Of a stretch of DNA of 29,388 bases, positions 1 through 29,388 are shown in pieces. Location: positions 1 to 29,388 of the IMG/VR virus record IMGVR_UViG_3300022698_000381, one strand, 5' to 3'. Below the pieces are notes generated by a model, which saw only the letters and a list, made by a program, of their open reading frames with translations, was not told where the DNA came from and did no database searches. Every line of letters begins with the position of its first letter. Positions within the stretch are counted from its first letter, which is position 1. A program made the translations under genes and the position numbers. Source of the stretch: a virus.

Positions 1-26
1 AAAGGCTCTTTCCCATCGTCAATTTC

Positions 27-55
27 AATATACTACAATCATAAAATAATGTCAA
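27..55 (-). promoter_or_regulatory. Sigma70-type promoter reading off the left edge
   Basis: On the minus strand TTGACA (50-55) and TATATT (27-32) are separated by exactly 17 bp. It would drive genes beyond position 1. The spacer ends TGATTGTAG, very like the promoter at 2702-2730 (TGATTATAG), so the two probably belong to one regulated class. Confidence 0.7.
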
Positions 56-74
56 GATAAAAATACTATTGTAA

Positions 75-197
75 TCAATTATTTTCATTTTTCATTTCCT
101 TTCTGATCACACCTATAAGAACACCCCCATAATAGATATAATCAAAAATAGTATCTTTCTCACAATCAATCATTATCTCTTTCATTTTCTCTTTCAT
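75..197 (-). CDS. Small hypothetical protein (40 aa)
   Basis: A short reading frame lies directly downstream of the sigma region-4-like gene (stop at 216). ATG at 197 is chosen because a weak purine-rich AAGAGA lies just upstream; an in-frame GTG at 210-212 is the alternative. The product starts MKEKMKEIMIDCEKD and has a short hydrophobic stretch, YIYYGGVLIGVI, near residues 20-31, flanked by charged residues. I do not recognise a family. It may be a tiny membrane-associated peptide. Without it, the 215 bases at the left end would hold only the promoter at 27-55. Confidence 0.4.
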   Translation of the reverse strand: MKEKMKEIMIDCEKDTIFDYIYYGGVLIGVIRKEMKNENN

Positions 198-215
198 ATT
201 CTCTTTGCTCACAAG

Positions 216-812
216 TTATTTTGCTAATTGAAGATACTTATTTGATTCTTTTTCAGTCTTTAATTTGCACAAAGCATTCCTAACTATTTGACACGCTCTG
301 CCATTAGAAATTTTTTCTTCTTTTGCTATCTCTCCATATGTATGTTTATAATCATCTATACCAAAAAATTTACATACAAAACGCCTTTCTCTTTCAGAGA
401 GAACACAAAGAGCCTTTCTTACCAAATCCTTTCTTTCTTTCTTTATATAACTATCTTCAGCTGATTCTATCAAAAGAGCATTATTCTCACTAGAAATAAC
501 CCTGTCCTCAATATTAACCTCATTTGTGATTTTATTTCTATCAATAAGATCAAATCTATCAGGAAAAATTATTTCAGGAATAACATTAAATATCTTGGCA
601 ATATCCTTACACGGCTTTATATACCCTCCTCTTTTCTTTTTGTATGGAATTCTAAAGTTAATGAGTAAATACAGTGTTTGATCATTAATTCCATATTTAA
701 TGGAGAACTCTTTTCTTGATGAAGAACAACTTTCAATCAAATTCAAAAGAATATTGTTTTGAATCCTTGTAGTAACTCTAATATCTGAAAAATTAAAAGA
801 ATTTCTGTCCAT
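216..812 (-). CDS. Sigma-70 region 4-like transcription factor
   Basis: 198 aa. The C-terminal third (about residues 135-188) reads LSERERRFVCKFFGID, then a typical loop and the helix-turn-helix TYGEIAKEEKISNGRACQIV ending in ALCKLK. This closely follows sigma-70 region 4, the domain that contacts the -35 element and the RNA polymerase beta flap. The N-terminal half (about residues 20-85) looks like a Cro/XRE-style helix-turn-helix. No region 2 is visible, so it cannot act as a complete sigma alone; a region-2-like protein is encoded at 5299-5838. The start has AAGGAGT 5 nt upstream. It sits 3 nt downstream of the methyltransferase gene, so the two are probably co-transcribed. The sigma-4 assignment is strong; an activator of late genes is inference. 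Confidence 0.75.
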   Translation of the reverse strand: MDRNSFNFSDIRVTTRIQNNILLNLIESCSSSRKEFSIKYGINDQTLYLLINFRIPYKKKRGGYIKPCKDIAKIFNVIPEIIFPDRFDLIDRNKITNEVNIEDRVISSENNALLIESAEDSYIKKERKDLVRKALCVLSERERRFVCKFFGIDDYKHTYGEIAKEEKISNGRACQIVRNALCKLKTEKESNKYLQLAK

Positions 813-815
813 ATT

Positions 816-2384
816 TTACTCCTTATATTCCAATAAAAACCCTTTTTTCATTTTCTCTTTTCTTCTTGCCTTGTAATCATCAGGTATCCAGTTTTTTCCT
901 TCCGCAGCCCGTTCGTTAAACTCCTGCCATAGAAACTCGTCTTTAAATTCCAAATGGATTGTGCCATATACAGTATGTTTTTTATACACCCGAAATCTAA
1001 AAAAATGGCTTTCATGAACATAATTAAATACATTTCCTTTTTCACTGTTCTTGACAAATGTTTCTATAATTCCATTTTCATATTGATTTCTGAATTCAGT
1101 GTCATCTGTGGGATTGTTCTTGTCCTTCAACCGATCCCCTGACAGCCACATCATAACCCGATCCAAATCGTTCAACACATCTTCCAATTTCCAATCAATT
1201 TTATAGCTGCTAAAACAATAACCCCACAATTGTGGGATGATGACTTTTTTGTTTACTTTATAGCTGTCGTTTGTCCACCATCCCTCTTTTTCAATTTTAT
1301 TTTGTTTATCATACGACGTCAGCAGATCAAACGTACTCAAAATAGATTCATTCATAATACTTTCGAAAGAAAAAATCAAAGCGTCAAGAAACTGATAAAT
1401 GTTCTGCTCTGTAAATTCAATCAACGAACTGGAATTTATTTGCTGCATAAACTCCTTTTTTATCTTACTCGACATCAGTTTTGTAAAACGGGGATATGAC
1501 AAAAGCTTCTTCCATGCTCTTTTTGTAGATGCCTTTATATATTGATTAAAATCAGTAGAATAATCCTCCACTTCACTAAAAGCAACTCCTCCAAGCCCTC
1601 TCAGTTTATGTATTTCATTTAATACCTTTTTATACTGCTCTATTTCTACTTTATGCCTATCAACTTCTGCTTTTATACTGTCCCTGGAAATTACAAACTT
1701 GTTTGGTTCGGTATCAATTGTATAATTATTGACCGTACTATATTCCGAAAAACTAAAAAAGTTCTCTTTATTTTTCTTTATATCCAGATTGACAATTACA
1801 CATTCAGGCGATGCTTTTCTATATGCCTTTGAAAACGCTTTTCCTATATTTATAATTTCAGCATCTTTCAGTTTTTTAACTAAAAGTTTTCTCTCTTCCG
1901 AAAAAGGATTATCGATTGTTTCTTTGTTGAGAACACAAATTATCTGGCCGCCTTCTTTCATCAATTCAATTGCCCTAAGCAAATGTGCAGCCCCTTGGTC
2001 AAATGGAGGGTTCATTACAATACAATCAATTTTATATTGCCCATCATAATCAAAAAAATCATTACCAATCACCCATATTTCCTCATACTCTTGTGCATTA
2101 CGGTGAGCAAAAAGCCGGTAATTGTACAGGACCGATCGAAGGGAAGGGTCTATTTCAATTGCAAATAAACCAACTTCCATTTCTTTTTGTTTTACTATTG
2201 CATTAGGCTCTTCCTCTCTATGTTGATAAGTGATATAATCATTAAAATCAGAACAGGCAATGCCTAAAAGCAGATCCCCCTTACCTGCCGATGGATCAAG
2301 GATTGACTTTGTATTTTCCCAATCAACCATATATTTAATTTTGTCTGCTATTTCCTGCGGGGTCGGATACCAGTTTTCGTTCAT
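816..2384 (-). CDS. Adenine-type DNA methyltransferase with DUF4942-like C-terminus
   Basis: 522 aa. The SAM-binding motif I (DPSAGKG, residues 30-36) and catalytic motif IV (NPPF, 125-128) mark a class I N6-adenine DNA methyltransferase core in the first ~200 residues. The C-terminal ~200 residues (ending FRFRVYKKHTVYGTIHLEF and EGKNWIPDDY) resemble the DUF4942 domain often fused to phage methyltransferases. I see no restriction endonuclease domain, so this is probably a solitary enzyme that protects or marks phage DNA. SD AGGAG lies 7 nt before ATG. It is followed 3 nt later by the sigma region-4-like gene. Confidence 0.85.
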   Translation of the reverse strand: MNENWYPTPQEIADKIKYMVDWENTKSILDPSAGKGDLLLGIACSDFNDYITYQHREEEPNAIVKQKEMEVGLFAIEIDPSLRSVLYNYRLFAHRNAQEYEEIWVIGNDFFDYDGQYKIDCIVMNPPFDQGAAHLLRAIELMKEGGQIICVLNKETIDNPFSEERKLLVKKLKDAEIINIGKAFSKAYRKASPECVIVNLDIKKNKENFFSFSEYSTVNNYTIDTEPNKFVISRDSIKAEVDRHKVEIEQYKKVLNEIHKLRGLGGVAFSEVEDYSTDFNQYIKASTKRAWKKLLSYPRFTKLMSSKIKKEFMQQINSSSLIEFTEQNIYQFLDALIFSFESIMNESILSTFDLLTSYDKQNKIEKEGWWTNDSYKVNKKVIIPQLWGYCFSSYKIDWKLEDVLNDLDRVMMWLSGDRLKDKNNPTDDTEFRNQYENGIIETFVKNSEKGNVFNYVHESHFFRFRVYKKHTVYGTIHLEFKDEFLWQEFNERAAEGKNWIPDDYKARRKEKMKKGFLLEYKE

Positions 2385-2397
2385 AAAAATCTCCTAA

Positions 2398-2679
2398 TTA
2401 TTTCGGTTCAGACAAATATTTCAGCTCTTCCCAAGCCCTCTTCAAAGCAGCAGAAAATTCTCTATAAAACCCACTTTTACACAATCCCCAGGCAGTCTTC
2501 ATCAAAAAAGACAGCACCCTTTTTGTATGCCCTCTATCTTCTTCCCAAGCACCCCTCATTTGTGGATACCCAGAATCTTCCCCATTCCAACCAACAAAAT
2601 GTCTATCTATAGCAGCCTCAAACCGCTCATCCCAAAATGATTTACTGTTACATATTTTATAAGCTGCTGCTTGGTTCAT
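2398..2679 (-). CDS. Hypothetical protein (93 aa)
   Basis: I start this at ATG 2679 (MNQAAAYKIC), because GAGGGAG sits about 6 nt upstream; the longer reading frame would use a TTG overlapping that SD. The product is Trp- and charge-rich, with a C-terminal amphipathic stretch (VLSFLMKTAWGLCKSG, then EFSAALKRAWEELK). It has no membrane segment and no motif I recognise. It is the first gene after a clear promoter (2702-2730), so it probably heads the transcript that continues into the methyltransferase and sigma region-4-like genes. Confidence 0.7.
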   Translation of the reverse strand: MNQAAAYKICNSKSFWDERFEAAIDRHFVGWNGEDSGYPQMRGAWEEDRGHTKRVLSFLMKTAWGLCKSGFYREFSAALKRAWEELKYLSEPK

Positions 2680-2701
2680 AATCATCTCCCTCAATAATTA
2701 T

Positions 2702-2730
2702 AAGATACTATAATCAAATACAAATGTCAA
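2702..2730 (-). promoter_or_regulatory. Sigma70-type promoter for the methyltransferase/sigma-4 genes
   Basis: TTGACA (2725-2730) and TATCTT (2702-2707) are 17 bp apart on the minus strand, in the only sizeable gap between 2679 and 2738. Transcription would start near 2695, giving a 15-nt leader that contains the SD of the 2398-2679 gene. Confidence 0.7.
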
Positions 2731-2737
2731 GTAAATC

Positions 2738-3385
2738 TCATCTATGTCTCACAAATCTGTTATTGTCTATCCAGTTTAGACTTACATCTCCATGATGGTT
2801 TAACGTAAATACAAACCAAGCATATACCTGCATTCCTGTAGCATAAAATTCTGTGATTTCATTTGTGAGCATAGGCATTCGAGTATAAATGTATAGTTCT
2901 GACAATTTAAATCTAAAATCAGGATTTCCATAAAATTTCAGATATCTATTTTTACCGTGCAGATAATTGATTGGCATAAGGAAAATAAATTCTCTTTTGC
3001 ACACTTCAGAAGCTTTTCTTATAAAATCATTGGCTTTTCGAAATGGAGGATTAGTTATAATCATATCAAATTTTTGCGTTTCATTCAGAAAGTCGATTCC
3101 TTGCTGTATATCATATGCAACAACTTTTTTATATCCATGCTCTTTTAATGAACGTACAATGGACCCCTTCCCCATTGCGGGCTCAAGAATGCTCGTTTTG
3201 TCAGGATAGCCCAAAATCTTCATTTCCAAAAATTGATTGATCATTGAAATTGGCGTTTGATAATCATCCTGTTTCAACCGCTGCCCACAATTAACCTTTG
3301 AAAAACACTTTCCTTTTGGTCTTGGATTAAAAATAGCTTTCGGACTATCTGTTTTGGATGAATGTCTTTGTCCATCATTTTTCAT
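2738..3385 (-). CDS. SAM-dependent DNA methyltransferase (second)
   Basis: 215 aa. Motif I is ILEPAMGKGS (about 67-76), followed by an acidic strand end (AYDIQ, about 90-94) and the NPPF motif (112-115), the signature of N6-adenine DNA methyltransferases. It is much shorter than the first methyltransferase and lacks an obvious target-recognition domain; KQDDYQTP before motif I resembles the substrate-side motif of small phage methyltransferases. Its start overlaps the stop of the membrane protein upstream by 4 nt (ATGA), showing translational coupling. No partner nuclease is visible nearby. Confidence 0.8.
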   Translation of the reverse strand: MKNDGQRHSSKTDSPKAIFNPRPKGKCFSKVNCGQRLKQDDYQTPISMINQFLEMKILGYPDKTSILEPAMGKGSIVRSLKEHGYKKVVAYDIQQGIDFLNETQKFDMIITNPPFRKANDFIRKASEVCKREFIFLMPINYLHGKNRYLKFYGNPDFRFKLSELYIYTRMPMLTNEITEFYATGMQVYAWFVFTLNHHGDVSLNWIDNNRFVRHR

Positions 3386-3690
3386 TCGACTTTCCCTTTC
3401 TTAATCTCTTCCATTCTAATTTCAATCAGGCTGATGAGTTGCTTGCACTTTCTAACTGTATTTAATCCTTCTGCAAATTCCTCCATATTCCAGTCTTTTG
3501 CTGAGCTCACCCACACCGAGCCAGCCATAACACAAAGCCCTCCAAAAACAACGTTATACAAAACAAAAGCCTGTAAACTCTCAAGAAAATAACTGCGGAT
3601 AAAAACAGCACAGACATACATTAGACAAAAAATAATAAAAATAAAAAACAACAAAAGAAAAACATAAGGAGGCCTGTATTTATTTCTCAT
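3382..3690 (-). CDS. Small two-helix membrane protein
   Basis: 102 aa. Two hydrophobic segments (about residues 8-30, rich in FLLLFFIFIIFCLM, and 40-62, VLYNVVFGGLCVMAGSVWV) are followed by a charged cytoplasmic-like tail (RKCKQLISLIEIRMEEIKKGKVE). The start has GGGGAGGAAAAGCTT before ATG, and it overlaps the end of the Cys-rich small gene by 11 nt. No known family is evident. Confidence 0.7.
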   Translation of the reverse strand: MRNKYRPPYVFLLLFFIFIIFCLMYVCAVFIRSYFLESLQAFVLYNVVFGGLCVMAGSVWVSSAKDWNMEEFAEGLNTVRKCKQLISLIEIRMEEIKKGKVE

Positions 3691-3856
3691 AAGCTTTTCC
3701 TCCCCTTTTTAAATTCTCCTGTTTGAAGTAACAATCATAACAAAACCACTTCACACCCCACTTCCCTTTATTTTCTACCAATGTTCTGACATTAGCATAT
3801 CTATTACATGTGCTTTCAATCCCGCCTCTATTTACTATATTCTCACATATAGCCAT
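3680..3856 (-). CDS. Cys-rich small protein, possible zinc ribbon (58 aa)
   Basis: This small gene begins at ATG 3856 after a good SD (AAAGGAGGG, 4 nt spacing). The product begins MAICENIVNRGG. Cysteines fall at residues 4, 17, 39 and 42; the last two form a CYDC pair, so a single zinc site is plausible. The Cys17 context (STCNRYANVRTLVE) and the CYDC close to aromatic residues look like a treble-clef or ribbon. It overlaps the next gene by 11 nt, which supports genuine coupling. Function unknown. Confidence 0.65.
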   Translation of the reverse strand: MAICENIVNRGGIESTCNRYANVRTLVENKGKWGVKWFCYDCYFKQENLKRGGKAYEK

Positions 3857-3867
3857 GACACCCTCCT

Positions 3868-3969
3868 TTATTCAAACTCAAAAGTGAATTCTACTGGTTC
3901 ATCCGCTTCTTCTTCAGGCTGCTCTTCAATTTCCTCTTTTTCCTCATAAAAATCATCGATTGTCTTCAT
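3868..3969 (-). CDS. Tiny acidic protein (33 aa)
   Basis: ATG at 3969 follows AGGGGG at 4-5 nt. The 33-residue product starts MKTIDDFYEEKEEIEE and is mostly Glu, Asp and aromatic residues, ending EFTFEFE. The strong SD and its fit between two similarly spaced small genes argue that it is translated. It may bind a basic partner, but no function can be assigned. Confidence 0.5.
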   Translation of the reverse strand: MKTIDDFYEEKEEIEEQPEEEADEPVEFTFEFE

Positions 3970-3992
3970 AAAACCCCCTACATGGTATTCTT

Positions 3993-4148
3993 TTACTCTT
4001 CTTCTTTATCACACTTTTGCTTATAAACACAGTTTTTGCATTTACCTCCAAAAGCATTCACTATTCCTGCCATTACCGTTAACAACAAAAATAAAGTGCC
4101 AAAAAAATGCAAAGGGGATTCAAAAATCACCCGCAAAACTTCAGCCAT
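3993..4148 (-). CDS. Small membrane protein with Cys cluster (51 aa)
   Basis: ATG at 4148 is preceded by AAGGAG. Residues about 13-34 form one transmembrane helix (LHFFGTLFLLLTVMAGIVNAF). The tail then carries CKNC (37-40) and a further Cys at 46, ending in an acidic run. A membrane-tethered single metal or disulfide site is possible. I know no named family for it. Confidence 0.6.
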   Translation of the reverse strand: MAEVLRVIFESPLHFFGTLFLLLTVMAGIVNAFGGKCKNCVYKQKCDKEEE

Positions 4149-4153
4149 TTGTT

Positions 4154-4414
4154 TTACTCCTTCTTAGACCCTGTAATAGGACCCTCAGTTTCTTCGAGAA
4201 ACTTCAACCAAATCCTATCATCTTTTGTCCATTCTTTGATTAATTCAAGCAATACTTCTGTATTCTCATGCTCTTTAGCTTCCATTTCAGCATATGCTGT
4301 TTTAAGCCCATCAATACCTGTTTCCAAATCACAAGATTTCACTCCTAATAATTCAGCTACTTCCAGCATTTCAAAAAAGTTTAACCCTTCAGTAAAATCA
4401 ACCGTCTGTTTCAT
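4154..4414 (-). CDS. Small acidic hypothetical protein (86 aa)
   Basis: The product is soluble and strongly acidic. It starts MKQTVDFTEGLNFFEMLEVA and is predicted helical, with many Glu residues (AYAEMEAKEHENTEVLLELI). The start overlaps the stop of the basic 51-aa gene as ATGA (4411-4414), so translation is coupled. The acid/base contrast between these two neighbours suggests possible partners, but this is only an inference. Confidence 0.65.
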   Translation of the reverse strand: MKQTVDFTEGLNFFEMLEVAELLGVKSCDLETGIDGLKTAYAEMEAKEHENTEVLLELIKEWTKDDRIWLKFLEETEGPITGSKKE

Positions 4415-4566
4415 TCTTTACTCCTTTGACCTTGTAAATAAACTTCTTTAGCCATTTTAGTTATTTGTTTTCTTCTTTTTTTAGAGATGCCTCTTATTTT
4501 AGGTTGTTTTCTTTTGATAACCCCCTTTTCATCTTTATAATAATCATCAGTTAAATGTATATACAT
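4411..4566 (-). CDS. Small basic protein (51 aa)
   Basis: ATG at 4566 is preceded by AAGGAAGGTGAT. The product starts MYIHLTDDYYKDEKG and then becomes very Lys/Arg rich (KRKQPKIRGISKKRRKQ, about residues 18-34), which would suit nucleic-acid binding. It ends in ATGA overlapping the next gene. A perfect 14-bp palindrome (4581-4594) lies just upstream of its SD. No family recognised. Confidence 0.6.
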   Translation of the reverse strand: MYIHLTDDYYKDEKGVIKRKQPKIRGISKKRRKQITKMAKEVYLQGQRSKE

Positions 4567-4580
4567 ATGTATCACCTTCC

Positions 4581-4594
4581 TTAGTTTAAACTAA
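4581..4594. promoter_or_regulatory. Perfect 14-bp palindrome, possible operator
   Basis: TTAGTTTAAACTAA reads identically on both strands. It lies between the terminase-like gene stop (4619) and the SD of the basic small gene (4566). Its position could suit an operator or an mRNA element that masks translation. No -35/-10 pair was found around it. Confidence 0.35.
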
Positions 4595-4618
4595 ATACAA
4601 TGCTGTTTTTCTGGATCA

Positions 4619-5296
4619 TCAGCGGATTTTCCCTTCTACTCTTGCTTTTTCAATTTCGAATATATTACTTTCAGACAAAGAACTATATTCCCTATTAAAA
4701 ATCATTTCCCTTAGCTGTTGTATTTGATTGTCGTCAGTATTTTGAGTTGTGCCTTTTAGCTGGTCGACCATCTCTTTAATCATTCTTAGAGATTCTGACC
4801 TATTAGGCAACTGGTACTCGATTATTTCTTTTTCTGCATCCTTTCCAAAATACCTCTTTTTTACCCCATCGATTACATATAAGAGGTCTTCAGGAATATC
4901 GGAAAAAGGCTTGATTTCTCCGTCTTCTGTATAAAAATCCGATATTTTATAAAAAGCTCTGGTATATAAAATTTTATATAAATTATATTCAATTTGATTT
5001 GCGTATGGCGCAATAATTTTATGTACTACCCTTTTTAGGGCTTCCTGAACTCTATCTCTGTGCAAAACCTCTCTAGACCTGTTGTAAAGGATATTTCTTG
5101 TTTTGGCTCTCCATCCTGCAGATAAATAGGCTTTATGAGCATCCTTAAAACCGGATGCAGCATATACAAATACAAATATCTGCTCTTTATTGTTCAAAGA
5201 GAGGTCGGAAAGATCAATATCAAAAAGACGTCTTGCTTGTGGCAAAGTCACGCGATTTACAACAGGAATTTCCATTTTTTTAACATTTTTAGCCAT
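4619..5296 (-). CDS. Terminase small subunit-like DNA-binding protein
   Basis: 225 aa. Residues about 35-90 (LNNKEQIFVFVYAASGFKDA, then AYLSAGWRAKTRNILYNRS and VQEALKR) match the helix-turn-helix pattern of the Terminase_2 small-subunit family (typically TxKQxxFVxEY.., A..AGY..KTA). The following part (YKISDFYTEDGEIKPFSDIP ... VIDGVKKRYF ... EIIEYQLPNRSESLRMI) fits the family's central region. In packaging, this protein recognises pac or cos DNA and hands it to the large subunit. No large terminase is present in the window, so it may lie beyond position 1, or this copy may do another DNA-binding job. The SD is weak (GGAT), and the gene is probably coupled to the sigma-2-like gene 2 nt upstream. 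Confidence 0.7.
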   Translation of the reverse strand: MAKNVKKMEIPVVNRVTLPQARRLFDIDLSDLSLNNKEQIFVFVYAASGFKDAHKAYLSAGWRAKTRNILYNRSREVLHRDRVQEALKRVVHKIIAPYANQIEYNLYKILYTRAFYKISDFYTEDGEIKPFSDIPEDLLYVIDGVKKRYFGKDAEKEIIEYQLPNRSESLRMIKEMVDQLKGTTQNTDDNQIQQLREMIFNREYSSLSESNIFEIEKARVEGKIR

Positions 5297-5298
5297 AA

Positions 5299-5838
5299 TT
5301 AATCCAATTTTGCCAGAATTTCCCTAAAATTTAAAGGGCAATTTACAGTTTTTAGGGTGTCTTTGTGCTCTGAAAACCATTTTTTTATCTCTTTTATCAA
5401 AATCTGCATTTTATATCCGCTAAAACGCCCTGTTGAAGTGAAACGCCCTCTAATCCGCTTTAAATTCATTTTTGAAGCACCGAAACCGTTTTCGCAGGTA
5501 TATTTTAGGATTTCTCTGGCCTCCCTGGAAAGCTGCAAAAAAGCAGAAAGAATATATAAATATTCAGACTCCGCACATTTATACTCAATATCAGGGAACT
5601 CTTCTAAAAAATAAGTACTCTCAATCGATTCTCTTCTTATAATATTTTTGAATCCGTTATTCATGATTCTGTTAAAATATGTACGAAAACCCGCTTTGTC
5701 TTTCTCAAACCGATCAAGGGCCTTCAGAAAAAACAAAAAACCTTCTTGGTAAAAATCTTCTTGGGATTGTTTAGAATTCTTAGCATATCTGTAGGATGCT
5801 GCCCTTACCATATCCCTATAATCTTCAAATTGTTCCAT
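5299..5838 (-). CDS. Sigma-70 region 2-like protein
   Basis: About 179 aa from MEQFEDYRD. Residues about 8-62 (MVRAASYRYAKNS, QEDFYQEGFLFFLKALDRF, FRTYFNRIMNNGFKNIIRRE) match sigma-70 region 2, which grips the polymerase clamp helices and the -10 element. The later part (LSREAREILKYTCENGFG ... GYKMQILIKEIKKWF) follows a pattern seen in phage sigma-like proteins. There is no canonical region 4; that domain is on the 216-812 protein. No SD precedes either possible start (5844 or 5838). A promoter (5845-5873) places the transcript start at about 5838, so the mRNA may be leaderless. A role as a T4 gp55-like late sigma is inference. Confidence 0.75.
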   Translation of the reverse strand: MEQFEDYRDMVRAASYRYAKNSKQSQEDFYQEGFLFFLKALDRFEKDKAGFRTYFNRIMNNGFKNIIRRESIESTYFLEEFPDIEYKCAESEYLYILSAFLQLSREAREILKYTCENGFGASKMNLKRIRGRFTSTGRFSGYKMQILIKEIKKWFSEHKDTLKTVNCPLNFREILAKLD

Positions 5839-5844
5839 AATCAT

Positions 5845-5873
5845 AATCTACCATAAATATCGTATAAAGTCAA
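5845..5873 (-). promoter_or_regulatory. Promoter of the sigma-2-like gene, probably leaderless
   Basis: TTGACT (5868-5873) and TAGATT (5845-5850) are 17 bp apart on the minus strand. The -35 overlaps the final codons of the HNH gene. A start site 7 nt past the -10 falls on the A of ATG at 5838, and no SD is present. Confidence 0.55.
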
Positions 5874-6235
5874 GTAAAGTTTTCTGTTTCCGTCATAAAT
5901 CTTTTATGAGCTTCATTCTCTTCTCTTGTACACCATTCCAAATTATCAGCACGATAGTTCATATGATCTAAATCAAGATGATTTACTTCTGGTTTATCTT
6001 CAGGGTTTGGTATAAAAAGAAGCGCCACCAATCGATGCACATCTATCCTATGTCTCTCTCCATACAAATACAAATCAACACAAGGGTATGTGCCTTTTTT
6101 CTTTCCACGCAAAAAAGGTTTCAATATTTTCCCTGTAATCTCACTTTTCACCTTCCCCATTCTGTTTACCAGATAAGGGAATTCTGATACTGTTAAAAAA
6201 CGGGTCCTCAGTCTAATTCTTTTCCATTCACTCAT
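5870..6235 (-). CDS. HNH endonuclease (homing type)
   Basis: 121 aa from MSEWKRIRLR, chosen because its ATG overlaps the upstream stop (ATGAGTGA, 8-nt overlap); a longer 132-aa form would run into the upstream gene. The HNH fold is clear: VHRLVALLF (His67), PEVNHLDLDHMNYRADNLEW (Asn85, His86, His91, Asn98) and the closing TREENEAH (Asn107, His110). The N-terminal part (EFPYLVNRMGKVKS) is the usual short DNA-contacting lead-in. Such enzymes are typically free-standing mobile genes in phages. It lies near the terminase-small-like gene, where HNH enzymes sometimes take part in DNA packaging, so that role is also possible. Confidence 0.85.
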   Translation of the reverse strand: MSEWKRIRLRTRFLTVSEFPYLVNRMGKVKSEITGKILKPFLRGKKKGTYPCVDLYLYGERHRIDVHRLVALLFIPNPEDKPEVNHLDLDHMNYRADNLEWCTREENEAHKRFMTETENFT

Positions 6236-6725
6236 AATAACTAAATGATTTATAATAATGAAGATCATTCAAAAGCCGTTTGAAATGAGACCAGGAAATA
6301 ATCACAATCGGCTCCTTCAATTCTTTGTTTTTATATATAATTGACCAATCTTTATATTTTCCTTTATTGTTTTCAGCTTGTCGTATAGCACCTCTCAAAT
6401 CCAATTTTTCCGTATTTTTACATTCAAAAGCAATATCAACTTCTTCTTTTGCATGTCCTCTCAAAACCACATCCACACCTGATTGGCCCATTTCTCTGGA
6501 ATGAATCAAACACTGATCATCAGACTGATCATACTCGATACCAAGCAAACTTGCTAATTGCTCACAAACCCATTTCTGCAAATTTCTCCCTTTCGACTTC
6601 CTACTCGCAACAGTAATTGAATTTCTCCTCAGCTTCCTTAAAATCTTTTTCCCTAAAGAAACATCATCAGGAAGCATCAGTTCTAAAAATTCAATTTCTT
6701 CTTTTGTAAAACCTATCCATTTCAT
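6228..6725 (-). CDS. PD-(D/E)XK family nuclease
   Basis: 165 aa. After a basic helical N-terminus come GRNLQKWVCEQLA (helix with the conserved Glu), SGVDVVLRG (motif Asp) and DIAFECKNTEKLDL (E-x-K), then a helix and strand (WSIIYKNKELKEPIVIISW). This order is the PD-(D/E)XK core of Holliday-junction-resolvase and RecB-like nucleases, with one active site of Asp, Glu and Lys. Next to a RecA/UvsX recombinase, a junction-resolving or repair nuclease is the natural guess, but a restriction-type role cannot be excluded. The start overlaps the upstream gene by 35 nt. Confidence 0.75.
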   Translation of the reverse strand: MKWIGFTKEEIEFLELMLPDDVSLGKKILRKLRRNSITVASRKSKGRNLQKWVCEQLASLLGIEYDQSDDQCLIHSREMGQSGVDVVLRGHAKEEVDIAFECKNTEKLDLRGAIRQAENNKGKYKDWSIIYKNKELKEPIVIISWSHFKRLLNDLHYYKSFSYYE

Positions 6726-6975
6726 CGTTTACCCTCACAAACAAACAGTACAATCCTGTAACTGCAAGATAATCTATAACATTCCTGTCAAAATTATCAC
6801 AAATTCCCTCCCTAATTTCTTCTAACGTTGCTTTACTGGCGGACAATTCTAAAAACCTTCTATATACAGCAAACAAATCGTCTGGGTTTATTCCTGTCTC
6901 TCTTATAACATTCTCAACTAACCTCTGTACTTCGGAGTCCTCTTTACCTTTATCTCGTCCTCGATAGCTTCCCAT
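6691..6975 (-). CDS. Hypothetical protein (94 aa)
   Basis: The product starts MGSYRGRDKGKEDSEV and is helical, with alternating acidic and hydrophobic residues; no motif is recognised. SD GAGGG lies 4 nt before ATG. It overlaps the recombinase gene by 58 nt and the nuclease gene by 35 nt. This unusually deep nesting implies strong co-translation and a possible structural partnership with either neighbour. Confidence 0.6.
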   Translation of the reverse strand: MGSYRGRDKGKEDSEVQRLVENVIRETGINPDDLFAVYRRFLELSASKATLEEIREGICDNFDRNVIDYLAVTGLYCLFVRVNDEMDRFYKRRN

Positions 6976-8135
6976 TTATCCCTCACTTTATCAGTCAATC
7001 CCTTCTGCAGATTATTTTGCTCAATATAAGCAATCAGTTCTTCTCTTGTAAAAGTTTGTCCAAACATTTTATTGTAAGCAGAGGAAGTCTCATCATTTTG
7101 GTCCTGAATAAACCCAATCATCGCTTCTATCTTCTCATGCTTTTTATTAAATTCTCGATCTCTTACAGAATCAGTATACACAGCAAGCAAATCACGCTCA
7201 TTCAAAAAATCTTTCAGCTCACCTATTGTAAACTTCCTTCCCTCAGAATCCCCCCAAGAAATGTTTTTTGTTTTGCTCGGTAATAATTTGTAAGAATCAC
7301 CTCTAAGATCATAAAGAAAATCAATATTTGCTCCAATATTATCAATGCCATAATCAAAATAAATTGGAAAAACACAATCCCTATAAGGCCGGGGGGTTTT
7401 ACTTTTTTCGGCCCTTGCCCGTATAACAACACCCACAGTCCTGCCCTTCTTTTTTTCCTTACTAACATTTGCAAGCCAAATACACGCATAGGCATAAAAA
7501 TCAAGGGCTTTGCCTCCTGATCTCCTTTGCTTTCGAAAAGGGCCTATTGCATTAATATCATCCCTCACCTGAGAAATAATAATAAGAAGACAATTTCTTT
7601 CCTCAGTCATAGAAACAAGCGACCTAAAAAACTGCTGAGAAAGAAATTTAGCAGAACCCATTTGATATGACCCTTTATCAAGACTTTCCCCTTTCTTGAA
7701 CTTTTTATACCTCTCATTCCCTATACCTTCAATCTCATCCGAAGAAAGGCCATCTAGTGAATCTACAACATAAATTCCAAATTGACTTTCCTTTAAGGAT
7801 TCCAGAAATTGTCTGTAATTACAATAAAGCTCCTCTACAGTTCTGCTCTTCACCCTATCTTTTTCCTTTTCAGGCACAACATCAAAACCATAAATGCTTT
7901 TTGTATCATGTGTAAGTCCAGATTCACAATCATCATAAACCCATTTAAACCTGTTTTTTAGGGCATAAAATGCAGCAGCAATGATCTCACATGCAACAGC
8001 TGATTTCCCTGCAGATTTATCCCCCACAATATTTACAATCCGACCTGAGGGCATTCCAAATCCAAGACCACCGCCTGTTACCAAATCTAACAAATCTGAT
8101 CCTGTATGAAACCAAAATACTTCTTCCTTTCTCAT
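6918..8135 (-). CDS. RecA/UvsX-like recombinase
   Basis: 405 aa. Walker A GDKSAGKS (38-45), a conserved YDDCESG region (about 67-73), Walker B IYVVDSLDGL (121-130) and the ISQVRDDI / GGKALDFYAYACIW region (loop L1 and following strand) make this a RecA-fold strand-exchange ATPase, closer to phage UvsX-type proteins than to bacterial RecA. It would coat ssDNA and catalyse homologous pairing for repair and recombination-dependent replication. The C-terminal ~130 residues are charged and diverge from RecA. SD GAGG precedes ATG by 5 nt. The gp32-like SSB, a UvsY-like candidate and a nuclease are all nearby. Confidence 0.85.
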   Translation of the reverse strand: MRKEEVFWFHTGSDLLDLVTGGGLGFGMPSGRIVNIVGDKSAGKSAVACEIIAAAFYALKNRFKWVYDDCESGLTHDTKSIYGFDVVPEKEKDRVKSRTVEELYCNYRQFLESLKESQFGIYVVDSLDGLSSDEIEGIGNERYKKFKKGESLDKGSYQMGSAKFLSQQFFRSLVSMTEERNCLLIIISQVRDDINAIGPFRKQRRSGGKALDFYAYACIWLANVSKEKKKGRTVGVVIRARAEKSKTPRPYRDCVFPIYFDYGIDNIGANIDFLYDLRGDSYKLLPSKTKNISWGDSEGRKFTIGELKDFLNERDLLAVYTDSVRDREFNKKHEKIEAMIGFIQDQNDETSSAYNKMFGQTFTREELIAYIEQNNLQKGLTDKVRDKWEAIEDEIKVKRTPKYRG

Positions 8136-8142
8136 ATATACC

Positions 8143-8643
8143 TCACTTAAAAATACAAATCAAAGCCAAAACAACGATCACAATGGACTCACCTATTGCT
8201 ATCCATTTGTACAGATTCAACTGCCTGCTTAATTCTTTCAGCTTCTGCTTCAATTCCTTCGATGCCTCTTGTAAATTCTCCCGTTCGTTCACCAACTGAT
8301 CGTAATCCATCTTCAACTCTTCGGATCCATTCTGTAAGTTCTTGATTGCCTGTAATAAGCTCTCTATTTGTTTCTGTGCTTCTTTCAATTGCAGTTCTTG
8401 TTTGTTCAGTCGATTGGATTGCTCGGCCAATTTCTCCCTGGATACTTTCAATTCCTTCTCTGACTGATTGATCATATCCAGCAATAACCTGCTCGATTCC
8501 CTCAAACTTTGACAGTAATTCAGTATATTCTCTGTTGCTTTCTTGATCTCTACCGCCGAAGAGGATGATTGTAACTGAGATGATAACATAAAGAAAAGCA
8601 AGAATAATAATGACAGCTTGTATAATCTTCCATGCCTTTTCAT
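8143..8643 (-). CDS. Coiled-coil membrane protein, +1 frame overlapping partner
   Basis: 166 aa. An N-terminal signal-like segment (basic KRHGRLYK, then LSLLFLLFFMLSSQ), a long coiled coil (about residues 33-140, with heptads such as LAEQSNRLNKQELQLKEAQ) and a C-terminal transmembrane helix (WIAIGESIVIVVLALICIF). It starts 4 nt after the ATG of the 8189-8647 gene, in the +1 frame, and overlaps that gene over its whole length. The topology recalls a one-piece spanin, but there is no lipobox cysteine. The overlap with a second plausible membrane/coiled-coil gene makes an Rz/Rz1-like pair worth testing. Which frame is dominant cannot be told from the sequence. Confidence 0.65.
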   Translation of the reverse strand: MKRHGRLYKLSLLFLLFFMLSSQLQSSSSAVEIKKATENILNYCQSLRESSRLLLDMINQSEKELKVSREKLAEQSNRLNKQELQLKEAQKQIESLLQAIKNLQNGSEELKMDYDQLVNERENLQEASKELKQKLKELSRQLNLYKWIAIGESIVIVVLALICIFK

Positions 8644-8647
8644 TCAT
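8189..8647 (-). CDS. N-terminally anchored helical protein, i-spanin-like
   Basis: 152 aa from ATG 8647, which has GAGGG 5 nt upstream. Residues about 8-31 (IIQAVIIILAFLYVIISVTIIL) form one N-terminal transmembrane helix. The remainder is a soluble, amphipathic helical rod (REYTELLSKFEGIEQV, then repeated EGIESIQGEIGRAIQ). An inner-membrane anchor plus a periplasmic rod is the lambda Rz (i-spanin) plan. Its start codon overlaps the stop of the preceding gene (8640) and lies 4 nt from the start of the +1 frame gene. A location among recombination genes is unusual for lysis proteins, so a membrane tether for replication remains possible. Confidence 0.65.
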   Translation of the reverse strand: MNEKAWKIIQAVIIILAFLYVIISVTIILFGGRDQESNREYTELLSKFEGIEQVIAGYDQSVREGIESIQGEIGRAIQSTEQTRTAIERSTETNRELITGNQELTEWIRRVEDGLRSVGERTGEFTRGIEGIEAEAERIKQAVESVQMDSNR

Positions 8648-8906
8648 TTTTTCCCTCAACAGGTGTTTTCGAAAGATCATACTTATCCAAATCCTGAAAA
8701 GAAATTTCATCAGGATTTTTTTCTCCTTTTCCTAAATAGGAAATATCTGGAACTGAAATCACCCCATAAATCCCACCAACACACTGAAACCCTTTTCTAC
8801 AAATATGAGAAAAAACATCAAGCTTCCACAAACCTCTATTTGTATAATCTCTGACAATAACGTTTTTTCCAGGATAAATCAAAAACCTTTTTTTATCCTT
8901 TTCCAT
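8640..8906 (-). CDS. Hypothetical protein (88 aa)
   Basis: ATG 8906 (MEKDKKRFLIYPG) is chosen, with AAAGGAG 8 nt upstream; a longer frame would start at a TTG lying on that SD. It looks like a small soluble beta-rich protein with two Cys (HICRKGFQC) and an acidic tail. Its stop overlaps the start of the membrane pair (ATGAATGA). No family recognised. Confidence 0.6.
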   Translation of the reverse strand: MEKDKKRFLIYPGKNVIVRDYTNRGLWKLDVFSHICRKGFQCVGGIYGVISVPDISYLGKGEKNPDEISFQDLDKYDLSKTPVEGKNE

Positions 8907-9249
8907 TCTGTTTTCTCCTTTCAACAAATTGTTTCATGTCAAAATACGATTTTCTACGACGACCGGACTTAATATAATCGACTTTATATTCTGATAAAAG
9001 CACTCTAGCCCAATCAACACCAATTCCTGTTTTTTCCGCTATCTGTTCTGCACTATAAAACCCTTCAGGAATCTTCATTGTAATCGTATTAATATATTCA
9101 AGAAGCTTTTCTTTATCAAAATAAACAGCAGATCCTCTTTTTACACTAAACCCTTCCTGGTTTCCAATAAAGTAAAGACCAGCACGTGTTATGCGCTGGC
9201 CTGTCTTCTCCTTAAATAAAGCTTGTACATCTTTAAGCTGAATATACAT
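8893..9249 (-). CDS. Helix-turn-helix (excisionase/MerR-like) DNA-binding protein
   Basis: 118 aa. Two related halves are visible. Residues about 3-48 (QLKDVQALFKEKTGQRITRA ... YFDKEKLLEYI) and 62-110 (GFYSAEQIAEKTGIGVDWAR, then YIKSGRRRKSYFDMKQFVER) each look like a winged HTH of the excisionase/MerR type, with a basic wing. It would bind DNA directly, possibly as a phage regulator or a recombination accessory factor. SD AAGGAGG overlaps the end of the SSB gene, whose stop (9250) abuts this start, so translation is coupled. The DNA target is unknown. Confidence 0.6.
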   Translation of the reverse strand: MYIQLKDVQALFKEKTGQRITRAGLYFIGNQEGFSVKRGSAVYFDKEKLLEYINTITMKIPEGFYSAEQIAEKTGIGVDWARVLLSEYKVDYIKSGRRRKSYFDMKQFVERRKQNGKG

Positions 9250-10191
9250 CTACACCTCCTTACTCGCTTTATTGCACCTTCCCCAAATATCGCAATCATC
9301 ACAATCATCTTCATAAAAATCACAATCAGATCCAAAATTATGGCCACATGGGCATTCTTTTTCTTCTGAATTTTTTTCTTCTTTTTCTTGAGTAGAATCC
9401 TCTTTTGAAAGTTCTTCTTCCTCTTCAATATCATTTCCATACAAAAGTGCTTTGACTTCTTCTTCAGAAGGGATTACAAGACATTCATCCAAACTAAAAA
9501 TATCTTTAAAAATATCTTTTGACAATTCTTCTTTAATCTCTTTAAATTGTATACCCCCTGGTTCCAGGAAAGAAAAACCACCCCCAGACTTCTCAAACAT
9601 TTCAAACCTCACCATATTTCCAGAACCATCTTCTGGATCAATTGGAAATTCAATAATCTCCCCAGGCGTGTCTGATGATCCCCTTGCAGAAGTAATCAAA
9701 GGCTTTTCAAATGTATAATGACTTTGCTCGATGACTTGGAGACCCTTTTCCAAATTCTTAAAATCAATCACAAGATAAAAAACTCTTCTTGTTGTTTTTA
9801 AACTCTCTGCTCCTTCGACATTGCCCTCATTTTTCATAGTGTTCATTTCTTCACAAACAGGGCACTTCTTATTAAACATTTCCTTTAAACAAATAATCCT
9901 TTTACCAGAGACACCAACGTTTCTATGGACAATAACCTCCAAATTATAAACATATTCCCCAACTTCAAAACCAGAAAAACGCACCAACGGATGCTTTTTA
10001 GATCCAATCGGGTAGCAAACAAATCCAAGCCTGTACTTTGTATCTGTTTTCAATTTTGGGAAAAAAGAAATGCCTTTTGGAATTTTAATAATTGAACTCC
10101 CCGAACCATCGTCTTTGTGTTTGTAAGAATGATTCAGACTTTTCTGTAAACTTTTCCTCGTATTTCTTCCTTTTCTTCCTTTAACTGCCAT
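9250..10191 (-). CDS. Single-stranded DNA-binding protein, T4 gp32-like
   Basis: 313 aa. A basic N-terminus (GRKGRNTRKSLQKS) is followed by an OB-fold-type region with a zinc knuckle (Cys101, KKCPVCEEM with Cys110 and Cys113), typical of phage gp32-like SSBs, and then an acidic C-terminal segment (YGNDIEEEEELSKEDS). Such tails recruit replication and recombination partners. Oddly, a second Cys-rich cluster (ECPCGHNFGSDCDFYEDDC, then CDDCDIWGRC) is appended at the very end, which could bind another metal. It sits between the UvsY-like candidate and the HTH gene, in the recombination block. The family call rests on pattern, not alignment. Confidence 0.75.
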   Translation of the reverse strand: MAVKGRKGRNTRKSLQKSLNHSYKHKDDGSGSSIIKIPKGISFFPKLKTDTKYRLGFVCYPIGSKKHPLVRFSGFEVGEYVYNLEVIVHRNVGVSGKRIICLKEMFNKKCPVCEEMNTMKNEGNVEGAESLKTTRRVFYLVIDFKNLEKGLQVIEQSHYTFEKPLITSARGSSDTPGEIIEFPIDPEDGSGNMVRFEMFEKSGGGFSFLEPGGIQFKEIKEELSKDIFKDIFSLDECLVIPSEEEVKALLYGNDIEEEEELSKEDSTQEKEEKNSEEKECPCGHNFGSDCDFYEDDCDDCDIWGRCNKASKEV

Positions 10192-10693
10192 GATTTTTCC
10201 TCCTTTGGCGGTCTCGTAATTCTTTTACGAACTCATCGTTTGCCGTTCTCTTGCCTTCAGGTTTAACAAAATATCCACACTGATATAATGTAACCAAATT
10301 GTCTAAAAGCCCTTTTCGCTGTAAAAGAACTTTCACAACAGCTTCAAGTTTATTAACAGCTTCATCGCACTCAAAATAGACTCTGCGAGCCTCCTTCACT
10401 TCCTGATCAATATCTACAAGAGCTGAAACTGATTTGTCTGTAATTTTAATATCTTCATAATTTTCAGGCAGATCCCCATTTCGATATCTTAAAGAAGCCG
10501 CAGCTTCAACTTCTTTGATATGGGCTTTAAGGATTTCTCGCTGTTTTTTAACTCCTGCCAGGATATCAGACCAATAGCAAAATGAAGCCCCATTACGCAC
10601 ACACTCTTCATCCAAATTAAATTTATCAATTGATATTTCTGCTTTTGCCTGTTCAAGGTCATAATCCCTCAAAAAATCATTTTCTGTTTTCAT
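10181..10693 (-). CDS. Possible UvsY-like recombination mediator
   Basis: 170 aa from MKTENDFLRD; this start has TAGGAGG 4 nt upstream, and upstream codons overlap a repeated promoter-like motif. It is mostly helical, with YWSDILAGVKKQREILKAHI, then YRNGDLPENYEDIKITDKSV, then VNKLEAVVKVLLQRKGLLDN. T4 UvsY has a similar order (Y-x-K helix, a basic arginine/tyrosine turn, then helices). It lies directly upstream of the gp32-like SSB and near the UvsX-like recombinase, the partners UvsY bridges. No sequence signature proves it, so I treat it as a context-supported guess. Confidence 0.4.
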   Translation of the reverse strand: MKTENDFLRDYDLEQAKAEISIDKFNLDEECVRNGASFCYWSDILAGVKKQREILKAHIKEVEAAASLRYRNGDLPENYEDIKITDKSVSALVDIDQEVKEARRVYFECDEAVNKLEAVVKVLLQRKGLLDNLVTLYQCGYFVKPEGKRTANDEFVKELRDRQRRKNHGS

Positions 10694-10702
10694 AATACCT
10701 CC

Positions 10703-10719
10703 TATAGTAATATACACAT
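10703..10719 (-). promoter_or_regulatory. 17-bp repeated motif (copy 1), possible phage promoter
   Basis: The minus strand reads ATGTGTATATTACTATA, an exact match to 24613-24629. Both copies sit a few bases upstream of an SD in a real intergenic gap. There is no -35 box. A T4-late-like -10-only promoter for the split phage sigma is a reasonable hypothesis. Confidence 0.45.
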
Positions 10720-10740
10720 GAGAACCTGTTTTCTATAGAA

Positions 10741-11643
10741 TTATTCTGGAAAAAGTGACATGAAACAAGCCAGCGTAAGTCCAGCCCTCCCATTGTTATA
10801 AAAAGGCTTCCTGAATTCGTAAATAACTTGTGCTGCAGAATCATCCTTTTTCCCAGACAACAAAACAGAGTTCATATATCCTAAAACCGCATAACGAACA
10901 CTTTCAACATCTTTATCTTTGATTTGTTTCAGAATCTTAGCACAATCAGACCAACTAAACCCTTTTAATAACCCCCTACACAAATCAATTATTTCTTTGT
11001 CCTCTTCATCTCCTACTTCAATTATTTTAAGTGCTTTTTTTGTTTCAACCCCCAGAACCTTTTCAAGCAAAACTATTGCCTTTCTAGCCGATCCCATACA
11101 ATTTTCTGATATTTTTTCTAATACAATTTCATCAATATCAGCTTTCTCACTCTGAATAATTTTTGAAATTATTTTATAAATTTGTGCATTTGAAAGAAAA
11201 TCAAACTTATACTTTTTACTTCTTGTCTGTATAGCAGAAGGAATTTTCTTTTCTTCTGTAGTGCAAATAAAATAATAAACAAAATCAGGGACATCTTCAA
11301 AAGGCTTTAGCATGGCATTCCAAAAATCTGACGTGCATTTATGTGCCTCATCAATAATATAAACAACTTTATCTTTTAATAACGGTTTATATTTTGTTGA
11401 TTCAATTATTTCTCTTGCTGTATCAATACCCCTATTATTTGCTGAATTATATTCTTCGACAACCGCGCCAATCATTGACGCACAAATTCTTGCCGCAGTA
11501 GTTTTTCCACAACCACTAGGGCCTGTAAAAAGAAAAACATGTGAACGATTTTCTACAAACTGCGTTTCTAAGCTTTTTATTTGATCTCTATTTCCTACCA
11601 TATCCTTAAAAGTCTTTGGCCTGTACTTAATATATAAACTCAA
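10741..11643 (-). CDS. Clamp loader ATPase (DnaX/gp44-like)
   Basis: 300 aa, read from a TTG at 11643 with AGGAGG 6 nt upstream; it overlaps the polymerase stop as TTGA. The start LSLYIKYRPKTFKDMVG is the classic clamp-loader beginning. Walker A is GPSGCGKT (41-48), Walker B VVYIIDEAHK (93-102), and sensor 1 FICTTEEKKIP leads into a TRSKKYKF element close to the SRC motif. This AAA+ subunit would load the sliding clamp encoded at 14186-15283 onto primed DNA. No separate delta-type subunit was seen in the window. Confidence 0.9.
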   Translation of the reverse strand: MSLYIKYRPKTFKDMVGNRDQIKSLETQFVENRSHVFLFTGPSGCGKTTAARICASMIGAVVEEYNSANNRGIDTAREIIESTKYKPLLKDKVVYIIDEAHKCTSDFWNAMLKPFEDVPDFVYYFICTTEEKKIPSAIQTRSKKYKFDFLSNAQIYKIISKIIQSEKADIDEIVLEKISENCMGSARKAIVLLEKVLGVETKKALKIIEVGDEEDKEIIDLCRGLLKGFSWSDCAKILKQIKDKDVESVRYAVLGYMNSVLLSGKKDDSAAQVIYEFRKPFYNNGRAGLTLACFMSLFPE

Positions 11644-14192
11644 AATTTTCCTCCTTTCAAAATTCCACAATCAGTCATCTCCGACCAATTACCATTCACT
11701 TCTGATCTTTCCTTTTCAATTTTCAAAGGTACCATTATCCAATCCCAATATTCCCTAATTTTCTTTGTACCATATTCAAAAACAATGCTGTCTATCTCAT
11801 CTTCTTCTTCTGGATGCACGTCCATTACAAGAGCATCGTGTATTTGCCCAATTATTTTACTTCTTTTAATTTTTCTCTTTTTGAGCTCCTTCGAAACTCG
11901 AATTAAAGTCCATAAAAGACAATGAAAAGCAGAACCCTGTATAGGATAATTACAAAGTTCATTCTTAGTCATATATCCTTGATATTTAAAGCCCGTGTAA
12001 GAATTTACAAATCCTCTTTTCAAATATTTATTATAAAAATCCTTTTTCCAATTAGCATACACAGAAAATTTTTCCCATAAAGAATATTCCACCTGACGCA
12101 CATGTTCAATAAAATCAAAAAAATCACAAATGCCTTTTTCTTTTAAGGATGCTTTTGTATAATCAGGCATGTCTTCCCAGAGACTTGGAGCAATTTTTAC
12201 ATAGTAATCTCCATAAAACTCTGCAAAAACAAAATCATTTTTAGCCACAAACCTTTCTACAGAATCAATATCCTCTTTAAGAAATAAAAGTTCTGCCTGG
12301 TCCCTGTGCATATCAGCACCTTCACTAATAATATAATCAATCAATACAGGGTCTTTATTATAACAGGCTGATATACAAACTTCCAATTGCTTATAATCAT
12401 ATTCAATCAACCGATTACTTTCTCTTGGCACAATAACTTTTCTTATGATTTTTTTTACTTCCTTATCCCTCTTAGGGATGTTTTGGAAGTTAGGAGAAGA
12501 CGAAGAAGATCTAAAAGTATCTGTAGTATATAACTGATAAAAAGGATGTATAAAACCATCCACAACTTCCCTTCTAAATTGATCTATATAATCAGCAGCT
12601 TTATCCCATCTTTTCCACTCCAAAATATCTTTTACAAAAGGAAAATCAATTTTTGACAAAGCTTCTTTATCTAGCTTGGGCGCTCCTGTAGGTGTAAGAT
12701 TGTTTTTATCCTTTTTAACTTTAAGTATATCAAAAAGAAGATGCTGCAAATCAGCAGGACTTGTATACTTAAACCTTTTCTTTCTATCCCATTTCTTAAC
12801 TTGATCAGACATTCTTATCTTTTCATCTAATCCAACAAGCTTTTCTTCTATCTTTATCTTTGTCTTATTAATAAGATCAACATCAACTCTAATTCCATCC
12901 AATTGCGCCTTTGCCAAATACTTGCTTCCTTCAATAAGCAACCCCAGGCCCTTTTTCTGCCTTTCACTCAATGCACCACAAAAAAACTCATACAATTTAT
13001 AGCACAAAAGGGAATCCAAACCATTATAAAGCAATACATCATTTAAAGGGGCTTCATCAATGCGATTAAAAGAATTATCTGATTTTTTATTTTCTCCTGA
13101 TTTTTTTGATTTTAAATAAACATCAACAGATTCATCGTATCCAAGAATTCCAAAAAGAATATAAGACCAATATTTTAACCCCTTCCTTCTCTTATTATGA
13201 AAACAATGGGCAGCTAACATAGTATCAAAATTATTAACACCCATAGAATATCCAAAACAAACAGTTGTCCACATAGACTCAAAAGGGAAATTATGTGCAA
13301 TTTTCAAAGAATCATTTTTTTGTACTTCCCGCCATTTAGCCCTAAATTCTTCATCTTCAAAATTAGGAAATGCAAAAGAAAATAATCCATTTGAAAAAGA
13401 AATAGTTCTTATCTTATGCCCTTCCCTTTGTGGTTTAATGCCTGTAGTTTCATAATCTTCAGCAATAACAGAATTCTGCAATGCATGTTCTTCTATAACC
13501 TTTACAGCTTTTTCTTTATCTTTGATTACAAAAACATCAGAAATATAATTATGGCCGTAAAAAGAAGTTTGGCATTTTTCTATAATATTCCTTAGCCCTC
13601 TCTTAAATTCATTATGTAAAGACACATTACCTTCATTTCTTACTCCAACATAAGAAGGATGATTCAAAACACCAACCCACATATTTAAATTTTGATCAGG
13701 AATACAACATCCAACAAAATCTTTAAAAGAATGTCCAGATAAATGCCTCCTTATTCTCCATCCTAAAAGACTATTAAATGCAATAGCTCCTAAAAGGATG
13801 ATCCCTTTTGGTTCCAATTCCTTAATTGTTTTTAATAAATTCTGTCTGCAAGCCTCAATTTCATTATTTTTTGGTGTTCTGTTATGTGGTGGTCTGCATA
13901 ACACAGCGTTTGTCTTCCAAAAATCTGCATCTAAATCATATCCCAAACCATCCAACACCCCTCTAAAATAAATTCCAGCATCACCTACTAATGGAATCCC
14001 TTGAGAATCCTCAACCCTACCAGGAGCTTCTGCAACAAACAAAATACCCAAACCCCCTTTTCCATGTCTTTTCATTTTTGGGGTTTTGCAAGAAGAGAAA
14101 AGCCCGCAAGTAGGACACCCAACAGGCTTTATCTTTTTTTCAAGGACTGTGTCTCCCTCTCCTCCCAAAAAAAACGCCTCTTGCTTCAACAT
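11640..14192 (-). CDS. Uracil-DNA glycosylase-DNA polymerase A fusion
   Basis: 850 aa. Residues ~20-205 are a family 4-type uracil-DNA glycosylase: 4Fe-4S ligand pattern Cys26-x2-Cys29 plus Cys99 and Cys115, AEAPGRVED (54-62), PLVGDAG (67-73), CRPPHNRTP and NHPS (177-180). Residues ~220-400 are a 3'-5' exonuclease (DYETTG with Asp246/Glu248; HNFPFE 300-305; Y389...D393). The rest is a family A polymerase: motif A EYDYKQLE (Asp599), motif B R647 to FYG (~661) and motif C IHDALV (Asp786, with Ala where Pol I has Glu883). SPO1-like phages have a similar fused architecture. The start overlaps the clamp stop by 7 nt. It is the replicative polymerase, possibly scanning for uracil. Confidence 0.9.
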   Translation of the reverse strand: MLKQEAFFLGGEGDTVLEKKIKPVGCPTCGLFSSCKTPKMKRHGKGGLGILFVAEAPGRVEDSQGIPLVGDAGIYFRGVLDGLGYDLDADFWKTNAVLCRPPHNRTPKNNEIEACRQNLLKTIKELEPKGIILLGAIAFNSLLGWRIRRHLSGHSFKDFVGCCIPDQNLNMWVGVLNHPSYVGVRNEGNVSLHNEFKRGLRNIIEKCQTSFYGHNYISDVFVIKDKEKAVKVIEEHALQNSVIAEDYETTGIKPQREGHKIRTISFSNGLFSFAFPNFEDEEFRAKWREVQKNDSLKIAHNFPFESMWTTVCFGYSMGVNNFDTMLAAHCFHNKRRKGLKYWSYILFGILGYDESVDVYLKSKKSGENKKSDNSFNRIDEAPLNDVLLYNGLDSLLCYKLYEFFCGALSERQKKGLGLLIEGSKYLAKAQLDGIRVDVDLINKTKIKIEEKLVGLDEKIRMSDQVKKWDRKKRFKYTSPADLQHLLFDILKVKKDKNNLTPTGAPKLDKEALSKIDFPFVKDILEWKRWDKAADYIDQFRREVVDGFIHPFYQLYTTDTFRSSSSSPNFQNIPKRDKEVKKIIRKVIVPRESNRLIEYDYKQLEVCISACYNKDPVLIDYIISEGADMHRDQAELLFLKEDIDSVERFVAKNDFVFAEFYGDYYVKIAPSLWEDMPDYTKASLKEKGICDFFDFIEHVRQVEYSLWEKFSVYANWKKDFYNKYLKRGFVNSYTGFKYQGYMTKNELCNYPIQGSAFHCLLWTLIRVSKELKKRKIKRSKIIGQIHDALVMDVHPEEEDEIDSIVFEYGTKKIREYWDWIMVPLKIEKERSEVNGNWSEMTDCGILKGGKF

Positions 14193-15283
14193 GTCTCTTC
14201 CTCATTAACAAATACCAAAGACATAAAAATATGTAATCGATTCGATAAATCAGTAAAACATACAAGATGCTTATCATTTTCTTTTTTTACTATAAAAAAC
14301 AAAGGCAAAGACAAATCAACATTTTGAAAATAATCAGGATTCACCATAATATCAAAAGGCTCAAAATCTTCAGGCACATCAGCTTCCTCCTCAAATATAA
14401 GAGACTTATCAAAAGTACCATAATTCCCATTAACAAAAAATCTAATCTCGTCTTTCTTAAGCCCAATCAATATTTTCTTAGCATTTTTACTACAAAAAAT
14501 GGATGCCTGGTTTAAAACATCCCCCGTTTCCTTTGGCAAAACACAACAAAACCCGTCTTTTTCTATATTATTCTCAACATACTTTTTAATCGAAACCAAC
14601 GGGAAATTAACCTCTAAAATTCTTCTAAAACTATACGACGCATCTTCATTCAATAAATGAAGCCATTCTTCTGACAAAGAATAATGTGTAAATTCAGGCC
14701 CTCCTTTAATGGATTTGAAAATCCTCTCATCAATAAAAAAAGAGTCCATAGGCTGCAGTAATTTTGAAAAAGAAATTTGTGTCCTACTGCAAGAATAAAC
14801 ACCACAACCATCAACATACAATCCGGCGTGGGGCGTTAGATTATTTCTTATTTCACAAAAACCAACACAATCTAAAAAGTTTGCAGGAAGCTCCTTTTTA
14901 TCCGAAGAAAGAATATTTTGCAGCACATTCTTAATCAATCCACAAATAAAATAATCCTTATCCTCTGGAATCTCCAAACATTTAATCTTACTCTTCATGC
15001 CAGAAGAAGAAACAATCAAAACATTTTTTTCAGAATCAAAATCAAATCCTATATCAGTTCCTTTAAGCTTTGAAATGAATTTCAAAAGAATGTCGGCATC
15101 AATAACAAAAACTCCCGCATCAAAAGGCAATTTACGACTAATGCTTAAATCCATTCCATAAGAATGGACAGAGCCCCCATCAAAGAAAAAACAGTCTATA
15201 CCGCTCTGTAGACTTCCTCCTCTGTGCACAGCTGCAGAACATTCCTTCAAAATTTTCAAAAGTTCTTCTCTATTTATTTCCAT
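14186..15283 (-). CDS. Sliding clamp-like protein (DnaN-type)
   Basis: 365 aa from MEINREELLK, with AAGGAGG upstream at good spacing. The length equals a bacterial beta clamp (~366), and the repeated beta/alpha pattern fits: N-terminal NREELLKILKECSAA, then two more domains. C-terminal FFIVKKENDKHLVCFTD and a final strand pair end near LHIFMSL. Clamp sequence motifs are weak, so identification leans on length, fold rhythm and context: it lies next to the polymerase, with the clamp loader one gene downstream. It would ring the DNA and tether the polymerase. Confidence 0.65.
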   Translation of the reverse strand: MEINREELLKILKECSAAVHRGGSLQSGIDCFFFDGGSVHSYGMDLSISRKLPFDAGVFVIDADILLKFISKLKGTDIGFDFDSEKNVLIVSSSGMKSKIKCLEIPEDKDYFICGLIKNVLQNILSSDKKELPANFLDCVGFCEIRNNLTPHAGLYVDGCGVYSCSRTQISFSKLLQPMDSFFIDERIFKSIKGGPEFTHYSLSEEWLHLLNEDASYSFRRILEVNFPLVSIKKYVENNIEKDGFCCVLPKETGDVLNQASIFCSKNAKKILIGLKKDEIRFFVNGNYGTFDKSLIFEEEADVPEDFEPFDIMVNPDYFQNVDLSLPLFFIVKKENDKHLVCFTDLSNRLHIFMSLVFVNEEETC

Positions 15284-15512
15284 CTTTTCCTCCTTTTTCG
15301 GCTTTTCTCCAATCATAAAAGCCCTTTACAGCTAAAATAAAATAAACCATAAACAAAAAAGCTTGTGCATGTATACCCTGTATAAAATCGATTATCATCC
15401 AACAAGCATTTGTAAACATCCAAATCACAAAACAATATTTAACTTTCTTTATGTTAAGCCAAACACCCAAGATCGAAAAAAAAGATATAACCCAATAAAA
15501 AACATCACTCAT
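15270..15512 (-). CDS. Small PnuC-like membrane protein (80 aa)
   Basis: Three hydrophobic helices (about residues 4-20, 26-44 and 50-66) contain KKVKYCFVIWMFTNACWMII and FMVYFILAVKGFYDWRK. These resemble a minimal piece of PnuC, the nicotinamide riboside transporter, as seen in many phages with NAD-linked genes. The length is a fraction of full PnuC, so transport alone is uncertain. The start ATG overlaps the helicase stop (ATGA), and its C-terminal end overlaps the clamp gene by 14 nt. No other NAD-salvage gene is present in the window. Confidence 0.6.
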   Translation of the reverse strand: MSDVFYWVISFFSILGVWLNIKKVKYCFVIWMFTNACWMIIDFIQGIHAQAFLFMVYFILAVKGFYDWRKAEKGGKDGNK

Positions 15513-16930
15513 TTTTTACCTCTCTTTTTTTTATTTTTATATATATCATCAACATAACGACTATCCACACAGGGATTCCCTATATCCAAGCACTGCAAAA
15601 CACAAGCTTGTTTTAGATTTCTTCCCTCCTCTCTTTCTGCCAATTGCGCAATTCTGATTATATTGTTTTCACGGTCTTCTTGATTCTGATTTATGGCTAT
15701 CATTTTTGAAACATGTGCCAATTTCCTTATATCTTCCGCCACCATTTCCTCTGTAATGTCATTAGAAAAAGCGCTCTTTGCTGATTGTGAAGCTGTAACA
15801 TAACAACAACATCTCTTTTGTGCCGCTCCCCTCAAAGTTTTCCATATGTGATCTAACTGATGCCGGTATTGCATCGATTCATATTTACCACCAGTACGCA
15901 AATTATCGGCGTAATCTATAACAACAATCTCAGGATGATAATTTTCATAATACCCTAAATTATCAATACTGTTTTCTAAATCACCCACAGTTGCGGAAGA
16001 GGCAGGAAAAGTCAATATCCTTATATTCCCAGATTTAAAAAACATTCTTATATTTTTTTGATCTGCAGGAACATCTGTAACATCTACTCCTTCAATCTTT
16101 TTCTTTTTCTTCCTTATCTCAAATTTATCATCATCATACTCACTCTCAATAAAATATGGAATTTCAATTTCTTTTCCCTTTTTTGGTCTGGCCTTTAAAC
16201 ACTGCCAAAACCTACGCACAACTTGATTTTGATTCATCTCAAGAGAAATAAAAAGAGTATGCAACCCCGACATAGCCCCCATAACAGCAGTATACATAAG
16301 CCACCAAGATTTTCCGCGCTTCATAGGCGCTAGAAAACTCACCAAGTCACCCCTAAGAAAAGGACCACAAACCTCTCCTAGAATCCCAGGGAACTCTAAT
16401 ACAACATCCATTTTGTCAGTAAAAGCTTCAACAATTGCCACACTGTCCCTTAATAAGTTAACACAAGTAGAATTCTCTAAAACAATTTTACTATAATCTG
16501 CAACAGCATTTTCACCATACAGGGGATCATTTTTTACAACAGATTTTTCTATCTTTTCTTTAAGTATAAAAAGGGATCTAATCCTGAAATATATAAGAGA
16601 TTCAGATATAACCGCCTGTACATTTCCCACATCAGACAATCTCTCCCATTCATCAGATAGAGACTTAATAAACGTAGAAAGCATTTCAAGATCATCTTCA
16701 TCCCGCACATTCTTATATTTTACATCATAAATCCCCTGCATGTTTTTTCCAGGAGCTGTCTTATATTCATCAAAAAATTCAGTAATCCATGCAAACAATA
16801 ATCTGGAAAAACTATTTTTAAAAAGCTCTTTTCGTATAACACCCCTAACATGTGATAGAAACTCAGTAGATACTATCATATATATGAGTATTCTGCGTTC
16901 CTGTGATAAATCTATTTTCTCTTTTTTCAC
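15509..16930 (-). CDS. dnaB: DnaB-like replicative helicase
   Basis: 473 aa from a GTG at 16930, chosen because AGGGG sits 5 nt upstream and the codon overlaps nothing; the longer ATG form would run into the SNF2 gene. The C-terminal half is a RecA-fold hexameric helicase: Walker A APMKRGKS (about 201-208, the Ala-first form usual in DnaB), Walker B EIVVIDYADNL (about 334-344), a QSAKSAFSNDI element and an arginine-finger-type region further on. The N-terminal ~180 residues are helical, as in DnaB. It would unwind the fork ahead of the family A polymerase, guided by the nearby DnaG-like primase. Basic stretch RKKKKKIEG is an unusual insertion. Confidence 0.8.
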   Translation of the reverse strand: MKKEKIDLSQERRILIYMIVSTEFLSHVRGVIRKELFKNSFSRLLFAWITEFFDEYKTAPGKNMQGIYDVKYKNVRDEDDLEMLSTFIKSLSDEWERLSDVGNVQAVISESLIYFRIRSLFILKEKIEKSVVKNDPLYGENAVADYSKIVLENSTCVNLLRDSVAIVEAFTDKMDVVLEFPGILGEVCGPFLRGDLVSFLAPMKRGKSWWLMYTAVMGAMSGLHTLFISLEMNQNQVVRRFWQCLKARPKKGKEIEIPYFIESEYDDDKFEIRKKKKKIEGVDVTDVPADQKNIRMFFKSGNIRILTFPASSATVGDLENSIDNLGYYENYHPEIVVIDYADNLRTGGKYESMQYRHQLDHIWKTLRGAAQKRCCCYVTASQSAKSAFSNDITEEMVAEDIRKLAHVSKMIAINQNQEDRENNIIRIAQLAEREEGRNLKQACVLQCLDIGNPCVDSRYVDDIYKNKKKRGKK

Positions 16931-16931
16931 T

Positions 16932-18569
16932 TCATCCCCTATAAGAAGAAACAAGATCGTTTAAAACTGATGGATCAAAATACTTTTTATTCTCTTCACC
17001 ATCCAAAATTTTATTTACCATCTCAGATTTATGTTGCAATAAATATATAATTTTTTGTTCGACTGTATCAAGGGCTATTAAATAATATATATTTACGGAA
17101 TCTGCTTGCTGTCCTATTCTGTGCAAACGATCAGCAAGCTGATCATGATCCGCAGGAGTCCATCCAAATTCTATTACAGCCATATTCGAAGCAGCGGTTA
17201 ATGTAATCCCAACACCCATAGCTTTAATCTGACCTACAATCAATTTACAGTCATTTTTGCTCTGAAACCTATCAATAATTTTTTGTCTTTTCCCCATATC
17301 AACAGCTCCATCTATTTTATCACACTTAAAATGATCTACAATATCATCAATAACCTTTCTGTGATATGCTCCAACAACAAGCTTTTCCCCAGACTCCAGG
17401 AAATTTTCAATCCATCGTATTACTGAATCCCTTTTTGCTAAATAAGCCAATTGTTTTAACGTTTCAATAAAATTTTCAGCTTCAGCTTTCTTTATTTTTT
17501 CATGGGATTTTACCCATTCTTTAAAAGAACTATCTTCCTCTCTATACTTTTTCATAAACTTTTCATCAGTAGACAAACATACAAGTATGCTGTTTTTCTC
17601 TGGTAATTCTTTCAAAACTTCAGATTTCTTTCTTCTAATCATCAAAGGATTTATAAGGTTTCTAAGCTTATTCCAGTTTGTAAGACCATTATACACCATT
17701 CCAAATCCATTGTTTTTTGGATCACAAAATTCATTTAAATACGCCCATCTACTAGGAAAGTGGGCAGGATCAACCAGATTAAGAACTGTAAAAAATTCCG
17801 ACGGTCTGTTTTTTATTGGAGTTCCCGACATAAAAATCCTGCAAGACTTAATCGATTTTGTCAGCTTAACAGCCGCTTTAGTCCTTACCGCTTTATTATT
17901 AGATATATACTGACATTCATCAAAAATAATTGCCTTTGCGTCCATTTCTCTTAAAGCAAGATACCACCCATCTATAATATATGAATCTTTTTTTATTTTC
18001 CTTCTATACCCCAAAATTTCATAATTGATTATATAAATTCCAACATTATGAAATTGTTTTGGCTTTCTTCCTTCCAAAATGACTGCTCTTTCTCCTAACC
18101 ATTTATCTATTTCCCTTTGCCAATTTATTTTCAGAAAAGCCGGGCACACAATAATAGCTGGCCTTAACTCTGGATGAAGCTTTAGATAACCAATAGCTTC
18201 TATGGTTTTGCCCATGCCCATTTGGTCCCCTATAATACAACACCCATTATTATCTTCTATAAACTGAACAGCCTCTTTCTGATAATTTCTATACCCCACC
18301 AACTTATCACTATCAATTGGCTTTGATTCTGCCTTATTATTTCCATCAAAAGTAAAATCTGTTTTTCGCATATCGAAACAAAATTCAAAACCATATTCTT
18401 TCAATAATTTGAAATTCATTTCATCAGCTGGACAAGTCCAATATTTCATATCAGGATCAAAAAGTCTTCCAGGGATGCCCCTGACTTCTTCAAGAGAATT
18501 CCTAAAATCATTCCCTGAAAAAGTTATTTTAAACCTCTTCTCTTTCTCTAAAAAATAAACTCTTTTCAC
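16932..18569 (-). CDS. SNF2-family helicase
   Basis: 545 aa, GTG start overlapping the primase stop (GTGA). The first ~70 residues (DMKYWTCPADEMNFKLLKEY) resemble the HARP domain of SMARCAL1-type annealing helicases. Motif I is GDQMGMGKT (114-122), motif II DECQ (217-220), motif III FMSGTPIKN, and motifs V/VI end DRLHRIGQQADSVNIYY. All are typical of SNF2 translocases. SMARCAL1-like proteins anneal or remodel forks; a fork-remodelling or recombination role in this replication operon is likely. The DNA substrate is not known from sequence. Confidence 0.85.
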   Translation of the reverse strand: MKRVYFLEKEKRFKITFSGNDFRNSLEEVRGIPGRLFDPDMKYWTCPADEMNFKLLKEYGFEFCFDMRKTDFTFDGNNKAESKPIDSDKLVGYRNYQKEAVQFIEDNNGCCIIGDQMGMGKTIEAIGYLKLHPELRPAIIVCPAFLKINWQREIDKWLGERAVILEGRKPKQFHNVGIYIINYEILGYRRKIKKDSYIIDGWYLALREMDAKAIIFDECQYISNNKAVRTKAAVKLTKSIKSCRIFMSGTPIKNRPSEFFTVLNLVDPAHFPSRWAYLNEFCDPKNNGFGMVYNGLTNWNKLRNLINPLMIRRKKSEVLKELPEKNSILVCLSTDEKFMKKYREEDSSFKEWVKSHEKIKKAEAENFIETLKQLAYLAKRDSVIRWIENFLESGEKLVVGAYHRKVIDDIVDHFKCDKIDGAVDMGKRQKIIDRFQSKNDCKLIVGQIKAMGVGITLTAASNMAVIEFGWTPADHDQLADRLHRIGQQADSVNIYYLIALDTVEQKIIYLLQHKSEMVNKILDGEENKKYFDPSVLNDLVSSYRG

Positions 18570-19450
18570 AAACCCATTTCCCTTCTAACTTCTTTTGCTT
18601 CAGTTTCTGTTAATTCTCCAGGGTCCTTTCCATTCTCCATATCAAAAACAACAGCCTCTTTTCCCATTCCAGCAATAAATTCTGAATACCTAACTGCAAA
18701 TTTTTTGGATAATGGGTCATTACTGTCTATCAAGAAAAAAATTCTTTTGAATTTTATAAGAAAATACAATTGCCTTTCTGTTAAATTTTTTCCAAAAGAA
18801 GCAACAAAACCCTCGCCCATCCTCCATTTATCAAACACGCCCTCTACAACAGAAATAGTATCGCCGTAACAATCATCAATGCCATATAAAACACTTTTTA
18901 CATCAAACACGCTTTCTTCAATCGAAAGTGATTTATATTTTATATCCGACTTCCCTGATACATCCCTCCCCTGAAAAGTCACAAGTTCCCCTTTATAATA
19001 AACAGGGACAATCAACCGGAATCTCCAATCTCCAGCAATTTCACTTCCCCTTAATTTATATTTATTCTGTAGAAAGGAAGGGTCAAAACCCCTCTTAATC
19101 AAATACTTTTTATCAATTGCAAGCAGCTCATCATTCCCCCTTAATTCAACTTTAACTGCCTTTTTTTTATCTCGCTTTTTGTATAATAAATATTTATCAG
19201 AATATTTTGATTCAATCCTTACAGCCTCTGCTCTACTACAACCCAACAACAAACCTATAATATAATTAACTTTATGCCCACCACATCTCCAACAATAATA
19301 ATGCCCATCCTCCAAAGAAAAACCGCCATGATTAGAATGATCTCCACAAGCCGGGCATTTAATTCCTATCCAACCTGCTTGTACATTTTTTCCCTCTGTA
19401 TCAAAATTTAAATTATAATCATTGAGAAATGAAACAGCATCAAAAATCAT
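18566..19450 (-). CDS. dnaG: DnaG-like primase
   Basis: 294 aa. The N-terminal zinc ribbon has Cys32 and Cys35 (KCPACGDHSNHGG) and Cys53/Cys56 (HYYCWRCGG), as in DnaG. The TOPRIM core follows: ISVVEGVFDKWRM with the catalytic Glu, and FFLIDSNDPLSKK with the Asp motif. The domain between them (WRFRLIVPVYYKGELVTFQG) is the typical RNA-polymerase part. It lacks the long C-terminal helicase-binding domain of bacterial DnaG, so it is a short phage primase. It would make primers for the DnaB/polymerase complex. Start SD is GAGG, 8 nt upstream. Confidence 0.85.
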   Translation of the reverse strand: MIFDAVSFLNDYNLNFDTEGKNVQAGWIGIKCPACGDHSNHGGFSLEDGHYYCWRCGGHKVNYIIGLLLGCSRAEAVRIESKYSDKYLLYKKRDKKKAVKVELRGNDELLAIDKKYLIKRGFDPSFLQNKYKLRGSEIAGDWRFRLIVPVYYKGELVTFQGRDVSGKSDIKYKSLSIEESVFDVKSVLYGIDDCYGDTISVVEGVFDKWRMGEGFVASFGKNLTERQLYFLIKFKRIFFLIDSNDPLSKKFAVRYSEFIAGMGKEAVVFDMENGKDPGELTETEAKEVRREMGL

Positions 19451-20068
19451 TTACAAAACCTCAACACAAGCCTCAAAGAATTCACCTCTTTTTTTACTTG
19501 ATATATTAAAAGTACGGTCGGAAATACTCATCATCTCCTTGTTATGTGTGCTCAATATAAATTGTATTCCAAGCTCTTTAGAAAACCCCTGAATCAACTG
19601 CCCTACCAAAGGCTGTAAATCCATTGATAGAGCAGCAAAAGGCTCATCAAGAAAAATAACATTCCTATTGTTAGACATGGATAATAGAATTTCTCTGAAA
19701 ACAAATGACAAAACATTTTTAAGCCCTCCCCCTGCCTCATCTTTCACACTCTCTAATTCTCCATCTTTTACAAACAAAAAGGAAACTTCTGTTTTATCCC
19801 TATTGACCTGAAAATCAAATTCAAAAGCATATTCCCCAGGAAAACAAAGATCAATCGCTTTTTGTACAACGCTTTCAATCTTATATTTAATTAATTTTTG
19901 TGTATTTAAAGCAACTGTTTGGACGAACTGTTGTGAATTTTCTATCACAAATAACTTTTCATCTTCTCTTTTCTTTTTTTCTTTTCTCTCTTCTATATCT
20001 TTAGATATATATCTAAGCCTTGACAAGGCATCATCAACAATTTTTCTATAACAAAAAGCATCTCTCAT
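19451..20068 (-). CDS. Rad50/SbcC C-terminal ATPase half
   Basis: 205 aa. After a short coiled coil (about residues 15-60) it carries the ABC signature-like DEAGGGLKNVLSF (110-122), Walker B NVIFLDEPFAAL (136-147) and H-loop STHNKEM (His175). These are the C-lobe motifs of Rad50/SbcC. There is no Walker A. The missing N-lobe, with Walker A, is the separate gene 22042-23103. The two chains would have to assemble into one ATP-binding head. The start overlaps the Cys-rich gene as ATGA. The primase follows directly. Confidence 0.8.
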   Translation of the reverse strand: MRDAFCYRKIVDDALSRLRYISKDIEERKEKKKREDEKLFVIENSQQFVQTVALNTQKLIKYKIESVVQKAIDLCFPGEYAFEFDFQVNRDKTEVSFLFVKDGELESVKDEAGGGLKNVLSFVFREILLSMSNNRNVIFLDEPFAALSMDLQPLVGQLIQGFSKELGIQFILSTHNKEMMSISDRTFNISSKKRGEFFEACVEVL

Positions 20069-20493
20069 TTACATTCCTTCTCATCGTAAAACCTCAGTTC
20101 GAACAGCTTTTTGATCATATTCCGTGCGTTCACAAGCCATTCATATTTTGTTGCAGCACATACGGCCAAATCCCACAAAGACCCAATTCCGCAACCCACC
20201 AATGGACACCCTTCGCAGTCATTTTCAATATATTCCTCGCATAACGGACAATGGTTTGAGTCTGGAATAGTCCCTATCTGCTCTTTCATTACAATATATT
20301 GTCTCGCCTCCCGCCAATCCTCATAAATAAATGGGCACTTATGCCCACAATCACAGTCCTCCATCCACAAAAACATCTCGACCCAATGGACAAGCGAATC
20401 ACATACTGCTTTGTTGTACTTGGCAACATCATCGCCGGTTGTATCAAAATCAAAATATACTGCTGCTTCCTCAAAATCTAATTTTTCTGACAT
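20065..20493 (-). CDS. Cys-rich hypothetical protein, metal-binding candidate
   Basis: 142 aa. Two Cys clusters are present: CDCGHKC (about residues 47-53), and the HCPLC ... CEGCPLVGCG region (about 81-101). Cys/His spacing suggests two zinc or Fe-S sites. Between and after them are amphipathic helices (ATKYEWLVNARNMIKKLFEL). Similar Cys-rich proteins with CxxCPL motifs occur in phages with no assigned role. It sits between the two Rad50 halves, so a repair link is possible but unproven. Confidence 0.55.
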   Translation of the reverse strand: MSEKLDFEEAAVYFDFDTTGDDVAKYNKAVCDSLVHWVEMFLWMEDCDCGHKCPFIYEDWREARQYIVMKEQIGTIPDSNHCPLCEEYIENDCEGCPLVGCGIGSLWDLAVCAATKYEWLVNARNMIKKLFELRFYDEKECK

Positions 20494-20505
20494 TATACTC
20501 CCCTT

Positions 20506-20739
20506 TCATTCCAAAGAATCCCAATCATAATCATCGTGAAGCTTTTTCAGAAGCTTCTCTTCTCTCCTCTTCAGCTTTTCCAACTCTGCAGAAAGTCTCT
20601 CTTTTTCTAATTGTGCTTCTTCTTTTGATTCAATGCCCTTCTCTCCCCATTTTCTGAGGATGTTTTCTATATCTCTCTCCCATTTAATTTTCTGTGTATT
20701 CATCTTTTCCAATTTTTTCTTAATTTCATTTATTTTCAT
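20506..20739 (-). CDS. Small coiled-coil protein (77 aa)
   Basis: ATG 20739 is used, with AAGGAG 8 nt upstream; a TTG at 20745 would leave the SD too close. The product is almost all charged helix (KLKRREEKLLKKLHDDYDWD at the end). It lies within the split Rad50 locus, so it might supply or brace coiled-coil arms, but no family is recognised. Confidence 0.55.
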   Translation of the reverse strand: MKINEIKKKLEKMNTQKIKWERDIENILRKWGEKGIESKEEAQLEKERLSAELEKLKRREEKLLKKLHDDYDWDSLE

Positions 20740-21073
20740 TTTCAAATCTCCTTAAAAAGGCGCAAATGACAGGGATCATAACACAAATGATTCCCACTTT
20801 TACAAAAGGGCCAGCCTCTCTTTTCAATCTATCAATCATCAAAAGATAGGCGGCAAATGCCCTACCCTCATCTGTTCCTTGTATTGCCTTCTGAATTTCT
20901 TCAATTCTTTCCTTTATAACCTTAGTAACTTTATCCTCTTTTTTATCAAATAAATGAGATAATTTTCTTTCTATGGCATAAAAATCTTCTCTGTATTTGT
21001 AAATAGTACCATCAGCACCATCTTTTCTTATCTTATTTACAAGATCAAAAACATCATTTAGATATCCTGACAT
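20726..21073 (-). CDS. Hypothetical protein with C-terminal membrane helix
   Basis: 115 aa from ATG 21073 (MSGYLNDVFDL), which overlaps the SbcD stop by one base (TGATG) and has AAGGAGGG upstream. The first ~85 residues are helical and charged. A transmembrane helix (VKVGIICVMIPVICAF, about residues 92-107) is followed by a short basic end. Its position right after SbcD could link the nuclease complex to the membrane, but this is inference. Confidence 0.55.
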   Translation of the reverse strand: MSGYLNDVFDLVNKIRKDGADGTIYKYREDFYAIERKLSHLFDKKEDKVTKVIKERIEEIQKAIQGTDEGRAFAAYLLMIDRLKREAGPFVKVGIICVMIPVICAFLRRFENENK

Positions 21074-21975
21074 CAAACCCTCCTTATATCTTCAACCATT
21101 TTCTGAATGAACTCCAAACTAGAAGCATCAAGATCACCCCTTTTAAGTGCAATAGAAAGATTATCAAAAAAAGACAAGGAGAATTCTTTTACTGACACAC
21201 CCTTTAAAGTGTCAATTAAACCAGAAACATCCACTGTCTTCTTATTTCCAACAACATTATCAATTTCAAGTGCACATAAATCTTTTTCATTAAAAACCTT
21301 GGATAAAGGTGATTTCTCTAAAGAATCATCATAAATTAAAACATGTGGATGGTAATCTTTTAAAGCAATGCTCTGCCTATTCAAACATCCAGGAACGGCA
21401 ACAGTCTGCCCTAAATACCTCTCTATAAATCCTTCATGATTATCTCCTGCAAAAATAATTTTAGCCTCTGGATTGTCTTCCATAAGAGTAAACGCTTTAA
21501 CCATATTGCCAAAATTACACCCTTTTTGAGAGGGAACAGCGAGAACATGTGTAAAATATAAACCAGAATCAGTACCATGAAATTCTTTACTACCAAAAAA
21601 TGCTGTCATGCCTTTATACTCCATAGGATGTATATACATATTTCCATATTTAGCGATAGAATAAAGGGTACCATAACTACATTTAAAAATACTATCAAGA
21701 TCATGATTTTTTAAATCATGCTGACCTGGAAGAATATAAAAAGGAATACCAAAAGTAAGTATCACCTCAAGAAGGAAATTTATAATATTTGAAGAAACTA
21801 CAGGATAGTGAAAAATATCCCCACAAACACAAATCGAATCCACTTCATTTTTTACAGCGGCACCAAACACAAAAAGAATACACTCTTTTTGAAAATCCAA
21901 CCAATCCTCATTCCGAGGCCTGCACCTCGGCTTATCATCTCGTAAATGCCAATCAGCAGTAATAAGTAATTTCAC
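21073..21975 (-). CDS. sbcD: SbcD/Mre11-like nuclease
   Basis: 300 aa from a GTG at 21975, with AGGAGG 5 nt upstream. The calcineurin-like phosphoesterase motifs are in order: TADWHLR (Asp8, His10), CGDIFH, LPGQHD (His86, Asp87), FTHVLA and AGDNHEGF. These are the two-metal-ion nuclease residues of Mre11/SbcD/T4 gp47. It would process DNA ends with the split SbcC products encoded on either side. It lacks the long C-terminal capping region of bacterial SbcD. Strong family call. Confidence 0.85.
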   Translation of the reverse strand: MKLLITADWHLRDDKPRCRPRNEDWLDFQKECILFVFGAAVKNEVDSICVCGDIFHYPVVSSNIINFLLEVILTFGIPFYILPGQHDLKNHDLDSIFKCSYGTLYSIAKYGNMYIHPMEYKGMTAFFGSKEFHGTDSGLYFTHVLAVPSQKGCNFGNMVKAFTLMEDNPEAKIIFAGDNHEGFIERYLGQTVAVPGCLNRQSIALKDYHPHVLIYDDSLEKSPLSKVFNEKDLCALEIDNVVGNKKTVDVSGLIDTLKGVSVKEFSLSFFDNLSIALKRGDLDASSLEFIQKMVEDIRRV

Positions 21976-22001
21976 AATCACCTCCTAATTGAATATTCTG
22001 T

Positions 22002-22040
22002 CTATTTACTCAAAACTGATTTAATAGCCTTACTGTTCAT
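22002..22040 (-). CDS. Twelve-codon mini-gene
   Basis: ATG 22038-22040 follows AAAAGGAG at 6 nt and reads MNSKAIKSVLSK before a stop. It fills the gap between the Rad50 N-half stop (22042) and the SbcD SD. It may be a translated leader or a coupling peptide. It is too short for any homology call. Confidence 0.3.
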   Translation of the reverse strand: MNSKAIKSVLSK

Positions 22041-22041
22041 A

Positions 22042-23103
22042 TTAATCTCCTTTTAAAATACTGCCACACTCTGGACAAACCCTTGGCAGTTGTTTGACGG
22101 TCTGCTCTATTTCAATAAATAAATCAGACAGTTTATTTTCAATCTCAACAAACAAACAAATATCAGCAGATATGCCATCAATATCTGAATAAAAATTATT
22201 TAGTCCATTCTCAATAATCTCTATTTCAGAAATTAACAAATTAGCACCATGGAAACAATCAAACTTTTCAAGATATGATTCCTTATATATAAATTCCTTG
22301 ACTTCCTCAAGTAAATTACTAAAGCACGCCTCTTTTTCCTTTTTATAATCCTGAATAGAAACAATTTCTTCAATAATTTCTTCAGCCCCAACAAACTGCT
22401 CCAAAATTTTTATACGTGCACACACATCAGAAAAAGAAGCAATCTCTTTTTCCAAAGTTGACAAATTATTTTCTTTTATTTCTCTATCTTTTTGCACAGC
22501 CTCTAATTTTTCAAGCAAACATGAAGCTTCCTCAATCCACAAAATGCTTTCTCTTTCTTCCTCCAACTGCGCTATTTCTTCCTTCTCATGCTTTATTTTA
22601 TTTATAACAACTTTTTTTTCTTTTTTTATGTAAGAAAAACAATCATCAATCACATCAAGCTGCAACGCCTTATTAAAGACTTTTGCAGCCTCCCCTGGGG
22701 ATAGAGTAATTATAAAACCATTTTCGTCCTGTTCTTGCAGATTAAGATCATCCATATTCAATATGCTTGTTATTTCAGAAGGCACATCATTTTTAAACGC
22801 AGAAAGCTCTTTACCATCCACCCTATACAGATTAGAATCACTGTTTCTTTCTCTTTCCAAAGTATGCCCATCAACAGAAATTGAAACATTTGTAGAGGAT
22901 AAAGGTTCTCCCTTTTTACCCCTATTCCAATAAGAAACAACAGATTTCCCAAGCGGCCTATTTTTCAAAACCCACCTCAACGCACGAAAAACAGTTGATT
23001 TTCCTCTGTTAGATGATCCAACAAGAATATTTACACCAGGAACAAACTCAAAAGTAAAAACACCATAGTTCCTAAAATTTTTTAAAGAAATACTGTTTAT
23101 CAT
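22042..23103 (-). CDS. Rad50/SbcC N-terminal half ending at zinc hook
   Basis: 353 aa. Walker A is GSSNRGKST (29-37) in the usual N-lobe context (LKNFRNYGVFTFEF then PGVNILVG). From about residue 160 the chain is coiled coil, and it ends VCPECGSIL (Cys343, Cys346), the CxxC zinc hook, just 7 residues before the stop. A full SbcC would then return along a second coil to the C-lobe; here the chain stops at the hook. The C-lobe is a separate gene (19451-20068) with SbcD between. The start overlaps the upstream stop by 4 nt. Confidence 0.8.
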   Translation of the reverse strand: MINSISLKNFRNYGVFTFEFVPGVNILVGSSNRGKSTVFRALRWVLKNRPLGKSVVSYWNRGKKGEPLSSTNVSISVDGHTLERERNSDSNLYRVDGKELSAFKNDVPSEITSILNMDDLNLQEQDENGFIITLSPGEAAKVFNKALQLDVIDDCFSYIKKEKKVVINKIKHEKEEIAQLEEERESILWIEEASCLLEKLEAVQKDREIKENNLSTLEKEIASFSDVCARIKILEQFVGAEEIIEEIVSIQDYKKEKEACFSNLLEEVKEFIYKESYLEKFDCFHGANLLISEIEIIENGLNNFYSDIDGISADICLFVEIENKLSDLFIEIEQTVKQLPRVCPECGSILKGD

Positions 23104-23561
23104 AATGATTCTGTTCCTTTTGTAAAATCAGGCAAAACATCCTTTTCAATACAATGAAATAAATGCAAACAATATTCATGAAAATTTACATGCTCCTTTT
23201 TAGATGGAAAAACCATAATTGCTTTCTTATCTTCACCTATAAACAATTTTTTAACCAAAGTAATATCAAAATAAGATGGCATTCTACTTTTTCTTGAAAA
23301 AGAAACATGAACCCAATATAAACCATCATTTTCTTTACTAATAGAAACAATCACAAGCAAGCCTTTCTTTTTATTCCTATACATAAAACCATCACATTTA
23401 TAATCTACAATTTCCCACCCATCCGACCTATCAGCTGTTATATTCTCTTTCAAATACATTAAAATTTCTTCACTTCCCATATTATCTTCATTTTTATTTA
23501 ATACATCAAATGCCTTTTTTACATTTTTTAATGTGGGTGTAGGATTATTTAATTTAAACAT
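23100..23561 (-). CDS. Phage conserved protein, DUF7694-like
   Basis: 153 aa. The C-terminal half (about residues 78-145) includes YWVHVSFSRKSRMPSYFDI, KKLFIGEDKKAIMVFP and VNFHEYCLHLFHCIE. This order matches a small phage family I recall as DUF7694, whose function is unknown. The first ~50 residues are a basic helical lead-in. Overlaps tie it to both neighbours: 8 nt upstream and 4 nt downstream. Its position next to SbcC suggests a role in DNA processing or replication, but this is not shown by any catalytic motif. Confidence 0.65.
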   Translation of the reverse strand: MFKLNNPTPTLKNVKKAFDVLNKNEDNMGSEEILMYLKENITADRSDGWEIVDYKCDGFMYRNKKKGLLVIVSISKENDGLYWVHVSFSRKSRMPSYFDITLVKKLFIGEDKKAIMVFPSKKEHVNFHEYCLHLFHCIEKDVLPDFTKGTESL

Positions 23562-24600
23562 AATGAACAGACCCTCCTCTTTTCTTTCTTCTCTTCAAAA
23601 ATAAACTAACAGCAACAGATAATGGTGCCACAACATCAACAAACACAGCAGGAAAACAAGAAACTATAAACTCCAAACTGTCTGCAGAAAAAAAAGACAA
23701 AACCCCAGAAACCCAATCATAAAAATTTTTCCGATCAACTTTAACAATAACTTCTGCCTCCTGGTCCTGTTTAAGAAAGTCATCAATATCTTTCCTAATC
23801 ACTTCCAACTCTTTTTCTGCCTGACTTATCTTCTTCTCCTGTGTTCCTATTTTACGGTATGTATCATCATACAGCCTTTTGTTTTCATCCAACAATTCAA
23901 TATCATTGAATTCCATAAGAAGATCATTAAATCCCTGCAAAGTTTCTTTAAGCTCAACAATATCTGATGCCTTTTCATCTTCTCTTTTTAAGAGATTTGC
24001 ATAAGTTAAACTCTCTTTAGCAGCTTTTTTATCCCCTTCAGCATATTCAATAAGCTTTTCTGATTTTGTGTTATATAAATATGCTACAGTAGACTGCATA
24101 GAGAATAACAAAACGATCACCCAAGTAATTACAAAAATAACTGAATAACCATATTGCTTGTTTTGCATAAATATAAGAAAAACCTGAAAAGCACCTACCG
24201 AAAAAACAACAAGGATCAAACTCAAGAGTAAAGAAAAAAATGAATCAAGATAATCCAGACCCCAATTATACGTGAAAAACACGGAAAGAGAAATTGCACC
24301 AGCACCAACAACAAACATAAAAAACCTAAGAACACCAATAAAAAAATCATCAACAGAAAATTCCCGGACCTTCTCAATAAGTTTGGCATGTGCCTTTTTA
24401 CGTATATCTGGATTGAATTTATACTGCGAATGATTTCTCCTTAAAAACCCCGTATTCACTAACTCTACGTAATAACGCTTAATCTGCTCTCTATTCATCC
24501 CAAATTGATTCATAATTTCATCAAATCTGGGCACCTTGAAGTGCTCTTTGTGGTAATCTAAAATATACCGCTTGATCTTTTCCAAAATATCTTTATCCAT
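23554..24600 (-). CDS. Winged-helix protein anchored in the membrane
   Basis: 348 aa. Residues about 1-60 look like a winged HTH (YILDYHKEHFKVPRFDEIM, then REQIKRYYVELVNTGFLRR), a probable DNA-binding domain. Four hydrophobic helices follow (about 85-180), then a coiled coil (about 185-290), then another membrane helix (about 310-335) and a basic C-terminal tail. A DNA-binding domain on a membrane anchor could tether replication to the membrane. SD AAAGGGG precedes ATG. The repeated 17-bp motif (24613-24629) lies just upstream. No homologous family was recognised. Confidence 0.6.
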   Translation of the reverse strand: MDKDILEKIKRYILDYHKEHFKVPRFDEIMNQFGMNREQIKRYYVELVNTGFLRRNHSQYKFNPDIRKKAHAKLIEKVREFSVDDFFIGVLRFFMFVVGAGAISLSVFFTYNWGLDYLDSFFSLLLSLILVVFSVGAFQVFLIFMQNKQYGYSVIFVITWVIVLLFSMQSTVAYLYNTKSEKLIEYAEGDKKAAKESLTYANLLKREDEKASDIVELKETLQGFNDLLMEFNDIELLDENKRLYDDTYRKIGTQEKKISQAEKELEVIRKDIDDFLKQDQEAEVIVKVDRKNFYDWVSGVLSFFSADSLEFIVSCFPAVFVDVVAPLSVAVSLFLKRRKKRGGSVHYV

Positions 24601-24612
24601 TAGTCACCCCTT

Positions 24613-24629
24613 TATAGTAATATACACAT
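24613..24629 (-). promoter_or_regulatory. 17-bp repeated motif (copy 2), possible phage promoter
   Basis: Minus-strand ATGTGTATATTACTATA, identical to 10703-10719 and placed just before the SD of the 23554-24600 gene. The upstream GGTTTTTT is also similar in both copies (GGTTCTC at copy 1). Confidence 0.45.
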
Positions 24630-24655
24630 AAAAAACCATTTTTAATAGGTTTTTT
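24630..24655. terminator. Weak bidirectional hairpin
   Basis: AAAAAACC (24630-24637) and GGTTTTTT (24648-24655) are perfect complements around a 10-nt loop that contains the stop codon of the initiator gene. On the minus strand it resembles a weak Rho-independent terminator, or a boundary before the repeated promoter-like motif. The stem has only two G-C pairs, so confidence is low. Confidence 0.35.
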
Positions 24656-25991
24656 TAAATTTTGTTTCATACCCATGCACCAAATTCAAAAGACAATCAG
24701 GCTCTAATTCTATATTATGATTAGATTTAACCCATTCAACAAATAATTTCCATGTTTTGTTTCCATACCCAAAGTGTCCCACAGTCCAGGATGATTTCCA
24801 TGTCTCCCTAAACTGATCTATTAAATCCAGAAGGTGTGTAAATGTAGCCACTTTCGAATTCCAATCAACTCCCGACATTTGATTATATCTATAAAGTATA
24901 TCATTAACTTCATCGTACCAATTTTTCAAAATCGACAGTTTGGGCCAAAATTTATTCCCATCCCAGCCTAATTCATCTCTCATGCTTTCAGCAAATTCAT
25001 AATCATCTTTATCAAGAGATTCTATAATTTTCTTTGTTATAACATTTTGTGTCTCTTTAGGCTCATTAAATATACAATAGAGAAGCCATGATTTTTTTGT
25101 CTTATAATTATAACAAAAATCGGCCACCGACTTAGTCAAACAACGCTTATCAAAAGGCCAAAACCCTTCTTTCATCATAGCAGCATAATTTTTTACAGCA
25201 CCTATAATAATAGGCTCAAGTTTATCAGAAGGAATCATCTCGAATGATCCAGTTTTTTCCCTCCTGCTCAAAAGATTATCAAAATCAATCCCGTTTTTTT
25301 CCACCCATGTTGGATCAAACAAATATTTCTCCTTAAGGGAGCCGTCCTGCAAAGCAGCAAGGAAATCCTCCGCCTTAAAATATGTTTTTGTTGTCTTATC
25401 ACTTTCAGGAAGTTTATTTTTAAACTTTGCTAGTTTCTTAGCTCTTTTTATCACTTTCAGAAAATATTCATTTGGAGATCGTTTTGAATCCCGTAGGGAT
25501 TCTTTACTCTTAGTTTCTGAGTTATTGGTATTAGAGTAACATTGTATTCTAGTCTTTGTTTCCACTTTTGGGGAGGGACCCTTTCTCCCTATTGGAGGGG
25601 GGGTCCCCTTCTTATCGGGAGAGTGGGGTATCTTTTTTTGAGGAGAGTGATTGGTATTAGAAACAAGATCCGAGTACGCTTTTTCTGTCAATCTATAATA
25701 TGTGTATACACCATCAGCACCTCTTTCCAGGTGCATGTCTAATATCCCCTTCTCAACTAGAATTTTAAGTCTCTTTGCAAGAGCATTTCTGTTTTTTATA
25801 CCTAAAATCGGCATTTCATCTATAATATTTTGATAAAAAAACCAAAAAAATGTCTTGTTCTCATAGATGATGCTATTCATCTTCCCGCTTGAAATGAAAT
25901 TCATCATAAATCGCAGCAGAACAGCGTCTTTTGCATCTAATCCATTTTTAATTAGACCCGCTTGTGAAAACCCTTCGATACAATATTGCAT
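24642..25991 (-). CDS. Replication-initiator-like protein
   Basis: 449 aa. Residues about 20-105 look like a winged-helix initiator domain (LDAKDAVLLRFMMNFISSG, then RNALAKRLKILVEKGILDMH). A Pro/Ser-rich linker (about 110-185) joins a helical C-terminal domain (about 185-449) with WPFDKRCLTKSVADFCYNY. Lambda O and several plasmid/phage initiators have this split shape: DNA-binding N-terminus, linker, then a helicase-recruiting C-terminus. The DNA for the linker carries origin-like repeats (25486-25661). GGAGG lies 4 nt before ATG. It heads the replication operon, behind a long inverted repeat. Family not proven. Confidence 0.6.
   Translation of the reverse strand: MQYCIEGFSQAGLIKNGLDAKDAVLLRFMMNFISSGKMNSIIYENKTFFWFFYQNIIDEMPILGIKNRNALAKRLKILVEKGILDMHLERGADGVYTYYRLTEKAYSDLVSNTNHSPQKKIPHSPDKKGTPPPIGRKGPSPKVETKTRIQCYSNTNNSETKSKESLRDSKRSPNEYFLKVIKRAKKLAKFKNKLPESDKTTKTYFKAEDFLAALQDGSLKEKYLFDPTWVEKNGIDFDNLLSRREKTGSFEMIPSDKLEPIIIGAVKNYAAMMKEGFWPFDKRCLTKSVADFCYNYKTKKSWLLYCIFNEPKETQNVITKKIIESLDKDDYEFAESMRDELGWDGNKFWPKLSILKNWYDEVNDILYRYNQMSGVDWNSKVATFTHLLDLIDQFRETWKSSWTVGHFGYGNKTWKLFVEWVKSNHNIELEPDCLLNLVHGYETKFKKTY
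25486..25661. other. Origin-like repeat cluster inside the initiator gene
   Basis: Three structures overlap the linker coding region. GAGTTATTGGTATTAGA (25519-25535) recurs as 25645-25661 with one mismatch. GGAGAGTG occurs at 25618-25625 and 25642-25649. GGGACCC (25575-25581) pairs with GGGTCCC (25601-25607) in a G/C-rich hairpin. GAATCCC-GTA-GGGATTC (25486-25502) is a perfect inverted repeat. Lambda ori lies in the equivalent part of its O gene. No adjacent long AT-rich unwinding run was measured. Confidence 0.4.
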
Positions 25992-26007
25992 ATAACCTCC
26001 AATAAAA

Positions 26008-26089
26008 AACCCTTTACAGGGAGGAAGGGCTGTCAGAAAATAGGCAACAAAACAAAATCCTAAAATCTGCTTCCCCCCTGTAAAGGGTT
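26008..26089. repeat. 20-bp inverted repeat with 42-bp loop in the initiator leader
   Basis: Arms AACCCTTTACAGGGAGGAAG (26008-26027) and its complement at 26070-26089 differ at one base. It lies in the leader of the initiator gene, ending 17 nt from its ATG. Inside the loop CAACAAAACAAAA could instead pair with the T-rich GTTTTGTTTT downstream on the plus strand, so competing structures are possible. It might be a terminator, an attenuator or an origin element. Confidence 0.5.
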
Positions 26090-26152
26090 GTTTTTGTTTT
26101 GTTTTTTCAAAAAAAACACAGCCTTCTTAAGGATTGCATAAATTTAATATTT

Positions 26153-26171
26153 AGTCAATATTTTATTGACT
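26153..26171. promoter_or_regulatory. Palindromic operator between outward-facing -35 boxes
   Basis: GTCAATA-TTT-TATTGAC (26154-26170) is a perfect 7-bp inverted repeat. Each arm ends in a TTGACT reading outward, at 26166-26171 on the plus strand and 26153-26158 on the minus strand. A dimeric repressor here could control both directions. The plus-strand side has a good -10; the minus side does not. Confidence 0.5.
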
Positions 26172-26194
26172 TTTTTTATGTTTTTGTTTATATT
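26166..26194 (+). promoter_or_regulatory. Promoter for candidate small RNA
   Basis: TTGACT (26166-26171) and TATATT (26189-26194) are separated by exactly 17 bp. Initiation would be near 26201, right at the base of the first hairpin. The -35 overlaps the operator palindrome. Confidence 0.65.
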
Positions 26195-26200
26195 TTGAAC

Positions 26201-26269
26201 AGCTGAACCCTTCAGCTATCATCATCCCTTGATCTTTGCAGGACATTCTTATTGGATGTCCTGCTTTTT
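26201..26269 (+). ncRNA. Candidate small RNA with two hairpins
   Basis: A non-coding stretch framed by a promoter (26166-26194) and a strong terminator. It opens with a 5' hairpin, AGCTGAA-CCC-TTCAGCT (26201-26217), continues with a ~20-nt single-stranded linker (26218-26237), and closes with the 9-bp terminator stem (26238-26264) and T5. There is no reading frame with an SD inside. The next promoter begins at 26272, so this is a self-contained transcription unit of about 69 nt. The linker is complementary to the ribosome-binding site of the gene at 26647. I know no named RNA family for it. Confidence 0.55.
26238..26269 (+). terminator. Rho-independent terminator of the small RNA
   Basis: GCAGGACAT (26238-26246) and ATGTCCTGC (26256-26264) are perfect complements around a 9-nt loop, followed by TTTTT. 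This is the best terminator in the window. Confidence 0.8.
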
Positions 26270-26271
26270 AC

Positions 26272-26300
26272 TTGACAAAATTGTGAGAAGGGTTTATATT
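26272..26300 (+). promoter_or_regulatory. Promoter of the 26325-27717 genes
   Basis: TTGACA (26272-26277) and TATATT (26295-26300) are 17 bp apart. The start would be near 26307, followed by AAGGAGG before ATG 26325. It begins directly after the small-RNA terminator. Confidence 0.8.
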
Positions 26301-26324
26301 CTATATAGATTAAAGGAGGATGTT

Positions 26325-26636
26325 ATGGTAAAAGATACTGATTTTTGGTATATTCTGGAAAGTTTAAAGGAACTGGCTGTTTGGATTTATAAATCTCCAA
26401 TTCCTGAAAAGGATAAAGAATCAAAAATTTTTTCTATTTTTGAGGATTTTCGTGTTGTTGGAAAGGAAAGATATTTTTCCTATAAAGAATGCACAAATAC
26501 CGATGAAAAAGGAGAAGTTTGTTTTGAAGTTATGAATATAGAAAAAAAGGGAGAAAATTGTTTTTTTGTTTGTCCAAGATGCGGACATACAGTTAAAGCT
26601 ATAAGAGTATATACATATACTCTGGCAGATGATTAA
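26325..26636 (+). CDS. Small Cys-rich protein with zinc-ribbon tail (103 aa)
   Basis: ATG 26325 is set by AAAGGAGG 4 nt upstream and by the promoter; an earlier ATG would lie upstream of the predicted transcript start. The N-terminal ~50 residues are helical (FWYILESLKELAVWIYKSPI). The C-terminal half has Cys56, Cys66, Cys79 and CPRCGH (Cys83, Cys86, His88), consistent with a single zinc ribbon. The stop (TAA 26634-26636) sits inside the next gene's SD area. A small regulator or adaptor is plausible, but no family is recognised. Confidence 0.65.
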   Translation: MVKDTDFWYILESLKELAVWIYKSPIPEKDKESKIFSIFEDFRVVGKERYFSYKECTNTDEKGEVCFEVMNIEKKGENCFFVCPRCGHTVKAIRVYTYTLADD

Positions 26637-26646
26637 GGAGGATGAT

Positions 26647-27717
26647 ATGATAGCTTACAAAGTTTTTGATAAGAATTTTTGTTGTAGGGGTTTTCAGTAT
26701 AAAGTAGGGAAAACATATGAAATAGATAAAAGTCCAATTCTATGTGAAGAGGGATTTCATGCATGTAAAAATTTAATTGATTGTTTTTCTTATTATCCAT
26801 TCAATTCAAAGAATAAAGTTGCAATTGTTGAATTGCTTGGAGAAATAAAAGGGGATGAACAAGACAAACAAGTAACAAATAAAATTCGGATAGTCAAAGA
26901 GATTTCTTGGCAAGAAGTTTTATCTATTGTAAATACAGGCAAAAATTGTACTGGAAACAGGAACTCTGGAAACTATAACTCTGGAGACAAGAACTCTGGA
27001 CACTGTAACTCTGGTGACAGGAATTCTGGAGACAAGAACTCTGGAGACAAGAACTCTGGAGACTGGAATTCTGGAGACTGGAATTCTGGAGACTGGAATT
27101 CTGGAAACTGGAATTCTGGAAACAGGAATTCTGGAAACTGGAACTCTGGAAACAGGAACTCTGGAGACAAGAACTCTGGAAACAGGAACTCTGGAGAAAA
27201 GAACTCTGGAAACAGGAACTCTGGACACTGGAACTCTGGACACTGTAACTCTGGAGACAAGAACTCTGGACACTGTAACTCTGGAGACTGGAATTCTGGA
27301 GACAGGAACTCTGGTGACAGGAATTCTGGAGACTGGAACTCTGGAGACAGGAATTCTGGAGACAGGAATTCTGGAGACAGGAACTCTGGAAACTGGAACT
27401 CTGGGAACTGTAACTCTGGTGACTGGAATACAAAAGAACCTGAAAAAGTTTATTTCATGAACACTTTGATTGATAAAAAAGAATTGGATGCTATTAAATG
27501 TTCTGGAGCATATTGTATTTTAAATAGATTTTATCCAGTTAAATTTAGAGTTCGTACTTCATCCGGTAAATTTGGAGATTTTAAATATCTTCCTTTTAAA
27601 AGCTCTTTTAAACATTTTTGGAGAAATCTTTCAATAGATGAAAGAAAGACAATTATAAATATGCCTTACTTTAACAAAAAAGTCTTCTTTGAAATTACAG
27701 GGGTTAAAATAAGTTAA
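26647..27717 (+). CDS. DUF7666-like protein with 31-unit pentapeptide array
   Basis: 356 aa from ATG 26647, with AAGGAGG 5 nt before; an upstream ATG at 26629 would overlap the SD. Residues ~1-95 (YKVFDKNFCCRGFQYKVGK, FHACKNLIDCFSYYP, VAIVELLGEI) match a phage domain I recall as DUF7666. From 26962 the gene encodes 31 NSGxx units, in which only residues 4 and 5 vary (D/N/H/E, then W/R/K/C/Y). This resembles the N-x-G type Pentapeptide_2 repeats, which form elongated beta-helices. A C-terminal ~95-residue domain follows (NTLIDKKELDAIKCSG). It ends adjacent to a convergent gene at 27718. Role unknown; DNA mimicry is one idea. Confidence 0.75.
   Translation: MIAYKVFDKNFCCRGFQYKVGKTYEIDKSPILCEEGFHACKNLIDCFSYYPFNSKNKVAIVELLGEIKGDEQDKQVTNKIRIVKEISWQEVLSIVNTGKNCTGNRNSGNYNSGDKNSGHCNSGDRNSGDKNSGDKNSGDWNSGDWNSGDWNSGNWNSGNRNSGNWNSGNRNSGDKNSGNRNSGEKNSGNRNSGHWNSGHCNSGDKNSGHCNSGDWNSGDRNSGDRNSGDWNSGDRNSGDRNSGDRNSGNWNSGNCNSGDWNTKEPEKVYFMNTLIDKKELDAIKCSGAYCILNRFYPVKFRVRTSSGKFGDFKYLPFKSSFKHFWRNLSIDERKTIINMPYFNKKVFFEITGVKIS
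26962..27426 (+). repeat. Tandem 15-bp repeat array (31 units)
   Basis: 31 consecutive units with AA(C/T)TCTGG(A/T/G) at fixed phase and two variable codons. Ten units carry GAATTC. Serine is always TCT, so the DNA itself is homogenised, not just the protein. Such arrays readily gain or lose units. Confidence 0.95.
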
Positions 27718-28002
27718 CTAAAAAAATTTATCGTATGTGCTTATTATAAGAGAAAGGAGGGCTATTGCAAAACTTAAGATGGTAAACAGCTTTGTAAAAT
27801 TGAACTTTTGCAGTTCGCCTTCCTTTTTTTCTTTTTTTTCATTATATTTTTTAAGATCATCGATATCTTCTTTTCTTTCATAATCCCTTGTTTCTAAGAC
27901 AGCTAGCCTCTCAATAACACTAGTAATTTTTTCAGCATTATCACCGTCTTTGAGTTCTTTTATAATCTGTAGGATTAAATCGCTTCTTTCTTCGTTGCTC
28001 AT
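27718..28002 (-). CDS. XhlA-like C-terminally anchored protein
   Basis: 94 aa from ATG 28002. A charged coiled coil (about residues 25-65, ERLAVLETRDYERKEDIDDL) is followed by one C-terminal membrane helix (KLFTILSFAIALLSLIIS). This is the plan of hemolysin XhlA-like phage proteins that work with holins. There is no good SD, so translation probably depends on coupling to the upstream gene, whose stop is at 28005. It converges with the pentapeptide gene, with no spacer between the stops. Confidence 0.55.
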   Translation of the reverse strand: MSNEERSDLILQIIKELKDGDNAEKITSVIERLAVLETRDYERKEDIDDLKKYNEKKEKKEGELQKFNFTKLFTILSFAIALLSLIISTYDKFF

Positions 28003-28004
28003 TA

Positions 28005-28655
28005 TCAAATGCCAATTACTTTCTTTATCTCCTCTGAATTCCTCTCAAGGATGTCCGATTGTCTTGTGTTATATATCAACTGCTCTCTTGTAATTTGTAT
28101 TAACTCTTCATTATCCTTTTTTAATTCCTCTATAACACGCATACATTTCTTCAGCTTTTTAACATCTTGTGTTTGTTTGCACATAACATATACAAACATA
28201 AAACAGAAGAAAAAAGAAAACAATAGAAAATGCGATATAAAATCAGATAAATCCTTTTCAGACAATAAAATAGAAAAAACAAAACAAGAGGAATAAATAA
28301 AGATAAAACATATCTTTGTTTTTTTGTTTTGTAAAAATCCGTATTCGTCTAACAATATAAAATTGATGACAAGAAAAACCATGGCAGCAGGGTTGCTTGG
28401 TGAAGCGAGAATAGAAAGGAAGGCAACTAAAAAAGTAATTCCTATTTGTAACAACATGGCTTTCTTGTTTTGTTTTTTAATTCCGTAAAACAATCCAAAC
28501 AATGAGAGGAATATAAAAAGAAGAGTACAAGAAAAAAGAGTGATCGGCCTTACTTTTTCAAAGAAGAAAATGAAGTTAGCGAGGTAATATATAAATGTTA
28601 TAAGACCGATCACAAATAATGCTACAGAAACTTTCTTAATGAAAACGGTGTGCAT
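28005..28655 (-). CDS. Multi-pass membrane protein with coiled-coil tail
   Basis: 216 aa from MHTVFIKK; this start (ATG 28655) has GGTGGAT nearby and sits just past the upstream stop. About six hydrophobic segments (residues ~5-30, 37-60, 67-85, 89-107, 112-130, 140-160) are followed by a charged coiled coil (VKKLKKCMRVIEELKKDNEE). No enzymatic motif is visible. It might be a lysis accessory or a membrane scaffold. Confidence 0.55.
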   Translation of the reverse strand: MHTVFIKKVSVALFVIGLITFIYYLANFIFFFEKVRPITLFSCTLLFIFLSLFGLFYGIKKQNKKAMLLQIGITFLVAFLSILASPSNPAAMVFLVINFILLDEYGFLQNKKTKICFIFIYSSCFVFSILLSEKDLSDFISHFLLFSFFFCFMFVYVMCKQTQDVKKLKKCMRVIEELKKDNEELIQITREQLIYNTRQSDILERNSEEIKKVIGI

Positions 28656-28656
28656 T

Positions 28657-29055
28657 TTAAATCCACCAATATTCTGCGGACAATGCCTGATCATAAGTAA
28701 GAATCTCGTCTATCTCAGCAACTGGTTCTTTTGCTTCAGGCATAGTTTCTACAATCTGTTTGAACTGTTCTTCTGTTATATATCCTTTAGCCAAATAACC
28801 TCTGTTTTCTGCAATAATCAGCCTATAAAATCCAATAGTAGCTTTTCTTTTGTCTTTTGGATCGTGGTTCGATGGGTTGATACAGTAAAGACGCCTGCCT
28901 AAAGATTCCATGTCTTTTTTCTCTCTGTCTAAAGGCGTTCCTTCTTCCAAGGAATTATCATAAGCAAGAGTAAACATATACCCTAGCCTTTCTGGAGAAG
29001 GACACCCTGCTATTCGAGGAAGTTCTTTTATCAATCTTCTTATTTTACTTTCCAT
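28657..29055 (-). CDS. Hypothetical protein (132 aa)
   Basis: Soluble, with charged helices (ESKIRRLIKELPRIAGC) and a compact region (LAYDNSLEEGTPLDREKKDM, then RKATIGFYRLIIAENRGY). No membrane segment and no catalytic motif I recognise. It overlaps the holin-like gene by 11 nt and abuts the membrane protein downstream, so it belongs to the same putative lysis operon. Function unassigned. Confidence 0.6.
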   Translation of the reverse strand: MESKIRRLIKELPRIAGCPSPERLGYMFTLAYDNSLEEGTPLDREKKDMESLGRRLYCINPSNHDPKDKRKATIGFYRLIIAENRGYLAKGYITEEQFKQIVETMPEAKEPVAEIDEILTYDQALSAEYWWI

Positions 29056-29365
29056 TACTTGCTCCTTTAATAATTTTCTTGATTGTTAATTTTCCTGTCT
29101 GGTATATAAGCACAGACATGGCAGAAATCAACAACCCTTTAAAAACTATGTTTCCTATAATTGATACAATCTGCCCATTTTCAAACCCATGAACAGATTG
29201 AACTATAATTCCCATGGGGATCCCCATAAGCAAAACAATTATTTTCCAAGAATCTTTTGAGATTCTTTTAAGACTTTTAAATCCTTTAAGAAATTGAATA
29301 ATAACTATTACAGATAAAGTAGCTAATATCTCTAATAGATATTGGTTGATAAATTCCAATAACAT
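29045..29365 (-). CDS. Holin-like small membrane protein
   Basis: 106 aa, ATG 29365 with AAGGAGGAGAT upstream. Hydrophobic stretches lie at about residues 8-27 (QYLLEILATLSVIVIIQFLK), 41-62 (KIIVLLMGIPMGIIVQSV) and 69-90, with a basic C-terminus (KLTIKKIIKGASNGK). Size and topology suit a phage holin, which permeabilises the inner membrane. It lies at the head of the visible part of a likely lysis group that includes an XhlA-like protein. Its own promoter is beyond the window edge. Confidence 0.6.
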   Translation of the reverse strand: MLLEFINQYLLEILATLSVIVIIQFLKGFKSLKRISKDSWKIIVLLMGIPMGIIVQSVHGFENGQIVSIIGNIVFKGLLISAMSVLIYQTGKLTIKKIIKGASNGK

Positions 29366-29388
29366 ATCTCCTCCTTATTTAAATTGAT

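Follow-up and report, generated by a model that had tools for sequence, protein, structure and literature searches.

Two helical envelope proteins from one near-total gene overlap: a probable spanin-like lysis module of spirochaete-type phages

Can a phage read two structured proteins from almost the whole length of one stretch of DNA, and what would such proteins do? The question is raised by two genes, here called A and B, on a 29.4-kb virus fragment (IMG/VR record IMGVR_UViG_3300022698_000381), whose entire 29,388-nucleotide sequence is referred to as the window. An earlier note, made from the sequence alone, described two genes overlapping almost completely, with starts 4 nt apart at ATGAATG. 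Our analysis confirmed this arrangement: A and B lie on the minus strand and have 455 nt in common, and B extends 46 nt beyond A (Table 1). The surrounding operon is tightly packed, with the downstream recA/uvsX-like gene starting 7 nt past the stop codon of B and 53 nt past that of A. Because the TGA of the upstream gene overlaps the ATG of B (ATGA), three frames are used at this point. The window's own lysis region probably lies near the weakly holin-like gene at the right edge, ~20 kb away from the pair. Elsewhere, positions 26629–27717 encode a protein built of NSG-type five-residue repeats; the 15-nt repeats hold several frames open on both strands, so that the extra open reading frames (ORFs) there are artefacts.

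Table 1 Features of the doubly read stretch, its neighbours and the TJE1 counterpart.
Feature	Position	Strand	Remarks
Gene A	8189..8647	minus	152 aa; ATG start at 8647
Gene B	8143..8643	minus	166 aa; ATG start at 8643; +1 frame of A
ATGAATG, start codons of A and B 4 nt apart	8641..8647	minus	sequence
GAGGG, candidate ribosome-binding site for both starts	8653..8657	minus	sequence; spacing 5 and 9 nt; putative function
C-terminal membrane anchor of B, WIAIGESIVIVVLALICIFK	8146..8205	minus	mostly past the stop codon of A
Upstream gene	8640..8927	minus	95 aa; without family match
recA/uvsX-like gene, downstream	6918..8135	minus	PF00154 6e-18; phrog_97 1e-39
Weakly holin-like gene, window right edge	29045..29365	minus	phrog_1129 holin E 0.0017, weak
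Gap in Tetrasphaera phage TJE1 (L191, NC_019930)	36863-38602		unannotated; holin-like ORF and A/B pair
TJE1 pair	A 37088-37498, B 37083-37586		unannotated; TJE1 is the only cultivated carrier found

A begins with a transmembrane (TM) helix (about residues 7–32) followed by a helical rod that is presumably periplasmic. AlphaFold placed a TM helix and a helical rod at residues 36–151 (pLDDT 75), agreeing with the sequence and with the N-terminally anchored rod read earlier. B combines a signal-like start lacking a lipobox, a single long helix, a C-terminal TM segment and a Lys tail, and was predicted as one helix spanning residues 27–165 (pLDDT 88). The architecture read earlier for B, with a signal-like start, a coiled coil and a C-terminal anchor, stands. 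At 1.5 Å per residue, the rods of A and B would each reach ~17 nm beyond their anchors. The window pair has no cysteine in the N-terminal anchor of A and none near the start of B, where the absence of a lipobox had already been noted. Judged from sequence, neither of the two can be lipid-anchored; the anchors of both resemble helices of the inner membrane that run in opposite orientations.

To be open, the B frame must avoid stops that A codons could create. There are 25 sites where a synonymous change in A would introduce a stop in B, and the stop-making codon was used at 0/25, compared with 5/13 harmless sites of the same codon types (Fisher 0.0026). Given A and the codon usage of the phage, the probability of B being open was 1e-5; +1 runs in the other window genes reach at most 106 codons. 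B starts with a hydrophobic segment no stronger than expected from the TM codons of A (z −0.2), and this start was thus dropped as independent evidence, while its C-terminal anchor is for the most part encoded beyond the overlap and not dictated by A. The frames of A and B are almost certainly both coding, and we infer that both are translated.

Relatives were reached through several queries. Direct homology searches with A and B gave no matches, and the adjacent DNA polymerase as query recovered no viral relative. With the recA neighbour as query, 80 relatives were recovered; they share a conserved replication operon but have no such pair at the recA-adjacent place. A scan for the architecture itself, overlapping ORFs with membrane starts, located the pair elsewhere in relatives: L004, L006, L011, L018 and L027 carry the design, as do L084 and L153, which were found later, L153 being the only new lineage in the final two viral scans. 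The cassette gene preceding the holin, used as query, yielded phage TJE1 and genomes from the phylum of a Treponema metagenome-assembled genome (MAG). Near-total +1 overlap was thereby found in 13 further lineages, comprising the seven IMG/VR contigs, TJE1 and, as prophages, five spirochaete genomes (L207, in a 4.65-Mb contig; L208; L227; L231; L236).

In all 14 lineages, B lies in the +1 frame of A, the starts are at most 10 nt apart, and the hydrophobic end of B falls 46–268 nt past A. The overlap measures 365–542 nt in most members, and most B proteins have a basic tail. The start spacing of the window, as ATGAATG or GTGAATG, recurs in L004, L011, L027, L084, L227 and L231. An A profile from seven relatives matched only one place in the window, A itself (E 0.008), and the B profile of the relatives had no match there. 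With similarity this marginal, the window pair is linked to the others by its architecture, its frame and the arrangement of its starts, together with membership in one phage family in the case of most virus contigs. Homologues keeping a single open frame, named in the earlier note as the case against two genes, were sought among the 13 lineages and none was found: both frames are open, with no stop at the at-risk sites. As these lineages were reached via the two-frame architecture, one-frame relatives may have been missed, and the count is evidence for recurrence of the design but not for retention of both frames in every homologue.

Several other matches were set aside. Those to an Elizabethkingia tape measure protein and to MT835858 were coiled-coil chance, and Pfam and PHROG coiled-coil matches for B were uninformative. 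One relative (record G015) contains at L119 16890–17275 a further pair of ORFs that overlap on the same strand and have hydrophobic starts, in a different layout. In spirochaetes, partly overlapping pairs display the two-part design with a shorter overlap of 155–233 nt, always +1. Alignment of window-type with these Treponema-type pairs by hhalign gave probabilities of 18% and 4%; homology was not demonstrated, and the shorter-overlap pairs are therefore cited as the same design and cassette, not as relatives. In two low-GC genomes of the same phylum as the spirochaete carriers (L217 7710–8394; L221, minus-strand pair, reverse-strand coordinates 7225–7945), the second partner combines a signal peptide and a helix with a C-terminal region that reads like beta strands with an aromatic last residue and might be an outer-membrane barrel.

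Selection on both frames was assessed in the relatives. The probability of B being open given A was 3e-11 to 2e-6 in seven relatives, 8e-4 to 9e-4 in L207/L208 and 3e-3 to 2e-7 in L227/L231/L236; TJE1 alone gave 0.016–0.05. A comparison of changes across relatives showed near-even divergence per codon position in the pairs of L084, L027, L004 and L018 (e.g., 0.39/0.33/0.33), whereas control genes displayed third-position excess (holin, 0.33/0.17/0.50; RecA, 0.14/0.07/0.39). In the same four lineages, other-frame similarity exceeded random back-translation (z 5–8); because this null takes synonymous sites to be saturated, the comparison by codon position is the cleaner of the two. Comparing divergence inside and outside the overlap provides a control within the same genes. 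In the partly overlapping Treponema-type pairs, divergence was 0.27/0.28/0.28 inside the overlap and third-position-biased just outside it (A, 0.28/0.23/0.47; B, 0.28/0.22/0.50), and a second set of such pairs agreed with this pattern. Purifying selection acts on both frames of the relatives, which is the mark of an overprinted gene; for the window, the evidence is stop avoidance.

These data bear on the simplest alternative, that only one gene is real and T-rich and purine-rich DNA holds the other frame open by accident. A and B are both low-complexity helices, the window B start is no more hydrophobic than the TM codons of A predict, and the openness of TJE1 on its own is modest, all of which would fit an accident. 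However, stop avoidance recurs in every lineage, codon-position divergence is flat, the within-gene controls agree and the B anchor lies mostly outside the overlap, making this alternative very improbable. The claim that both products are real proteins therefore stands. An idea that A is the older frame, taken from the phage codon pattern, was dropped, as A1/B3 is the GC-rich position in nearly all members; for this reason B looks like the main frame in GC-rich TJE1.

What the two proteins do is suggested by where the pair lies. An endolysin-like gene and a holin-like gene are followed by the pair in L004, L011, L018, L027, L153, TJE1, L207 and L208, a holin-like gene precedes it in truncated L084, and the pair ends the lysis cassette in at least nine lineages. 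The endolysin-like gene encodes an Amidase_2 protein in L011 (E 7e-26) and a weakly YkuD-like protein in others. Rz-like spanins were among the best PHROG matches of A in L084 (0.003), L192 (0.0008) and L211 (0.004), weak values in a comparison where coiled coils match falsely. Two other genes were observed at these loci. In L011, the holin-like gene and the pair are separated by a class 3 lipase gene (PF01764, 4e-10; reverse-strand coordinates 6526–7116), whose product might attack membrane lipids during lysis; in L084, a transglycosylase SLT gene whose product carries a signal peptide (PF01464, 3e-18; 769–1287, minus strand) faces the pair in convergent orientation.

Lipoproteins show a pattern of their own. 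No plausible lipoprotein ORF was found in the window, records G027–G032 or the complete TJE1 genome with a simple-pattern detector, and IMG/VR records may be incomplete. Lipoprotein genes do occur in some of the window phage's relatives that lack the pair. In three near-total relatives A itself is a lipoprotein (L208, LASC; L227, GGGCSTTP; L231, CSGCATRP), indicating that the anchor of A can be a lipid or a helix. In pair-less L147 (record G008), an N-terminal TM protein is overlapped by a small lipoprotein beside the terminase gene (minus strand, reverse-strand coordinates 11877–12378), an ordinary two-component spanin candidate. Given the cassette-end position, the weak spanin profiles and the lipoprotein pattern, the A/B pair is most likely a spanin-like lysis component. 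We assign a probability of about 0.62 to the reading that it is a two-component, Rz/Rz1-like lysis module of spirochaete-type phages that probably disrupts the outer membrane.

Two-component spanin genes usually, though not always, lie in or at the end of a holin–endolysin cassette. The window and L006 carry the pair among replication genes, outside a lysis cassette. This placement, beside recA in the window, and the separate weak holin candidate at the window's right edge would suit an envelope role unrelated to lysis, such as superinfection exclusion or another membrane function. The same design nevertheless occupies the lysis cassettes noted above, and lysis genes are unclustered in T4-like phages too (PMC6139136), so that distance from the cassette is compatible with a lysis role. 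We regard a non-lysis role in the window as improbable; the copy beside recA would do the same job as the cassette copies.

The pair was compared with known systems. As in lambda Rz/Rz1, two envelope proteins are read from one stretch, which in at least nine of the lineages comes last in the lysis cassette, and A has the i-spanin layout of an N-terminal TM helix and an outward helical domain. The +1 register of Rz/Rz1, recognized earlier, holds, and the likeness is now backed by cassette-end position and the weak Rz-like-spanin profiles. Unlike in Rz/Rz1, the A and B starts coincide (offset 4 nt), whereas in ~70% of embedded spanin pairs the second gene begins at about 0.4–0.5 of the first (PMC6139136); B is long, has a C-terminal TM segment in place of a lipobox and overlaps its partner far more extensively, and most pair-carrying records have no visible lipoprotein gene. 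In P2 LysB/LysC-type overlapped spanins, as here, the second gene runs past the end of the first, a layout also seen in the partly overlapping spirochaete pairs; B differs in being C-terminally anchored and not a lipoprotein. B shares an exported start and a C-terminal TM segment with the unimolecular spanin T1 gp11, but it lacks the N-terminal lipobox of that class, is helical, not beta-rich, and is always accompanied by A.

With respect to spanin definitions, an outer-membrane lipoprotein with a lipobox, the o-spanin, was not found in the window. The out-of-frame arrangement of overlapping two-component spanins was present throughout, as +1 both in the 14 near-total lineages and in those partial overlaps that were examined. 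A hypothetical type I i-spanin is mentioned, with no example, by Kongari et al. 2018 (PMC6139136); B has that layout. The set would be complete with the lipoprotein A of L208, L227 and L231, while the window A is no lipoprotein. Two lysis envelope proteins encoded with an out-of-frame overlap are already known from Rz/Rz1 and P2 LysB/LysC. The combination of coincident starts, near-total overlap, a C-terminally anchored partner and no lipoprotein was not found in the literature searched.

The hosts bear on the function. One relative sits in a Treponema MAG, and a scan of 273 further genomes of that MAG's family found none with a relative. The cassette gene was present in 14/392 genomes sampled from the phylum, and five genomes carry the near-total pair. 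Spirochaetes are the likely hosts of the group, a claim separate from the window's own host. The recorded host of TJE1 is Tetrasphaera, and actinobacteria of this kind have a single membrane; unless the host record is misleading, this suggests a role that extends beyond the outer membrane.

In the spanin-like reading that we favor, one messenger with one ribosome-binding site would be entered at two starts 4 nt apart to give A and B. A would be a type II protein with its rod pointing outward, and B a type I protein that is exported and held by its C-terminal TM segment and basic tail; the two rods, of near-equal length, would probably associate with each other in the periplasm. Once the inner membrane has been opened by the holin and the wall cut by the endolysin, this complex of A and B would act on what is left of the envelope, most likely by disrupting the outer membrane in the manner of Rz/Rz1. 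Pairing, topology, lysis function and the outer-membrane step are inferred. Weighing against this reading, both window anchors appear to be of the inner-membrane kind, which offers no obvious hold on the outer membrane; the recorded TJE1 host has one membrane; replication genes surround the pair in the window and L006; and both the window similarity and the spanin profiles are weak.

Two further readings address the anchors. The pair may be a lipoprotein-free spanin, in which two inner-membrane proteins of opposite topology with coincident starts would form a periplasm-crossing heterocomplex that disrupts the spirochaete outer membrane. We hold this as a tentative possibility. Alternatively, the doubly coded pair might serve lysis other than as an outer-membrane spanin, with A and B both in the inner membrane, where they would regulate or focus the holin and endolysin or link the wall to the holin lesion. 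The inner-membrane character of both anchors, the basic tail of most B proteins, the presence of the pair with no lipoprotein gene in TJE1, recorded from a monoderm host, and the freedom of A to use a TM helix or a lipid are consistent with such a pair. Yet both the position and the design, two parts overlapped in +1, fit spanins; lipoprotein genes of a spanin-like kind occur in pair-less relatives, and in three members A is a lipoprotein. We consider this alternative rather unlikely.

Near-full-length sharing of DNA by two structured proteins of ~150 residues is rare, and here it recurs in 14 lineages, with within-gene controls in related pairs. The pair is unannotated in at least one cultivated phage, TJE1, indicating that annotation pipelines overlook such pairs, and it represents a candidate spanin layout that would escape surveys in which a lipobox is required. 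If true, a lipoprotein-free spanin would add a third topological class of spanin to the two-component and unimolecular classes. The finding also offers a lead on how spirochaete phages, whose lysis is little described in the literature found, break the envelope of their hosts.

Follow-up and report, generated by a model that had tools for sequence, protein, structure and literature searches.

A predicted phage-encoded small RNA with a candidate target at the translation start of a DUF7666/pentapeptide gene

The c4 RNA of phages P1 and P7 is encoded on the same strand as its target, upstream of it, and recognizes the target through short complementary stretches. It shares the promoter of the target, is released by processing, and carries its complementary segments in loops. 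The sar RNA of phage P22 is a unit with a promoter and terminator of its own. It originates from the strand opposite to that of its target, with which it is perfectly complementary. Both RNAs act at the level of translation. The short c4 RNA pairs around the ribosome-binding site of the ant mRNA and blocks its translation, and sar, with a length of 68/69 nt, pairs with the message of a phage gene and thereby prevents initiation of its translation (PMC12197685). The 77-nt OOP RNA of phage lambda comes from a control region beside the replication genes (PMC12197685).

Here, we analyzed a locus that resembles these systems in part. It is located on the 29,388-nt viral record IMGVR_UViG_3300022698_000381, which was analyzed over its whole length and is called the window below. 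An earlier note on this DNA had proposed a self-contained small RNA gene at positions 26201–26269. The −35/−10 pair with 17-bp spacing that it described was present in the sequence and was recovered by a consensus scan. Likewise, the hairpin at the predicted start, the 20-nt linker, and the terminator were all found at their proposed places by sequence and fold (Table 1). The start predicted from promoter P1 lies at approximately position 26201. The predicted RNA folded with a minimum free energy of −27.7 kcal/mol, compared to a mean of −10.4 kcal/mol for shuffled sequences (z = −6.9), and none of 200 shuffles folded equally well. The linker was unpaired in the centroid structure. The U-run at the predicted 3′ end comprises only 5 nt, which counts against the proposed regulatory RNA; Hfq-dependent sRNAs are marked by a long 3′ U-run and by binding of Hfq.

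Table 1. Predicted features of the control region and the adjoining rightward operon
Feature	Position	Strand	Basis
Palindrome AGTCAATA-TTT-TATTGACT, overlapping the P1 −35 hexamer	26153–26171		Sequence, relaxed minus-strand promoter scan
Promoter P1, TTGACT (26166–26171), 17-nt spacer, TATATT (26189–26194)	26166–26194	+	Consensus scan, 10/12
Predicted small RNA, ~69 nt	26201–26269	+	Sequence, fold, terminator/promoter search
5′ hairpin, 7 bp, CCC loop (AGCUGAA-CCC-UUCAGCU)	26201–26217	+	Fold
Single-stranded linker AUCAUCAUCCCUUGAUCUUU, 20 nt, proposed target-recognition region	26218–26237	+	Fold, pairing scans
Intrinsic terminator, 11-bp stem and 5-nt loop (26238–26264), T5 (26265–26269)	26238–26269	+	Fold, scans
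Promoter P2 of the two-gene rightward operon, TTGACA, 17-nt spacer, TATATT	26272–26300	+	Consensus scan, 11/12
First gene of the rightward operon, 103 aa, CPRC/H zinc-ribbon-like end; weaker candidate target at its SD region (ddG −9.3)	26325–26636	+	
Site predicted to pair with the small RNA; includes SD AAGGAGG and AUG 26647	26625–26653	+	Duplex scans, co-folding
Proposed target gene, DUF7666 domain (PF24703) and pentapeptide repeats	26647–27717	+	Pfam match

Both strands of the 29.4-kb window were searched for terminators with at least 7 bp, at least 4 GC pairs, a short loop, and a T-run. The terminator of the predicted RNA was the sole short-loop intrinsic terminator found. Together with P1, it forms the only promoter–terminator pair within 110 nt on either strand (promoter score of at least 10/12), and such pairs were absent from all 60 windows simulated by a Markov-1 model that reproduced the dinucleotide statistics. 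The large genes from position 216 to 25991 are all oriented leftward, and none to the left of the RNA reads rightward. As every large gene on this side runs leftward, P1 is apparently the only promoter that makes use of the terminator. We conclude that P1 and the terminator probably delimit a dedicated transcription unit, because the terminator is unique in the window, is paired with P1 in a way not reproduced in the simulations, and appears to have no other client gene. Thus, there is good evidence for a real small-RNA transcription unit at 26201–26269, whose transcription we infer from the sequence. The self-contained layout claimed for the locus was thereby borne out as an arrangement not expected by chance.

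The terminator might, however, be the relevant element by itself, keeping transcription from P1 out of P2 and the rightward operon and leaving the short RNA as a functionless by-product. The terminator is indeed located directly between the two promoters, with P2 beginning 2 bases after the T-run and not 3 as had been noted earlier, and such insulation is often needed in control regions. On the other hand, the small RNA is all that lies between P1 and the terminator, so that P1 would have no other product, and termination requires neither a stable 5′ hairpin nor an open linker. We therefore consider a pure insulator or abortive unit unlikely. A coding function was not read in the RNA, because the SD sequence AAAGGAGG immediately precedes ATG 26325 of the downstream gene. 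The claim that the unit contains no reading frame held in this sense, but the frame of the downstream gene is open back to a TTG at 26229, that is, into the RNA.

The RNA could not be assigned to a described family, as the earlier note had anticipated. None of the families in Rfam 15, which includes phage antisense RNAs, reached its gathering score anywhere in the window, and none matched the plus strand of 26201–26269 at E-values up to 5; a tRNA was not found either. A blastn comparison of the region with phages gave no homologues, the exact terminator pattern did not occur in viral contigs, and searches with the neighboring proteins turned up no close relatives among viral or genome contigs. 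With a profile built from the replication protein, 23 distant loci (L013–L035) were retrieved, in which rep is generally part of a co-oriented operon. Neither a long inverted repeat just upstream of rep nor a comparable control region was seen in these loci, two of which (L013 and L017) were read by eye. L017 (IMGVR_UViG_3300037461_001070), a distant relative, has a replication initiator resembling that of the window; a short distance downstream lies the gene for a DnaB-like helicase that shares 36% identity with its counterpart in the window. A 15-nt match to the predicted RNA start in this phage is not followed by such a hairpin and appears coding-like, and it was taken as chance. Among the relatives of the DUF7666 gene (L004–L011), the gene follows other ORFs in unrelated contexts, and inspection by eye revealed no similar small-RNA unit.

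The small RNA sits in the divergent space between a leftward replication initiator (phrog_270), which starts at position 25991, and the rightward operon. The leftward replication genes further encode polymerase A, a RecA/UvsX-like protein, a DnaB-like helicase, a primase, an SNF2 helicase, and an SbcC-like protein. A single protein encoded at 11640–14192 (−) combines a uracil-DNA-glycosylase-superfamily domain with a family A DNA polymerase carrying an exonuclease domain. The palindrome that overlaps P1 contains a divergent TTGACT in its other arm, which could serve the replication gene as the −35 element of a weak promoter of the extended −10 type. The palindrome itself is a possible operator. 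Palindromes of similar size are fairly common in the window, with 14 observed against 8.4 expected. At 26004–26093, a 24-bp inverted repeat (92%) encloses an interior of 42 nt. Read on the minus strand, the repeat is predicted to form a highly stable hairpin with T6 after it, immediately ahead of the SD sequence of the replication initiator; it might attenuate rep or belong to an origin. An alternative structure is possible through 12 nt of complementarity between 26046–26057 and 26092–26103. A further promoter-like site, TTGACA-17-TATATT, with the hexamers and spacing of P2, is located near the left end of the window and directed leftward (26–55, −).

This setting raises the question of whether transcription from P1 beside the replication gene activates an origin, with the RNA being secondary, as has been discussed for the lambda promoter pO. 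P1 lies between the divergent replication initiator and the rightward operon and close to the inverted repeat, and pO stays important for replication control in lambda (PMC12197685). The origin is, however, putative here, and the inverted repeat is located upstream of P1 and thus outside the P1 transcript, which makes origin activation very unlikely as the main role. An antisense function toward the replication mRNA was dismissed as a leading idea. The best-scoring minus-strand promoter (26158–26130) starts to the left of the RNA, and overlap would require the weaker site at 26326–26298 (9/12), from which a transcript overlapping the small RNA could be made.

Pairing scans pointed to the rightward operon instead. 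All 24 nt of 26216–26239, that is, the linker plus 2 nt of each flanking stem, can pair with 26625–26653 at −24.5 kcal/mol, the only bulges, of 1, 2, and 2 nt, lying in the mRNA. RNAduplex was run over 5,866 windows from the two strands, and no other non-self site was as good (next, −21.0); among 42 gene starts, that of DUF7666 had the most favorable duplex energy (next, −18.4). Upon co-folding, the terminator hairpin was kept and the pairing was nearly unchanged. The Pfam match to DUF7666 begins with residue 7 of the longer ORF, the codon of which is ATG 26647. Within this gene, positions 26951–27500 hold a long run of 15-nt repeats of the pentapeptide type (NSGNW/NSGD...), and related genes occur in unrelated phages.

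The first scan was based on the 24-nt segment. Repeating the statistics on the 20-nt linker proper, with accessibility taken into account, weakened the result. The DUF7666 start still ranked first, but narrowly, with a ddG of −13.4 compared to −13.3 for the start of the sigma-region-2 gene (5299–5844), and several other gene starts reached values of −10 to −11.5. When the linker was replaced by random genomic 20-mers, 13 of 2000 performed equally well; when random genomic 80-mers served as the target, the figure was 11 of 2000. The same ddG was reached by 64 of 2000 simple linker shuffles and by 327 of 2000 shuffles that preserved the dinucleotides. By bare duplex energy, −24.5 kcal/mol was attained by shuffled linkers in 12 of 1500 cases for either adjacent gene and in 31 of 1500 for any of the 42. 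Depending on the null, the p-value for the target thus varies from about 0.005 to 0.16, and for this reason we propose the DUF7666 target as a hypothesis.

The same numbers bear on the possibility that the small RNA is real and has its main target elsewhere, in a host mRNA or in another message of the phage, for example the one for the sigma-region-2 protein. Being rich in pyrimidines, the linker has a fair capacity to pair with SD sequences in general, and the fit to DUF7666 would then reflect this ordinary affinity. The nearly equal ddG at the sigma-region-2 start, the values at the other gene starts, and the frequency with which dinucleotide-shuffled linkers pair equally well all favor such a target, and characterized phage sRNAs often affect host functions (PMC12197685). 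Against it, the best non-self duplex site of the window lies in the adjacent operon and is centered on an SD sequence and AUG. We consider a main target elsewhere somewhat unlikely. The protein encoded at 5299–5844 (−) matches only sigma-70 region 2 and that at 216–812 (−) only sigma-70 region 4, with matches to phrog sigma families; these two separate proteins look like a split phage sigma factor.

Repression of DUF7666 translation is the main role that we tentatively favor for the small RNA, with binding and repression predicted from complementarity. Host or phage-modified RNA polymerase would initiate at P1 and halt at the terminator. The product would be a stable RNA of approximately 69 nt that consists of a hairpin, the open 20-nt linker, and the terminator hairpin. 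Since the RNA and its target are encoded on the same strand, it would act as a separate molecule through imperfect complementarity. Segment 26216–26239 would pair with 26625–26653 on the P2-derived mRNA and cover the SD sequence and AUG of the DUF7666/pentapeptide gene, thereby blocking ribosome binding, and the linked promoters P1 and P2 would set the RNA:mRNA ratio. Together with action on a target elsewhere, this makes a functional small RNA of some kind probable.

In functional terms, the nearest analogues of the predicted RNA are c4 of P1/P7 and sar of P22, a placement made by comparison of their layouts and proposed modes of action. The RNA resembles c4 in its predicted pairing with the ribosome-binding site of a gene that lies downstream in the same orientation, a likeness whose significance depends on the null chosen. 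In contrast to c4, it has its own promoter and terminator, it would pair through a linker flanked by two hairpins, and its proposed target is a DUF7666/pentapeptide gene rather than an antirepressor gene. Whereas c4 is processed from a transcript that it shares with its target, a strong terminator and P2 separate the RNA from its target here. With sar it has in common about the same length, a self-contained gene, and the proposed block of initiation by pairing. It differs from sar in that one strand encodes both the RNA and its proposed target and their pairing is imperfect, and no likely gene overlaps it on the other strand with which it could be perfectly complementary. Like OOP, it is a short RNA from a control region adjoining replication genes; OOP, however, is antisense to cII, whereas the RNA described here overlaps no annotated gene on the opposite strand.

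With its own promoter, an intrinsic terminator, an exposed pairing region, and no ORF, the unit has the properties of phage-encoded base-pairing sRNAs. We assign the predicted RNA at 26201–26269 to this general kind, which is already known, without placing it in a described family. A more specific reading is that a small RNA gene located upstream on the same strand is dedicated to shutting the translation start of the DUF7666/pentapeptide accessory protein, with the paired promoters balancing the two transcripts, and that it may also act on the sigma-region-2 gene. We hold this full combination to be fairly unlikely. To our knowledge, no described phage RNA family combines a self-contained upstream RNA gene on the same strand, a dedicated DUF7666 target, and paired promoters. 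If the proposed function is true, an autonomous trans-acting small RNA would be added to a phage group without a studied member, and the small RNA would have a concrete, testable target. It would also provide a first clue to the timing of the widespread, uncharacterized DUF7666/pentapeptide phage proteins.

Follow-up and report, generated by a model that had tools for sequence, protein, structure and literature searches.

A predicted phage small RNA with complementarity to the translation start of a neighbouring pentapeptide-repeat gene

A small RNA (sRNA) of about 69 nt is predicted on the plus strand of a phage genome record, and its linker is complementary to the translation start of a pentapeptide-repeat gene lying further down the same strand. 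The reading that we favour, with a confidence slightly above even, is that this phage-encoded RNA pairs with the start of the pentapeptide gene and would repress its translation initiation. Confidence is kept near that level because no related genome carrying the RNA was found.

The locus and the anatomy of the predicted small RNA

The window analysed is the whole virus record, i.e., 29,388 bases with 34% G+C. Its replication module (family A polymerase, RecA-like protein, helicases, clamp loader and others) is carried almost entirely by the minus strand, and a two-gene unit on the plus strand (26325-27717) is oriented against these surroundings. Gene 1 (26325-26636) encodes 103 aa with a C-terminal zinc-ribbon-like CPRCGH motif. 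The pentapeptide-repeat gene (26647-27717) encodes 356 aa, i.e., DUF7666 plus Pentapeptide_2 repeats. No defence or NCBIfam family was found for either gene. The promoter assigned to the unit (26272-26300, +) reads TTGACA-17-TATATT and matches the consensus at 11/12 positions.

The sRNA segment (26200-26268, +; ends approximate) is located 5' of the two-gene unit and is divergent from an initiator-like gene that starts at 25991. It is composed of a 5' hairpin (26201-26217; 7 bp, CCC loop), a linker and an intrinsic terminator (26238-26264; 11 bp followed by TTTTT). A putative promoter, TTGACT-17-TATATT, precedes it (26166-26194, +), on the basis of a consensus match (10/12). The predicted fold of the 69-nt segment is far more stable than that of shuffled versions (z = −5.8). 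When both strands of the window were scanned, it was the only place where a promoter is closely followed by a terminator. The segment thus has what is expected of a base-pairing sRNA, i.e., a promoter and an intrinsic terminator of its own (both predicted from sequence) and a length of tens to hundreds of nt. The small RNA at 26200-26268 is a convincing prediction; these elements are present in the DNA, and it is from them that we infer its expression. Rfam gave no match at the gathering score in the window, and nothing credible at E-values up to 5 around the locus.

Several features of the surroundings must also be mentioned. The ORF at 11640-14192 (−) joins a family A DNA polymerase to an N-terminal domain of the uracil-DNA-glycosylase superfamily (PF00476, PF03167). 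The initiator-like protein (24642-25991, −) has a weak match to phrog_270 and, over its N-terminal part, shares 35-38% identity with proteins from Tetrasphaera phage TJE1 and Fusobacterium phage phiFN37. Directly upstream of its gene lies a long inverted repeat (26004-26093; 24-nt arms, 92% complementary). On the minus strand this region has a predicted fold of −44 kcal/mol (z = −5.1) ending with a T-run just before the SD of the initiator-like gene, i.e., an attenuator-like element in the leader. A terminator-like hairpin of 14 bp, rich in G+C, is also found at 25575-25607 (+), within the low-complexity linker of the initiator-like gene.

Complementarity to the pentapeptide start and its rank

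The pairing segment of the RNA (26214-26234, AGCTATC-ATCATCC-CTTGATC) is mostly single-stranded linker, its first 4 nt being part of the 5' hairpin. It pairs with 26631-26655 (+) in three 7-nt blocks, at −23.4 kcal/mol. The first-pass annotation had given these blocks by position and sequence, together with two 2-nt bulges on the mRNA side and a single G-U pair, and each of these details was recovered exactly. The target also covers what had been claimed for it, namely the stop of gene 1 (TAA, 26634-26636), the SD (AAGGAGG, 26635-26641) and the start codon of the pentapeptide gene (ATG, 26647-26649), and it extends over codons 2-3. One bulge, GA (26638-26639), sits within the SD, and the other, AT (26647-26648), corresponds to positions 1 and 2 of the start codon. 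The term «cis-encoded antisense» used in that annotation does not hold in its strict sense, which implies the opposite strand and full complementarity: the RNA and its target share a strand, the RNA being encoded some 0.4 kb upstream without target overlap, and its partial complementarity is made of bulged blocks. «Same-strand, neighbour-encoded base-pairing sRNA» describes it better.

When the linker was compared with the start regions of the window, the pentapeptide gene was the best (−23.5), the next one being at −17.8. The start region of gene 1 reaches only −15.6, i.e., about 8 kcal/mol weaker, despite 16/18 bases alike around the SD; the idea that the linker would match any SD was rejected on that ground. 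With the full RNA, and with the structure of both partners taken into account, the target ranks first among 2344 tiles drawn from both strands, the RNA's own antisense being set aside (−20.9 vs. −17.7). Start regions taken from other phage loci (n = 81) reach −18.7 at best. A control based on natural sequences was also used: the start region of each of 37 genes was compared with the 21-mers located 60-600 nt upstream of it, and the best was retained. The pentapeptide gene obtained −24.2, its best 21-mer being exactly the linker, and the runner-up −16.7; the other genes range from −9.2 to −16.7 (mean −12.8, sd 2.3). A Gumbel tail leads to about 0.002 per gene, or about 0.06 if multiplied by 37.

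Shuffling gave less uniform results. With duplex energies, shuffled linkers equal the observed match with a frequency of 0.004 (dinucleotide) and 0.0003 (mononucleotide) for the two downstream genes, and of 0.008 and 0.003, respectively, for all start regions. With cofold energies, none of 500 shuffled targets reaches the observed binding. For the two downstream genes, 12/700 shuffles of the whole sRNA and 38/700 shuffles of the linker only (about 0.05) do so; for the best of 38 mRNAs, the values are 5/120 (linker) and 36/120 (whole sRNA). The linker-only shuffle leaves the hairpins intact, and it is strict because a dinucleotide shuffle retains the ATC repeats. For the best of all mRNAs, the whole-sRNA shuffle was discounted as a control, since the RNA loses its own structure and binding is thereby inflated. 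The first-pass annotation had picked the match by eye and had proposed shuffled controls as a check. The check is mostly passed: most controls place the match well above chance, and the strictest ones (38/700, 5/120 and 36/120) are weak. The complementarity to the target, which for a base-pairing sRNA should exceed chance, does so in the rankings and less clearly in the strictest controls. The match is thus above chance by most controls, but, being a post hoc pick with weak strictest controls, it is not beyond doubt. Pairing within the cell is what this complementarity and its rank suggest.

The joint fold revealed a second block, absent from the first-pass annotation: the sRNA opens its 5' arm (26202-26213), which pairs collinearly with 26684-26698 (+), past a small mRNA hairpin. 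Removing the mRNA beyond 26660 lowers the binding from −21.2 to −13.6. The arm by itself gives a modest match (equalled by 2.2% of tiles), and the site with which it pairs encodes RGFQY, a conserved motif of the family also found in two distant relatives (L002 and L004); for these two reasons the second block may be fortuitous.

Relatives and alternative readings

No homologue of the sRNA was found by exact linker and hairpin patterns in IMG/VR. Searches of IMG/VR with the initiator-like protein, the 103-aa protein, the polymerase and the helicase did not lead to the RNA, nor did a search of GTDB genomes with the initiator-like protein, or DNA and protein searches against phages and plasmids. 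The 103-aa product of gene 1 has no relative found in IMG/VR or among phages and plasmids. The distant relatives of the pentapeptide gene (L002-L006, L009 and L010) sit in other settings; the nearest relative of the target domain, from Clostridioides phage AR1086-1, is 60% identical and also in a different setting. Another IMG/VR contig (L011) has eight replication proteins in common with the window (26-40% identity) and is, judged from these proteins, a distant relative sharing the replication module. No match to gene 1 or to the pentapeptide gene was found in the 20.9 kb of it that were examined, and the initiator-like gene is absent from its whole record.

The small RNA may be real and its match to the pentapeptide gene coincidental, the true target being a host mRNA or a phage gene outside the record. 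We regard this as unlikely. The finding was made post hoc, the linker-only control stands at about 0.05, the virus record is incomplete, the linker is short and ATC-rich, and RBS sequences have GGAGGATGAT-like motifs in common. On the contrary, the target comes first among start regions, tiles, upstream segments and other phage loci, and the match falls on the neighbouring gene. Another reading, to which we give very little credence, would make the RNA a cis-antisense directed against the leader of the initiator-like gene, which is divergent from it; plasmid copy-number control is the model, and the pentapeptide match would then be secondary. The RNA does adjoin and oppose that gene (phrog_270), it would have perfect complementarity to any leftward transcript with a start beyond 26268, and a promoter-like site is found in that direction (26326-26298, 9/12). 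That site is weak, promoter-like sites are about as numerous as expected by chance (18 vs. 12.6, sd 3.6), and transcription from a second weak leftward candidate (26084-26057) would begin only past the sRNA region.

The remaining alternative keeps the pairing and changes its nature. If the terminator were leaky, the linker would lie in a read-through 5' leader that folds back onto the pentapeptide start, about 400 nt away. A separate regulator would not exist, and the two promoters would give rise to messages with the second gene either open or closed. The RNA and the two genes are indeed in tandem on one strand, and in the predicted fold of 26200-26760 the mean linker-target pairing probability is 0.975, with the terminator hairpin still formed. 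Against this, ribosomes on gene 1 would separate the two partners, the terminator is strong (11 bp plus T-run) and a better promoter for the genes comes just after it. The last two points lead us to favour a separate RNA, and the leader appears improbable to us. It must be noted that the first-pass annotation had put forward both a regulator and a leader pairing within one transcript: a regulator acting on the pentapeptide start stands as the best reading, and the sequence fits action in trans as well as in cis while favouring the former.

Proposed mode of action and comparison with known systems

According to the favoured reading, i.e., repression by a separate small RNA, the sRNA would be made from its own promoter and ended by its own terminator. 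Its linker would pair with the SD, the start codon and the first codons of the pentapeptide gene on the message issued from the next promoter. The open CCCUU in the linker is where pairing would probably begin; from there it could spread into the 5' hairpin and then to the second block, 38-52 nt into the pentapeptide gene. Since the site covers the SD and the start codon, pairing there would block initiation: ribosome loading would be prevented and less pentapeptide protein made relative to gene 1, whose translation would continue, so that the sRNA would shift the ratio of the two products. The stop of gene 1 is within the duplex, so ribosomes finishing gene 1 would melt it; the sRNA would then act mainly on lightly translated messages, or on re-initiation. 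Like this complication, two further features speak against the favoured reading: the 5' hairpin takes up the first 4 nt of the pairing segment, and bulges fall on GA within the SD and on AT within the start codon.

By analogy, the sRNA would act like P22 sar or like the neighbour-encoded OrzO, OhsC and IstR-1; membership in none of these groups is claimed. The sar RNA (68/69 nt) represses ant and interferes with translation initiation by pairing (PMC12197685). Both RNAs are phage-encoded, equal in length and paired (here by prediction) with a phage mRNA at initiation, but the target of sar is an antirepressor gene instead of a pentapeptide-repeat gene, the pairing here is bulged, and the comparison is based on size and proposed mode of action rather than on sequence. 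In the OrzO/zorO, OhsC/shoB and IstR-1/tisB pairs, the sRNA is encoded beside its target, has limited complementarity to it (18-19 nt for OrzO and OhsC) and pairs via its 5' part (PMC3919570). The present RNA is likewise encoded beside its putative target with limited complementarity. However, orz genes are divergent from zor whereas the RNA is here upstream on the same strand, and zorO, shoB and tisB encode small hydrophobic toxins whereas the present gene codes for a repeat protein of 356 aa and its pairing site is formed by the SD and start codon. Type I toxin-antitoxin systems have a small hydrophobic toxin, typically <60 aa, and the size and nature of the target product thus place the pair outside that class. 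Lambda OOP, a phage RNA of 77 nt transcribed from a promoter of its own, reduces the level of one phage protein (PMC12197685); the present RNA resembles it in having its own predicted promoter and in being proposed to lower one phage protein. OOP is the antisense of the cII gene itself, whereas the sRNA does not overlap its target.

The collinearity with the target over two blocks suggests a highly speculative origin, which we consider very improbable: the sRNA would have arisen as a shortened inverted copy of the start region of its target, and would set the ratio of the zinc-ribbon-like protein to the DUF7666/pentapeptide-repeat protein in a self-contained phage cargo module. If true, it would be an arrangement like that of type I toxin-antitoxin systems, controlling a large repeat protein.

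To our knowledge, a phage target is known for few phage-encoded sRNAs. A short literature search found no phage sRNA controlling a pentapeptide-repeat gene. The present case offers a precise RNA-target pair, predicted in an uncharacterised phage. If it is real, the two-gene unit would be cargo whose second product must stay low, with a possible effect on the host.
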